Positions 1-52,434 are shown, counted from the first letter of the stretch. The stretch is DNA of 52,434 nucleotides from Polyangiaceae bacterium (GCA_020848455.1 JADLAB010000150.1:1-52434), one strand, 5' to 3'. Translations and numbers: made by a program. Notes: generated by a model not told the origin, from the letters alone.

Positions 1-5
1 CATCG

Positions 6-93
6 GGGCCCTCCCATGCGGCGCCGAGCCGCGTCACGCCATCGACGTCGTGCTCCGGCCCCCACGGGCCCTCCCATGCGGCGCCGAGCCGCG
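6..93. repeat. Two 28-bp direct repeats, 60-bp period
   Basis: The same 28 bases occur at 6-33 and at 66-93, starting GGGCCCTCCCATGCGG. The 32 bases between them are not obviously related to the flanks. With only two copies visible it may be the tail of a longer 60-bp array that starts left of the window. Confidence 0.75.
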
Positions 94-193
94 CACCCCG
101 GCCGCCGGGCTCGCAGCGGCACGACGAGCGCGGCGCGAGTGGGTTGGGCTCGGAGAGTAGGGAGAAAGGCGGAGCACGTTCCAGCACCGGGTT

Positions 194-378
194 GCGCCCG
201 GCCCGCGTCGCACGACGCCGACACTGCGCCCGGCCGCGTCGCACGAAACGGTGGGCCGACACTGCGCCCGGCCGCGTCGCACGAAACGGTGGGCCGACAC
301 TGCGCCCGGCCCGCGTCGCACGAAACGGTGGGCCGACACTGCGCCCGCCCGCGTCGCACGAAACGGTGGGCCGACACG
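194..378. repeat. 38-bp tandem repeat, five copies
   Basis: Units start at 194, 226, 264, 302 and 341. The first is degenerate (32 nt), two are 38 nt, one is 39 nt, and the last ends near 378. Each starts GCGCCCGSCC and the full units contain CGCACGAAACGGTGGGCC. The copies abut without spacers, so this is a minisatellite and not a CRISPR array. Confidence 0.85.
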
Positions 379-466
379 GGCGACGGGCTCCAGGCTTCGG
401 GCTCCAGGAGGGAGAGCGGGTGGCCACAGGGTTCGACGCCGCGGCCTCTGGGCCTGAAGCCTGGAG

Positions 467-522
467 CCAGAAGCCTGACGCCAGAAGCCTGACGCCAGAA
501 GCCTGGCGCCAGAAGCCTGAAG
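467..522. repeat. 14-bp tandem repeat, four copies
   Basis: Units of the type CCAGAAGCCTGACG start at 467, 481, 495 and 509, with small changes in the last two. Related GGCTCCAGG words lie just upstream at 388-411. It sits about 100 nt beyond the stop codon of the minus-strand gene at 622, so it is downstream of that gene. Confidence 0.75.
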
Positions 523-621
523 CCACGTCGCGCTGGAGCCGAGTTTCCTTCTAGCCGCCCATCGCGCCCGGGCGCGACCCGCGTCCTATGAAACTCCGCG
601 TGGTTGCGCCCTTGTTTCTGA

Positions 622-1383
622 TCAGCGTCGCAGCGCCTGGCGCACGTGGCGCCAGTCGCCGGCGTCGCAGCGCCGCGACAGCGCGGCGGCGAGCCGACCC
701 TTGCGCCAGGCGTGCTCGCGCTCGAGCTCGGCCGCGTCGTGGGGGCGCCCGGCCGCGACGTAGCGCGCCGCGAGCTCCGCGACCCGGCCGCCCCTGTCGC
801 TGCAGAAGCGCTCGTGGAAGCGCTCGACCGCGCCCACGAACGCCGCCCATGCGAGCTCCCGCCGGCCGACCTCGGAGGACCACACGCACTGCCCCGCCAC
901 GAGCTTCGCGCGGTTGTCCCACTCGATCGTCACGAGGTCGGCGTGCCGCCAGAGCCAGAGGTCGGCGCTCGGGTCGAGGTAGCCCGTGTCGAGCTGGCGG
1001 CCGGCCAGCACGGCGCTCGCCTCGAGCAGCAGCGTCGCCTCCGCGCTCTCGTCGAGCTCGTCGAGCGCATCGGAGGCGGTGCGGAGGCGGCGCGCCGCGT
1101 CGCCGAGCGAGCCCGGCGCGAAGGCCAGCACCACGTCGTCCGGCACCGGCTCGCAGACCGCCGGCAACATGCCGAGGACGTCCTCGTGCAGGCGCACCAC
1201 CGGGTGCTCGACGGCGTGCCCGCCGAAGTCGGCCGCGTAGTGGAGCAGGTGCACGTCACCGACGCGGATGGAGTAGCTGCCGCCGCTCAGGGCGGCCCAC
1301 GTCGGTCGCCCTTCCGGGGGAGGGCCTCCGGGCCCGAGGGCAGGGTGCGAGGAGAGCGTGTACTCGAGCTCGAAGTCCGTCAT
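622..1383 (-). CDS. DUF5984-like protein
   Basis: This is a 253-residue soluble protein of unknown function, with no signal peptide or membrane segment. From memory of the family, two stretches resemble DUF5984 proteins. One is VVRLHEDVLGMLPAVCEPVP near residues 62-81. The other is a later WLWRHADLVTIEWDN segment, followed by a helix-rich end with FVGAVERFHERF. The ATG at 1383 is chosen because it opens the conserved-looking part; the frame stays open upstream, but that part is Arg-rich. A purine-rich GAGGGGG lies upstream. DUF5984 genes are often scattered and their role is unknown; a self-immunity or stress role would be speculation. The family match was recalled and not computed. Confidence 0.65.
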   Translation of the reverse strand: MTDFELEYTLSSHPALGPGGPPPEGRPTWAALSGGSYSIRVGDVHLLHYAADFGGHAVEHPVVRLHEDVLGMLPAVCEPVPDDVVLAFAPGSLGDAARRLRTASDALDELDESAEATLLLEASAVLAGRQLDTGYLDPSADLWLWRHADLVTIEWDNRAKLVAGQCVWSSEVGRRELAWAAFVGAVERFHERFCSDRGGRVAELAARYVAAGRPHDAAELEREHAWRKGRLAAALSRRCDAGDWRHVRQALRR

Positions 1384-1407
1384 GGTGTGGGCCCCCTCGG
1401 GTGCGCG

Positions 1408-1436
1408 ATTGTACTCGCGGCGCGGCCCCGGGCCGA
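1408..1436 (-). promoter_or_regulatory. Candidate promoter for the DUF5984-like gene
   Basis: Reading the minus strand, TACAAT (1408-1413) lies 17 nt after TCGGCC (1431-1436) and 24 nt before the ATG. The -10 matches five of six consensus bases, which is notable in such GC-rich DNA; the -35 is weak. Confidence 0.35.
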
Positions 1437-1538
1437 GAACGGCGCGGAGCGCGTCGCGCCTGGCACGCTCCACGGCGCGCGCGGCCGGCATGGGTGTTGC
1501 GCGAGCGGGGCACGCTCGCGCCTTCGATGCCGGCCGGA

Positions 1539-2335
1539 TCAGCGCAGCGCGGACCCCGCCGCCTCCGGTGCCTCGGGCTCGCGGGGCGGCCATGCGCCGT
1601 CCGGGAGGCGCAGCTCGGGCACGGGTGCGTCCTCGTGCCCGAACCCCGTGAGACGCGCCTCCTCCAAGAGGATCGGGACGAGGAACAGGTAGCCGTCGGC
1701 GGTGACGCGGATCGTCTTGCCGGGCACCTGCGGGGACGCCCACACGCGTCCGACCGCCTCGGCCGGCCCCATCGCCTTCGCGAAGCTGAGCCGCTGCGCG
1801 TGCACGAGCTCCGCGCCCACCTCGATGTCGTCGTCCTCGGCCGTGAACCCCTCGAACTCGTCGGCGCCGGGGATCACGTTGCCGCTCGCTCCTCGAGCGC
1901 GCGGTACGCGGCGCGACCCGTGGCGCTCGAGGGGACGCCGACCTCGCCGGCCTTGCCGGCGAAAGCGGCGACGAGCGGCTTGCCCGCCGGCCCGGGCCCG
2001 AGCACGAACGCGTCCACGAGGCGCGGCGCCTCGTCGCCGAAGGTGATGCTCTCCCACCACTCGGAGCCCGCCGCCGTGCGCGCCAGGAGCCGGAGCCTCC
2101 AGCTCCCGTCCAGGCCGTAGATCATGTCGCCGTCCTCGCGGAGCTCGAACCAGTCGCCCACGCGCCACACCTGCGGCTCCTCGAGCCAGGCCGGCACGTC
2201 CGGCCGCGTCTTCGAGGGAGCGTGCGGCGGGTAGGCGGCCGGTGGCGCGGACGTCGACGTGCCGTGGCAGCCGCCGAGCACGAGCGCGGTCCCGAGGCAC
2301 GCCGCGCGAGCGCAGGAGGGGAGGGGGAGGCGCAT
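1539..2335 (-). pseudogene. Lipoprotein gene with an apparent frameshift
   Basis: The first frame starts at ATG 2335 with a lipoprotein signal (lipobox LGGC, then HGTSTSAPP) and reads 153 residues to a stop at 1874. Its last residues (ALEERAAT) look truncated. A second minus-strand frame continues from about 1890 to 1539 with protein-like sequence (SGNVIPGADEFEGF, then VGRVWASPQVPGKTIRVTAD) but has no start codon or ribosome site of its own. Joining the frames near 1875-1890 gives a plausible 260-odd-residue exported protein. I do not recognise the family. Either the gene is broken by a 1-nt deletion or 2-nt insertion, or the assembly has an error in this GC-rich run. No slippery sequence supports programmed frameshifting. 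Confidence 0.6.
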
Positions 2336-2472
2336 GGCCCGACGAGGACACTGAGCCCGAGACCCGTGCCCGGGTTCCCGGCGAGCAGCATTGTCGCACC
2401 CGGTGTGCGGCGTGCAACCCGCGAGCCCCGTCCGGGCGGCCCGGACAGCGTCACGCGATCGCGCGCGGGTGC

Positions 2473-2501
2473 TCGACCGGACGCGTGGGCCCGGCTAGCC
2501 T
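2473..2501 (+). promoter_or_regulatory. Candidate leaderless promoter of nagZ
   Basis: TCGACC (2473-2478), a 17-nt spacer and TAGCCT (2496-2501) lie with exactly 6 nt between the -10-like hexamer and the GTG at 2508. A transcript starting at the usual distance would begin at the start codon. The same TCGACC-N17-TAGCCT pair precedes the amylase gene at 37433. Confidence 0.5.
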
Positions 2502-2507
2502 GCCGAG

Positions 2508-3611
2508 GTGGTCGAGCTCACGCTTTCGCTGCCCGAGCTCTGCGGGCAGCTCATCGTCGGCGGTTTCGAGGGAACGGAGCTGCCGGAGTCGTTCCGGCGC
2601 GCGCTCGCGGCGGGGCAACGCGGTGGCGCGATCCTGTTCCGGCGCAACCTGAAGGACGTGTCGCAGGTCCAGGCGCTGTGCCGCTCCATCGCCGCAGCCG
2701 CTCCGAAGAGGCTGCCGCCGTTCATCGGGGTCGATCAGGAGGGGGGGCGGGTCGTGCGCCTGCCCGAGCCCTGCCTCGCGCTGCCGCCGATGCGCGTGTT
2801 CGGCCGCATCGACGACCCGGCGTTCACCTACCGTGCGGCGGCGGTGCTCGGCTCCGAGCTCGCGGCGCTCGGCTTCAACCTCGACTTCGCGCCCGTGCTC
2901 GACGTGGACTCGAACCCGGACAACCCGATCATCGGGGACCGGTCCTTCGGCTCCGAGGTCTCGGTCGTGACGCGCCACGCCCTGTCGTTCATCGACGGCC
3001 TGCAGAGCCAGCGCGTGCTCGCCTGCGGCAAGCACTATCCGGGTCACGGCGACACGGCGCAGGACAGCCACGTGGCGCTGCCCCGCGTCGAGCGCGAGCT
3101 CGCGAGCCTGCGTGCGACCGAGCTCTTGCCGTTCCAGGCCGCGTGCGGCGCCGGTGTGGCGAGCCTCATGACCGCCCACGTCGTGTACCCGGCGCTCGCC
3201 CCGGACGTGCCGGCGACCTTCTCGTCGGCGATCTGCTCGGAGCTGCTGCGCGGCGAGATCGGCTTCCAGGGCGTGCTCTTCTCCGACGATCTCGAGATGG
3301 GCGCCGTGACGGGGCGCTACGGCATCGAGGAGGCGGCCGTCGCGGCGATCGCCGCCGGCTGCGACGCCCTGCTCGTGTGCCGCGACGAGGCGCTGCAGGT
3401 CCGGGCACACGCGGCGCTGCTGCGCCGCGCGGAGAGCGACCCGGCGTTCTTCGAGCGCTGTCGCGAGGCCGCCGTACGCTCGCTGCTCGCGCGCCGTCGC
3501 TTCCCGCCGCGCGCGTCCGCGCTCGGCGTCGTCGGCGGCGAGCACTCGCAGCACTTGCGCGCGGCGCTGGCGCGGGCGCAGGCCTCGCTCGAGGCGAGCG
3601 GTGGCGGCTGA
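2508..3611 (+). CDS. nagZ: Beta-N-acetylhexosaminidase NagZ (GH3)
   Basis: A glycoside hydrolase family 3 enzyme of 367 residues. NagZ removes N-acetylglucosamine from peptidoglycan fragments during cell-wall recycling in the cytoplasm, and no signal peptide is seen. Visible family marks are GGAILFRRN (39-47), VDQEGGRV (75-82), the KHYPGHGDT loop (175-183) with H188 of the Asp-His dyad, and FSDDLEMGA with D260 as the expected nucleophile. The length fits NagZ. The start is GTG 2508, right behind a promoter-like pair and without a Shine-Dalgarno. Its end overlaps the next gene by 11 nt, so the two are probably cotranscribed although their pathways differ. Confidence 0.93.
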   Translation: MVELTLSLPELCGQLIVGGFEGTELPESFRRALAAGQRGGAILFRRNLKDVSQVQALCRSIAAAAPKRLPPFIGVDQEGGRVVRLPEPCLALPPMRVFGRIDDPAFTYRAAAVLGSELAALGFNLDFAPVLDVDSNPDNPIIGDRSFGSEVSVVTRHALSFIDGLQSQRVLACGKHYPGHGDTAQDSHVALPRVERELASLRATELLPFQAACGAGVASLMTAHVVYPALAPDVPATFSSAICSELLRGEIGFQGVLFSDDLEMGAVTGRYGIEEAAVAAIAAGCDALLVCRDEALQVRAHAALLRRAESDPAFFERCREAAVRSLLARRRFPPRASALGVVGGEHSQHLRAALARAQASLEASGGG

Positions 3612-4884
3612 GGGCGTGGCGGAGCTCGCCGCGGCGGCCGGCGCGCCGCTCTGCGTGCTCGCGCGGCGCCTGGTCACCTGCGACGAGGCGCGCGCCTCGG
3701 CGTCGAGCCCGCTCGGCGTCCTCGAGGACGCCGGGCTCGTCGTCGCGGCGGGACGGGTCGTCGAGCTCGGCCCGCGCGCGGCGATCGAGGGCGCGCTCGG
3801 GACGCGCTACCCCGCGGCGCGGCGGCTCGACGCCACGGACGTCGTCGTCACGCCGGGCCTCTGCGACGCGCACACCCATGCCGCGTGGCTGGGCAGCCGG
3901 GGCCACGAGTACGCCCTGCGCATGGCCGGCGCGGGCTACGAGGCCATCGCCGCGGCCGGCGGCGGGATCGCCGCGACCATGCGCGCGGTGCGCGGGGCGT
4001 CGCGAGCGGAGATCGCCGCGAGCCTGCGCGCACGGCTCGGGCGCATGGCTGCGCTCGGCGTGACGACGGTGGAGGTCAAGAGCGGCTACGGGCTCGACCC
4101 GCCGAGCGAGCGCAAGCTGCTCGAGGCGATCGCCGACGTCGCCGGGGCGTCCGATCTCCCGGCCGTGGTGCCGACCTACCTCGGCCTGCACGCCGTGCCG
4201 CCGGAGGCGCGCGCCGATCGGCCGGCGTACGTGCGTGCCGCCACCGAGGCGCTCGACGGGCTCGCCGCGGACGGCCTGTGCCGCTACGTCGACGCGTACA
4301 TCGACCGCAACGCCTTCACGACCGCGGAGGCCGAGCCGCTGTTCCGGCGCGCGCGCGCGCTCGGGCTCGGCGTGCGCGCCCACGTGGGTCAGTTCGCGGA
4401 CGTCGGCGGCGCGGAGCTCGCGGCGGCGGTGAAAGCCGCCTCGGTGGACCACGTCGAGCAGCTCGGCGAGCGAGGCGCCGCGGCGCTCGGGGCCGCCGGG
4501 GTGCGCGCCGTGCTGCTCCCCGTCGCGAGCTTCACGCTCGCGCAGAGCCCGCCGCCCGTCGCGCTGCTGCGCGCGGCGGGCGTCCCGCTCGTCGTCGCGA
4601 GCGACGCGAACCCCGGCACGGCGCCGACCGAGAGCCTCCCGCTGGCGCTCGCGCTCGCCGTCCGGAGCTACGGCCTCTCCGTCGCCGAGGCGCTCGGCGG
4701 CGTGACGCGCGAGGCGGCGCGCTCGCTCGGGCTGCCGGCAGGCGTGCTCGCGCCGGGCGCCCCGGCGGACCTCGTGGTCTGGGACCTGCCCCACGAGGAC
4801 GATCTGGTCGCGCCGTGGGGCGTCGCGCGGGTGCGGCTCGTCGTGCGCGCCGGGCGCGTGCTCCACGCCGCCCCGGCCGCCTAG
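3601..4884 (+). CDS. hutI: Imidazolonepropionase HutI
   Basis: An amidohydrolase of 427 residues that hydrolyses 4-imidazolone-5-propanoate to N-formimidoyl-glutamate in histidine breakdown. Metal ligands H91 and H93 sit in DAHTHAAW, followed by the typical GGGIAATMRA segment. The substrate motif EVKSGYGLD is at 158-166, H261 is in AHVGQF, DHVEQLGE follows, and D335 is in SDANPGTAPTES. The start is GTG 3601, inside the end of nagZ; the frame has no better start. The other hut genes are not in the window, so hutI here is detached from its usual operon. Confidence 0.93.
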   Translation: MAAEGVAELAAAAGAPLCVLARRLVTCDEARASASSPLGVLEDAGLVVAAGRVVELGPRAAIEGALGTRYPAARRLDATDVVVTPGLCDAHTHAAWLGSRGHEYALRMAGAGYEAIAAAGGGIAATMRAVRGASRAEIAASLRARLGRMAALGVTTVEVKSGYGLDPPSERKLLEAIADVAGASDLPAVVPTYLGLHAVPPEARADRPAYVRAATEALDGLAADGLCRYVDAYIDRNAFTTAEAEPLFRRARALGLGVRAHVGQFADVGGAELAAAVKAASVDHVEQLGERGAAALGAAGVRAVLLPVASFTLAQSPPPVALLRAAGVPLVVASDANPGTAPTESLPLALALAVRSYGLSVAEALGGVTREAARSLGLPAGVLAPGAPADLVVWDLPHEDDLVAPWGVARVRLVVRAGRVLHAAPAA

Positions 4885-4923
4885 GCGCTTGCGTCCGGCC
4901 CGCGGCGGGGCTGTCCTCTGCGC

Positions 4924-5754
<831 letters not shown>

Positions 5755-5762
5755 GCCTCGGC

Positions 5763-5817
5763 GCCGGCGCGCCGGCGGCGCGAGCCGCGGCTCGGGCCCG
5801 AGGCCGGGCCTGGCCCG
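5763..5817. terminator. Palindrome-rich convergent intergenic region
   Basis: Between two convergent genes lie overlapping perfect palindromes: GCCGGCGCGCCGGC (5763-5776), GAGCCGCGGCTC (5782-5793) and CTCGGGCCCGAG (5791-5802), then a GCCGGGCC/GGCCCGC arm pair. There is no U-tract. It could stop transcription in both directions, but this rests on position and structure only. Confidence 0.3.
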
Positions 5818-5821
5818 CTAG

Positions 5822-5977
5822 CTAGCCCTGCTCGGCGGTCTCGGCCTTGGGCCCCTTCTCGGGGAGCTCGCGCATGCCGAGGCGCTTGGTCGAGCGCTTC
5901 TTCATGCGCACCTTCTTCTTCGGATGCGACAGCCACTCGTGGCGGAGCCGCACGTTCCAGATGGCGTGGTTCGACAT
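5822..5977 (-). CDS. Small basic protein, 51 residues
   Basis: A 51-residue protein very rich in Lys and Arg, with the cluster HPKKKVRMKKRSTKRLG in the middle, after an N-terminal NHAIWNVRLRHEWLS. The ATG at 5977 follows an AGGAG ribosome site at good spacing, which supports a real gene. It has no signal peptide or membrane segment. The charge suggests nucleic-acid or ribosome binding, but I do not recognise the family. It is transcribed away from the lipoprotein array; the 230 bp between them must hold both promoters. Confidence 0.6.
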   Translation of the reverse strand: MSNHAIWNVRLRHEWLSHPKKKVRMKKRSTKRLGMRELPEKGPKAETAEQG

Positions 5978-6151
5978 GGTGGGCGCTCCTATGGTCGAGT
6001 TCCCGCGCCAGGTCAAGCCCGGGGGCTCTCGAGCCGGGCACGCAGGCCGGTCGGTGTACGTGGTTTCGGAGGGTTGCGCGCGCGTCCGCACGCGTGGCGT
6101 GCCCCGGCGGGCTCGCTCACCTCCAGGGGGCGGCGCGAGCGGCCGCTGCCC

Positions 6152-6181
6152 TTGCAACCGCCCGCGCACGGGTGGTAGCTT
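6152..6181 (+). promoter_or_regulatory. Candidate promoter of the Cys-rich lipoprotein array
   Basis: TTGCAA (6152-6157), an 18-nt spacer and TAGCTT (6176-6181) precede the first array gene at 6208. Unlike most first genes in the window, this leaves a leader of about 20 nt that contains the purine-rich TGGAGAAG ribosome site. Confidence 0.35.
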
Positions 6182-6207
6182 GGCCCTGCGAGGTTCTGGA
6201 GAAGCTC

Positions 6208-6534
6208 ATGAAGAAAAGCTTTTGGATTTACGGCTTGGCGGCCCTCGGGCTCACCGTGTCGGCCTTCGGGTGCAACCCGTACGGCTCGTTCTGCGAGAGC
6301 CAGGAGAGCTGCCGGGGCGGCAACGACAAGGACATCGACGCCTGCACCGAGGAGATCGCGGCCGAGGCCGACATCGGCAGCGCCTACGGCTGCGACGCGG
6401 AGTGGGACGCGCTCTGGGAGTGCGCCGAGGCCGACGCCTACTGCAACAACAGCAACTGGACCTACTCCGACAAGTGCCAAAGCAAGGAGCAGAGCTACAA
6501 CCAGTGCAAGCACGACGCCTCGGGCATCAAGTAG
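6208..6534 (+). CDS. Cys-rich lipoprotein, array member 1 (type A)
   Basis: A 108-residue predicted lipoprotein with lipobox AFGC (C22) after a clear hydrophobic signal. The mature part is acidic, with NPYGSFC, GGNDKDIDAC and SAYGC. Cysteines lie at 22, 29, 35, 46, 62, 72, 79, 90 and 100; apart from the lipidated C22 these could form four disulfides. The core spacing C-x15-C-x9-C-x6-C-x10-C-x9-C recurs through the array, and all nine positions are identical in member 2. It is the first of six same-strand genes. I know no named family with this pattern. The role is unknown; a secreted small disulfide-stabilised envelope protein is all that can be said. Confidence 0.8.
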   Translation: MKKSFWIYGLAALGLTVSAFGCNPYGSFCESQESCRGGNDKDIDACTEEIAAEADIGSAYGCDAEWDALWECAEADAYCNNSNWTYSDKCQSKEQSYNQCKHDASGIK

Positions 6535-6580
6535 CGGCCCACGTTGGCGACAAACTCTGCTGGAATTCTTGGAGAGCAGC

Positions 6581-7039
6581 ATGAAGTACATGACGTTGCT
6601 GACGAGCGTCCTCGCCCTTGGTCTCGCCGCTGGGACCACCGGCTGCAACAAGTACGGGGACTATTGCGAGAAGTGGTCGGCCTGCGTCGGCGGTAACGAC
6701 AAGGACATCGACAAGTGCACCGAGGACTACGACGGTCGTGAGGGCGTCGCGTCCGCGTACGACTGCAGCACCGAGTACGATGCCTGGTGGGAGTGCCGGG
6801 AGCAGAACGCTCACTGCGACAACGCCAACTACACGACGGGCGACAACTGCACGGCCAAGTCGCAGAGCCTCGACCAGTGCGAAGAGAGCGCCTCGGGCCA
6901 CAAGTCGAACAATGGCGTCTGCCAGTGTACCTGCGACTGCGGCGGTGCCCAGGTCCCGACGACGTGCGGCGGTGGCGGCTGCTGCTTTGCGAGCTGCACC
7001 GCGTTGAGCTGCAACTTCGTCTCCGAGGGCGGCTGCTAG
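6581..7039 (+). CDS. Cys-rich lipoprotein, array member 2 (type A with tail)
   Basis: A 152-residue predicted lipoprotein with lipobox TTGC (C22). Its first 100 residues have cysteines at exactly the same positions as member 1 (22, 29, 35, 46, 62, 72, 79, 90, 100), with shared NKYGDYC and GGNDKDIDKC. A cysteine-dense tail is added from residue 114 (CQCTCDC, then a Gly-rich stretch with CC and three more Cys), ten cysteines in 39 residues. Member 6 carries a similar CQCTC tail although it belongs to the other subtype. The start is ATG 6581 with GGAG six nt upstream. The 46-nt gap to member 1 suggests cotranscription. Confidence 0.8.
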   Translation: MKYMTLLTSVLALGLAAGTTGCNKYGDYCEKWSACVGGNDKDIDKCTEDYDGREGVASAYDCSTEYDAWWECREQNAHCDNANYTTGDNCTAKSQSLDQCEESASGHKSNNGVCQCTCDCGGAQVPTTCGGGGCCFASCTALSCNFVSEGGC

Positions 7040-7280
7040 CCTCGATCCGACGGGCTCGCGCCGACGCGCCCGCGCGCCGGGCGACTCGCCGGACCACTCG
7101 CCCGACCGGGGCAGGGGCGCGGGCCCACGACCTCTCGTTGGCCATGCGCCCCGACGTGGGATCGCCGAGCCGATCTCGCGGGAGTGACAGCTCGTGTTCG
7201 CCCGGTACACGCTTGCTCGAGAGCGAGCCGGACTGAACCTTTACACCGCGGCAGTCGCCGTGCTCAGATGGGTCTCAGCG

Positions 7281-7631
7281 ATGCGTACCTCCGTGCGAAG
7301 GACCTTGGTGGCGGCGCTCGTCGGGCTGGGGCTCGCGGCCCCGGCGGCTTGCGGCGGATACGGCAAGTACTGCGACGCGTGGGTCGATTGCCTCAACGGC
7401 AACGACGACGACCGCACCGCCTGTGACACCTGGCTCAGCACCGAGGAGGACCGAGCGTCGCTCTACGGGTGCGACGACCTCTTCGAGGAGCGGCAGGCGT
7501 GCTGGGAGTCGCAGTCGCGCTGCGAGTCTGCCGGCGGCCTGGCCCTCTACGTCACCTGCGACGTCCAGGGTGGGAACAACTGTCGCTGCGACGACGAAGA
7601 GGAACGCTACCACCAGTGCATGCAGGACTGA
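7281..7631 (+). CDS. Cys-rich lipoprotein, array member 3 (type A)
   Basis: A 116-residue predicted lipoprotein with lipobox PAAC (C24), then GGYGKYC and NGNDDDRTAC. Cysteines at 24, 31, 37, 48, 64, 74 and 81 repeat the spacing of members 1 and 2. The next loop is enlarged and holds two extra cysteines (93, 101) before C103-x9-C113. ATG 7281 is chosen because it opens a normal signal peptide; an upstream in-frame GTG would put an unusual stretch before it. A 241-nt gap precedes it, the largest in the array, so a second promoter may lie there; no strong candidate is visible. Confidence 0.78.
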   Translation: MRTSVRRTLVAALVGLGLAAPAACGGYGKYCDAWVDCLNGNDDDRTACDTWLSTEEDRASLYGCDDLFEERQACWESQSRCESAGGLALYVTCDVQGGNNCRCDDEEERYHQCMQD

Positions 7632-7677
7632 CGGGCGGGCACCCGGTCACCCAGACGTACCAGACGGCGAGGCGATG

Positions 7678-8040
7678 ATGCGGATCCGGCTAGTGTTGTT
7701 GGCGGCGGGGCTCGGGCTCGTCGGCGCTTCCGCGACGAGCTGCGGCAAGTCCGGTGCGGAGCTCCTGTGCGACGAGGTCTGCAAGTGCGAGCTCTGCAAC
7801 GACCGCAAGGAGGACGAGTGCGTGATCGAGGCCGGCCTCGCCGAGGACATCGCGTCGGCGTACGACTGCGACGATCGGCGCGAGACCTACGACGACTGCC
7901 GCCTGCACGCGGGTGATTGCGTCGACTCGCGCTGGCACCCCGGCGACTGCGCGCGCGAGCTCGACGATCTCTGCGACTGCATCCACGCGGCCGCGGACGT
8001 CGACGACTCGGTCATCCGAGATCACTTCCCCTGCAACTGA
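7678..8040 (+). CDS. Cys-rich lipoprotein, array member 4 (type B)
   Basis: A 120-residue predicted lipoprotein with lipobox ATSC (C22). It has 13 cysteines. An N-terminal cluster C31-x3-C35-x-C37-x2-C40 is special to type B. It is followed by the same core as type A: C48-x15-C64-x9-C74-x6-C81-x9-C91-x9-C101. Shared words with member 6 are AYDC and YDDC plus a VDDSV-type end. The ATG at 7678 fits the GCGAGG ribosome site better than the ATG one codon upstream. The 46-nt gap to member 3 suggests one transcript. Family unrecognised. Confidence 0.78.
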   Translation: MRIRLVLLAAGLGLVGASATSCGKSGAELLCDEVCKCELCNDRKEDECVIEAGLAEDIASAYDCDDRRETYDDCRLHAGDCVDSRWHPGDCARELDDLCDCIHAAADVDDSVIRDHFPCN

Positions 8041-8060
8041 CGCAACCGAGGCGGGCGACC

Positions 8061-8393
8061 ATGGCGAACAAGACGACCATCATCGGAGGCGTGCTCCTCG
8101 CCCTCGGGCTCCTTTTGCCCATCGGCTGCAAGACCTACGGCGATTTCTGCGAGGCGCGGATGGACTGCGAGGTGGGCAACGACGCGGACGTCGACGCCTG
8201 CCTCGTCGAGATCGAGACGGACGAGGAGCGAGCCGACATCTACGGCTGCTCCGAGTGGTTCGACGACTACATCGCCTGCCGCGAGGCCCAGAGCACGTGC
8301 GAGGCGGGCAACCACTACTCGACGGGCAACAGGTGCGAGCGCGAGGACGAGCACTACCAGGCCTGCCTGCGCGACGGGCTCGACCTGTACTGA
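8061..8393 (+). CDS. Cys-rich lipoprotein, array member 5 (type A)
   Basis: A 110-residue predicted lipoprotein with lipobox PIGC (C23), then KTYGDFC and GNDADVDAC. Its nine cysteines (23, 30, 36, 47, 63, 73, 80, 92, 102) follow the type A plan; only the loop before the last pair is one residue longer. It has no tail. The gap to member 4 is 20 nt and the gap to member 6 is 11 nt, so the last three genes form a tight operon in which type A sits between two type B genes. Confidence 0.8.
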   Translation: MANKTTIIGGVLLALGLLLPIGCKTYGDFCEARMDCEVGNDADVDACLVEIETDEERADIYGCSEWFDDYIACREAQSTCEAGNHYSTGNRCEREDEHYQACLRDGLDLY

Positions 8394-8404
8394 GGAAGGC
8401 GGAC

Positions 8405-8941
8405 ATGAACACGACGAAAGGCTTCCGGCTTCGCTTCGTGGCGCTCTGCACCGCCACCACCGCCTGGCTCGTGGGGACCGCCGCCTGCGGCAGCGTCGCG
8501 AAGGACTGGTGCGAGAAGAAGTGCAACTGCGAGGGTTGCAGCGATCGGGCGCGCGAGCTGTGCGAGCTCGGGATCGAAGCCGACATCGACGTCGCTGACG
8601 CCTACGACTGCACGCCGGAGCGCGAGGACTACGACGACTGCGCCCTGCGTCAGGGCGACTGCGATCAGAACGACTGGCGTCTGCGCAACGACGTGTGCGT
8701 CTCGGAGCGGCAGGCCCTTGCGGACTGCATCTCGGCCGCCTCGGAGCTCGACGACCACGTCGTCAATCCGCCGGTGCAGTGCGCCTGCCAGTGCACCTGC
8801 GCGACCTGCGGGCCGATCGCCGCGAACCCGACCTGCCCGCCCGACCCGGTCTGCACGACGTGCGACGCGGTGTGCACCACGGCGTGCGCTGCGACCGCGA
8901 ACTGCGGCGCCTTCGTCAGCAGCACCGGCACCTGCCAGTAG
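8405..8941 (+). CDS. Cys-rich lipoprotein, array member 6 (type B with tail)
   Basis: A 178-residue predicted lipoprotein, the longest of the six. The lipobox is TAAC (C28), then the type B cluster C36, C40, C42, C45 and the core C53-x15-C69-x9-C79-x6-C86-x11-C98-x9-C108. A tail from residue 126 (CACQCTC, then many Cys, Pro and Thr) shares the CQCTC word with the tail of member 2. The tail appears to have moved between subtypes, or the ancestor had it and others lost it. It ends 28 nt before the convergent PEGA gene. Confidence 0.8.
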   Translation: MNTTKGFRLRFVALCTATTAWLVGTAACGSVAKDWCEKKCNCEGCSDRARELCELGIEADIDVADAYDCTPEREDYDDCALRQGDCDQNDWRLRNDVCVSERQALADCISAASELDDHVVNPPVQCACQCTCATCGPIAANPTCPPDPVCTTCDAVCTTACAATANCGAFVSSTGTCQ

Positions 8942-8969
8942 CGCGCCGCAGACGCAGCCCGCGCGAGGC

Positions 8970-9283
8970 TCAGTCCGGGACGCGCTCGAGCTCGACCTCG
9001 ACGTCGAGCGGGGTCTCGACCGCCTCGACGAGCACGTCGAAGGGGAAGAAGCCTACCTGCTCGACCGTGATCCGGTGCTGGCCCGGCAACAGGCCGACGC
9101 CGCGGCGCTCGACCTCACCGAGCTTGCCCACGTAGCGATCGTCGATGGTGACGAGGGCGTCGTCGACGGCACCGTGCAGCGAGAGCGGCACGCGCTGCTG
9201 GGTCGGGCAGGCGAGGCCGACGACGGCGAGCAGCGTCCCGAGGGCCAGGATCCGCGTGGGGTGGGAAGCGGCAGACACGGGGC

Positions 9284-9287
<4 letters not shown>
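8970..9287 (-). CDS. PEGA-domain lipoprotein
   Basis: A 105-residue predicted lipoprotein with signal peptide and lipobox LAC (C27). The rest is one PEGA-like beta domain (about 34-102), with [11 protein letters not shown], then [15 protein letters not shown] and a V-rich end. PEGA domains are small surface-layer folds common in myxobacterial lipoproteins and kinases. The GTG start at 9287 shares its bases with the TGA stop of guaA (GTGA overlap of 4 nt), so translation is probably coupled to guaA. The functional link with guanine nucleotide synthesis is not evident. Confidence 0.78.
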
Positions 9288-10843
<1,556 letters not shown>

Positions 10844-10889
10844 GCGGGCCGGGTAGCATGGCGCACGCGCGACGCCCAGCCGCAGGACC

Positions 10890-11480
10890 TCAGGGCAGCT
10901 CCTCGTCGATGACCTCCGCCAGCACGTCGTAGTCGAGCGCGCCGACGCCCATGCGGCCGTTGATGAAGAAGGTGGGGGTGCCCGGCACGCCGAGCGCCTC
11001 GCCCTGCGCCTTGTCGGCGTCGACGGCGGGCGCCTCGGTGTGCTGGTCGAGCGCGGCGGCGAACGCCGTCATGTCGAGACCGAGGCTCTGGGCGTAGCCG
11101 TCGAGGGCCGTGCGGCCGAGGGCGTCCTGGTTCGCGTAGAGCACGTCGTGGTAGGCCCAGAACTGGCCCTGCGCTTGCGCGGCGAGCGAGGCCTCCGCCG
11201 CGAGCCTGGCGTGCGGGTGGAACGACAGCGGGAAGTGCTTGTAGACGAAGAGCACGCGGTCCGCGTAGTCGGCCATGAGCTGCCGCACGACGGGCTCCTC
11301 GAGTCCGCAGTAGGGGCACTCGAAGTCCGCGAACTCGACGAACACGACCGCCGCGTCGGCCGGACCCACCGTCGGAGCCGCACCGACGTCCACCGTCATG
11401 CGCGCGTCGGCGTCGGCAAACTCGCTGCCCGTGCAGGCCCCGAGCAGCCCCGCGAGCCCCAGCACCACGAGCCTTCGCAT
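10890..11480 (-). CDS. DsbA-family thiol-disulfide lipoprotein
   Basis: A 196-residue thioredoxin-fold protein with a lipoprotein signal (lipobox LGAC, C16). The active site CPYC is at 55-58, inside [11 protein letters not shown]. The cis-proline loop is [12 protein letters not shown], followed by a C-terminal helix. This is the layout of DsbA/DsbG-like periplasmic oxidoreductases of the thioredoxin_4 type, which form or rearrange disulfide bonds. Such an enzyme would suit the disulfide-rich lipoproteins encoded nearby, but that link is inference. A promoter-like TTGACC-N16-CACAAT lies directly before the start. Confidence 0.9.
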
Positions 11481-11486
11481 CCCCCC

Positions 11487-11514
11487 ATTGTGCCCGCCCC
11501 CGCCGGCGGGTCAA
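11487..11514 (-). promoter_or_regulatory. Candidate leaderless promoter of the DsbA-like gene
   Basis: On the minus strand TTGACC (11509-11514), a 16-nt spacer and CACAAT (11487-11492) precede the ATG at 11480 with exactly 6 nt between. The -35 matches five of six consensus bases and the -10 four of six. This is the best sigma70-like match of the window. Confidence 0.55.
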
Positions 11515-11537
11515 ACGCGACGCGAACCGAAGGGACG

Positions 11538-12011
11538 TCAGGGGAGCTTCTTCGTCTCGGCCGGCGCGGGCACCGGGGCGGTGCCGACCGGTGTGGCGCG
11601 GCCGGGTGTGCCGAAGGGGGCGGGCGGCTGGCTGGGATCGGGCACGGCGTGCGAAGCGGCGAGCCCCGTGCCGGACGGGGTGGGCGCGGTCGCGCTCGCG
11701 GTCGGAGCGGCGGGCACCGCGCTCGCGGTGCCGGGAGGCGCAGCGCTCGGTGCGGCAGGCGCCGGGCTGGGCGGGGGCGGCGGCAGATCACCCGGGTCGG
11801 GCAGCGTCGCGGTCGCGGGCCCGTCGAGGCCAGGCGCGTCGTAGCTGCGCGGCGCCTCGTAGTCGGGGGGCGGCCCCTTCGGCATCGGCGTCCGTTCGCG
11901 CGGGCAGGCGGCGAGCGCGACGAGCGAAAGAAGCGCGAGCGGCGCGAGCCGATACAGGGTGGCGGCGGCTGCGCCCTGGTGCGGGCGGCGCGGCGTGCGT
12001 GCGGCGGTCAT
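11538..12011 (-). CDS. Pro/Ala-rich lipoprotein
   Basis: A 157-residue predicted lipoprotein with lipobox LAAC (C36) after an Arg-containing leader and hydrophobic segment. The mature part is low complexity, made of Pro, Ala, Thr and Gly, and ends in ETKKLP. No domain is recognised. The start ATG overlaps the TGA of the upstream small lipoprotein (ATGA), so both are probably translated together. The composition fits an extended cell-wall-spanning linker, but no function is assigned. Confidence 0.65.
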   Translation of the reverse strand: MTAARTPRRPHQGAAAATLYRLAPLALLSLVALAACPRERTPMPKGPPPDYEAPRSYDAPGLDGPATATLPDPGDLPPPPPSPAPAAPSAAPPGTASAVPAAPTASATAPTPSGTGLAASHAVPDPSQPPAPFGTPGRATPVGTAPVPAPAETKKLP

Positions 12012-12262
12012 GGCGGATCTCCTGCGCTCGGTGCGGCGCTCGGTCGTGGTCGGGGTCCCGAGGGCGAGGGCGCGGTGGGGTCGTTCGGCACGGGCGAGGC
12101 CGTCGCGCGAGGGAGCGCGCGCGGGCCCGGGTAGTCGGCGCCGACGGCGTTCGGTGCGGCGCCGGGCAGCGGCGTGGCCGAGAGCGCTGCCTGGCCGTCG
12201 CCGCCCGGGCCGCCGCCGCAGGCGGCGACGCCGAGGAACAGGCTGAGGGTCGCCCGACGCAT
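12008..12262 (-). CDS. Small Pro-rich lipoprotein
   Basis: An 84-residue predicted lipoprotein with lipobox VAAC (C15) and a short Gly/Pro/Ala-rich mature part. It is the first gene of a two-gene unit: its TGA overlaps the ATG of the next lipoprotein. A TAGGTT hexamer lies exactly 6 nt before its ATG. No family recognised; the two low-complexity products may act together. Confidence 0.6.
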   Translation of the reverse strand: MRRATLSLFLGVAACGGGPGGDGQAALSATPLPGAAPNAVGADYPGPRALPRATASPVPNDPTAPSPSGPRPRPSAAPSAGDPP

Positions 12263-12268
12263 GGGCAG

Positions 12269-12274
12269 AACCTA
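12269..12274 (-). promoter_or_regulatory. -10-like hexamer 6 nt before the small lipoprotein
   Basis: TAGGTT on the minus strand, with exactly 6 nt to the ATG at 12262. It lies in the 88-bp divergent region shared with proA. No convincing -35 is seen. Confidence 0.4.
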
Positions 12275-12314
12275 GCATGGGGCCGAACGTGCGCGTGCAG
12301 CGTGAAGGGCGCGC

Positions 12315-12344
12315 TTGTTTTCGCACGCGGGGGCGCGCTAGCTT
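12315..12344 (+). promoter_or_regulatory. Candidate leaderless promoter of proA
   Basis: TTGTTT (12315-12320), an 18-nt spacer and TAGCTT (12339-12344) are followed by exactly 6 nt and the GTG at 12351. There is no Shine-Dalgarno. The local T-run is unusual in this DNA. Confidence 0.45.
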
Positions 12345-12350
12345 GCCGGC

Positions 12351-13607
12351 GTGTCCGATCTGACGAAGGAGCTCGAGGGGCGCTGCCACCGAGCGCGAGC
12401 CGCCGCGCGCGTGCTCGCGGCGCTCGACCGGCGGCGCAAGGACGCCGTGCTCGCGGCCATCGCCGCGCGCCTCGAGGCCGAGACCGAGGCGCTGTGTCGC
12501 GCCAACGCCGAGGACCTCGAGCGCGCGCGAGCCGCCGGGCTCGAGCCCGCGATGCTCGACCGGCTGGCCCTCGACCCCGTGCGCGTCGCCGCCATCGCGG
12601 CCGGCGTGCGCGAGATCGTGGCGCTCGAGGACCCCGTGGGCGAGGTCACGTCCCTGCGGCGCCGGCCGAACGGCATGCAGGTCGGGCGCATGCGCATCCC
12701 CCTCGGGGTCATCGCGATGATCTACGAGGCCCGCCCGAACGTCACGATCGACGCGGCCGCCCTGTGCCTCAAGAGCGGCAACGCCGTGCTCCTGCGCGGC
12801 GGCAAGGAGGCGGCGCGCTCCAACGCCGCGCTCGGCGACCTCGTGCGCGCCGCGCTCGCCGCCGAGGGGCTGCCCGAGGACGCCGTGCAGGTCGTCCCGC
12901 CGCTCGGGCGCGAGGAGACGAAGGTGCTGCTCGGCCTGGCGGGGCTCATCGACCTCTGCATCCCGCGCGGTGGCGAGGGCCTCATCCGCTTCGTCACCGA
13001 GCACGCGCGCGTGCCGGTCGTGCAGCACTACAAGGGCGTGTGCCACCTCTTCGTCGACGAGGACGCCGACCTCGACATGGCCCTCGCGCAGGTGGAAAAC
13101 GGCAAGCTGAGCCGGCCGGGCGTGTGCAACGCGCTCGAGTGCCTGCTCGTGCACGAGCGGGTGGCGGCGGCCTTCGTGCCGCGGCTGGCGGAGCTCGTCG
13201 GGCGCGGCCTCGAGGTGCGCGGCGACGAGGCGACGGTGGCGCTCCTTCCGGCAGCGCGCCCCGCGGCACCCGACGACTGGGGCCAGGAGTTCCTGGCGCG
13301 CATCCTCGCGGTGCGGGTCGTCCCGGGCTTCGACGCGGCGCTCGACCACATCGCGCGCTACGGCTCGCTCCACACCGAGGCCATCTGCACCCGCAGCTAC
13401 GCGCGCGCCCAGCGCTTCCTCCGCGAGGTGGACGCGAGCTGCGTGCTCGTCAACGCCTCCACGCGCTTCAACGACGGCGGCATGCTCGGCCTCGGGGCCG
13501 AGATGGGCATCTCGACGAGCAAGCTCCACGCCTTCGGGCCGATGGGCCTCGAGAGCCTGACCACGTTGAAGTGGATCGTCACGGGCGACGGCCAGGTGCG
13601 CACGTGA
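12351..13607 (+). CDS. proA: Glutamate-5-semialdehyde dehydrogenase ProA
   Basis: A 418-residue gamma-glutamyl-phosphate reductase, the second step of proline synthesis from glutamate, using NADPH. Family marks are RIPLGVIAMIYEARPNVT, KSGNAVLLRGGKEA, IPRGGEGLI, VVQHYKGVCH and the catalytic C259 in RPGVCNALEC. The C-terminal part ends in a standard STSKLHAFGPMGLESLTT segment. Length is typical. proB is not in the window. rsfS and rlmH follow on the same strand; proA near rsfS is a common arrangement, but the usual nadD between them is missing. Confidence 0.96.
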   Translation: MSDLTKELEGRCHRARAAARVLAALDRRRKDAVLAAIAARLEAETEALCRANAEDLERARAAGLEPAMLDRLALDPVRVAAIAAGVREIVALEDPVGEVTSLRRRPNGMQVGRMRIPLGVIAMIYEARPNVTIDAAALCLKSGNAVLLRGGKEAARSNAALGDLVRAALAAEGLPEDAVQVVPPLGREETKVLLGLAGLIDLCIPRGGEGLIRFVTEHARVPVVQHYKGVCHLFVDEDADLDMALAQVENGKLSRPGVCNALECLLVHERVAAAFVPRLAELVGRGLEVRGDEATVALLPAARPAAPDDWGQEFLARILAVRVVPGFDAALDHIARYGSLHTEAICTRSYARAQRFLREVDASCVLVNASTRFNDGGMLGLGAEMGISTSKLHAFGPMGLESLTTLKWIVTGDGQVRT

Positions 13608-13692
13608 GCGCACCCGCTCGCCCGCACCCCGGCGGCCGCTGCCGCCTGTCAGATGTTTGCGGCCGCAGCCGCGTTGCCCCAGGATCGTCCGC

Positions 13693-14154
13693 ATGCCCGT
13701 GAAGAAGAAACGCGCCAAGCTCGAGAGCTCGCTCACCGAGGCCTCGAAGGTGCGCTCCACCGCCACCGCCTCGCCCGCCGCGCGCGCGCTCGCGCTCGCG
13801 GTCGCCGGTGCCGGTCTCGACAAGAAGGCGCTCGGCGTCGAGATCCTCGATGTCACGGGCAAGGTCGACTACGCGGAGCTCCTGGTCCTGATGAGCGGTC
13901 GCTCCGATCGGCACGTCCACTCGATCGCCAAGGGCGTCGAGGAGGACGTGAAGAAGAAGCTCGGCGTGATGCCGCTGTCGGTCGAGGGGCTCACCACCTC
14001 GAGCTGGGTGCTCATCGACCTCAACGACGTCGTGGTGCACGTGTTCCAGGAGAGCGCGCGCAGCTTCTACGACCTCGAGGGCCTGTGGATCGACGCGCGC
14101 CGTGTGCCCGTGCCCGAGCGGCTCGAGCCGCGCAGCACGGGCGCGCTCGACTGA
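13693..14154 (+). CDS. rsfS: Ribosomal silencing factor RsfS
   Basis: A 153-residue protein of the RsfS/Iojap family, which binds ribosomal protein L14 and blocks subunit joining under starvation. The conserved part begins near residue 40 (KKALGVEILDVTGK), then LLVLMSGRSDRHVHSIA, and ends with SWVLIDLNDVVVHVF and the FYDLEGLW motif. A Lys/Ala-rich extension of about 40 residues precedes it. ATG 13693 is preferred to an upstream start in non-coding-looking sequence. rlmH starts 7 nt after its stop. Confidence 0.93.
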   Translation: MPVKKKRAKLESSLTEASKVRSTATASPAARALALAVAGAGLDKKALGVEILDVTGKVDYAELLVLMSGRSDRHVHSIAKGVEEDVKKKLGVMPLSVEGLTTSSWVLIDLNDVVVHVFQESARSFYDLEGLWIDARRVPVPERLEPRSTGALD

Positions 14155-14161
14155 GCCCGAG

Positions 14162-14590
14162 GTGAAGCTCTGCATCGTAGCCGTGGGCGAGCTCAAGTCG
14201 CCCGGCCTGCGGGGGCTCGTCGACGACTACTACGGGCGCATCCGGCGCCACGTGGCGCTCGAGGAGCTCGAGTGCAAGCCGCCGCGTCTGGTCCCGACGC
14301 TCGAGCGCGCGGCGCGCGACGCCACCGTGGTCGCCCTCGACGTCGGGGGCGTCGAGCAGTCGAGCCCGGCGCTCGCGCGACGCCTCGAGGGGCTTGGCCG
14401 GCGCGGCAAGGGCGTCGTCGTCTTCGCGATCGGCGGGGCCGACGGCCTGCCAGCGGACGTGCTCGCGCAGGCGCACGAGCGCTGGAGCCTGTCGCGGCTC
14501 ACCTTGCCGCACCGGCTCGCGCGCCTGTTCCTGGCCGAGCAGCTGTACCGCGCGTTCACGATCCTGCGGGGCGAGCCGTACTCGCACTGA
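14162..14590 (+). CDS. rlmH: 23S rRNA m3-pseudouridine-1915 methyltransferase RlmH
   Basis: A 142-residue SPOUT-class methyltransferase that methylates pseudouridine 1915 of helix 69 in 23S rRNA. It has the family start KLCIVAVGELKSP, then ALDVGGVEQSS, FAIGGADGL and the C-terminal knot LAEQLYRAFTILRGEPYSH, near-identical to the family signature. It is slightly shorter than the 155-residue E. coli form. The GTG start at 14162 lies 7 nt after rsfS, and the pairing with rsfS is conserved widely. Confidence 0.95.
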   Translation: MKLCIVAVGELKSPGLRGLVDDYYGRIRRHVALEELECKPPRLVPTLERAARDATVVALDVGGVEQSSPALARRLEGLGRRGKGVVVFAIGGADGLPADVLAQAHERWSLSRLTLPHRLARLFLAEQLYRAFTILRGEPYSH

Positions 14591-14617
14591 CTCGACTTGC
14601 GACCTTCAGCCGGCCGC

Positions 14618-15622
14618 TCAATCCCCCGCGTCGCGCCGGGCCTTCTGCCGCTTCTTCTCGCGCGCCTCGCGGCGCTCGCGCTTCTGCTCGGCGTAGGCCT
14701 CGCGCTGCGCGTCGGTCGGGGGCTTGCCGAGCAGGTAGCAGAGCCCGATCGACAGGCCGTACAGGGCGATCATCGGCGCGGCCATGAGGAGCTGGGTCGT
14801 CCCGAGGTCGGGCGGCGTGATCACCGCGGCGACGACGAAGGCGATCACGATCCACCAGCGGAAGAAGCGCACGAGGTGCAGGTAGTTGATGACCCCCACG
14901 AGCGAGAGCGCGAGCGTGATGATGGGGATCTCGAAGACGGCGCCGAAGGCGAGCGAGAGCTTCGCGACGAGGTCCACGTACTCGCTCATCATGAGCGTGG
15001 GCGTGAGGCGCGCGCCGGCGGTGTCGATGGGCCCCGCGAGCGACAGCAGCCACTCGAAGGCATAGGGAAAGGCGACGAAGTAGCCGAACACGCAGCCGCA
15101 CGCGAACAGGATGCTCGTCGCGAGCACGAAGGGGATGACGTAGCGCTTCTCGCGGCGGTAGAGCCCGGGCGCGATGAAGCGCCACAGCTGGTAGAAGACG
15201 ACCGGGGCGCCCACCACGAGCCCGACGAGGATGGCGAGCTTCAGGTAGTTCATGAACGCGCCGACCACCGACGTGAAGTGCAGGGTGAGGTCGCCGGGGA
15301 TCTCGTTCTGCTTCCAGGCGCGCTCGAGCGGCTGGACCATGATGCCGAGGATGCGGTCCTTGAAGAACCAGGCGACGATGGTGCCCGCCGTGACCGCGAG
15401 CACGCTCTTGACGATGCGGCCGCGCAGCTCCGAGAGGTGATCCCAGAGGGTCATCGGCGGGTCGTCGCGCTCGTCGTCGTGCGGCGGCCGTGGTGCGGGG
15501 TCGCGCGCGTCCTTGGGCTCGCGCTCCCGGGGCTCGGGCGCGCCCTTGCGCCCGCGCGTGCCGCCGTCGTCCTCTGCGTCGCGCCGCCGCGCGGCGCGCT
15601 CCCGCGGCTCGGCCCGCTTCAA
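14618..15622 (-). CDS. tatC: Sec-independent translocase TatC
   Basis: The polytopic receptor subunit of the twin-arginine export system. The core begins at MTLWDHLSELRGRIV and shows six membrane segments, including IAPGLYRREKRYVIPF and a late FGAVFEIPIITLALSLVG. The end is a charged Arg/Lys/Glu tail. Start choice: TTG 15622 has a GGAGG seven nt upstream and overlaps the TGA of tatB, giving a 334-residue protein with a 56-residue charged extension. ATG 15454 would give a normal 278-residue protein but has no ribosome site. The TTG is preferred on that ground. Confidence 0.88.
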   Translation of the reverse strand: MKRAEPRERAARRRDAEDDGGTRGRKGAPEPREREPKDARDPAPRPPHDDERDDPPMTLWDHLSELRGRIVKSVLAVTAGTIVAWFFKDRILGIMVQPLERAWKQNEIPGDLTLHFTSVVGAFMNYLKLAILVGLVVGAPVVFYQLWRFIAPGLYRREKRYVIPFVLATSILFACGCVFGYFVAFPYAFEWLLSLAGPIDTAGARLTPTLMMSEYVDLVAKLSLAFGAVFEIPIITLALSLVGVINYLHLVRFFRWWIVIAFVVAAVITPPDLGTTQLLMAAPMIALYGLSIGLCYLLGKPPTDAQREAYAEQKRERREAREKKRQKARRDAGD

Positions 15623-16173
15623 GACTCGTCCTCCACGGGCTCCGGGGCGGCGTGCGCGCGCTCCGCGGGGGGCGCGGGCGGCGCGGCGGGCTCGTCGGGG
15701 GCGTAGGGATCCGGGGTGGCGCCGCTCAGCGAGGCGGCGGTGGGCGGCGCCGCCTCGCTCGCTGCCGGGGGCGGCGCGTGGCGTGCGCCGTAGGCGTCGG
15801 GGCCCTCGACCGGGTACTCCCGCTCGGGCGGCGGCTCGTCGGGCGTGCGCCGCGCCCGCGGCCCGGACGCGGCGGGCACGGGCGTCGTCATCGGCTTGAG
15901 ATCGCTCGCGCGCAGGGGGTCCTCGACGCCGAGCAGCGCGCCGAGGGGCTTCGGCCGCGACAGGCCGCGCAGGGTCTGGAGGTCCTTCTGCAGGCCCTCG
16001 GCGCGGATCACCTCGTCGATGCCGCTCTGCTGGCGGAGGTCGTTGCTCATGCGGCGCAGCTTGGTCACCCAGCGGCCGAGGTTGCGCATGAGGCGCGGCA
16101 GCTCCTGCGGGCCGAGCACGACGAGAAACACGATGGCGATGACGATGAGCTCGCCGAAGTCCAGCCCGAACAC
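15619..16173 (-). CDS. tatB: Sec-independent translocase TatB
   Basis: A 184-residue TatA/TatB-family protein. One N-terminal membrane helix (FGELIVIAIVFLVVLGP, about 6-22) is followed by the hinge QELPRLMRNLGRW and an amphipathic helix, then a long Pro/Ala-rich tail to residue 184. The length and the position directly upstream of tatC favour TatB over TatA. The start is GTG 16173 with TAGGAC 6 nt before it. Its stop overlaps the putative TTG start of tatC, so translation is probably coupled. Confidence 0.88.
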   Translation of the reverse strand: MFGLDFGELIVIAIVFLVVLGPQELPRLMRNLGRWVTKLRRMSNDLRQQSGIDEVIRAEGLQKDLQTLRGLSRPKPLGALLGVEDPLRASDLKPMTTPVPAASGPRARRTPDEPPPEREYPVEGPDAYGARHAPPPAASEAAPPTAASLSGATPDPYAPDEPAAPPAPPAERAHAAPEPVEDES

Positions 16174-16179
16174 AGACCA

Positions 16180-16185
16180 GTCCTA
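16180..16185 (-). promoter_or_regulatory. -10-like hexamer 6 nt before tatB
   Basis: TAGGAC on the minus strand, exactly 6 nt before the GTG at 16173. No clear -35. It lies in the divergent region with the FadL-type gene. Confidence 0.3.
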
Positions 16186-16278
16186 CCACAACCACGGCAC
16201 CACGCCCGCCGGCGCCCGTGCCGGGCGCGGTCGCGCCGACGGCCCACGAGACACGAGACTCGATCGGGCCCAATGTCG

Positions 16279-16284
16279 TACAGT
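16279..16284 (+). promoter_or_regulatory. -10-like hexamer 6 nt before the FadL-type gene
   Basis: TACAGT (four of six consensus bases) with exactly 6 nt to GTG 16291. This spacing, repeated at other genes, is used to choose the GTG over the ATG at 16273, which lies upstream of the hexamer. Confidence 0.4.
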
Positions 16285-16290
16285 CGCGCC

Positions 16291-17616
16291 GTGATGGGGT
16301 CGCCGCTCGCTGTCGGAGTGCAGCCTGGCGCGCGTCGGGCGTGCGCGCTCGCGCTCGGCCTCGCCGCGCTGCTCGGCAGCGCACCCTCGCTCGGCTCGCC
16401 GCAGGAGGTGGTGGGCTTCGGCTATCGCTCCATCGGCATGGGCAACACGGGCATGGCCGCGGGCGAGGGCGTCGACAGCGTGTACCTCAACCCGGCCCTG
16501 CTCTCGCTCGGCCACGAGATGCAGCTCGAGCTCGGCGTGCTCGGGGCGAGCTTCTTCCTGCGCGCGGACGGCGAGACGACGCCGGGCAAGCTACCGTACT
16601 CGTCGCTACGGGCGAACACCATCGGAGGCATCCTGCCCTTGCCCTTCGGGGGCGTGCTCGAGGACCGCGTGACCATCGGGCTCGGCTTCCTCACGCCCTT
16701 CGACGTCGTCGTGCGCGGCCGCATCCTCTACCCGGAGAAGGCCCAGTTCCTGCTGGCCGACCGCGTGCAGTCGGTGGCGGTGCAGGCGGCGCTCGGGCTC
16801 GACTTCGGCTACGGCATCCGCGTCGGCGGCGGCTTCGCGGCGCTCGCGGCCCTGTCGGGCTCGGTCGTCGTCGCGACCGACGCCTCGGGCCGCATCGGCA
16901 CGACCGTGAAGGACCAGCTCGTCGCGAGCTACGCGCCGCTCGTCGGCGCGGCCTTCGACCTCGACGAGCACTACCGCCTCGGCGTGACCTTCCGCGGCCC
17001 GCTCCAGGCGCGCTTCAACGTCGTCATCGTGGCCGACGATCTCGGCGGCATCCACATCCCGCCGCTCAACATCTCGGGCGTCGCGCAGTATGACCCGTGG
17101 CAGCTCGGGGCGGAGGTGGCGCGCGTGGGCGGTCCGTGGACGGTCGCGCTCGGTCTCGTCTACAAGCACTGGCCCGCCTATCCGGGCCCGGTCGAGGCCA
17201 CCGTGCGCTGCGAGGACCGCCCCGATCCGAGCCTGCCGTGCAGCGCGCCCACGCCCGCCGAGCCCGGTTACTACCCGGTGGTGGCGCCGCGCCTGGGCGT
17301 CGACCACCGCCTCGAGGCCGGGCCGGGGACGGCGTTCCACCTGCGGGCCGGCTACGCCTTCGAGCCGTCGCCGGCGCCCGCGCAGGTCGGGCGCACGAGC
17401 TACTACGACTCGCACCGGAGCGTCGTGTCGCTGGGCTACGGGATCCGCCTCGAAGATCCACAGCCGCCGCTCTCGTTCGACGGCTACTTCCAGGCCCAGG
17501 TGCTCCACCCCCGCACCCACGAGCGCCGGGTCGCCGAGGGCGCGCCCGCCGACGACGACGTCGTGTCGCAGGGCTTCATCCTCGGGGGCGGCGTCGCGGC
17601 CGCGGTGAGGTTCTGA
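16291..17616 (+). CDS. FadL/OmpP1-type outer-membrane protein
   Basis: A predicted outer-membrane beta-barrel of about 440 residues with a signal peptide (hydrophobic ALALGLAALLGSAPSLGS) and the family-like start YRSIGMGNTGMA followed by VYLNPALLSLG. It has many alternating aromatic strands and a C-terminal phenylalanine (VAAAVRF). FadL-family barrels carry hydrophobic compounds such as long-chain fatty acids across the outer membrane. The start could be GTG 16291, ATG 16294 or ATG 16273. A second barrel gene follows 40 nt downstream. Substrate unknown. Confidence 0.82.
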   Translation: MMGSPLAVGVQPGARRACALALGLAALLGSAPSLGSPQEVVGFGYRSIGMGNTGMAAGEGVDSVYLNPALLSLGHEMQLELGVLGASFFLRADGETTPGKLPYSSLRANTIGGILPLPFGGVLEDRVTIGLGFLTPFDVVVRGRILYPEKAQFLLADRVQSVAVQAALGLDFGYGIRVGGGFAALAALSGSVVVATDASGRIGTTVKDQLVASYAPLVGAAFDLDEHYRLGVTFRGPLQARFNVVIVADDLGGIHIPPLNISGVAQYDPWQLGAEVARVGGPWTVALGLVYKHWPAYPGPVEATVRCEDRPDPSLPCSAPTPAEPGYYPVVAPRLGVDHRLEAGPGTAFHLRAGYAFEPSPAPAQVGRTSYYDSHRSVVSLGYGIRLEDPQPPLSFDGYFQAQVLHPRTHERRVAEGAPADDDVVSQGFILGGGVAAAVRF

Positions 17617-17619
17617 AGC

Positions 17620-17654
17620 GGTCGAAGGTCGAAGGTCGAAGGTCGAAGGTCGAA
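17620..17654 (+). repeat. Heptamer repeat GGTCGAA x5 between two barrel genes
   Basis: Five perfect copies of GGTCGAA fill almost the whole 40-nt gap between the stop of one barrel gene and the GTG of the next. The GAAGG formed at unit junctions is the only Shine-Dalgarno-like sequence before the second gene. Gain or loss of one unit would move the spacing by 7 nt. Confidence 0.9.
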
Positions 17655-17656
17655 GC

Positions 17657-19045
17657 GTGAGCCCGTTGCATCGCAAGCCGTTCGTCGTCGCCGGCCTCTG
17701 TGCGGGCCTGGTCGTCGGTGCGGCCCGCCCGGGCGAGGCGAGCGTGCCGGACGGCTACGGATTCGGCTCGCGCGCCGCCGGGATGGCCGGTGCGGTCTCG
17801 GCGGATGCCGTCGATTTCTCGGCGAGCTTCTACAACCCGGCCGGCCTCGTCGACGCGCCCGGCGTGTCGGTCGGCGTCGGCTACATGTACAACTGGCAGA
17901 ATCTGCGCGTCTCGGGGCTCGACAACGAGGTCGGGCCGGTGCACGGCCTGGTCGGCGGCGTCGTCGCGCCCGGCGTCCTTTTCGGGGTGCCCTTCGCCTT
18001 CGGCATCGCCGTCCACCTGCCGGACGACGGGCTGTCGTACATCAACGCCCGCCGGCAGGGCGTGCCGCGCTGGGAGCTCTACGACAGCCGCGCGCAGCTG
18101 CTCTACCTGTCGGCGAACCTCGCCGTGCAGCCGCTCGAGTGGCTGAGCATCGGCGGGGGCATCGCCTACCTGTCGGCCACGCGCGGCACCTTCGGCATCC
18201 GCGGCGAGGCGAACGTGCTCGATCCGTTCGCGTCGGCGCTCGAGCACGAGGTCGACGCAGACCTCACGAGCGTGCGCTTCCCGCAGGTCGGCGTGCGCTT
18301 CCAGATCGAGGACTGGGCCGCGATTGGCCTGACGTACCGGGGCGAGAGCAAGCTCGATCTCACCCTGAGCGCGCACCTCGAGGGCATCGTGAACTTCGCC
18401 GGGATCGACGTGCCGCTGCTCTACGAGCTCGAGGCCCATACCGTGGCCGCGTTCACTCCCCATCAGGTCGCGCTCGGACTGTCCTTCCAGAAGGTCGAGG
18501 GCCTGCGCCTGAACCTCGACCTCACGTGGCTGCACTGGAGCGCGTACTCGAGCCCGACGGCCGAGATTGGCGCCCTGCTCGACGTGAAGCCCCCGCCCGG
18601 GACGCCGCTCAAGCTGCCGCGCGCCCCGGCGCCCTCGAAGCTCGTCGCGCCGGAGTTCGTCGACCGCGTCGAGCCGCGCTTCGGCGCCGAGTACCGCATT
18701 GCGCTCGGCGACGAGCGGCGCTCCGTCGACGACCGCGCGCCGCGGCCCGTCGTCGAGCTGCCGGTCCGGGTCGGCTACGCGTACCAGCCGAGCCCCGTGC
18801 CCGACCAGAGTGGCGAGACGAACCTCATCGACGCCGACCGGCACACCGTCACGCTCGGTACCGGCGTCAGCTGGAACGCGCCCTGCGACGAGATCGCCGG
18901 CGGGCTCGAGCTCGACGTGCACGGCGCGTTCTCGGTCCTGCCCGAGCGGGTCGTGCTGAAGGACAACCCCGCCGACTTCGTGGGCGACTACCGCGCGTCG
19001 GGCGACATCTTCTCCTTCGGCACGACCTTCGGCCTCGGCTTCTGA
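17657..19045 (+). CDS. FadL/OmpP1-type outer-membrane protein, second copy
   Basis: A 462-residue predicted barrel with signal peptide (cleavage near EAS-VPDGYG), the family-like start GFGSRAAGMAGAVSADAVDF and SASFYNPAGL, many strand-like segments and a terminal aromatic (FGLGF). It resembles the FadL family more closely at its N-terminus than the upstream copy and probably forms a separate channel. The start GTG 17657 directly follows the heptamer repeats. The lipoprotein downstream starts 11 nt after it, so three genes form one operon. Confidence 0.85.
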   Translation: MSPLHRKPFVVAGLCAGLVVGAARPGEASVPDGYGFGSRAAGMAGAVSADAVDFSASFYNPAGLVDAPGVSVGVGYMYNWQNLRVSGLDNEVGPVHGLVGGVVAPGVLFGVPFAFGIAVHLPDDGLSYINARRQGVPRWELYDSRAQLLYLSANLAVQPLEWLSIGGGIAYLSATRGTFGIRGEANVLDPFASALEHEVDADLTSVRFPQVGVRFQIEDWAAIGLTYRGESKLDLTLSAHLEGIVNFAGIDVPLLYELEAHTVAAFTPHQVALGLSFQKVEGLRLNLDLTWLHWSAYSSPTAEIGALLDVKPPPGTPLKLPRAPAPSKLVAPEFVDRVEPRFGAEYRIALGDERRSVDDRAPRPVVELPVRVGYAYQPSPVPDQSGETNLIDADRHTVTLGTGVSWNAPCDEIAGGLELDVHGAFSVLPERVVLKDNPADFVGDYRASGDIFSFGTTFGLGF

Positions 19046-19056
19046 GGGAGACGCAG

Positions 19057-20184
19057 ATGGCGAGCAGGATCTTCGGTCTCTCCCGGCGCGCGGCGACCCT
19101 GGCGGCGCTCGGCGTCGTGGGCGCGCTCGCGGCGGGGCTCGGCGCCTGCGCGACGCTCGCCACGAGCAGCGGCGGCGACGCGAACCTCCCGAACGCGGGC
19201 CTCGGGCCTTTCCGGCCGCTCAAGGCCGGGGAGATCGGCAACAGCCGCCCCGCACCCTACGGACTGCGCGACGACTCGAGCTTCGAGCGCGACGTCGCCG
19301 TGCTCGACGCCGACGGCGATCCCGCGACGCTCGGGGTCGTGGCGTATGCGGCGCGCACGACCTTCGGCGCGGGCGTGGAGCCCGAGCCGAGCGCACCTCC
19401 CAACGAGATCGTGCGCCACACGGCGCTCGACGGGCGCTCCTTCGACCGCGGGCCGCCGGTCGTGCTCGCGCCCGCGGCCGCCTGGGAGGGCGGCACCGTG
19501 GGGGCGCCCGCCGCGCTCGAGGTGGCGGGCGAGGTGTACCTCTACTACGCGGCGGCCGGCGGGATCGGCCTCGCCCGGAGCGCGGACGGGGTCGCGTTCA
19601 CGCGCGAGGACGCGCCCGTGCTCGGCCCGGCGAGCGCGGGCTGGGACGACGGGCTCGTGCCGCGGAGCCCGAGCGTCGTGCGCCTGCCCGATGGCAGCTT
19701 CCGCATGTTCTACGAGGTCGCGCTCGCCGTCGACGAGAGCGCCATCGGCGAGGCCGCGAGCGCCGACGGGCTCGGGTGGCAGCGCGTGGGCGCGGCGCCC
19801 GTGCTCGAGCGCCGCCCCGAGCTCGTCGACGATCTGCCCGCCTACGATGGGGCCTCGGTGGGGGCGCCGAGCGCCGTCCTCTGGGCGACGAGCGAGGGTC
19901 GCCCCGTCCTCGGCGTGTACTACGCCGCGACGGCCGAGGACGGCACGCGCTCGATCGCGCTCGCCGCGCGCTACGGCACCGACGGAGCGCTCGCGCGCGG
20001 GCTCGGACCGGTGTTCGGGTCCGACGGCGACCTCGATCCGACCGAGCCCTGCATCGTGCGCTTCGCGAGCTTCGCGCTGCTCTATGCGACCGAGCGCGCG
20101 GGCAGCGCCGCGAGCCAGGACTTCCCCGCGGTCGCGGTCGGGGTCGCGCCGGCCACCGTGACCCTGCCGCCGCCCGAGTGGTAG
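19057..20184 (+). CDS. Propeller-like lipoprotein of the FadL operon
   Basis: A 375-residue predicted lipoprotein (lipobox GAC, C31) with an AGGGAG ribosome site. Repeats of the type GGIGLARSADGVAFTRED and AIGEAASADGLGWQRVG, each followed by PVLG/PVLE, are typical of five-bladed beta-propellers related to GH43/GH32-like or predicted glycosidase domains, though catalytic residues cannot be assigned. The operon with two FadL-type barrels suggests an outer-membrane complex that handles or senses a transported compound; this is inference. It ends 9 nt before a convergent gene. Confidence 0.65.
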   Translation: MASRIFGLSRRAATLAALGVVGALAAGLGACATLATSSGGDANLPNAGLGPFRPLKAGEIGNSRPAPYGLRDDSSFERDVAVLDADGDPATLGVVAYAARTTFGAGVEPEPSAPPNEIVRHTALDGRSFDRGPPVVLAPAAAWEGGTVGAPAALEVAGEVYLYYAAAGGIGLARSADGVAFTREDAPVLGPASAGWDDGLVPRSPSVVRLPDGSFRMFYEVALAVDESAIGEAASADGLGWQRVGAAPVLERRPELVDDLPAYDGASVGAPSAVLWATSEGRPVLGVYYAATAEDGTRSIALAARYGTDGALARGLGPVFGSDGDLDPTEPCIVRFASFALLYATERAGSAASQDFPAVAVGVAPATVTLPPPEW

Positions 20185-20193
20185 CGCGGACGC

Positions 20194-22449
20194 CTACGCG
20201 AGCGCGGTCGCGACCCAGCGCTCGCAGAGCTCGGTGTCGGTCGGCGTCACCCCGAGCGCGCGGACCATGTCGCGGGTCCAGCCGCGCAGCCGGCGCAGTG
20301 CGGCCTCCTTGCCGACGAGCACGCAGGTGTAATGGGTCGTCGTGGTGCGCGAGGAGCCGGTGCCCGTCGTCGTGGTGTGGGTGCGGCGCTCGGCGCGGAT
20401 CGACGCCACCGCGGCGCGGGCCTCGATGAGGCCGTAGTAGAGGCCGGCGGGCGGGTAGGCGCGCATGGCAGCGACGAGGAGCGCCGTCGCTTGCCCCGCG
20501 AGCGCCGCGATGCGGCCCACCTCGGTCGCGGCCTCGGCTCGCTTCGCGTCGCGTCGCTCCTCGGCGGGGCTCTTCGTGAACACGTTGACCTTGTCCCAGA
20601 AGGTCACGGTGGCCGCGGCCTCGGCCGCGACGGCCGTCGCCTCGGCGCGCACCTCGTGCGCCACGCAGAGCGCGTGGTCGAGCGCGACGAAATCGGTGGC
20701 TCGCAGGGCCTCGGCGACGAGGAGCACCACCTGGTCCCAGGCGAGGCGGCGTGGTCCGGGCGGTGGCGGCGCGCCGGCCGGCGGCGCGGTCGCGCGCAGG
20801 TGTGCCTTGACCGCGCTCGCGAGGTCGCCGAGGTGGCCCTGCAGGCCGAAGCAGCGCCCGAGCTCTGCGATGGTCGCGTCGAGCGCCTGCAGCACCTCGA
20901 TGCGGTGGTGCACGGGACAGACGGAGGGGGCGCGGCTGCCGTTGTAGGTCGACACCGCCTCGAGCCAGGCGTGGGCGGCGCGCAGGCTCCGCTGGTAGGC
21001 GAGCTCGGGGTGCTGCCAGGTGATCGAGGCGAGGGTGTTCAGCACCGCGTGGCGCTCTGCGTCGAGCACGGCGCGGTGCCAGCGCTCGCGCGCCCCGAGC
21101 TCGTGAGCCGCGGCCTCGTCGGGCGAGCTCGACCAGAAGGCGAGCCGGTCGGCGAAGCGGATGCGGCCCGCCACACCGCGCGTCGCGCGCCGGGCCGCCG
21201 CGACCATGAGCCCGTGCGCCAGGAGCTGCTCGAGGCGCGGACGCAGGCCCGCGCGCGTGAGGTCGTCGCGCAGCGCGCGCTCGGCGTCCTCGCGGGCGCT
21301 CGCGGGCAGGGTCGAGGGCGCGTCCGGCGCCCCGGACGCGACGCGGTAGGGCAGCGGCTCGGCGCGTGCGGGGGGCGCCTCGTCGCCGCGCGGGGCTGCG
21401 CGGCCGGGTGCCGCGCGCGGTGACAGCCGGGCCATGAGGCCGGGGAAGGCGACCCCGAACGCGCGCTCGAGCTCGACCAGCGCCGCGAGGAAGATGGCGC
21501 GCACGTCCGCGGCGGCGGTGACGAGCCGCTCGCCCTCCGGAGACAGGGCGTCCTCCTGCTTCGGGCGCAGGCAGCGGAGGATGGCCGCCGCCGCGAGCGC
21601 CTGCTCCGCGACGCCGACCGGTGGGTAGGCCGCGAGCGAGCCCTCGATCTGCATCGCCACGCTCGCGGCCGCGCTCACGGCCTCGGCCTGCTCGCGGGCG
21701 AGGTGCCCCGCGACCTCGTCGACCGCGAGCTCGGCCGCGCTCTTGCCGGGCGCGAGCGCCTCCCACGCGGTCACGCGCGAGCGCGCCGCGGCGAGGGCCC
21801 GGGCCGCCGCGTCGCACTCGCTCCGCTCGCGCGCGAGGATGGCGAGCGCCGTGCCGAGCGCGGGGCCGTCGAGCGCCCGTGCCGCCCAGGCGGCGATCTG
21901 CTCGCCCGTGGCCGGTGCCCAGCCGAGCCGTGCGTCGCGCGACGGGGCGCGGCCGGCGCGGGCCGCCAGCGCGCGGCGGGCGGCGGGGTCCACGAGCGCG
22001 GCGACGGTCGCCGAGGCGTCGAAGCCCGCGGTGAAGAGCTCGAGCGTGCGCTCGGCGAGGGCCTCGAGCTCGAGCGCGACGGGCTTGCCGGCCGGGGCGA
22101 GCCGCCCGACGCGGCCGTCGGCGAGGGTCTCCCGGATCACGCGGTCGATGCGGTACCCGAGCTCGACGGGCGGCGACTCGGCGCCCGCGGCCGCGACCGC
22201 GGTCGCGAGCTCGGCGCTCGCTCGCTCGAGCCGGGCGCGCGCCGCGGCGAGCTCGGTGCCGAGCGTGCGCGCCGTGAGCTCGTCGGGCGCGTCGTGGAAG
22301 AAGGCCACGCGCTCCCACCACGGGATGCGCTGCTCGACCTCGGCGAGCCTGCGCTCGAGCGCGTGGCAGGCCTCGCGGTGCTGGCGCTCGGCGGCGAGGC
22401 GGGCGGGCAGCGCGTGGCGTTCGATGGCCGCGACGGCGGAGGCGAGCAT
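20194..22449 (-). CDS. Unrecognised 751-residue protein with four internal repeats
   Basis: A largely helical, Ala/Arg/Glu-rich protein without signal peptide or membrane segment. An aromatic motif recurs near residues 41 (RIPWWERVAFFHDAPDE), 224 (RSRVTAWEALAPGKSAAE), 429 (RIRFADRLAFWSSSPDE) and 613 (ATVTFWDKVNVFTKSPAE), about 185-205 residues apart. After two of them comes a similar YPPVGVAEQAL / YPPAGLYYGLIEARA segment (275, 665). So the protein is probably two halves, each of two units. A Thr/Ser-rich loop (about 690-706) interrupts the last unit. No known family comes to mind; a cytoplasmic scaffold is possible. ATG 22449 is the first good start; no ribosome site is clear. Confidence 0.7.
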   Translation of the reverse strand: MLASAVAAIERHALPARLAAERQHREACHALERRLAEVEQRIPWWERVAFFHDAPDELTARTLGTELAAARARLERASAELATAVAAAGAESPPVELGYRIDRVIRETLADGRVGRLAPAGKPVALELEALAERTLELFTAGFDASATVAALVDPAARRALAARAGRAPSRDARLGWAPATGEQIAAWAARALDGPALGTALAILARERSECDAAARALAAARSRVTAWEALAPGKSAAELAVDEVAGHLAREQAEAVSAAASVAMQIEGSLAAYPPVGVAEQALAAAAILRCLRPKQEDALSPEGERLVTAAADVRAIFLAALVELERAFGVAFPGLMARLSPRAAPGRAAPRGDEAPPARAEPLPYRVASGAPDAPSTLPASAREDAERALRDDLTRAGLRPRLEQLLAHGLMVAAARRATRGVAGRIRFADRLAFWSSSPDEAAAHELGARERWHRAVLDAERHAVLNTLASITWQHPELAYQRSLRAAHAWLEAVSTYNGSRAPSVCPVHHRIEVLQALDATIAELGRCFGLQGHLGDLASAVKAHLRATAPPAGAPPPPGPRRLAWDQVVLLVAEALRATDFVALDHALCVAHEVRAEATAVAAEAAATVTFWDKVNVFTKSPAEERRDAKRAEAATEVGRIAALAGQATALLVAAMRAYPPAGLYYGLIEARAAVASIRAERRTHTTTTGTGSSRTTTTHYTCVLVGKEAALRRLRGWTRDMVRALGVTPTDTELCERWVATALA

Positions 22450-22513
22450 CGGCCCGAGTCTCGCCGCTCGCCGCCGTGTCGGGCAAGCGAAAGCGGCGCC
22501 GGCTCGAGACCGC

Positions 22514-23500
22514 TCAGTCCCACCCCCACGCTCCGCCGGGAGCCCCCGGCGCGCCCGTCCCGCCGACCCAGCCGAGCGCCGCGAGGAGCGCGGCGAGGAG
22601 CAGGGTCGCGAAGAACAGCCACCCGAGCGTGCTCCCGAGGGCGGGGCCGAGATCGCGCAGCTGCGGGCGCGCCCCGTCGAGCGGCACGAGCGCGAGCTTC
22701 TGCACGCCGCGCGCGCCGCGGTAGGGGTGCGCGGCGCCCACGGCGACGAGCACGCCGTCGGCGACCTCGACCTCGAAGAGCGGCAGGAGCTCGCGCTCGT
22801 CGACGGCGCCGGTCCGCGGCTCGAGGCGGTAGCCCCGGGCCGAGCCGGCGGCGAGCGCGTGGACGAAGCGGCGACGGGCGTGCATGCGGAAGAGCGCCAC
22901 GCCGAGGCAGCCGAGCGCCGCGAGCCCCGCCACGAGCCCCACAGCCGTGCCGGTGGGCGCGTGCGGCCACAGCGGCCCGAGCGCGGCCGCCGCGAGCAGG
23001 ACGGCGCCGACTCGGAGCGCGAGCCGGTCGGCGGCCTCGTGGGTCGGACGCGCCTGGGCCCGCACGGCCGGCGTCGCGAGCGGCGCGTAGAGGACGCCGT
23101 AGGCGACCCCGAGTGGGGCGCCGAAGAGGCCGCCGAACAGGCCGCCGAGCACGAGTGCCCCGAGCACGTTGCCGCTGCCGCGGAGCGCGGTCACGCCGGC
23201 GAGGGACAGGCCGGCGTCGAGCGCCCCGAACAGCGCACCGCCGGCGACGAGCCACACCCACGCGCCCGCGACCGTGCGGGCGCGCACGGCGGCTCGGCCG
23301 AGGAGCAGGCTGAGCCCGACCGTGCAGAGGAGCACCCACGCGATGAGGGCGGGCTCCGAGTCGAGGATGTGGTCCGCCTCGCGGACGCGCGCGAGCAGCG
23401 GAGGCGTGCAGAGCAGCGCCACGCCGGCGATGGCGACGAGGCCGAGCCGGCGCACGGCGTGGACGGGGCGCGCCGAGAGGAGGAATGCGAGCCTGGCCAT
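22514..23500 (-). CDS. Multi-pass membrane protein with soluble C-terminal part
   Basis: A 328-residue protein with about six hydrophobic segments in the first two thirds (for example VAIAGVALLCTPPLL, LIAWVLLCTVGLSLLLG and a Gly-rich VLGALVLGGLFGGLFGAP). A soluble region follows (about 210-290), with PYRGARGVQKLALVPLDGA, then one last membrane segment and a Gly/Ala/Pro tail. The family is not recognised. TAGTCC lies exactly 6 nt before the ATG, so it probably has its own promoter and is not part of the operon that ends at 23577. Confidence 0.65.
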   Translation of the reverse strand: MARLAFLLSARPVHAVRRLGLVAIAGVALLCTPPLLARVREADHILDSEPALIAWVLLCTVGLSLLLGRAAVRARTVAGAWVWLVAGGALFGALDAGLSLAGVTALRGSGNVLGALVLGGLFGGLFGAPLGVAYGVLYAPLATPAVRAQARPTHEAADRLALRVGAVLLAAAALGPLWPHAPTGTAVGLVAGLAALGCLGVALFRMHARRRFVHALAAGSARGYRLEPRTGAVDERELLPLFEVEVADGVLVAVGAAHPYRGARGVQKLALVPLDGARPQLRDLGPALGSTLGWLFFATLLLAALLAALGWVGGTGAPGAPGGAWGWD

Positions 23501-23506
23501 GCTCCC

Positions 23507-23512
23507 GGACTA
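23507..23512 (-). promoter_or_regulatory. -10-like hexamer 6 nt before the membrane protein
   Basis: TAGTCC on the minus strand, exactly 6 nt before the ATG at 23500. No clear -35. Confidence 0.3.
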
Positions 23513-23576
23513 GCGCACTCGTCTGGCGGGGCGATGGAGACACGCGGGAGTCGTCGTGATGGGAGCGTGGAGGCCC

Positions 23577-24539
23577 TCAGCCCCCGGCTGCGGCGAGCAC
23601 CGCGAGCAGGCCCGCGCCGCCGAACAGCAGAGCCGCCGGGGTGCGGTAGTCGACCTCTACGGGCGCCCCCGTCGCGCGTCGCAGCGCCCCGCCGAGCAGG
23701 GCGCGGGCCGCGAGCCAGCCGGCGCCCACGACGACGAGCGCCGTCGCCGCGAAGGTCGCCGGCACGTTCTTCCACGTGCAGAACAGGCAGTGGTAGCTCC
23801 GGCCCATGATGGCCGAGCCGAGCTCGGTGTGGAGCGCGAGCACGACCGAGGCCATCACGAGCGGTGCGGCCGCGAGGACGAGAACGCGCGCGAGCTCGGC
23901 GACGCGACGCACGCGCGCGAGGACGAGGGCCACGGCCTCGACGGCGAGCCCCGCGCCGAGCGCGACGGTCCAGCCCCAGCCCGAGACGCCGTCCGGGCCC
24001 GTGCCGATCCCGGGCCCGTCGAAGAGGCTCATGCAGCAGGCCGAGGGGCGGAGCTCGAGCGTGAAGAGGAAGGTCGCGTCCGTGAGCGCCGAGACGAGGG
24101 CGGCGACGGCGGCCGCGCCGAGCACGCGGAGCTTGTGGGCGAGCAGGCGCTCGTCCTGCCGGCGCCGGTCGGCGCGGTCCACGACGAGCCAGTAGAGGAG
24201 CACCGCCGGGACGACGCCCTTCAGCGTCGAGGCGACCCACGACACGGGCGCGCCGAGTGCGTGCACGGACGCCATGCACATGCCCCCCTCGATGGCGGGC
24301 ACGAGCGAGGAGAGGGCCGCGAACCAGAGCGGCGCGACGAGGATGCCCCCGACCGTGCCGACCCGCCCGAGCGTCACCGCGAGGTGGTGGGCACGGTCGA
24401 AGTCGTCGCGCGCCTCGCCGCGCGGGGCGCCGGTCGGCCACTTCCAGGCGAGCCCGAGGCCGACGAGCGCGGCGCCGACGACGAGCGCGGTCGCGACCGC
24501 GGCGAGCGCGAGGTAGAGGACGGTCAGGCTATTCCACAC
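23577..24539 (-). CDS. Membrane protein with MCM, CCM and CLFC motifs
   Basis: A 320-residue protein with about eight membrane segments. Three cysteine motifs stand out: EGGMCMASVHALG (84-96), ACCMSLFDG (167-175) and YHCLFCTWKN (249-258), with conserved-looking His and Met next to them. Such Cys/His/Met sets at membrane borders suit metal or haem binding or thiol chemistry, but I cannot name the family. It is the last gene of an operon with an ABC ATPase, an FtsX-type permease and a small lipoprotein. Its start (ATG 24539) overlaps the ATPase by 11 nt. Its role is likely tied to that transporter. Confidence 0.72.
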   Translation of the reverse strand: MWNSLTVLYLALAAVATALVVGAALVGLGLAWKWPTGAPRGEARDDFDRAHHLAVTLGRVGTVGGILVAPLWFAALSSLVPAIEGGMCMASVHALGAPVSWVASTLKGVVPAVLLYWLVVDRADRRRQDERLLAHKLRVLGAAAVAALVSALTDATFLFTLELRPSACCMSLFDGPGIGTGPDGVSGWGWTVALGAGLAVEAVALVLARVRRVAELARVLVLAAAPLVMASVVLALHTELGSAIMGRSYHCLFCTWKNVPATFAATALVVVGAGWLAARALLGGALRRATGAPVEVDYRTPAALLFGGAGLLAVLAAAGG

Positions 24540-25218
24540 GCACGCGGCCCTCTCCCTCGAAGTATGCCACGCGGTCGCACAGGCCTGCGGCGCGCACCAG
24601 AGCGGGGTCGTGCGAGGCGACGAGCACCGTCGCGCCGAGCTCCTTGCGCCGCCGGAGCTCGGCGAGCACCAGCTCGGCCGTCGGCCGGTCGACGTTCGAG
24701 GTGGGCTCGTCGGCGAGCACGAGCGAGGGCTCGGACACGAGCGCGCGGGCGAGGGCGACGCGCTGCTGCTCGCCGCCCGACAGATCGTTGACCCGGAAGC
24801 CGGCGCGCGACCCGACGCCGAGCGCCTCGAGGGACGCCGTGGCGCGGGTCTCGCGCTCGCGCGCCGGCAGGCCCTTCGGCACGAGCGCGAGCGCGACGTT
24901 CTCGAGCGCCGTCCAGCCGCGGAGCAGCCGGAAACCCTGGAAGAGAAAGCCCACCTCGGCGCCGCGGAAGCGGGCCAGGGCGTGCTCCGGCAGGCTGGAG
25001 AGCGAGCGCTCGCCGAAGCGCACCTCGCCCGAGCTCGGCCGCAGGAGCGCGCCCGCGAGCGCGAGCACGGTGCTCTTGCCGCTGCCGGGCGGGCCGACCA
25101 GGAGCAGGGCCTCGCCCGGCGCGAGCGTGAACGAGAGCCGGCGCACGACGACGACCTCGCCCGCCCGACCGCGGTAGCGCTTGGACACCGAGGAGAAGCT
25201 GAGCGCCTCGGCCGGCAT
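24529..25218 (-). CDS. ABC transporter ATPase (MacB/LolD type)
   Basis: A 229-residue ATP-binding subunit. Walker A is GPPGSGKST (42-50), the Q-loop is FLFQGFRLL, the signature is LSGGEQQRVALARAL (146-160) and Walker B with D-loop is LVLADEPTSNVD (167-178). This is the lipoprotein/macrolide exporter (MacB, LolD, FtsE) subgroup, partnering with FtsX-type permeases. It starts with an overlapping TGATG from the permease gene and overlaps the next gene by 11 nt. One odd point is PP in the Walker A, which still fits the pattern. Confidence 0.93.
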   Translation of the reverse strand: MPAEALSFSSVSKRYRGRAGEVVVVRRLSFTLAPGEALLLVGPPGSGKSTVLALAGALLRPSSGEVRFGERSLSSLPEHALARFRGAEVGFLFQGFRLLRGWTALENVALALVPKGLPARERETRATASLEALGVGSRAGFRVNDLSGGEQQRVALARALVSEPSLVLADEPTSNVDRPTAELVLAELRRRKELGATVLVASHDPALVRAAGLCDRVAYFEGEGRVRVE

Positions 25219-26399
25219 CAGTCCCTCATCACCGTCTCGGGTGGGGTCGAGCCGATGCGCCAAGCGGGGACGGCCATCGCCGCGAGGAGCGGCACGATGC
25301 CGGCCGCGAACAGGGCGAGCGCGCTGCGCGGATCGACGGCGAGCGGCGCGCGGAAGGCCGGGTAGAGCGCGGCCCAGCCCTCGAAGAGCCCGGCGATGCC
25401 GGGGGCGCCGGAGAGGGCGTACACCGTGCCGGCGAGCGCCCCGGCGAGCGTGGCCGCGAGTCCGAGCAGGCCGCCCTCGAGCATGCGCGCCTCGACGAGC
25501 TCGAGCGTCGACCAGCCGAGGGCCTTCAAGACGCCCATCTCGTGGCGCTCGGAGGCGGCGACGCTCATGCCGAGCGCCCAGGCCGCGGCCGGCGACACGA
25601 GCAGCAAGATGAGCCACACCGTGACGAAGGCCCCGCTGCGGCTGCCGTAGATGGCGTCGAGGATGCGCCCGAGCGCGCCCTTGCCGACCACGCGCAAGCC
25701 CTCGAAGTCGGTCTGCAGATGGTCGGCGAGCGAGGCCTCCGTGGCGCCGGGGGCGAGCGTCACGGCGAGCTCGCTCGCCTCGTCGGGCGCGAGCCCGGCG
25801 AGCGCCCGCGCGTCCTCGAGCGAGGTCAGGGCGAGGTTCGCGCCGTGGATGGCGACGGCGTCGGACAGGAGGCCGACCACCTCGAGCTCGACGGTGCTGC
25901 CGGGCCCGCGCGCGCGCCACGTGGCGCCCGGCCGGAGCGAGGCCGCGACGCCGCGCCCGAGCACGACGACGCCCGTCTCGCCCGGGGCGGGCAGCCGGCC
26001 CTCGACGACGCCGTAGGGTGCCTCGCCCGCCGCGGCCCAGTCGACGCCGAGCACCGTGGCGAGCGCGCCCGTGGACTCGTCGCCGGGCGCCGGGACGAGG
26101 GTGAACACGCGCGGCCTCACCGCCGCGACCTCGGGCCGCCCGGCGAGCACGGCGCCGAAGGGGCCGACCGCGATGGGCGAGAGCCGGCCGTGCGCCATGC
26201 GCTGCACCGTGAGATCGGGCGCGTAGCTCGCGGCGAGCGCCGCGTCGCGCCGGATGCCGTCGGCGATGAGCGTCGCGGCGGTCGCGACCGCGATGGCGAG
26301 CGCGAGCGGCACACCGACGGCGAGGCTGCGGGGCCACAGGCGCGCGAGGTTGCGGGCCGCATAGCCGGCGAGGCCGAGGTGGCGGTGGAGCTCGCTCAT
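25218..26399 (-). CDS. FtsX-type ABC transporter permease
   Basis: A 393-residue permease of the MacB/FtsX type. An N-terminal membrane segment (SLAVGVPLALAIAVATAATL) is followed by a large periplasmic domain (about 55-260) and a C-terminal block of three membrane helices (VTVWLILLLVSPAAAW, LAATLAGALAGTVYAL, ALFAAGIVPLLAAMAVP). The cytoplasmic ERHEMGVLKALGWS contacts the ATPase in this family. Such systems extract lipids or lipoproteins or act as mechanotransmitters. The start overlaps the lipoprotein gene upstream (ATGA), and the stop overlaps the ATPase start. Confidence 0.88.
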   Translation of the reverse strand: MSELHRHLGLAGYAARNLARLWPRSLAVGVPLALAIAVATAATLIADGIRRDAALAASYAPDLTVQRMAHGRLSPIAVGPFGAVLAGRPEVAAVRPRVFTLVPAPGDESTGALATVLGVDWAAAGEAPYGVVEGRLPAPGETGVVVLGRGVAASLRPGATWRARGPGSTVELEVVGLLSDAVAIHGANLALTSLEDARALAGLAPDEASELAVTLAPGATEASLADHLQTDFEGLRVVGKGALGRILDAIYGSRSGAFVTVWLILLLVSPAAAWALGMSVAASERHEMGVLKALGWSTLELVEARMLEGGLLGLAATLAGALAGTVYALSGAPGIAGLFEGWAALYPAFRAPLAVDPRSALALFAAGIVPLLAAMAVPAWRIGSTPPETVMRD

Positions 26400-26701
26400 C
26401 GTGCGCCGCTCCCGGCCGCGAGGCGGAGCGCGCGCCAGAGCGGCGCCGGGCGCGTGGCGGCGACCACGACGTAGCCCCCGGGGAGCTCGGCGACGACGGG
26501 CGCCGGATCGGCCCAGAACACGAGCTCGACCTCGTCGCGCACCGGCGCGAGCGAGAGCGACGCTGCGCCGACGGTCTCGAGCACCCAGCGCTGGCCCTGC
26601 GCGTCGCCGCGGCACGCCGCGAGCGCGGCCGCCACCCCGAGCGCCGCCGCGCACAGGGCGCCGACCGCGTAGGGGAAGAGCGCCGCGCCCGGCCTGCGCA
26701 T
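26396..26701 (-). CDS. Small lipoprotein upstream of FtsX-type transporter
   Basis: A 101-residue predicted lipoprotein (lipobox LAAC, C30) with a short beta-rich mature part (VELVFWADPAPVVAELPGG and YVVVAATRPAP). No family recognised. It is the first of four tightly coupled genes ending at 23577; its TGA overlaps the permease ATG. By position it may be the periplasmic or outer-membrane partner of the transporter. It begins 19 nt after the stop of the methyltransferase-glycosyltransferase gene. Confidence 0.65.
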   Translation of the reverse strand: MRRPGAALFPYAVGALCAAALGVAAALAACRGDAQGQRWVLETVGAASLSLAPVRDEVELVFWADPAPVVAELPGGYVVVAATRPAPLWRALRLAAGSGAR

Positions 26702-26720
26702 GCCGACCCTCGAGCTCCCC

Positions 26721-28298
26721 CTAGCGGCGCTCGAAGCGCGCCGCCCCGTGGCCACCGATGCGGTAGGCGCCGGCGAGGCGCGCGAACGTCCACACCGTGC
26801 CGGCGAGCTTGCGGAGCTTCGAGACGCCCACGCGCTCGTCGTAGTCGATCGGCATCTCGACCACGCGGTAGCCGCTCTTGGCGGGGTAGAGCAGGGTGTC
26901 GATGGGCAAGGCGTCGCCGTCGCCGACGAAGTCGAAGGCCCGGATGACGCTCGTGCGGTAGGCGCGCATGCCGCTGTGCACGTCGACCGTGGGCACGCCG
27001 TGCAGGGCGTGCGCCAGGGCGGCGAAGGCGCGGTTCGCGAGGTAGTTCGGCACGGGCATCGCCGCCGGGCGCGTGCGCGTGCGGCAGCAGTTGACGACGT
27101 CGGCGCCCTCTTCCTCGACGAGGCGCCGCACGATCGGAATGTAGGACGGCGGGTAGGTGAAGTCGCAGTCGAGGTAGATGAGCAGCTCGCTCTGCCGGGC
27201 GGCCTCGTACATGAGGAGCTCCATCGCCGGCCCGTGGCCGCGCGGCGGCACCTGGCGCAGCACGCGCGCCCCGAGCGAGCGGGCGATGTCGGGCGTGCGG
27301 TCCTTCGTCGAGCTGTCGACGCACAGGATCTCGGCGTCGGGCGCGTGGCTCCGCACCTCGGCGATCATGCGCGCGACGCTCTCTTCCTCGTCCATCGTGA
27401 GCAGGCCCACGGTGAGGCCGAGGCGCCCGCGCCGCGGCGGCTTTCGGGCCACGACGACGTGCTGGAAGGACAGGAGATCGGGCGCGAGGCGGAGGACCAC
27501 GTCCTCGAGCGGGCGCACCGCGAGCTCGTAGAGCTTGTAGGCCAGCGACTGCGACAGGGCGGTCGGCTCGGCGGCCCCGCCCTCGGGCAGCCACCGCAGG
27601 ATGAGGTCCTTGGCCGCGCGGACCAGCATCGGGTTGTGCTCGAGGCGCAGCACCTCGAGGCCGGCGCGGCCGACGAGGTCGGTGAGCGTTTCCCGTGTGA
27701 AGAAGCGCAGGTGCGTCTCGTCGAGGATGCCGCTCTCGGTGTAGCGGAACCGGCCGCGCAAGAGCTCGAGCCGCACCGGCCAGGCCGCGACGTTCGGGAC
27801 CGAAACGAGCACGTGCCCGCCGTCCTCGAGGTAGGGGAGCAAGCTCCGGAGCACGGCGCCCGGGTCGACCAGGTGCTCGAGCACGTCGCCGAAGAAGAGG
27901 ACGTCGAACTTGCGCCCGGCGAGCGCACGCGCGAGCGCCGCCGGGTCGCGGATGTCGACCGCGAGCACCTCCTCGAGGCGCGTGCGGGCCGCGGCGAGCG
28001 CCGTCGGGGCGAGCTCGAGCCCGGTGACGCGGGCGCCGTTGCGCCGCGCCCAGGCACCGTTGAGCCCGATGCCGCAGCCCACGTCGAGCACGGTGCGCGG
28101 GCGGCCGACGGCGCGGGTGAGGGCGCGGTTGACCTCCTCGACGCGGTAGCGGTGACGCGCGCCGGCCTCGGTGGCGGCGTCGGCGGTGGCCGTCGCGGGC
28201 CCGGCTGGCGCTGCGACCTCCACGGCGTGCATCCAGACGCTCCGGCCGTGGCCGTTCGAGCCGTTCGCCTTGCCCCGGCCGGGGGTGCTACTCGGCAC
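26721..28298 (-). CDS. Methyltransferase-glycosyltransferase (GT2) fusion
   Basis: A 525-residue two-domain protein. The N-terminal half (about 45-245) is a class I SAM-dependent methyltransferase with motif I VLDVGCGIGLNG, then FDVLFFGDVLEHLVDP and LPYLEDGGHVLVSVPN. The C-terminal half (about 285-525) is a GT2 glycosyltransferase like polyprenyl-phosphate mannose synthases, starting GLTVGLLTMDEEESVARM with the DxD motif LDCDFTYPP. No membrane anchor is seen. The start ATG overlaps the transaldolase gene by 11 nt, which places it in the heptose operon. It could add and methylate a sugar of a surface glycan; the acceptor is unknown. Confidence 0.88.
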   Translation of the reverse strand: MPSSTPGRGKANGSNGHGRSVWMHAVEVAAPAGPATATADAATEAGARHRYRVEEVNRALTRAVGRPRTVLDVGCGIGLNGAWARRNGARVTGLELAPTALAAARTRLEEVLAVDIRDPAALARALAGRKFDVLFFGDVLEHLVDPGAVLRSLLPYLEDGGHVLVSVPNVAAWPVRLELLRGRFRYTESGILDETHLRFFTRETLTDLVGRAGLEVLRLEHNPMLVRAAKDLILRWLPEGGAAEPTALSQSLAYKLYELAVRPLEDVVLRLAPDLLSFQHVVVARKPPRRGRLGLTVGLLTMDEEESVARMIAEVRSHAPDAEILCVDSSTKDRTPDIARSLGARVLRQVPPRGHGPAMELLMYEAARQSELLIYLDCDFTYPPSYIPIVRRLVEEEGADVVNCCRTRTRPAAMPVPNYLANRAFAALAHALHGVPTVDVHSGMRAYRTSVIRAFDFVGDGDALPIDTLLYPAKSGYRVVEMPIDYDERVGVSKLRKLAGTVWTFARLAGAYRIGGHGAARFERR

Positions 28299-28938
28299 GG
28301 TTCCTCCAGGCAGCGTTGAACTCGGCGATCGCCTCGTCGGTCTTCGGATGGTGGAGCATCTTGCGCAGGATCGGCGGCGGCACCGTGACGACGTGGGCGC
28401 CGGCCTCGAGGGCGTCGCTCACGTCCATCGCGTGCCGGATGGACCCGACGAGGATGCGGCTCGCGAGCCCCTCGCGGTCGAGCTGGGCGCGGAGCTTCTG
28501 GATCGTCGGCCGCACGTCGTAGCCCGTGTCGCGCACCCGGCCGCTGAAGATCGACACGTACGTCGCGCCGGTGAGCGCGGCCAGATACGCCTGGTTGAAG
28601 CTCATCATGCAGGTGACGTTGGTCGCGACATGGTCCCGGGCGAGCGCGTGGGCCACGCGCAGGCCGACCTCGCCGAAGGGCACCTTGATGCACACCCGAT
28701 CCGGCGCCCAGGCGTGGTAGCGCCGCGCCTCGTGGAGCAGGCCCAGCTCGTCGTCGCTCGTGAGCTCGACCGAGACGTGCCCGTGCGACACGCCGAGGAT
28801 GGCGCGGATGGTGGTCTCGAGGTCGGCCGCGCCGCTCTCGCGCGCGAAGATGAGCGGGTTGGTCGTGACGCCACTCGCCACGCCCCAGGCGTAGATGGCC
28901 GCCACCTCGGCGGGAACGGTGCTGTCGACGAAGAGCAC
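28288..28938 (-). CDS. tal: Transaldolase / fructose-6-phosphate aldolase-like
   Basis: A 216-residue enzyme of the short TalC/FSA class. It begins LFVDSTVPAEVAAI, has GVTTNPLIF, the Schiff-base lysine K85 in RVCIKVPFGEVG, TNVTCMMSFNQAYLAALTGA and VSIFSGRVRDTGYD. Transaldolase moves a dihydroxyacetone unit and makes or uses sedoheptulose 7-phosphate, the substrate of GmhA, which is encoded just upstream. That fits a precursor role in this operon (inference). Start GTG 28938; the stop overlaps the fusion gene by 11 nt. Confidence 0.88.
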   Translation of the reverse strand: MLFVDSTVPAEVAAIYAWGVASGVTTNPLIFARESGAADLETTIRAILGVSHGHVSVELTSDDELGLLHEARRYHAWAPDRVCIKVPFGEVGLRVAHALARDHVATNVTCMMSFNQAYLAALTGATYVSIFSGRVRDTGYDVRPTIQKLRAQLDREGLASRILVGSIRHAMDVSDALEAGAHVVTVPPPILRKMLHHPKTDEAIAEFNAAWRNRAE

Positions 28939-29006
28939 GGGCGCGCATCTTCCCCTCTCCCCGACCGATTTGCCACAGCCGATTTCGCGGCGCCGACGCG
29001 GGGAGC

Positions 29007-29663
29007 TCAGCCGAGCGCGACGATGCGCTCGGCGAGCAGGTCGAGGCGCGGCTCGGCGAGATCGGGCCGGAGCGCGCCGCTCGCCGAGGAGGCCTCGGTG
29101 CCGGGCGCGGGCACGTCGCGGAGCGGGCAGAGCTCGCAGCGACCCGGCTGCATGAGGAGGCCCGCCCGCAGGCCGGCCGCGCGCGCCGCGGCGACGTCCA
29201 TCGCGGCGTCGCCGACCATCCAGCTCGTGCCGCGCTCGAGGCCGAGCGCCCCCACGATGCGGTCGAGCATGCCCGGGCGCGGCTTGCGGCACGCGCAGGC
29301 GCGCACGAGCTCCGGCTCGCCCCCAGGGCCGCCCTCGGGGTGGTGCAGGCACACCTCGAAGGCCTCGATGCGCAGGCCGTGCCCGGCGAGGAGCGCCGCG
29401 AGCGCGTCGTTCGTGGCGAGGATGGCGGCGCGCGCGAGCTCGCCCTTCGCTGCGCCGGGCTGGTTCGTCGCGATGGCGAGCGCGTAGCCCGCGGCCTGCA
29501 GGCGCGTGAGCCCCGCGACGACACCGGGCAACAGGCGCAGCTGGCTCGGGTGGAAGGCGGGCGTGACGACGCCGAGCTCCGCGTCGCGCACGAAGTCGAC
29601 GAGCGTGCCGTCGCGATCGAGGACGACGCCGCGCCGCCCGCCACCACCGCCCGGCCCGCTCAC
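29007..29663 (-). CDS. gmhB: Heptose bisphosphate phosphatase GmhB
   Basis: A 218-residue HAD phosphatase of the histidinol-phosphatase/GmhB class, which removes the 7-phosphate from D-glycero-D-manno-heptose 1,7-bisphosphate. Catalytic D16 and D18 are in VVLDRDGT. The ATNQPG motif follows. The zinc loop has C105, H107, C123 and C125 (CLHHPEG, then CACRKPRPGM), and MVGDAAMDVAAA is the last HAD motif. The zinc loop is longer than usual between HHPEG and CRKP. The 40-residue C-terminal extension is unrecognised. Start GTG 29663, 34 nt after gmhA. Confidence 0.9.
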   Translation of the reverse strand: MSGPGGGGGRRGVVLDRDGTLVDFVRDAELGVVTPAFHPSQLRLLPGVVAGLTRLQAAGYALAIATNQPGAAKGELARAAILATNDALAALLAGHGLRIEAFEVCLHHPEGGPGGEPELVRACACRKPRPGMLDRIVGALGLERGTSWMVGDAAMDVAAARAAGLRAGLLMQPGRCELCPLRDVPAPGTEASSASGALRPDLAEPRLDLLAERIVALG

Positions 29664-29697
29664 GGGCGTGGCCCGCGCCGCTCGGCGCCGCGCGCGC

Positions 29698-30351
29698 TCA
29701 CGACCGGGCCGCCTCGTCCTCGGCGGGCTCGCCGTGCGCTTGCACGAGCTCGCGCAGGCGGTCGCAGACGAGGTGGTGATAGACCTCGTGGAAGCCCTCG
29801 ACGTGCGGGGTCGAGGTCGAGCCGTCGAGCGCGGACGGCACGACCACGCAGGCGTCCGCGAGCTGCCGCAAGGCCCCGCCGTCGTAGCCGACGAGCGCGC
29901 CGACCCTGGCGCCCTCGGCGCGGGCGTAGCGCGCGGCGGCGACCAGGTTCTGCGACCAGGGCCCGGCCTGGTCGGCGCCGCTGCCGCCGTGGACGCTCAG
30001 GCAGAGGAGCACGTCGCCGCGCCCGATGCGCCCCACGAGCTGCTCGACGAAGACGCGGCCGAAGCCCTCGTCGTTCGTGAGCGCCGACACGAGGGCCGCG
30101 TTGTCGCACAGGGACTGCGCCTGCAGGCGGCGGCGCCCGCGCGCGCGCGTGAACTTGGCGAGGTCCGCGGCGAGGTGGCTCGCGTTCGCGGCCGAGCCGC
30201 CGTTGCCGCAGGTGTAGATGGTGCCGCGCGCGCGGTAGCACTCGAACAGGAGCTCGATGACCTTCGCCAGCTCCTCGCGGCTCGTCGCCTGGGCCACCTC
30301 GGCCGTCTGGCGCAGGTACCGTTCGACGAAGTCGACGTTGTCGCTCCACAT
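29698..30351 (-). CDS. gmhA: Phosphoheptose isomerase GmhA (SIS domain)
   Basis: A SIS-domain isomerase of about 217 residues that turns sedoheptulose 7-phosphate into D-glycero-D-manno-heptose 7-phosphate, the first heptose step. Key parts are YTCGNGGSAANASHLAADL, ALTNDEGFGRVF, the variant loop CLSVHGGSG and a C-terminal helix VEGFHEVYHHLVCDRL with the expected Glu/His. Start: ATG 30351 (MWSDNVDF) is preferred because TATGGA lies 7 nt before it; ATG 30363 is the alternative. It is the first gene of the string down to 23577 and is divergent from the MYXO-CTERM gene. Confidence 0.85.
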   Translation of the reverse strand: MWSDNVDFVERYLRQTAEVAQATSREELAKVIELLFECYRARGTIYTCGNGGSAANASHLAADLAKFTRARGRRRLQAQSLCDNAALVSALTNDEGFGRVFVEQLVGRIGRGDVLLCLSVHGGSGADQAGPWSQNLVAAARYARAEGARVGALVGYDGGALRQLADACVVVPSALDGSTSTPHVEGFHEVYHHLVCDRLRELVQAHGEPAEDEAARS

Positions 30352-30504
30352 GTCGCCATCCATAGCCGGCCCGAGCGCGGGGGCAAGGGGCTCGCGCGGC
30401 CGGGCCTCGGGCGCGCCTCGGCGGGACCGAGGCTCGGCGGCCGAGCGTCGGCAGCGTGCGCCCGCCCGCGCGGCACCCGTCGTTGTTGCTCGAGTGGCGA
30501 GGCC

Positions 30505-31764
30505 ATGTCGCCCCTGCGTCGCCGCCGCGTCCCGCACTCCGCGGTCGTGCGGACGCTCGTCACGGGCGTCCTCGCGCTCGCGGCCCTCGTGCTCGCGCGG
30601 CCCGCGTGGGCGACGGGTCCGCGACCGCCGCCGTTCACCGCCGAGGGCGACTGCGAGCTCTGGGAGGGCTCGGCCAAGGAGCAGGAGATGGACGGCCTGT
30701 GGGTGATGCGCTTCCGGCTGTGTCCGAAGGGGCCCACCGCGATCACCGGCGAGGCCCAGTACGACCACCCGGACTGGGGCTACTCGATCCGCGCGCTCGA
30801 GGGCAGCTGGGAGGGCACGCACCTCAGGCTCCGGGAGACGCGCTTCGTCGTCTACAAGCCGGCGCCGGGGTGGGACTTCTGTCTCATGGACTCGTACGAC
30901 TTCGAGCGCCCCACGCCCGCGACGCTCGCGGGCAAGGGCGTGTCGAAGGCGTGCGGCGACTACGACACGCGCTACGAGATGCGCCGGGTGCGCGCGCCCG
31001 CGCCGCCGCCGTCGGGGTCGCAGTCGGGCGGCGCGTCGCTGCCGCCGGCTCCGCCGGGGCCGACCGTGCCGGATGGGCCGCCCCTGCCACCCGCGCCCGT
31101 GGGGGTGGAGGCGAGCGCGGGCCCCCGGCCCGACCCGCCCGCCGGCGTCGGGCCCGTGGACGTCGAGCCGCGCCGCAAGCCGAGCTGCGGCTGCGCGCTC
31201 GTCGGGTCGGCGGCCCCTCGCTCGAGCGGCGTCGCGCTCGCGCTCGGCCTCGGCGCGGCGGGTGCGGTCGTCGCGCGCCGGCGCCGGGCGCGGCGGCTCG
31301 TAGGCTCGGCGTCGGCCGTGCTCGCGACGCTCGGCGCGGCGGAGGTCGAGGGCGCGATGGTCGTGTTGCCGCCCGCCTGCTCGATCTGGCGCGGCACGGC
31401 GATCGAGAACGACGGGACCGACGCCGTGCGGCTCGAGCTCTGTGCGCGCGCGGACGGCAGCGTCACCGGCAAGGTGCGCTACGAGACCAAGGTCGGCTGG
31501 AGCGTCCGGCTCGTCGCGGGCGCGTGGTCGGCGCTGCGGCTCGAGCTGCGCGAGACGAGCTTCGTCGAGAGCCACCCGACCGGCGGCTGGACCTTCTGTC
31601 TCATGGATGCCTACCACCTCGAGCTCGCCCGGGACGAGCTCAGGGGCGTGGGGTCGTCGCTCGAGTGCCGAGATCCGAGCACCGCGGTGAGCCTGAAGCG
31701 CGTCGCGCCGCCTCGACCGGAGAGAGAGCGTGCGCCGGCGCCGCCGCCGATGCCCGGACCGTGA
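30505..31764 (+). CDS. Two-domain MYXO-CTERM-type exported protein
   Basis: A 419-residue exported protein with a signal peptide (cleavage near 37). Two copies of an unrecognised about 115-residue domain are present. Copy 1 (46-161) has cysteines 50, 73, 126 and 150; copy 2 (290-400) has cysteines 292, 313, 365 and 388. Both share RLRETRF / ELRETSFVE, then GW-FCLMD-Y. Between them, after a Pro-rich linker, lies a MYXO-CTERM-like tail (226-263: PSCGCALVG, hydrophobic stretch, ARRRRARR), which normally ends a protein. After it comes a second signal-like hydrophobic stretch (265-284). So two tandem genes seem fused by loss of a stop. A GAGG ribosome site precedes ATG 30505. Confidence 0.75.
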   Translation: MSPLRRRRVPHSAVVRTLVTGVLALAALVLARPAWATGPRPPPFTAEGDCELWEGSAKEQEMDGLWVMRFRLCPKGPTAITGEAQYDHPDWGYSIRALEGSWEGTHLRLRETRFVVYKPAPGWDFCLMDSYDFERPTPATLAGKGVSKACGDYDTRYEMRRVRAPAPPPSGSQSGGASLPPAPPGPTVPDGPPLPPAPVGVEASAGPRPDPPAGVGPVDVEPRRKPSCGCALVGSAAPRSSGVALALGLGAAGAVVARRRRARRLVGSASAVLATLGAAEVEGAMVVLPPACSIWRGTAIENDGTDAVRLELCARADGSVTGKVRYETKVGWSVRLVAGAWSALRLELRETSFVESHPTGGWTFCLMDAYHLELARDELRGVGSSLECRDPSTAVSLKRVAPPRPERERAPAPPPMPGP

Positions 31765-31776
31765 GCGACCGCGCCC

Positions 31777-32772
31777 TCAGCTGCGGTGCAGGTTCGCGAC
31801 GATGCGCGCCCCGTCGGGCTCGAAGCGAAAGCGCAGGCGCCGCAGGCCGCGCGCGCCCATCGCGCCGATGAGGCGCGACTTGTCCGCGGGCCGCACGTAA
31901 AAGAGGAAGAAGCCGCCGCCGCCCGCGCCCATCAGCTTGCCGCCGAGCGCGCCGGCCCGACGCGCCGCCGCGTAGTGCTCGTCGAGCGTGCCATCGGTCA
32001 TGGCGCTCGCCATGTGGCGCTTCTCCTGCCAGTGCTCGTCGAGCAGCTCGCCGTAGCGATCGACGTCGCCGTCGCAGAGCAGCCGGTACACCTCGTGCCC
32101 GATGGCCTTGATGCGGTGCATGCGCTCGGTCGCATCGCCGCGCGCCTCGCGAAGCGCGCCGTCCTGCTCGCGCAGCACGACCCGCGCCGAGCGCTCGACC
32201 CCGGAGTAGAAGACGACGAGGTTGTTCTCGAGCTCGTCGAGCACCTCGTCCTTCACCGGCACGGGCTCGGCGCGCACCGAGCCGTCGCGCTCGAAGTGCA
32301 GGGCCTGCACGTTGCCGAGGGCCGCGATGTACTGATCCTGCTTGCCGATGGGCTCGCCGAGTCGCTCGATCTCGAGCTCGCACGCCTCGCGCGCGAGCTC
32401 GACCGAGGACACGAACTCGTGCCGGTAGGCGTGAAGTGCGTTCAACAGGGCGACCGTGAAGGTGCTCGACGAGCCGAGCCCGCTGTTGGCCGGCAGCTCG
32501 GCCACGCTCGTCAGCTCGATCGAGTGGTCGATGCCGAGCATCTGGAGGGCGGCGCGGAAGATCGGGTGCTCGACGTCGGCCGCGCGCGGCACGATCTCGG
32601 TCCGCGAGTAGGCCAGGCGGATGTCGCGGTAGAAGCGGCGGTTCGCCGTCACGTAGACGTACTTGTCGATCGCGGTCGAGACCACGAAGCCACCGTGCGC
32701 GCGCGCATAGCCCGGCAGATCGCTGCCGCCGCCGCCGAGCGAGAAGCGCAGGGGCGCGCGCGAGATGATCAC
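31777..32772 (-). CDS. hddA: D-glycero-D-manno-heptose 7-phosphate kinase HddA
   Basis: A 331-residue GHMP kinase. It begins ISRAPLRFSLGGGGSDLPGY, has the phosphate-binding LPANSGLGSSSTFTVALL and the C-terminal GGKLMGAGGGGFFLFY. This is the HddA pattern: the enzyme phosphorylates C1 of heptose 7-phosphate to give the alpha-1,7-bisphosphate used by GmhB in GDP-heptose synthesis. Related GHMP sugar kinases (fucokinase-like) are the alternative, but hddC, gmhA and gmhB nearby settle the choice. ATG 32772 overlaps the hddC stop (ATGA). Confidence 0.88.
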   Translation of the reverse strand: MIISRAPLRFSLGGGGSDLPGYARAHGGFVVSTAIDKYVYVTANRRFYRDIRLAYSRTEIVPRAADVEHPIFRAALQMLGIDHSIELTSVAELPANSGLGSSSTFTVALLNALHAYRHEFVSSVELAREACELEIERLGEPIGKQDQYIAALGNVQALHFERDGSVRAEPVPVKDEVLDELENNLVVFYSGVERSARVVLREQDGALREARGDATERMHRIKAIGHEVYRLLCDGDVDRYGELLDEHWQEKRHMASAMTDGTLDEHYAAARRAGALGGKLMGAGGGGFFLFYVRPADKSRLIGAMGARGLRRLRFRFEPDGARIVANLHRS

Positions 32773-33509
32773 GCCACGCCCCCGCGCCGGCGGAGCTCGT
32801 CCTCGAGGGCCGCGAGCCCCGCCGGGGAGCCGATCTCGAAGAAGCGCGTCTCGACCTCGAGCGCGCGCAGGCGGCCCTCGCGCGCGAGCCTGGCCTGCAG
32901 GGCACCGAAGGACACCACCGGCTCGGGCGGCAGGAGCGCGAGCGCCTCGCGCCGCAGCGCGATGGCGCCGTAGTCGATGTGGTGGAGCCCGGGGTCGGCG
33001 GGGGCGCCGCGCGCGAGCTCGCGGTACTCCGCGACGAGCGGGCCCGCGGCCCCGCCCGGGTCGAGGCGCACGTTGGAGCGATCGAAGCGGTTGTCGTTGC
33101 GGTACACGGCCATGGTCCCGAGGGCCTCGGGGTGCGCGTCGAGGTCGGCGAGGGGGCTAGCGTAGTCGAAGGGCAAGAGCGCGTCGCCGTAGGTGACGAC
33201 GAAGCGCGCGCCGAGCGCGCCGCCGCGCGCGGCCGCGCGGAGCGCGCCGCCGGTGCCGAGCAGGACGGGACCGTCGTCGCGATAGGCGAGCCGCAGGCCG
33301 AAGGCGCCGCCGTCGCCGAGCGCGGCGCGCACGGCGTCGCCGAGGTGGCCGACGAGCAGGAGCGCCTCGTCGTAGCCCGAGCGCACGAGCGCCTCGAGCA
33401 GCCACGCCGCGAAGGGGCGCCCGGCCACGGGGAGCAGGATCTTGGGCGTGTGCTCGGTGCGCGCGCCGAGGCGCGTGGCGAGCCCGCCGGCGAGGATCAC
33501 GGCCTGCAC
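32769..33509 (-). CDS. hddC: Heptose 1-phosphate guanylyltransferase HddC
   Basis: A 246-residue nucleotidyltransferase of the HddC/mannose-1-phosphate guanylyltransferase type. The signature is QAVILAGGLATRLGARTE, then PKILLPVAGRPF, LLLVGHLGDAV, GTGGALRAA and VTYGDALLPFD. It would make GDP-D-glycero-alpha-D-manno-heptose, the donor for S-layer or surface glycan heptosylation in other bacteria. The start is GTG 33509, with TACGCT 7 nt upstream and TCGTCG 17 nt before that. It is the first gene of the hddC-hddA unit. Confidence 0.87.
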   Translation of the reverse strand: MQAVILAGGLATRLGARTEHTPKILLPVAGRPFAAWLLEALVRSGYDEALLLVGHLGDAVRAALGDGGAFGLRLAYRDDGPVLLGTGGALRAAARGGALGARFVVTYGDALLPFDYASPLADLDAHPEALGTMAVYRNDNRFDRSNVRLDPGGAAGPLVAEYRELARGAPADPGLHHIDYGAIALRREALALLPPEPVVSFGALQARLAREGRLRALEVETRFFEIGSPAGLAALEDELRRRGGVA

Positions 33510-33516
33510 GAGCGGC

Positions 33517-33545
33517 AGCGTAGCCGACCGGGGCGGCGCCGACGA
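33517..33545 (-). promoter_or_regulatory. Candidate promoter of hddC-hddA
   Basis: On the minus strand TCGTCG (33540-33545), 17 nt, and TACGCT (33517-33522), then 7 nt to the GTG. It resembles the TCGAC-type -35 of nagZ and of the second amylase gene. Confidence 0.35.
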
Positions 33546-33593
33546 ACCCGGGTGCGAGCGAGCTGGCGTCGCGCGGCCGACCGGACTATGGAA

Positions 33594-33617
33594 GCGTAAC
33601 TCACAAAGGAGTTACGC
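33594..33617 (+). promoter_or_regulatory. Hairpin covering the amylase ribosome site
   Basis: The left arm GCGTAACTC (33594-33602) and right arm GAGTTACGC (33609-33617) are perfectly complementary, with a 6-nt loop ACAAAG. The right arm ends one base before the ATG at 33619. The strong Shine-Dalgarno AAAGGAG (33605-33611) lies partly in the loop and partly in the right arm. In RNA it could block translation; in DNA it could be an operator for a dimeric regulator. Confidence 0.6.
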
Positions 33618-33618
33618 C

Positions 33619-35631
33619 ATGCGCCGCTCGCTCTGCCTCGTCGCCGCCGGCCTCCTCCTCGCAGCGCTCGGCTGTGCCGACGGCGTGAGATTCGGGCAAG
33701 AGCTGCCGCCGGCCGGCGGCACGTACCAGCCGGGCACGGGCGGCGCGCCCTCGGGCGGCTCGGGTGCTTCGTACGGCTCGGGCGCCGCCTACGGCACGGG
33801 CTCGGGCGGCGAGGCCCCGGTCGAGCCGCCCCCGTGCGCCGAGGAGCTGCGGCGCTGTGCCCACGTCTTCGAGCTGCCCTTCGGCGGCGAGCAGTCGGTC
33901 GAGGTGCGCGGCGACTTCGCGCCCGACGGCTGGGTGAACGGCGTCCCGATGGCGCTCGTCGGCGACAGCTGGGAGGCGAGCGTCGAGCTGCCCTGGAACG
34001 CGCCGGTCGCGTACAAGCTCGTCGTCGACGGCGCGACCTGGATCACCGACCCCGGCAACCCCGCCGTGGTGCCGGACGGTCTCGGCGGCTTCAACTCCGT
34101 GCTCGACGGCGTCACCTGCGAGGCGTGGACCTGCGCGCCGCCCGTGCTCGGGAGCTTCGACTGGCGCGACGCCGTCCTCTACTTCGTCTTCGTCGACCGC
34201 TTCGCGAACGGCGACCCGTCGAACGACGCGCCCATCCCGGGCGTCGACGGCGCCGCGAACTACCAGGGCGGCGACTGGGCCGGCGTGCGCGCCACGATCG
34301 AGTCGGGCTACTTCGAATCGCTCGGCGTCAACGCGCTCTGGCTGAGCGTGCCCTTCGACAACACCGAGGCGACGGGCGTCGGCGACGACGGACACCCCTA
34401 CAGCGCCTACCATGGCTACTGGCCGCGCGACCTCGGCGCGACCGAGGCGCGCTTCGGCTCGCTCGCCGAGCTCGTCGGCGTGGTCGACGCCGCGCACGCC
34501 CACGGCCTCAAGGTGGTGGTCGACTACGCCATGAACCACGTGCACGTGAGCTCGCCCGTGTACGCAGAGCACGGCGACTGGTTCTGGCCGCTCGACTGGA
34601 ACGGCAAGCACTGCGTGTGCGGCGGCGACTGCTCGTGGGACGGCGCGGAGGGCAAGCGCTGCTGGTTCCGCGACTACCTGCCGGACTTCGACTTCACCGT
34701 GCCGGCGGCGCGCGACTACTCGGTGGGCAACGCCATCCAGTGGATCCAGGCGACGGGCATCGACGGCCTGCGCCTCGACGCGGTCAAGCACATCGAGGAC
34801 GCGTGGGTGACCGAGCTCCGCAGCCGCGTGACGACCGAGATCGAGAGCGTGAGCGGCCAGCACTTCTACCTGGTCGGCGAGACCTTCACCGGCGACCGCG
34901 GCACCATCGCCTACTACGTCGAGCCGAGCACCAAGCTCGACGGGCAGTTCGACTTCCCGCTCCGCAACGCCGTCGTCTCCCAGGTGCTGATGCGCCAGGG
35001 CTCGATGTACGACCTCGACGGCTTTCTCGCGAGCAACGACGGCTACTACGGCGCCGGCATCATGAGCACCTTCGTCGGCAACCACGACGTGCCGCGCGCC
35101 ATCCACTTCGCCTCCGACAGCCCCGCCTGGGGCGATCCGTGGGCGAGCGGCAAGGACCGCGCGTGGCAGAACCAGCCCGGCCTGCCGGGCGGCATGAGCG
35201 CCTTCGAGCGCCTGGCGAACGGCTTCGCCGTGCTGTTCACGCTGCCCGGTGTGCCGCTCGTGTACTACGGCGACGAGATCGGGATGCCGGGGGCCGGCGA
35301 TCCGGACAACCGCCGCTTCATGCAATGGCAGGGCTACAGCGCGGGGCAGACGTTCCTGCGCGAGCGCGTCGCCAGGCTCGCCGCGATCCGGGCGGCGCAC
35401 CCGGCTCTGCGGCGTGGCACGCGCGCGACCGTGAGCGTCACCGGCGACACGCTCTGCTACCGGATGGCGACGGCGGGCGACGAGGTGTTCGTGGCCGTGA
35501 ACCGCGGCGACGCCGCAGCCACGGTGAGCGGGCTGCCGGCCGGCAGCTACGTGGACGAAGTGGACGGCAGCACGCACGGCGCCGCCCCGAGCGTGCCGCC
35601 GCGCTCGACCCGCATCCTCGTCGCACCGTGA
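33619..35631 (+). CDS. GH13 alpha-amylase-family lipoprotein 1
   Basis: A 670-residue predicted lipoprotein (lipobox LGC, C19) with a Gly/Ser/Tyr-rich linker to about residue 60. An N-terminal beta domain like starch-binding CBM20/48 folds follows (about 80-165). Then comes a GH13 barrel with AYHGYWPRDL, nucleophile D387 in GLRLDAVKH, acid/base E421 in LVGETFTG and D490 in VGNHDVPR. An unusual four-cysteine insert sits near 332-347 (HCVCGGDC, then RCWF). Substrate is probably an alpha-glucan; amylase, cyclomaltodextrinase or pullulanase cannot be told apart. It has the strongest ribosome site in the window, inside a hairpin. Confidence 0.87.
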   Translation: MRRSLCLVAAGLLLAALGCADGVRFGQELPPAGGTYQPGTGGAPSGGSGASYGSGAAYGTGSGGEAPVEPPPCAEELRRCAHVFELPFGGEQSVEVRGDFAPDGWVNGVPMALVGDSWEASVELPWNAPVAYKLVVDGATWITDPGNPAVVPDGLGGFNSVLDGVTCEAWTCAPPVLGSFDWRDAVLYFVFVDRFANGDPSNDAPIPGVDGAANYQGGDWAGVRATIESGYFESLGVNALWLSVPFDNTEATGVGDDGHPYSAYHGYWPRDLGATEARFGSLAELVGVVDAAHAHGLKVVVDYAMNHVHVSSPVYAEHGDWFWPLDWNGKHCVCGGDCSWDGAEGKRCWFRDYLPDFDFTVPAARDYSVGNAIQWIQATGIDGLRLDAVKHIEDAWVTELRSRVTTEIESVSGQHFYLVGETFTGDRGTIAYYVEPSTKLDGQFDFPLRNAVVSQVLMRQGSMYDLDGFLASNDGYYGAGIMSTFVGNHDVPRAIHFASDSPAWGDPWASGKDRAWQNQPGLPGGMSAFERLANGFAVLFTLPGVPLVYYGDEIGMPGAGDPDNRRFMQWQGYSAGQTFLRERVARLAAIRAAHPALRRGTRATVSVTGDTLCYRMATAGDEVFVAVNRGDAAATVSGLPAGSYVDEVDGSTHGAAPSVPPRSTRILVAP

Positions 35632-35638
35632 CCGGTGG

Positions 35639-35821
35639 CTAGGAGGGCGCTGGGAAACGGGTCCGTCGCGAGGCGAAGGAGGCGTCCGAGATGCGGAGTG
35701 GCGCGGAGCGGAGGCCGACGACCACGTACTTTCCGTACGTTGAGGAGGCCGAGCGAGCACGCTCCGCAGGTCGGGATGCCTCGTTCGGCGCAGCAGGACG
35801 CGTTTCCCAGCGCCCTCCTAG
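35639..35821. repeat. 183-bp palindromic MITE-like element
   Basis: A perfect 21-bp inverted repeat bounds the element (35639-35659 and 35801-35821), each end beginning CTAGGAGGGCGC. The inner arms are imperfectly complementary, and the centre is a small perfect hairpin ACGTAC-loop-GTACGT around CTTTCC. The whole unit could fold as one long hairpin. It fills the space between two convergent genes; its right end supplies the TAG stop of the DASS transporter gene. No transposase is coded. It may be a non-autonomous mobile element, also acting as a two-way terminator. Confidence 0.75.
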
Positions 35822-37323
35822 GGCAGGATGACGCGCACCCACACGAGCGTGTAGCCCGTGATGAGCGCCATCGCCGCGAGGTCGAGCAAGAAGCCCGTGC
35901 GCATCATGTCGCGCAGCCGGACGTAGCCGCTGCCGAACACGATCGCGTTCGGCGGGGTGCCCGCGGGCAGCGCGAAGTCGCACGACGCGGCGAGGGTAGA
36001 GGCCGCGAGCACCGGCAGCGCCGGCGGCAGGACGTTGAGGGCGACGTTGATGGTCGCCGTGTTCGAGGCCAGGGCCGTGAGCGCCACGGTGGCCGCGGTC
36101 GCGAGCGCGACCTGCGCGGCGAGGGGCAGGCTCGTGAGCCCTCCGAGCTCTCCGGCGAGCCACTTCGACAGGCCGCTCGCCTCGATGCCGGCCGCCATGG
36201 CGAAGCTCCCGCCGAGGAGCACGAGGGTGCTCCACGGGATGCGCCGCACGGCCGCCCAGGGCAGGGCACGCTGCGCGCCGAGGGCGAACACCGCGAGCAG
36301 GGCCACGGTCGCCTCGTAGTGCTTCGGCTGCAGCTTGAACCCGCCGAAGGCGCCCGCGAGCTCGGGCGCGAGCAGCTTGCGCAAGGGGTCGCCCGCCATC
36401 CAGAGGAGCGCGGCACCGGCGAACACCATGGCCACGCGGCGCTCGCGGCCGATGAGCGGGCCGAGCGTGGCGAGCTCCTTGGCGATGGCCTCCTGCGCGT
36501 CGCGGTGGTCGAGCACCTCCTTCCTGGCGCGCAGCCACAGCACGCCCCAGACGACGGGCAAGAACAAGAGGACGAAGGGCGCGCCGATCGCGACGAACTC
36601 GAGGAAGCCCACGTCCCGGTGGAGCTTCTCGGCCACGAAGCCGCAGAAGATCGAGTTGGTCCCGGTGCCTATCTTGGTGCCGATGCCGCCCACGTTCGAG
36701 GCGTAGGCGACGGCGAGCATCAGCGCCGAGCCGAAGTGGGTGAGCTTGCGGCCGCCGTTCGCGCGCTCGAGCTGCGCGACGAGCGCGAGCGCGATGGGCA
36801 GCATCATGACGGCCGTCGCGGTGTTGGAGATCCACATCGACACGGCCGCGGTCGCCACCAGCATGCCGAGCAAGAGGCGCTTCGGCTCGGTGCCGATGGC
36901 GCGCATGATGTGCAGGGCCACGCGGCGGTGCAGCTGGAAGTGCTCCATGGCAGCGCCGATGGCCATCCCGCCGAGGAACAGGAAGTTGTAGGCGTCGAAG
37001 TAGGGCTCCGCGCTCGCCACGACGTCGCCGACGGGGCCCGCGCCGAAGACGCCGCACAGCGGGTAGAGCACGAGCGGCACGCACGCGGTGAGCGCGATGG
37101 GCACCGCCTCCGTGAACCACCACACGGCCATGAGCGCCGCCGTGGCGGCCGCGTAGGCGGGGCGGCGCCCGGCGCCCTCGATCGTGGCGAGCGCCGTCGG
37201 GCTCCAGGCGATGACCGCGAAGGCGACGAGGCCGAGCGCGAGGCTGGCCGCGCGCGTGATCGACGCTCGTCGCTTGCGCCGCGCCAGGGCGCGCTCGCGT
37301 TCCCCCGACTCCATCGGGCGCAT
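35818..37323 (-). CDS. DASS-family (SLC13) anion symporter
   Basis: A transporter of about 501 residues with some 12 hydrophobic segments. DASS marks are WWFTEAVPIALTACVPLVLYP near the start, two SNTAT motifs (MWISNTATAVMMLPIA and ALASNTATINVAL), the GTKIGTGTNSIF and LPAGTPPNAIVFGSGY loops and a last helix. The family takes up dicarboxylates, phosphate or sulfate with sodium. The start is ATG 37323 or ATG 37314; neither has a ribosome site. It stands between two GH13 genes. The substrate and any link to sugar use are not clear. Confidence 0.88.
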   Translation of the reverse strand: MRPMESGERERALARRKRRASITRAASLALGLVAFAVIAWSPTALATIEGAGRRPAYAAATAALMAVWWFTEAVPIALTACVPLVLYPLCGVFGAGPVGDVVASAEPYFDAYNFLFLGGMAIGAAMEHFQLHRRVALHIMRAIGTEPKRLLLGMLVATAAVSMWISNTATAVMMLPIALALVAQLERANGGRKLTHFGSALMLAVAYASNVGGIGTKIGTGTNSIFCGFVAEKLHRDVGFLEFVAIGAPFVLLFLPVVWGVLWLRARKEVLDHRDAQEAIAKELATLGPLIGRERRVAMVFAGAALLWMAGDPLRKLLAPELAGAFGGFKLQPKHYEATVALLAVFALGAQRALPWAAVRRIPWSTLVLLGGSFAMAAGIEASGLSKWLAGELGGLTSLPLAAQVALATAATVALTALASNTATINVALNVLPPALPVLAASTLAASCDFALPAGTPPNAIVFGSGYVRLRDMMRTGFLLDLAAMALITGYTLVWVRVILP

Positions 37324-37393
37324 GCTGCGCCGAGAACCGCCGGCGCGCCAAGTAGCGCGCCGCGCCGGCGCCGCGCGGCGGGCCGCCCCGCGC

Positions 37394-37422
37394 TCGACCG
37401 TCGGCGCGATGGGGGCTAGCCT
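37394..37422 (+). promoter_or_regulatory. Candidate promoter of GH13 lipoprotein 2
   Basis: TCGACC (37394-37399), 17 nt and TAGCCT (37417-37422), then 10 nt to ATG 37433. Both hexamers and the spacing equal those of nagZ. This argues against the in-frame ATG at 37409, which lies between them. Confidence 0.45.
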
Positions 37423-37432
37423 CGGGTATCGC

Positions 37433-39583
37433 ATGGCGACGGCGGACGACAGCGGGCGTGCCGGCGGGCGCGCCGGTGCGCTCGGCCTCGCGCTCGCCCT
37501 CGCCGCCTGTGGCGGCGTCGAGCCGCCGCGCCGCGACTGTGTCGGGCGCGTGTGGTCGACGGCGCCCGAGGCCCACGTCCTCGGGAGCTGGGACGGTTGG
37601 GCTCCGCCGGGCACGCCCGTCGAGCCCTTCGGCGACGGCTGGTACCTCGCGCGGCTCGAGCTGCCGCCGGGCGAGCACGGCTACCTCGTGTCGGACGCGA
37701 GCGGCGTGCATCCGGACCCCCTCGATCCGCTCGGCACCTGGCGGACCGACGGCTCGGACGAGGAGGTCTCGCTGCTCGTCGTCGCCGACTGCTCGGTGCC
37801 GGAGCTGCTCGGGACCGCGGTCGACGTGAGCGCCGACGCGCTCGCGCTCGTGGCCGAGCTCCGCGCGAGCGCGAGCGGCGCCCCGCTCGACGCCGCGAGC
37901 CTCGTCGTGACGACCCCCGACGGCGTGGGCGCTCCTTTCGTGTCCGGCGCACCCGAGAGCGGGCGCGTCGAGGTCGCGATCGCGGGGCTGCCGCCGGGCC
38001 GTGTCTCCGCCCTCCTCGGCGCGGCCGACGAGAACGGCCTCCGCGCCGAGGCGCGCGCGCTCGGCTGGACGGCGCCCGCCACCGGGACGCCGGGCGAGCG
38101 CGATCTGCGCGACGAGGTGCTCTACGAGGTCCTGATCGACCGCTTCCGGGGGGACGGCGGCGCGGCGCTCGACCCGCCCCCGACGCCGGGCTCTCGTGCG
38201 GGGGGCACGCTCGGCGGTGTCGCGGCGGCGATCGACGACGGCTCTCTCGCCGCGCTCGGCGTCACGGCCCTGTGGCTCTCGCCCGTCCTGCCGGGACCGC
38301 TCGGCACCCGCCTCGGCCCGGACGGCCACCTCTACGAGGGCTACCACGGCTACTGGCCCACCGAGAGCCGCGGGGTCGAGGCGCGCCTCGGCGGCGAGGC
38401 CGCGCTCGACGCGCTCGTCGCCCGCGCGCACGCGGCGGGCCTGGCCGTGCACCTCGATCTCGTCCCGAACCACGTCGAGGCCGAGAGCGCCCGCTACCTC
38501 GAGCACCCCGAGTGGTTCTCGCCGTCGGGCTGCGTGTGCGGCAGCGCGAGCTGCCCCTGGAGCAGCCACATCGAGACCTGCTGGTTCACGCCGTTCCTGC
38601 CCGACGTGCGCTTCCAGGAGCCGGGGGCGATGGCGGCGACGCTCGGCGACGTGCGCTACTTCCTCGAGCGTTTCGACGTCGACGGCTACCGCATCGACGC
38701 CGTACCGATGATGCCGCGCGCGGTCACGCGGCGCATCGCGGATGCGACCCGGCGTGCGGCCGCCCCGGCGCGCGCGCGGCTGCTCCTCGGCGAGATCTAC
38801 ACCGGTCCCGGCACGGCCGCCGTCGAGGCGCTCGCCTACCAGCTCGGCCCGGACGGTCTCGACAGCGCCTTCGACTTCCCGCTCATGTGGGCCCTGCACG
38901 ACGCCGTCGCCCGCGGCACGGGGAGCTTCGGGGCGGTCGAGGCCGTGCTCGCCTACGAGGAGACGCGGCTCGCGGGCTCCGGCGCCGTGCTGGCGCGCAT
39001 GCTCGACAACCACGACACGCCGCGCTTCGTCTCGGTCGCGACGGGTGACGACGCGGCGGACGCCTGGTCGTCGCCCGCGCCGCAGCCCGCGAGCCCGGAG
39101 CCCTACGAGCGACTGGCCGTGGCCCTGGCCATCGTCTTCACGCTGCCCGGCCTGCCCGTGCTCTACCAGGGCGACGAGCTCGGGCTCGCCGGCGGCGCCG
39201 ACCCCGACAATCGCCGCGTGCTGCCGCGCGCGAGCGAGCTCTGGCCCGCGCAGCAGGCCCTCGGCGTCACCGTCGGCCGGCTCGCGCGCCTGCGCCGCTG
39301 CAGCGCGGCCCTGCGGCGCGGTGCCCGCACGCCACTCGTCGCAGCGGGGGACCACTACGCGTACCGCCGCGACGGGGACTACCCGGTCGTCGTCGCCGTC
39401 TCGGCCTCGGACGCGCCCGTGAGCTTCACGCTCCCGCCGGCGGCCGTCGGGCCCGGCACCTGGCGCGACGTCGTGACGGGCGCGAGCGTCGTCGCGGACG
39501 GCGAAGCGACGCCGGTCGAGCTCGCCCCGCGCAGCTACCGGATCCTGGTGCGGAGCGACGACCCGTGCCGCGACGCGTTCTAG
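37433..39583 (+). CDS. GH13 alpha-amylase-family lipoprotein 2
   Basis: A 716-residue predicted lipoprotein (lipobox LAAC). An N-terminal glycan-binding-like domain (VLGSWDGWAPPG, then WYLARLELPPGEHGY) is followed by a second beta segment and the GH13 barrel: YHGYWPTESRGVEARLGG, nucleophile D422 in GYRIDAVPM, acid/base E454 in LLGEIYTG, D528 in LDNHDTPR. It shares with lipoprotein 1 the four-cysteine insert (CVCGSASC from C367, then TCWF). So the two are paralogues of one subfamily. It probably acts on alpha-glucans at the cell surface. It starts 110 bp from the divergent transporter gene. Confidence 0.87.
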   Translation: MATADDSGRAGGRAGALGLALALAACGGVEPPRRDCVGRVWSTAPEAHVLGSWDGWAPPGTPVEPFGDGWYLARLELPPGEHGYLVSDASGVHPDPLDPLGTWRTDGSDEEVSLLVVADCSVPELLGTAVDVSADALALVAELRASASGAPLDAASLVVTTPDGVGAPFVSGAPESGRVEVAIAGLPPGRVSALLGAADENGLRAEARALGWTAPATGTPGERDLRDEVLYEVLIDRFRGDGGAALDPPPTPGSRAGGTLGGVAAAIDDGSLAALGVTALWLSPVLPGPLGTRLGPDGHLYEGYHGYWPTESRGVEARLGGEAALDALVARAHAAGLAVHLDLVPNHVEAESARYLEHPEWFSPSGCVCGSASCPWSSHIETCWFTPFLPDVRFQEPGAMAATLGDVRYFLERFDVDGYRIDAVPMMPRAVTRRIADATRRAAAPARARLLLGEIYTGPGTAAVEALAYQLGPDGLDSAFDFPLMWALHDAVARGTGSFGAVEAVLAYEETRLAGSGAVLARMLDNHDTPRFVSVATGDDAADAWSSPAPQPASPEPYERLAVALAIVFTLPGLPVLYQGDELGLAGGADPDNRRVLPRASELWPAQQALGVTVGRLARLRRCSAALRRGARTPLVAAGDHYAYRRDGDYPVVVAVSASDAPVSFTLPPAAVGPGTWRDVVTGASVVADGEATPVELAPRSYRILVRSDDPCRDAF

Positions 39584-39639
39584 CGCGCTCCGCGGCCTGG
39601 CGGGCCGGCCGGTGCGGACTCCAGGCGCCGGGTCGCTCC

Positions 39640-39668
39640 TCGACGGACCCCGGCACGCGGTGTACGGT
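39640..39668 (+). promoter_or_regulatory. Candidate promoter of the diguanylate cyclase gene
   Basis: TCGACG (39640-39645), 17 nt and TACGGT (39663-39668), then 11 nt to GTG 39680. It has the same TCGAC-type -35 as nagZ and amylase 2. Confidence 0.4.
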
Positions 39669-39679
39669 CGAGCGTCATC

Positions 39680-41119
39680 GTGGACGAGCCCGCATCGCTA
39701 CCGACCCGCGTCCGCCGGCAGCAGGCGGCCCTGCTCGCGATCGGAGCCGAGTGGCGGCGCTACGAGGGGGACGTCGACGGCGCCGTCCGGCTCATCACCG
39801 AGACCGCCGTGACGGCGCTCGACGTCGAGCGGGCGAGCGTGTGGCTGCTCGACGAGGGCCGCACCAAGATCTTCTGCGAGGACCTCTACGAGCGCGCCGC
39901 CCGGCGCCACAGCCGCGGCGTGGAGCTGCCCGCCGCCGCCTATCCGCACTACTTCGCCGCGCTCGGCTCCGAGGAGGTCATTGCGGCGAGCGACGCGCAC
40001 CGCGATCCGCGCACGAGCGAGTTCAGCGCGGGCTACCTCTCGCCGCTCGGCATCGGGGCGATGCTCGACGCGCCGATCCGCTCGGGCGGTCGGGTGGTGG
40101 GCGTGCTCTGCCACGAGCACGTGGGCGGCGAGCGCGTGTTCCAGATCGACGAGCAGAACACCGCGAACTACCTCGCGAGCCTCGTGTCGCTGGCGCTCGA
40201 GCTCCGCCGCCGGCTCCAGAGCGAGCGGGCGGTGGCCGAGTCGCTGTCGCTCCTGCGCGCCGCCTTCGAGGCCACGAGCGAGGGCATCCTCGCCGTCGAC
40301 CCGGCGGGCTCGGTCGTCGCGTACAACCAGCGCTTCGTCGAGATGTGGGGCGTGCCGGCCGAGCTGCTCGGCCGCGGCGGCGACGCCGGTCCGCGCCTGC
40401 AGTACCTCGCGAGCCAGACCACCGCCCCCGAGGCCTTCGTGGCCCGGGTCCGGGCGATCTTCTCCGAGCCCGAGGCCGAGAGCAGCGACCTCTTCGAGCT
40501 CCGCGACGGGCGCAGCGTCGAGCGCACGAGCCGTCCGCAGCGGCTCGGCGGCAAGGTGATCGGGCGCGTCTGGAGCTACCGCGACGTCACGCAGCGCCGG
40601 CGCATGGAGGCCGCCCTCCGGGCGAGCGAGGAGCAGCTGCGCGAGCTCGCGAGTCGCGATGCCCTCACGGGCCTGTACAACCGCCGCCACCTGCACCAGC
40701 AGCTCGAGGAGGAGATCGCGCGCTCGCGCCGCAGCGGGCGGGCCTTCTCGGTGGCGATGCTCGACGTCGACCACTTCAAGCGCATCAACGACGAGCACGG
40801 GCACCAGACGGGCGACGAGGTGCTGCACGCCTTCGCCGCGGACGTGCTCGGGCGGCTGCGCCGGACCGACACCGTCGGGCGCTGGGGCGGGGAAGAGTTC
40901 CTGCTCGTGCTGCCCGAGACGGCGCGCGACGGCGCGCGCCACGTCCTCGACGAGCTCCGCGAGCACGTCGCGCGGCCGCGCGCGAGCCTGCCGCGCTTCA
41001 CCGTGTCGGTCGGCGTCGCGGCGTTCCCGGAGGACGGCGCCGAGCTGCGGCCGCTCATCGCGTGCGCGGACGCCCGTCTCTACGAGGCGAAGGCCGCGGG
41101 ACGGAACGCCGTGCGCTGA
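39680..41119 (+). CDS. GAF-PAS-GGDEF diguanylate cyclase
   Basis: A 479-residue soluble signalling enzyme. A GAF domain (about 20-175: AVRLITETAVTALDVERASV to ANYLASLVSLALELR) is followed by a PAS domain (about 190-315: SLLRAAFEATSEGILAVDP, then VWSYRDVTQRR), a short coiled linker and a GGDEF domain (about 330-478). The active loop is RWGGEEF (G403-F407), and an inhibitory I-site R394-R-T-D397 lies at the usual five residues before it. It should make cyclic di-GMP in response to a small ligand or redox cue sensed by GAF or PAS. No EAL domain. Single gene, convergent with the next. Confidence 0.93.
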   Translation: MDEPASLPTRVRRQQAALLAIGAEWRRYEGDVDGAVRLITETAVTALDVERASVWLLDEGRTKIFCEDLYERAARRHSRGVELPAAAYPHYFAALGSEEVIAASDAHRDPRTSEFSAGYLSPLGIGAMLDAPIRSGGRVVGVLCHEHVGGERVFQIDEQNTANYLASLVSLALELRRRLQSERAVAESLSLLRAAFEATSEGILAVDPAGSVVAYNQRFVEMWGVPAELLGRGGDAGPRLQYLASQTTAPEAFVARVRAIFSEPEAESSDLFELRDGRSVERTSRPQRLGGKVIGRVWSYRDVTQRRRMEAALRASEEQLRELASRDALTGLYNRRHLHQQLEEEIARSRRSGRAFSVAMLDVDHFKRINDEHGHQTGDEVLHAFAADVLGRLRRTDTVGRWGGEEFLLVLPETARDGARHVLDELREHVARPRASLPRFTVSVGVAAFPEDGAELRPLIACADARLYEAKAAGRNAVR

Positions 41120-41141
41120 GCGCGGCCGGCGCGCGCGCCGC

Positions 41142-42917
<1,776 letters not shown>

Positions 42918-43040
42918 GTGTGTCTCCGAAGTAAGGTGCCCCCGACGTCGCCCGATCAGGCTATCGGTCCGACGCAGGCGTGCGCAAGGACGTCCCGCCC
43001 GAGGCGGCAGGCGCCGGCGCGGCGCAGCCCGGCACGAGGC

Positions 43041-43724
43041 TCAGCGGTGCGCGCGCCTGTCGGCCTCGACCTCGGCCGCGGCGTCCTCGGCCGCGGGCCC
43101 GTCGCTGCCGGCCGCTGCGCCGGGTGCGGGCGCGCCCGCGACCCGCACGCCGACCGGCCCCGCAGCTGCGAGCCGTGCCGCCGGGAGCTGCTTGAACACG
43201 TAGAAGATCTCGCCCTCGTCGCCGAGCTCGACGGCGACGTCGTAGGGCTGCGTCTTGGCGATGCGCGTGAGGATCTGGTCGGCCTCGTCGAGCGACACGT
43301 CGAGCACGGGGGCGGCCTCGAGGGCCTGGATCCGACCGCCGCGGTTGGCCGCCAGCGCGAGCAGGGCCTGCTCGCGGCGCCGGTCGCGGGTGGCGTCTCC
43401 GCTCGACTCGAGGTGACGCCCGCCGCGCCGCACCACCGCGAAGGCGAGCAGCGTGAGAAGCGCGAAGATGCCGCCGGTGACGGCGCCCGTCGTGGCGCCG
43501 AAGAGCGGCGTGAGGAGCAGGCCGACGAGGGCGGCCACCCCGAGGCCGACGACGAGCACGATCCAGCCGAAGGCGTGCACGACGCCGCCGGCGAGCCGCG
43601 CGGGCTTGCCGGCGTGGGTGAGGGACGTCCCGCTGAGCAGGTTGCGCGGCTTGCCGCAGCCCGAGCAGTAGGCGTCGAGCCCGCGGTACACGAGTGGCGC
43701 GTTCGTCCGGCAGTAGGGGCACAT
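43041..43724 (-). CDS. Zinc-ribbon membrane protein
   Basis: A 227-residue protein. Two CxxC pairs at the N-terminus (CPYC 2-5 and CSGC 21-24) form a zinc ribbon. Two membrane helices follow (about 48-68 and 75-95). A cytoplasmic domain of about 75 residues (QALLALAANRGGRIQALEAA, then DEADQILTRIAKT and FKQLP) resembles a winged helix. The tail is Ala-rich and acidic. Starting at ATG 43724 places the zinc ribbon at the very N-terminus. The family is not named; similar ribbon-TM-winged-helix proteins occur widely and are uncharacterised. Confidence 0.7.
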   Translation of the reverse strand: MCPYCRTNAPLVYRGLDAYCSGCGKPRNLLSGTSLTHAGKPARLAGGVVHAFGWIVLVVGLGVAALVGLLLTPLFGATTGAVTGGIFALLTLLAFAVVRRGGRHLESSGDATRDRRREQALLALAANRGGRIQALEAAPVLDVSLDEADQILTRIAKTQPYDVAVELGDEGEIFYVFKQLPAARLAAAGPVGVRVAGAPAPGAAAGSDGPAAEDAAAEVEADRRAHR

Positions 43725-43821
43725 GGCGGGCCCACCATACAACGAAGCCCGTCCGCGCGCCGGTCGCGGCCGCCGTGCTCACCGGGGCGCGCCCGCGCGG
43801 GAGACGCTATGCTCGCGGCCG

Positions 43822-44607
43822 ATGGTGAAATGCGACGCGCCCGCGCGCTCGATGGGGGGCTACGACCGGGCTCGCGCGCTCGTCGCGCTCGCGTTCGGGC
43901 TCGCGCTGCTCGCGGGCCCGGCGCGGGCGCGCGCGCTCGAGCACCCGCCGGATCTCGTCGCCGAGGGCGAGTGCGAGGCCTGGATCGGCACCGTGAGCGG
44001 CAACGATCCGTCGGTGCGCGTGAGCGCGCGCCTGTGCCCGGCGGGGGGCGACGCCGTCAAGGGCCAGCTCCAGTGGTCGAGCCTGAAGAGCGGCTACAGC
44101 GTGCGCGATGTCGAGGGACGCTGGCTCGACGGCAAGAAGAAGCTCGAGATGCGCGACGTGCGCGTGGCCGAGTCGCACCCCAATCCCGGCTGGGTCTTCT
44201 GCACGGTCGACAAGTACGACCTCGCGCTCGAGACGCCGAACGAGCTGCGGGGCACCTACGTGTCGGCCGCGTGCCGCGACCACGCGCGCGTCATGCTGTC
44301 GCGCGTGCCGAAGCCGCCGGCACCCCCCGGCTCGGGCACCGCGACCGCGCCATCCTCGGGCCCGGCCGAGCCGGGTCCGCCGGGCTCCGCGTCGCCCCCG
44401 GGGCCCGGTCCAGACCCGCGCCCGACGGACGGCCCGGACGTGAGGCCGCCGCCGCCCGTCGCGGACGATCCGCCCCCGCGGCCGCGCGACCGGCGGAGCG
44501 GCTGTAGTTGCGAGGCGGTCGCGGCCGACGGGCGACGGGCGCCTGTGCCGCTCGGTCTCGCGCTCGTGGCGCTCGTGGCGCTCGGGCGCGCGCGTCGCCG
44601 GCCCTGA
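43822..44607 (+). CDS. MYXO-CTERM-type exported protein, single domain
   Basis: A 261-residue exported protein with a signal peptide, one copy of the same domain found twice in the protein at 30505, and a MYXO-CTERM-like end. The domain (about 47-162) has cysteines 51, 72, 127 and 151, with GYSVRDVEGRW, ESHPNPGWVFCTVDKYD and ELRGTY. A Pro/Gly-rich linker (165-220) leads to RRSGCSCEAV, a hydrophobic stretch and the final ARRRP. The tail is thought to sort proteins to the myxobacterial surface. The start could be ATG 43822 or ATG 43852; TATGCT lies 8 nt before the first. Function unknown. Confidence 0.75.
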   Translation: MVKCDAPARSMGGYDRARALVALAFGLALLAGPARARALEHPPDLVAEGECEAWIGTVSGNDPSVRVSARLCPAGGDAVKGQLQWSSLKSGYSVRDVEGRWLDGKKKLEMRDVRVAESHPNPGWVFCTVDKYDLALETPNELRGTYVSAACRDHARVMLSRVPKPPAPPGSGTATAPSSGPAEPGPPGSASPPGPGPDPRPTDGPDVRPPPPVADDPPPRPRDRRSGCSCEAVAADGRRAPVPLGLALVALVALGRARRRP

Positions 44608-44622
44608 CGGCTGGGAGAGCCG
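44608..44622. terminator. Short hairpin between convergent genes
   Basis: CGGCT and AGCCG pair around a GGGAG loop, starting right after the stop codon of the MYXO-CTERM gene. The stem is only five base pairs and no U-run follows, so terminator function is a weak guess. Confidence 0.2.
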
Positions 44623-44657
44623 GTCGGGACCATGGCCCGCCTTCCCCGACCCGCGCC

Positions 44658-46328
44658 CTAGCGCCCGCGCAGCATGCGCACCACGGCCCGCGCGGCGCCG
44701 AGGGCCGCCTGCGCGCGCGTGCCGAGCCCGCGTCCGTAGACGAGCCGGGCGGCGTGCTCGAGCACGCCGAAGGTCTCGCGGCGCACGGGGTAGACCGCGA
44801 CGCCGGCGCCTAGCGGCACGCGATCGGTGACGAGCGCCTTCGTGTGGCAGCAGGCGCGCAGGCCTTCGCGGCCGTTGATGCGGCCGAAGCCGGAGCGGCC
44901 GATGCCGCCGAAGGGCAGGGACTGGATCATGTACGCGAGGCCGTAGTCGTTCACCACGGCCATCCCGGCACGCACCTCGCGGGTGATGCGCGCGGCCCGC
45001 GCGGCGTCGCGGCTGAACACGCTCGCGCCGAGCCCGTAGGGGCAGTCGTTGGCGAGGCGCACCGCCTCCTGGTCGCTCCCGAAGCGCATCACGACCATGA
45101 TGGGCCCGAACTGCTCCTCCTGCGTGATGCGCATCGCGTGGGTCACGTCGACGAGCAGGGTCGGCTCGAAGAACTGGCCCCCGAGGCCGGCGGCGCGCTT
45201 GCCGCCGACGAGCACGCGCGCCCCCTTCTGCACGGCGTCGCCCACGAGCGCCTCGAGGATCTCGAGCTGGCGCGGCATCGTCATCGCGCCGACGTCGACG
45301 AGCTCGCGCCGGGACGGATCGGCGGGGCCCGCCTCGAAGAGCGGCGCCGGACCCTGGCGCAGGGCGCGCACGCTGCGGGTGACCTTCTCGAGGAAGGCGT
45401 CGTAGACGCCGGCGTGCACGTAGATGCGCTCGGCGCCGACGCACATCTGGCCGCACGCCGTGAACACGCCGAGCATCGCCTGCCGGGCGGCATGGTCGAG
45501 ATCGGCGTCGTCGCACACGATCATCGGGTCCTTGCCGCCGAGCTCGAGCACGACGGGCGTGAGGCTCCGGGCGGCGGTCTCCATCACCTTCTTGCCGTTC
45601 TCGGGCGAGCCGGTGAAGAACACCTTGTCGACGCCGCCCGACACGAGGGCGGCCCCCGTCTCGCCGTAGCCGGTGACGAGCCCGACGAGGTCCGGGCTGT
45701 GGCCGCGCTCGCGGAGCACGTCGCGCACGATGGCCACGAGCGCGGCGGCCGACCACGAGGTCCACTCGCTCACCTTGGCGACGACCGCGTTGCCGGCGAA
45801 GAGGGCCGGGACGAGCGGGCAATAGAGGTTGTGGAAGGGGAAGTTCCACGGGCAGAGGACCCCGACGACGCCGAGCGGCTCGTACTCGACCCGGGCGCGC
45901 TTGTGGGCGAGCGGGCCGCTCGCGCGCCTCTCGGGCGCGAGATCGCGCTCGCCGTGCGCCATCACGTAGCGCAGCTTCTCGCACACGGGCAGGATCTCGC
46001 CGAGCTCGGCGTCGACCATGGTCTTGCCCGAGTCGCGCACGCACAGCCGGCAGATCTCCGCCTGGCGCGCCAGGATGGCGTCGAGCAGGGCGCGCATCAC
46101 GGCGCGGCGCTCGGCGAAGGAGGTCGTCGACCAGTCGCGCTGCGCGACCCGCGCCCGTGCGACCACGGCCCGCACTTGCTCGGGCCCCATCACCGGGACC
46201 GAGCCGAGCAGCTCGAGCGTCGCCGGGTCGCGGCACTCGATGGCGCGGTCGCTGCCGAGCGCCGCGGCCGTGACGCGCGGCTCGGGCTCGGGGCGGGCCC
46301 CGCTCTTCGTCGCGTGCTCGGTCGTCAT
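44658..46328 (-). CDS. ALDH22-like aldehyde dehydrogenase, downstream copy
   Basis: A 556-residue NAD(P)-dependent aldehyde dehydrogenase. Visible parts are GVLCPWNFPFHN, VAKVSEWTSWS, FFTGSPENGKKV, the glutamate motif LELGGKDP and the catalytic cysteine in TACGQMCVGAER. The end FGGIGRSGFGRINGREGLRACC is followed by a 65-residue extension starting KALVTDRV with YPVRRETF and a basic helix. From memory this extension and the KVSEW motif match the plant ALDH22 / yeast Msc7 group. Substrate unknown. ATG 46328 overlaps the stop of the upstream copy (ATGA), so the two are coupled. Confidence 0.88.
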   Translation of the reverse strand: MTTEHATKSGARPEPEPRVTAAALGSDRAIECRDPATLELLGSVPVMGPEQVRAVVARARVAQRDWSTTSFAERRAVMRALLDAILARQAEICRLCVRDSGKTMVDAELGEILPVCEKLRYVMAHGERDLAPERRASGPLAHKRARVEYEPLGVVGVLCPWNFPFHNLYCPLVPALFAGNAVVAKVSEWTSWSAAALVAIVRDVLRERGHSPDLVGLVTGYGETGAALVSGGVDKVFFTGSPENGKKVMETAARSLTPVVLELGGKDPMIVCDDADLDHAARQAMLGVFTACGQMCVGAERIYVHAGVYDAFLEKVTRSVRALRQGPAPLFEAGPADPSRRELVDVGAMTMPRQLEILEALVGDAVQKGARVLVGGKRAAGLGGQFFEPTLLVDVTHAMRITQEEQFGPIMVVMRFGSDQEAVRLANDCPYGLGASVFSRDAARAARITREVRAGMAVVNDYGLAYMIQSLPFGGIGRSGFGRINGREGLRACCHTKALVTDRVPLGAGVAVYPVRRETFGVLEHAARLVYGRGLGTRAQAALGAARAVVRMLRGR

Positions 46329-48007
46329 GGTGTCCTTCCGGCAGCGCGACGCGCGCGCACGACCGTGCGGAGCGCCTGCCAGGCACCCGCGAGCTTTCTG
46401 CCGAGACCGGGCGCGTACAGGGCCTGGATGGCGCTGCCGGCGAGCTCGTAGTCGAAGCGCCCCACGGGGTAGAGCTTCGCCGGCAGGCCGAACGGCAGCC
46501 GGTCGTAGAGGACCGCCTTCGGGTTCGTGCAGGCGCGCAGGCCCTCGCGGCCGTTGAGCCGGCCGAAGCCCGAGTTGCGCACGCCGCCAAAAGGCAGATC
46601 CATGGCCATGTACGTGAGGCCGAAGTCGTTCACGCTCGTGCCGCCCGCCACGATGGCGCGGGCCATGCGCTCCGCGCGCGCCCGGTCGCGCGTCATCACC
46701 GTGGCCGAGAGCCCGAAGCGGGTCGCGTTCGCCGTGGATATGGCCTGCGCCTCGCCGGCCACGCGCACGAGGCAGAGGATCGGGCCGAAGGTCTCCTCCT
46801 GCAGGATCGCCATGTCCGGCGTGCAGCCCTCGAGCACCGTCGGCTCGTAGAAGAGCCCCGGCGCCCGGCCGCGCCGGCCGCCCGTGAGCACGCGCGCTCC
46901 GCGCGCGACCGCGTCCGCGACGAGCCGCTCGACGACGGCGAGCTGCGGGGGGGTCGTGATGGCGCCGAGATCGACCGGCGCCTCCGCACGCGCGCCCCCG
47001 CTCGCCACGGTGCCGGCGTGGGCGCCGGGCAGGGGCGAGGCGCCGACTCGCAGGCTCGCGGCGAGCTCGGTCACGCGCGTGACGAAGCGCTCGTAGACCG
47101 CGTCGAACACCAGCATGCGCTCGGCCGCGAGGCAGTTCTGGCCGCAGGCGATGAACGCCCCCGCGAGCGCGGCGTGCGCCGCCTGCTCGAGGTCCGCGTC
47201 GTCGCACACGATGAAGGCGTCCTTGCCGCCGAGCTCGAGCACGACCGGCGTCAGCGTCTTGGCGCTCTCGGCGAGCACGCGCCGGCCGTTCTCGACCGAG
47301 CCGGTGAACACGATCTTGTCGACGCCGCCCGAGACGAGCGCCGCCCCCGTGTCGCCGTAGCCGTTGACGAGCTGCACGAGATCCGTGTCGTGGCCGGCCG
47401 CGCGGAGCACGGTGTCGAAGATGGCCTGGATGCGCGCGCTCGACCACGCCGTCCACTCGGAGACCTTCACGACGACGGCGTTGCCCGCGAAGAGCGCCGG
47501 GATGGTGGGCCCGAGCACGTTCTGGAGCGGGTAGTTCCACGGGCAGATGACGCCGATGACCCCGAGTGGCTGGTAGAGGACGACGGCGCGCTTGTGGGGG
47601 AAGACACCCGCCGACCGGCGCTCGGGGCGGAGGTGCTGCTCGCCGTGTGCGACGGTGTAGCGGAGCTTCTCGCACACGGGCCAGATCTCGCCGAGCATGG
47701 CGTTCTCGCGCGTCTTGCCGGAATCGCGCACGACGAGCTCCGCGAGCTCGTCGGCGTGCGAGGTCACGTGCTCGAGCAGCAGGCCGAGCACGCGCCGGCG
47801 CTCGTCGAAGCTCGTCTCGGCCCAGCGCGCCTGCGCGCGCCGCGCCCGGGCGATGCGCTCCACGACCTCGGCGGGCGAGGTCACCGGCACCTCCCCGAGC
47901 GGCTCCTGGGTCGCGGGGTCGAAGCAGCGGATGGTCGCGGGCGCGCGCGCTTCGGGGGCGACGGCCGTGACGGGTGAAGCGACGGGGACGGCGTGCTCGA
48001 TGCTCAT
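46325..48007 (-). CDS. ALDH22-like aldehyde dehydrogenase, upstream copy
   Basis: A 560-residue paralogue of the downstream dehydrogenase. It has VICPWNYPLQNVLGPTIPAL, VVKVSEWTAWS, IVFTGSVENGRRV, LELGGKDAF, the catalytic cysteine in IACGQNCLAAER and FGGVRNSGFGRLNGREGLRAC, then the same type of C-terminal extension (LYPVGRFDYEL, then ALYAPGLGRKLA). An insert near 330-350 (Gly/Ala-rich) is absent from the other copy. Both active sites look intact, so a mixed oligomer or two substrates are possible. A GAGG ribosome site precedes ATG 48007. Confidence 0.88.
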   Translation of the reverse strand: MSIEHAVPVASPVTAVAPEARAPATIRCFDPATQEPLGEVPVTSPAEVVERIARARRAQARWAETSFDERRRVLGLLLEHVTSHADELAELVVRDSGKTRENAMLGEIWPVCEKLRYTVAHGEQHLRPERRSAGVFPHKRAVVLYQPLGVIGVICPWNYPLQNVLGPTIPALFAGNAVVVKVSEWTAWSSARIQAIFDTVLRAAGHDTDLVQLVNGYGDTGAALVSGGVDKIVFTGSVENGRRVLAESAKTLTPVVLELGGKDAFIVCDDADLEQAAHAALAGAFIACGQNCLAAERMLVFDAVYERFVTRVTELAASLRVGASPLPGAHAGTVASGGARAEAPVDLGAITTPPQLAVVERLVADAVARGARVLTGGRRGRAPGLFYEPTVLEGCTPDMAILQEETFGPILCLVRVAGEAQAISTANATRFGLSATVMTRDRARAERMARAIVAGGTSVNDFGLTYMAMDLPFGGVRNSGFGRLNGREGLRACTNPKAVLYDRLPFGLPAKLYPVGRFDYELAGSAIQALYAPGLGRKLAGAWQALRTVVRARRAAGRTP

Positions 48008-48094
48008 GGGGGACCTCGCTCGCGGGTCGGCTCATAGCCCGAGACTGTCGCTACGTCACGTCGCCTTCCGCCCGCGCACGAGGGCGAACTGGGG

Positions 48095-48100
48095 TATGGG
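48095..48100 (+). promoter_or_regulatory. -10-like hexamer 6 nt before the lipoprotein
   Basis: TATGGG with exactly 6 nt to GTG 48107. No convincing -35 upstream. Confidence 0.35.
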
Positions 48101-48106
48101 TCGTCC

Positions 48107-48928
48107 GTGCGCCCGACCGCTGCCCTCTTCGTCGCCGCGCTCCCCGCGCTCGCGGCCTGCGGTGCACCGCCCGCCGCGCCCTCCGCGGTGCCCGGGCGGC
48201 CCGGGGCCGCGTCCGTCGCGAGCGCGCCCGCCGCGGAGCTCGGCGCGACGGCCACGGGCTCCGCGCCCCTCGTGCCGCCGCCGCCGCCCGCCGCGGCGGT
48301 GCCCGCGGCCCACTCGCCCGTGCCCGGCCCCGAGCCGCTCGACCCCGACGAGGCGAAGTACGTCCGGGAGCGCTGCGCCGCGCTCGAGAGCGGGCTCCAA
48401 GCCGAGGTGCGGCGCGCGGCCGGGGGCGACGTGGGGCGCGAGCGCGCGACGACGCTCGCGCTCGAGCTCCTCGCCCGACGCAGCGACACCGCGGCCGACG
48501 CTCGCTGCGCCGCTCTCCTGGCGCGCGATCTGCGCGCGTACCTCGCGCGCGCGAACGAGGCCGAGGCCGTCGTGGCCCTGAAGACGATCGCCCTCGGGAT
48601 GCTCCGCGCGTGGTCGGACGAGCCACCGCGGTTCTGTCCGGGCGCGCCGCCGACGCCGGCCGCGCTCGCCGCGCTCGCCGAGGCGCCCGCCGCCGTCGTC
48701 CGCGCCGACTGGGAGACCGAGGGCTGGCGCTGCGTTCGCTACCTGCCCGCGACTCGAGCCGTGCGCTACCAGCTCGAGCTCCGCACCGACCCCGCCGAGC
48801 GGAGCTACGAGATCGTCGCGCGCGGTCGAGCGCTGGCGGGCGGCCCGCTCTACGAGCTCTCGCTCGCCGGCACGGTCGCGTCGGAGACCTCGCTCGGGGC
48901 GGACGTCCTGCGCCGCGGAGCGCGGTAG
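48107..48928 (+). CDS. Lipoprotein with pilin-like C-terminal region
   Basis: A 273-residue predicted lipoprotein (lipobox LAAC, C18) with a long Pro/Ala linker (about 20-75) and a helical middle (about 78-165). The end (about 200-265: WETEGWRCVRYLPATRAV, RYQLELRTDPAERSYEI, ARGRALAGGPLYELSLAGTV) resembles the globular head of myxobacterial type IV pilin-like proteins, which normally follows an N-terminal pilin helix. Here a lipid anchor replaces it. The middle helix (KTIALGMLRAW) may act in assembly. This likeness is recalled and weak. Single gene, convergent with the epimerase. Confidence 0.62.
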   Translation: MRPTAALFVAALPALAACGAPPAAPSAVPGRPGAASVASAPAAELGATATGSAPLVPPPPPAAAVPAAHSPVPGPEPLDPDEAKYVRERCAALESGLQAEVRRAAGGDVGRERATTLALELLARRSDTAADARCAALLARDLRAYLARANEAEAVVALKTIALGMLRAWSDEPPRFCPGAPPTPAALAALAEAPAAVVRADWETEGWRCVRYLPATRAVRYQLELRTDPAERSYEIVARGRALAGGPLYELSLAGTVASETSLGADVLRRGAR

Positions 48929-48959
48929 CGCCGGCGCCCCGAAGCTCCGGCCGGGTGCT

Positions 48960-49934
48960 CTAGGAGCGCGGACCGGGCTCGAGTGGGCGCGCGCGCGGGC
49001 CGAACACCTCGGCCGCCAGCTCGCCGACCGCGCGCCGCACCGCGTCGTCGCTCCCGAGCCGCACCCGGAAGCCCGCCGCGGCGAGCTTGTCCGGCGCCAT
49101 CGTCGAGCGCGGGATGTCGCCGGGCCAACCGCGGTCGCCGCCGGTGTAGCGGATGCGCGCGCCGGGGTAGGGCGAGGCCGCCACGCACAGCTCGGCTATG
49201 CGCGCGACCGTGGTCGTGTCGGGCGGCGTCAGGTTGTAGATCTCGAGCCCCGCCGCGCCGTGATCGAGGCCGTGGAGGATCCCGGCCACGCAGTCGGACA
49301 CGTGGAGGTACGGCTTTCGCTGCCGCCCGTCCCCGAGCACCTCGAGCGTGGTCCCATCCCGCTCGAGCTTGCGCAGGAAGTCGAGCGCCGCCCCGTGCGT
49401 GCCGTGCGGGCCGACGACGTTGCCGAAGCGGAAGATGCGCGCCTCGAGCCCGAAGCACTCGACGTAGGCGCTCGTGAGCGCCTCGCAGGCGAGCTTGCTC
49501 GCGCCATAGAGCGAGATCGGCAGGGCGCCGAGATCTTCCTCGCGGCACACCCGCGGCGTGTCGCCGTACACCGTCCCGGAGGACGAGAGCACGAAGCGCG
49601 GCACGCCCGCGAGGCGGCAGGCCTCGAGCGCGTGGTAGCAGGTGGTCGTCCCCTGCTCGAGGTCGAGGCGGGTGCGTGCGAGGCCCGAGCGGGCCTCGGG
49701 GTTGGCGGCGAGGTGGAAGGCGACGTCGTGCCCGCGGGCGACCTCGGTGAGGCGCGGGAGATCGAGCGCGTCGCCGACCACGAGCTCCACGCGCCCGGCG
49801 TCGAGGTGCGGGGCGAGCCACGCGCGGCGGCCGACGGAGAGGTCGTCGTAGACCGTGACCGGCCCGCGCGGCACGAGCGCGCCCACGAGGTGGCTCCCGA
49901 TGAAGCCCGCGCCACCGACGACGAGGCTCCGCAT
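48960..49934 (-). CDS. NAD-dependent sugar epimerase/dehydratase
   Basis: A 324-residue extended short-chain dehydrogenase of the UDP-glucose 4-epimerase type. It has the nucleotide motif GGAGFIGSHL (7-16), DDLSVGRR, the substrate part LSSSGTVYGD and the catalytic YGASK. After the catalytic site come FRFGNVVGPHGTHGAALDF, GDGRQRKPYLHVSD and STMAPDKLAAAGFRVR. It acts on a nucleotide sugar; which one is not clear, and GDP-heptose from the hdd genes 16 kb away is one option (speculative). It starts 3 nt after the stop of the methyltransferase and forms a pair with it. Confidence 0.88.
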   Translation of the reverse strand: MRSLVVGGAGFIGSHLVGALVPRGPVTVYDDLSVGRRAWLAPHLDAGRVELVVGDALDLPRLTEVARGHDVAFHLAANPEARSGLARTRLDLEQGTTTCYHALEACRLAGVPRFVLSSSGTVYGDTPRVCREEDLGALPISLYGASKLACEALTSAYVECFGLEARIFRFGNVVGPHGTHGAALDFLRKLERDGTTLEVLGDGRQRKPYLHVSDCVAGILHGLDHGAAGLEIYNLTPPDTTTVARIAELCVAASPYPGARIRYTGGDRGWPGDIPRSTMAPDKLAAAGFRVRLGSDDAVRRAVGELAAEVFGPRARPLEPGPRS

Positions 49935-49937
49935 GGC

Positions 49938-50615
49938 TCAGCCGCCCTCCGGGGCTCGGCGCGGCGCGGCGTGCTCCACGAGCGCGGCGAACTGGAGCTC
50001 GCTCCGCGTCACGAGCCGCCACGGCAGATCGTGGATCCTGAGCGGCCAGGTGATGCGCCGCAGCCGGCCGCCGGCGCCGGCGACGAGCTCGAGCCACTGC
50101 TCGAGCCCGAGGTAGCGACCGCGCACGAGCACGCCCGGGGCGGCGTTGCCCGACACGTCCATGAGCCACAGGAGCCGCTCGGAGATGGGCCCGAAGCGGA
50201 GGTGGTCCTTGAGCGCCACGGCGCGCCGCGCCACGCGCAGGCACTCGGCGAGCAGCGCGCCCGGATCCTCGGCGTGGTGCAGCACGTCGCTCGCGAGCAC
50301 CACCTCGAAGCTCGCGTCCGCGAAGGGCAGGCGCCGACCGTCGTACACCGAGGCCTCGATCCCCACCGTCTCGCGCATGGCCACGTCCACCCCGACGACC
50401 CGCGTGGCGCCGACCGCCGCGGCGACGCGCGCCGCGATGGTCCCGTCCCCGCAGCCGACGTCGCACACGCTCTCGGCGGTGCCGACGAGCGCGGCGAGCG
50501 CCTCGGCCACGCGTCCGACGCGCGGCACGTGGACCGTGCGGTGGTGGAAGCGCTCCCAGCGGTGGAGCACGCGGCGGCCGAGGGCAGGGGGCGTCGGGGA
50601 CGGTCCGCTCGTCAT
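49938..50615 (-). CDS. SAM-dependent methyltransferase
   Basis: A 225-residue class I methyltransferase. Motif I is VCDVGCGDGTIAARVA. A segment PFADASFEVVLASDVLHHAED holds the core motif, followed by ECLRVARRAVALKDHL and a C-terminal part WLELVAGAGGRLRRITWPLR. It resembles the Methyltransf_11 group used in glycan or small-molecule modification. Directly upstream of an epimerase gene (3-nt gap), so both probably act on one surface sugar. No membrane segment. ATG 50615 is the best start; no ribosome site is clear. Confidence 0.83.
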   Translation of the reverse strand: MTSGPSPTPPALGRRVLHRWERFHHRTVHVPRVGRVAEALAALVGTAESVCDVGCGDGTIAARVAAAVGATRVVGVDVAMRETVGIEASVYDGRRLPFADASFEVVLASDVLHHAEDPGALLAECLRVARRAVALKDHLRFGPISERLLWLMDVSGNAAPGVLVRGRYLGLEQWLELVAGAGGRLRRITWPLRIHDLPWRLVTRSELQFAALVEHAAPRRAPEGG

Positions 50616-50642
50616 GGTTCAGGGCGCAGGCATCGCCGAGCG

Positions 50643-51545
50643 TCAGTTCGGGATGATGACGGGCGCGCTCGTCGCCGAGCCGGCGCCCCAGAACGAGAGC
50701 CCGGCGGGCGCGCCGGGGATCGCGATCGGGCTCGTGGTCACGCCGTTGCCCGCGAAGTCGATCTGGAAGAGCTGGCCCGCGTCGGTGAAGCCGTACGCGG
50801 CGCCACCCCAGAACGCGAGGCCGAAGACGTTGTCGTAGCCCGTGAGCAGGCCGTAGTTGTGCACCATGGCGCCGGTCGTGGGGTTCACCTCGAGCAGGCA
50901 GTCGGTCGGGCAGCCCGTGCCGAAGGCCGTGAGGTAGGTCTTTCCGCCGATGACGCTCACGATGTCGCCGCTCGAGGTGTAGCCGCCGCCGATGGCGCCG
51001 ATCGTGCTCACGTTGCCGCTCGACGTGTCGATGCGCACGTAGGTGTCGCCCTGGTAGCCGACCAGCGCCTCGACGTTCGGGTCGACCGTGCCGACCGGCA
51101 CGAAGGAGAGCGAGTTCGGGTAGCCCCCCGAGGACACGAAGGTGCACGCGGCGTTCGTCTTGTCGATGCGGTACAGGCCGTCGAAGGTGGTGGCGTAGAT
51201 GGCGCCGTCCTTGTCGAGGGCGATGTCGATGACCGACGAGCAGCCCGAGAAGGTGCCGACGGTCGTCACGGCCTTCGACACCGGATCGAGCATGTAGAGC
51301 TGGCTCGCGCTGTGGCCGAACACCTCGGCCACGAGCTCGGTCGTGCCACCCGTCCCGCCGCCGGTGTTGAGCCCGCCGCCGAACGACCCGCCCGTCCCCG
51401 TCGCGCCCGCGCCACCGCCGCCCGTCGTGCCGGCGCCCTCGCCGCCGGTGCCGCCGAAGCCCGTCTTGTTGGTCGCCGTGCAGGCGAGCGCGACCACGGC
51501 CGCGAGCGCTGCGAGGGTGGAGGGTGCGAAGGTCGAGCTCTTCAT
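50643..51545 (-). CDS. Beta-propeller-like lipoprotein
   Basis: A 300-residue predicted lipoprotein (lipobox LAC, C22) with a Gly/Thr-rich linker (about 30-68). Then come six or so short repeats of the type LYMLDPVSKAVTTVGTF, LYRIDKTNAACTFVSS, YVRIDTSSGNVSTIG, LLEVNPTTGAMVHNYG and LFQIDFAGNGV. Such strands form a beta-propeller, often a binding scaffold. No catalytic motif seen. A GGAG ribosome site precedes ATG 51545; GTG or ATG codons upstream are unsupported. It stands alone between the methyltransferase and the kinase. Confidence 0.8.
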   Translation of the reverse strand: MKSSTFAPSTLAALAAVVALACTATNKTGFGGTGGEGAGTTGGGGAGATGTGGSFGGGLNTGGGTGGTTELVAEVFGHSASQLYMLDPVSKAVTTVGTFSGCSSVIDIALDKDGAIYATTFDGLYRIDKTNAACTFVSSGGYPNSLSFVPVGTVDPNVEALVGYQGDTYVRIDTSSGNVSTIGAIGGGYTSSGDIVSVIGGKTYLTAFGTGCPTDCLLEVNPTTGAMVHNYGLLTGYDNVFGLAFWGGAAYGFTDAGQLFQIDFAGNGVTTSPIAIPGAPAGLSFWGAGSATSAPVIIPN

Positions 51546-51649
51546 TGGGGATCTCCGATCGCGGCCCCCCGGAGCCACGCGCGAGCCATGGTATCAGTCG
51601 GGGCGGGTGGGGACCACGCGGAGCGCGCCGAGCGCGAGCGCCGCGCCGC

Positions 51650-52434
51650 TCAGGGCCGGCAGCCGAGCTGGTAGGCGACCGTCACCATCGGCAGGGTCGT
51701 CTTGCGCCGGGGGAAGGACCAGCGGAGCGCCGCGACCCGCACACACTCGCAGAGCGTGCTCGACACGTCGCCCTCCGGCATGCACGTGGCGACCGTGACC
51801 CTGCCCCCGGGGTCGAGGCCGAGCGCCATCGTCACGCGCCCGCTCGCCTGCGGGCGCGCGGCGAGCTCCGTGCGGCAGCACGCGAGGGCGGCCGGCAGCG
51901 CAGGGTCGATCGCGGCCACGAGCGCGTCGTGGGCGTAGTGCTCCGGCGCGCCCAGGTAGAGCGAGCCCTCGACGCGCCCGACCGGGCCCGTGGGGGCCGG
52001 CGGGGCGCTCGACGCGGCCGGAGCCGGGTCCGGGGGCGGGGCGGTCGACGCCGGCGCCGAGGCGCTCGCCGCGCCGCTCGGGGCGCCCGGGCCGAGCGCG
52101 AGGGTGAGCGCCACGCTCGCCCCCGCCACCGCGACGAGCGCCGCTCCGAGCGCCAGCCACGTGCGGGCTCGGCGCGCCGGCGTGCGCGAGGCGACCGGGG
52201 CGGGCGCGCGCGGGCCGTCGGGCGACCACGCAGCCGGGAGCGTCGCGACGGGCACCGCGAGCTGGCTCGCGCCCGGCGGAGCGCCGGAGCCCGCTGCGAC
52301 CACGGTCGCGGCCGCGGCGCGGTGCCCGAGCTCCGCGTCGCCCGCCACCCCGAGGGTCGCGGCGAGGGCCGCGACCTGCTCGCCCGCGGTGGCGAAGCGC
52401 GCCGCGGGCTCGCGCGCGCACGAGCGCGCGAACC
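51650..52434 (-). CDS. Ser/Thr protein kinase, C-terminal part (truncated by window)
   Basis: The last 260 residues of a protein whose N-terminus lies beyond the right edge; the frame stays open to the last base. The first visible residues (SCAREPAARFATAGEQVAAL) match the end of a eukaryotic-type Ser/Thr kinase domain. A Pro/Ala linker, one membrane segment (TWLALGAALVAVAGASVALT) and a second Pro/Ala linker follow. The final domain of about 100 residues (AALACCRTELAARPQASGRV to MVTVAYQLGC) resembles AgmX/TonB-like periplasmic domains of myxobacterial kinases, with five extra cysteines. It would link an outside cue to cytoplasmic phosphorylation. Confidence 0.82.
   Translation of the reverse strand, partial: FARSCAREPAARFATAGEQVAALAATLGVAGDAELGHRAAAATVVAAGSGAPPGASQLAVPVATLPAAWSPDGPRAPAPVASRTPARRARTWLALGAALVAVAGASVALTLALGPGAPSGAASASAPASTAPPPDPAPAASSAPPAPTGPVGRVEGSLYLGAPEHYAHDALVAAIDPALPAALACCRTELAARPQASGRVTMALGLDPGGRVTVATCMPEGDVSSTLCECVRVAALRWSFPRRKTTLPMVTVAYQLGCRP

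Follow-up and report, generated by a model that had tools for sequence, protein, structure and literature searches.

Six small lipoprotein genes lie on the plus strand at positions 6208-8941 of a 52,434-nucleotide stretch of DNA from a Polyangiaceae bacterium (GCA_020848455.1, JADLAB010000150.1:1-52434), the whole of which is called the window here. All six open reading frames begin with ATG, and in all six a lipobox-type cysteine closes an N-terminal hydrophobic stretch. A first-pass annotation had described these genes as a same-strand array of lipoproteins with the cysteine core C-x15-C-x9-C-x6-C, and the coordinates, the lipobox and the cysteine spacing are all confirmed.

Member 1 (6208-6534, plus strand, as are all six) is of subtype A and encodes a 108-residue lipoprotein with nine cysteines; the mature part starts at 6271 and the putative CX9C hairpin described below spans 6391-6507. 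Member 2 (6581-7039; mature from 6644, hairpin 6764-6880) is also of subtype A and has a cysteine-rich C-terminal tail (CQCTCDC...). Member 3 (7281-7631; mature from 7350, hairpin 7470-7619) is a subtype A protein in which an enlarged loop carries one extra cysteine pair. It opens an A–B module with member 4 (7678-8040; mature from 7741, hairpin 7867-7980), which is of subtype B and has an extra CxxxCxCxxC. A second A–B module is opened by member 5 (8061-8393; mature from 8127, hairpin 8247-8366), a subtype A protein with a lysine at position +2 of the mature protein, which pairs with member 6 (8405-8941; mature from 8486, hairpin 8609-8728), of subtype B with a cysteine-rich tail (CACQCTCATC...). 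The mature proteins are 87-151 residues long and consist of the core and a cysteine-rich tail only. The tails of members 2 (6920-7036) and 6 (8780-8938) hold CxCxCxC clusters and further cysteines, and C-terminal tails resembling them are found in two relatives (L055 and L057). A sigma-70 promoter scan at the array found no promoter.

Several other genes of the window surround the array. A lipoprotein gene just upstream (4924-5754, plus strand) has weak copper-binding MopE-type repeats (PF11617, E 1.8e-5, below the cut-off), and a small basic reading frame before the array (5822-6000, minus strand) contains MSNHAIWNVRLRHEWLSHPKKKVRMKKRSTKRLGM. Downstream, on the minus strand, are genes for a DsbA-like thioredoxin-fold lipoprotein with a CPYC motif (10890-11480; PF13462/PF01323) and for TatC (14618-16384), both belonging to envelope folding and export. 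The neighbors of family members differ between genera and are housekeeping genes; those named by eye from sequence, not by profile, include nth, a MeaB-type GTPase, TldE/PmbA and ScpB.

The cysteine core and its probable disulfides

With the lipid cysteine counted as residue 1, the mature cysteines of member 1 stand at positions 8, 14, 25, 41, 51, 58, 69 and 79, a core common to all six members. The spacing C-x15-C-x9-C-x6-C is likewise found in six of six and is followed in five by x9-11-C-x9-C; member 3 has its enlarged loop here, yet it also ends in C-x9-C. All nine core cysteines are shared between members 1 and 2, and near the N terminus members 4 and 6, of the B type, have the additional CxxxCxCxxC. 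The first-pass annotation had these points right. It overlooked that the core terminates in a twin CX9C motif, two C-x9-C pairs flanking a loop, which is present in all six members and strict in 147 of 151 distinct relatives. Several Polyangium A members, L050 and L063 among them, have a cysteine module of the type C-x4-DC-x5-C-x4-C inserted in the loop between the CX9C helices and retain the second CX9C after it. The core is strongly acidic, with a median net charge of about -13 per 80 residues.

Once the lipidated residue is set aside, 134 of 135 distinct mature proteins have an even number of cysteines, in a set of relatives that are not independent of one another. This even parity makes it very probable that all cysteines of the core domain are engaged in disulfide bonds. 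Of the two B-specific cysteines, 75 sequences have both, 74 have neither and 2 have only one. C8 and C25 are jointly missing from two related sequences, which represent one event, and no other member lacks either. Taken with the helix order of the structural model, this co-occurrence suggests the putative pairs 8-25, 14-58, 41-79 and 51-69 in the mature numbering of member 1, with a further candidate pair, 12-17, in the B members.

AlphaFold2 was run with family alignments of 38 sequences for member 1 and 35 for the core of member 6, and the core is predicted to form four helices in two hairpins. The helices of member 1 span residues 5-15, 19-38, 42-55 and 67-84 (mean pLDDT 90.3, pTM 0.73), and the last two bracket the two CX9C pairs. 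The check by structure prediction that had been proposed for the array gave the same four-helix order in the core of member 6 (pLDDT 85.4, pTM 0.72). Foldseek found no significant match in the PDB for the models of members 1 and 6. With VIA-align, mitochondrial chains appeared for both models only among the weak rows (Z 2-4), including a Toxoplasma ATP synthase chain (Z 3.8) and a mitochondrial complex I chain (Z 2.1), rows that prove nothing alone.

The same cysteine clusters, or the GNDxDxDAC motif of the A proteins, could instead bind copper, zinc or calcium, making the proteins a metal store, chaperone or sensor. The CxxxCxCxxC peculiar to the B proteins and the CxCxCxC clusters in the tails of members 2 and 6 would fit such a function, as would the G-N-x-x-D within the acidic GNDxDxDAC motif, which is invariant across 48 A cores, and several mitochondrial CX9C proteins handle copper (PMC5877523). 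However, cysteine parity is even, and C12 and C17 almost always occur together or not at all, which speaks for disulfides and against thiolate metal sites, and the aspartate motif lies at the start of helix 2 in the model, where it may be a helix cap. Metal binding is an unlikely function on this balance.

A Polyangiaceae family of paired genes

A profile of the six members finds nine copies in the same genome, the array six together with a pair on another contig (C705) and one on a third (C39). Of 184 genomes of the order, 36 contain a match, and all 36 belong to one family, taken as the Polyangiaceae; relatives in other genera are matched at E values down to 1e-30. By profile comparison, the shared cysteine core is a case of homology and not of chance. 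Contigs with relatives include those of Polyangium fumosum DSM 14668, further Polyangium isolates and Myxococcales metagenome-assembled genomes. With a broader profile, weaker members are also detected in the phylum outside this family (31 of 379 genomes). The same genes are present in a sister genome of the same genus (G083), where the array is divided between two contigs. In other Polyangiaceae (L131, L134-L138, L149 and L151), a B-type domain is fused to tandem cysteine-rich repeats of the form DGVCDEPxGTGxCPAGTDxxDC, which gave no Pfam match in the one relative tested. These Polyangia extracellular modules, fused downstream of the B-type domain, have another cysteine pattern and are only fusion partners here.

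Most multicopy loci contain an A gene and then a B gene on the same strand, and where the two adjoin, A is upstream of B. The arrangement in Polyangium is A-B-A-B. Singletons, B-B sets and A-A sets also exist; many B members lack an A partner, and some A members lack a B. Pairing of A with B is thus frequent without being obligatory. In a tree of 142 cores and 82 columns, with many forks unresolved, members 1 and 2 cluster with an A-A set from another genus, member 3 groups with member 5, and members 4 and 6 fall inside the B group of A–B pairs. From this grouping, the array looks like one A-A module joined to an A–B module that doubled as a unit. Recent amplification at the DNA level was considered and rejected, since the copies are only 24-48% identical to member 1 in protein sequence and the sister genome has kept the array. 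The first-pass description of a locally amplified, disulfide-rich envelope set is supported in the sense of homology, module duplication, lipoprotein signals and even cysteine parity.

Measured against the sister genome, members 2-6 have dN/dS values of 0.06-0.27 (guaA, 0.21), which signal purifying selection on these five of the six array genes; member 1 differs by six nonsynonymous and two synonymous changes and is too close to judge. The rates bear on a role in kin recognition, toxicity or defense, one of those floated in the first-pass annotation, in which the array would belong to a SitA-like outer membrane exchange system or another polymorphic surface system. Tandem lipoprotein arrays within a social bacterial lineage invite that comparison, as do the B domains sometimes fused to other cysteine-rich extracellular modules, and SitA toxins are likewise myxobacterial lipoproteins encoded in repeated cassettes. 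SitA proteins, however, carry a variable C-terminal nuclease domain and are accompanied by a SitI immunity gene (PMC5562445); the array has neither, its mature proteins of 87-151 residues leaving no separate toxin domain. The purifying selection and the orthologous array kept in the sister genome also count against this role, as do the housekeeping neighbors and the absence of any match to the array proteins in plasmid and phage collections. Recognition or defense is very unlikely on these grounds, and adhesion, which had been suggested alongside, is unsupported, though possible.

Likeness to mitochondrial CHCH proteins

None of the six array proteins has a match above threshold in Pfam or NCBIfam. 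In a Pfam scan of 56 family members, the commonest weak matches were CX9C, CHCH, COX6B, Cmc1 and UPF0203, which we take to be mitochondrial twin-cysteine families. None of these weak matches was left in a control of 55 sequences in which the cysteines were fixed and the other residues shuffled. Scores above the curated cut-off of PF16860 (CX9C) were obtained in 6 of 108 Polyangiaceae genomes, compared with 0 of 237 phylum-wide and 0 of 14 control genomes. The positive proteins have a short loop and an unchanged order of cysteines; they form a sister subtype and score 33.8, 31.1, 29.0 and 28.1 bits against a cut-off of 26.4 (best E 3.3e-8). The earlier view that the array belongs to no named family stands for the six proteins themselves and fails for these sister members. 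Similarly, the profile search that had been suggested with the aligned core recovers homologous relatives, and a known family is reached by the sister subtype only. In the sister-subtype genes L119-L129, the open frame often extends upstream of the likely start through long low-complexity stretches rich in Arg, Trp and Gly, perhaps a repeat of the upstream gene read in another frame.

Searched against PDB sequences, the sister-subtype profile matched CHCHD5 at E 5.6e-6 and NDUFA8 from 5e-4, and nearly all of its 23 matches are mitochondrial CHCH-type proteins; two column-permuted versions of the profile retrieved no CHCH protein from the same sequences. An alignment of 16 human CHCH domains (PMC12114033) served as the reference for hhalign. 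The sister subtype matched it with a probability of 88% (E 2.9e-6), a score reached by 0 of 100 permutations. The corresponding counts were 0 of 100 for subtype A and 1 of 100 for subtype B, with low absolute scores for both. Reciprocal searches connect the two groups: sister-subtype proteins are recovered by the A/B profile, and A/B-type members by the sister-subtype profile. By transitive homology through the sister subtype and by the shared motif, the six array proteins are classed as CHCH-like, with weak CHCH matches of their own. A twin-CX9C hairpin architecture in these bacterial proteins is quite probable.

The likeness has clear limits. Shared with CHCH/PF16860 proteins (CHCHD5 and NDUFA8, and loosely COX6B, CMC1 and PET191) are two C-x9-C helices, predicted here to form a hairpin, and a small, probably oxidized protein in a periplasm-like compartment, together with the significant profile matches of the sister subtype, whose CX9C-x11-CX9C spacing equals that of the first CHCHD5 domain (PMC12114033). 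The array proteins differ in being bacterial, Sec-exported and lipidated, in adding a predicted N-terminal cystine hairpin and an extra loop cysteine presumably paired to the first hairpin, and in having an A and B loop of about 17-18 residues. In place of the Mia40 import pathway, their oxidant is presumably of the DsbA type. Given the signal peptide, the lipobox and the bacterial genes, the location is not that of CHCH proteins, and they are named CHCH-like and not CHCH proteins. According to reviews, twin-CX9C proteins are mitochondrial and prokaryotes lack Mia40 (PMC5509380), and the open-access literature searched did not report CX9C or CHCH proteins in bacteria.

The origin of the likeness is a separate question. 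The family may have arrived at a CHCH-like fold by convergence, as myxobacterial cysteine-rich helical lipoproteins with i,i+10 cysteine pairs across an antiparallel hairpin and no kinship to the mitochondrial proteins. A two-helix cystine hairpin evolves easily, the extra N-terminal hairpin and the extra cysteines are absent from CHCH proteins, members are nearly confined to the Polyangiaceae, and the A and B profiles match CHCH weakly in absolute terms. Common descent draws instead on the sister subtype, which matches CHCH profiles along the helices and the loop and has the CHCHD5 spacing; its matches are lost when non-cysteine columns are permuted, although permutation also destroys helix amphipathicity, so these controls leave convergence possible. 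Convergence is at least as likely as common descent and is the slightly favored account, and true homology of the Polyangiaceae lipoproteins with mitochondrial CHCH proteins is doubtful. Convergence concerns origin and is compatible with the mechanism proposed below.

A candidate envelope adaptor

The reading we prefer is that the array encodes disulfide-stapled twin-CX9C lipoproteins acting as an A–B envelope adaptor, a proposal to which we give a little better than even odds (roughly 0.55). The products would be small outer-envelope lipoproteins with a mature core of about 80 residues folded as two disulfide-stapled helical hairpins. In the second hairpin, an inner and an outer disulfide would join two antiparallel helices that each carry a C-x9-C pair. 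The proteins would be exported by Sec, lipidated and then oxidized by a DsbA-type enzyme to form the four core disulfides C8-C25, C14-C58, C41-C79 and C51-C69, with C12-C17 as a fifth in the B members. In M. xanthus lipoprotein sorting, the absence of a lysine at +2 suggests the outer membrane (PMC5562445). Under that rule five of the six would reach the outer membrane and member 5 might be retained in the inner membrane, though the rule may not hold in the Polyangiaceae.

The DsbA-like lipoprotein encoded at 10890-11480 is a possible local disulfide oxidase for the array. Outside this genome, its gene is a neighbor of the array only in the congeneric sister genome, and across genera no conserved functional neighbors were found outside the A–B pair, the housekeeping genes varying by genus. 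A search for an Evr1/Alr oxidase was silent in the controls also and is uninformative either way.

The A and B proteins from adjacent genes may form a complex, which would be compact, helical and strongly acidic and would serve other envelope proteins as an adaptor or scaffold. The comparison is with CHCH proteins, which act in the mitochondrial intermembrane space as small subunits for assembly and bridging. In mitochondrial complex I, CX9C subunits are small parts that serve in bridging and assembly (PMC8762328), and on this analogy a periplasm-facing A–B adaptor or scaffold is tentatively favored over the metal-binding and recognition or toxin roles, falling somewhat short of even odds when taken by itself.

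Twin-CX9C proteins have been studied as eukaryotic proteins, and their folding is tied to the Mia40–Erv1 relay. The array would place the twin CX9C hairpin, usually treated as eukaryotic, in the bacterial envelope as well, and the setting is new for a CHCH-like hairpin: a lipoprotein of the bacterial envelope with an extra hairpin and paired genes. A bacterial family that relies on Sec export and presumed DsbA oxidation asks whether the fold needs Mia40 and where CHCH proteins come from. If the proteins were true homologues, the CHCH class would include a DsbA-folded branch in bacteria, as its source or as a result of gene transfer between myxobacteria and early eukaryotes. For the Polyangiaceae, the analysis names a multicopy and previously undescribed component of the envelope, with an A–B partner pair that can be tested.
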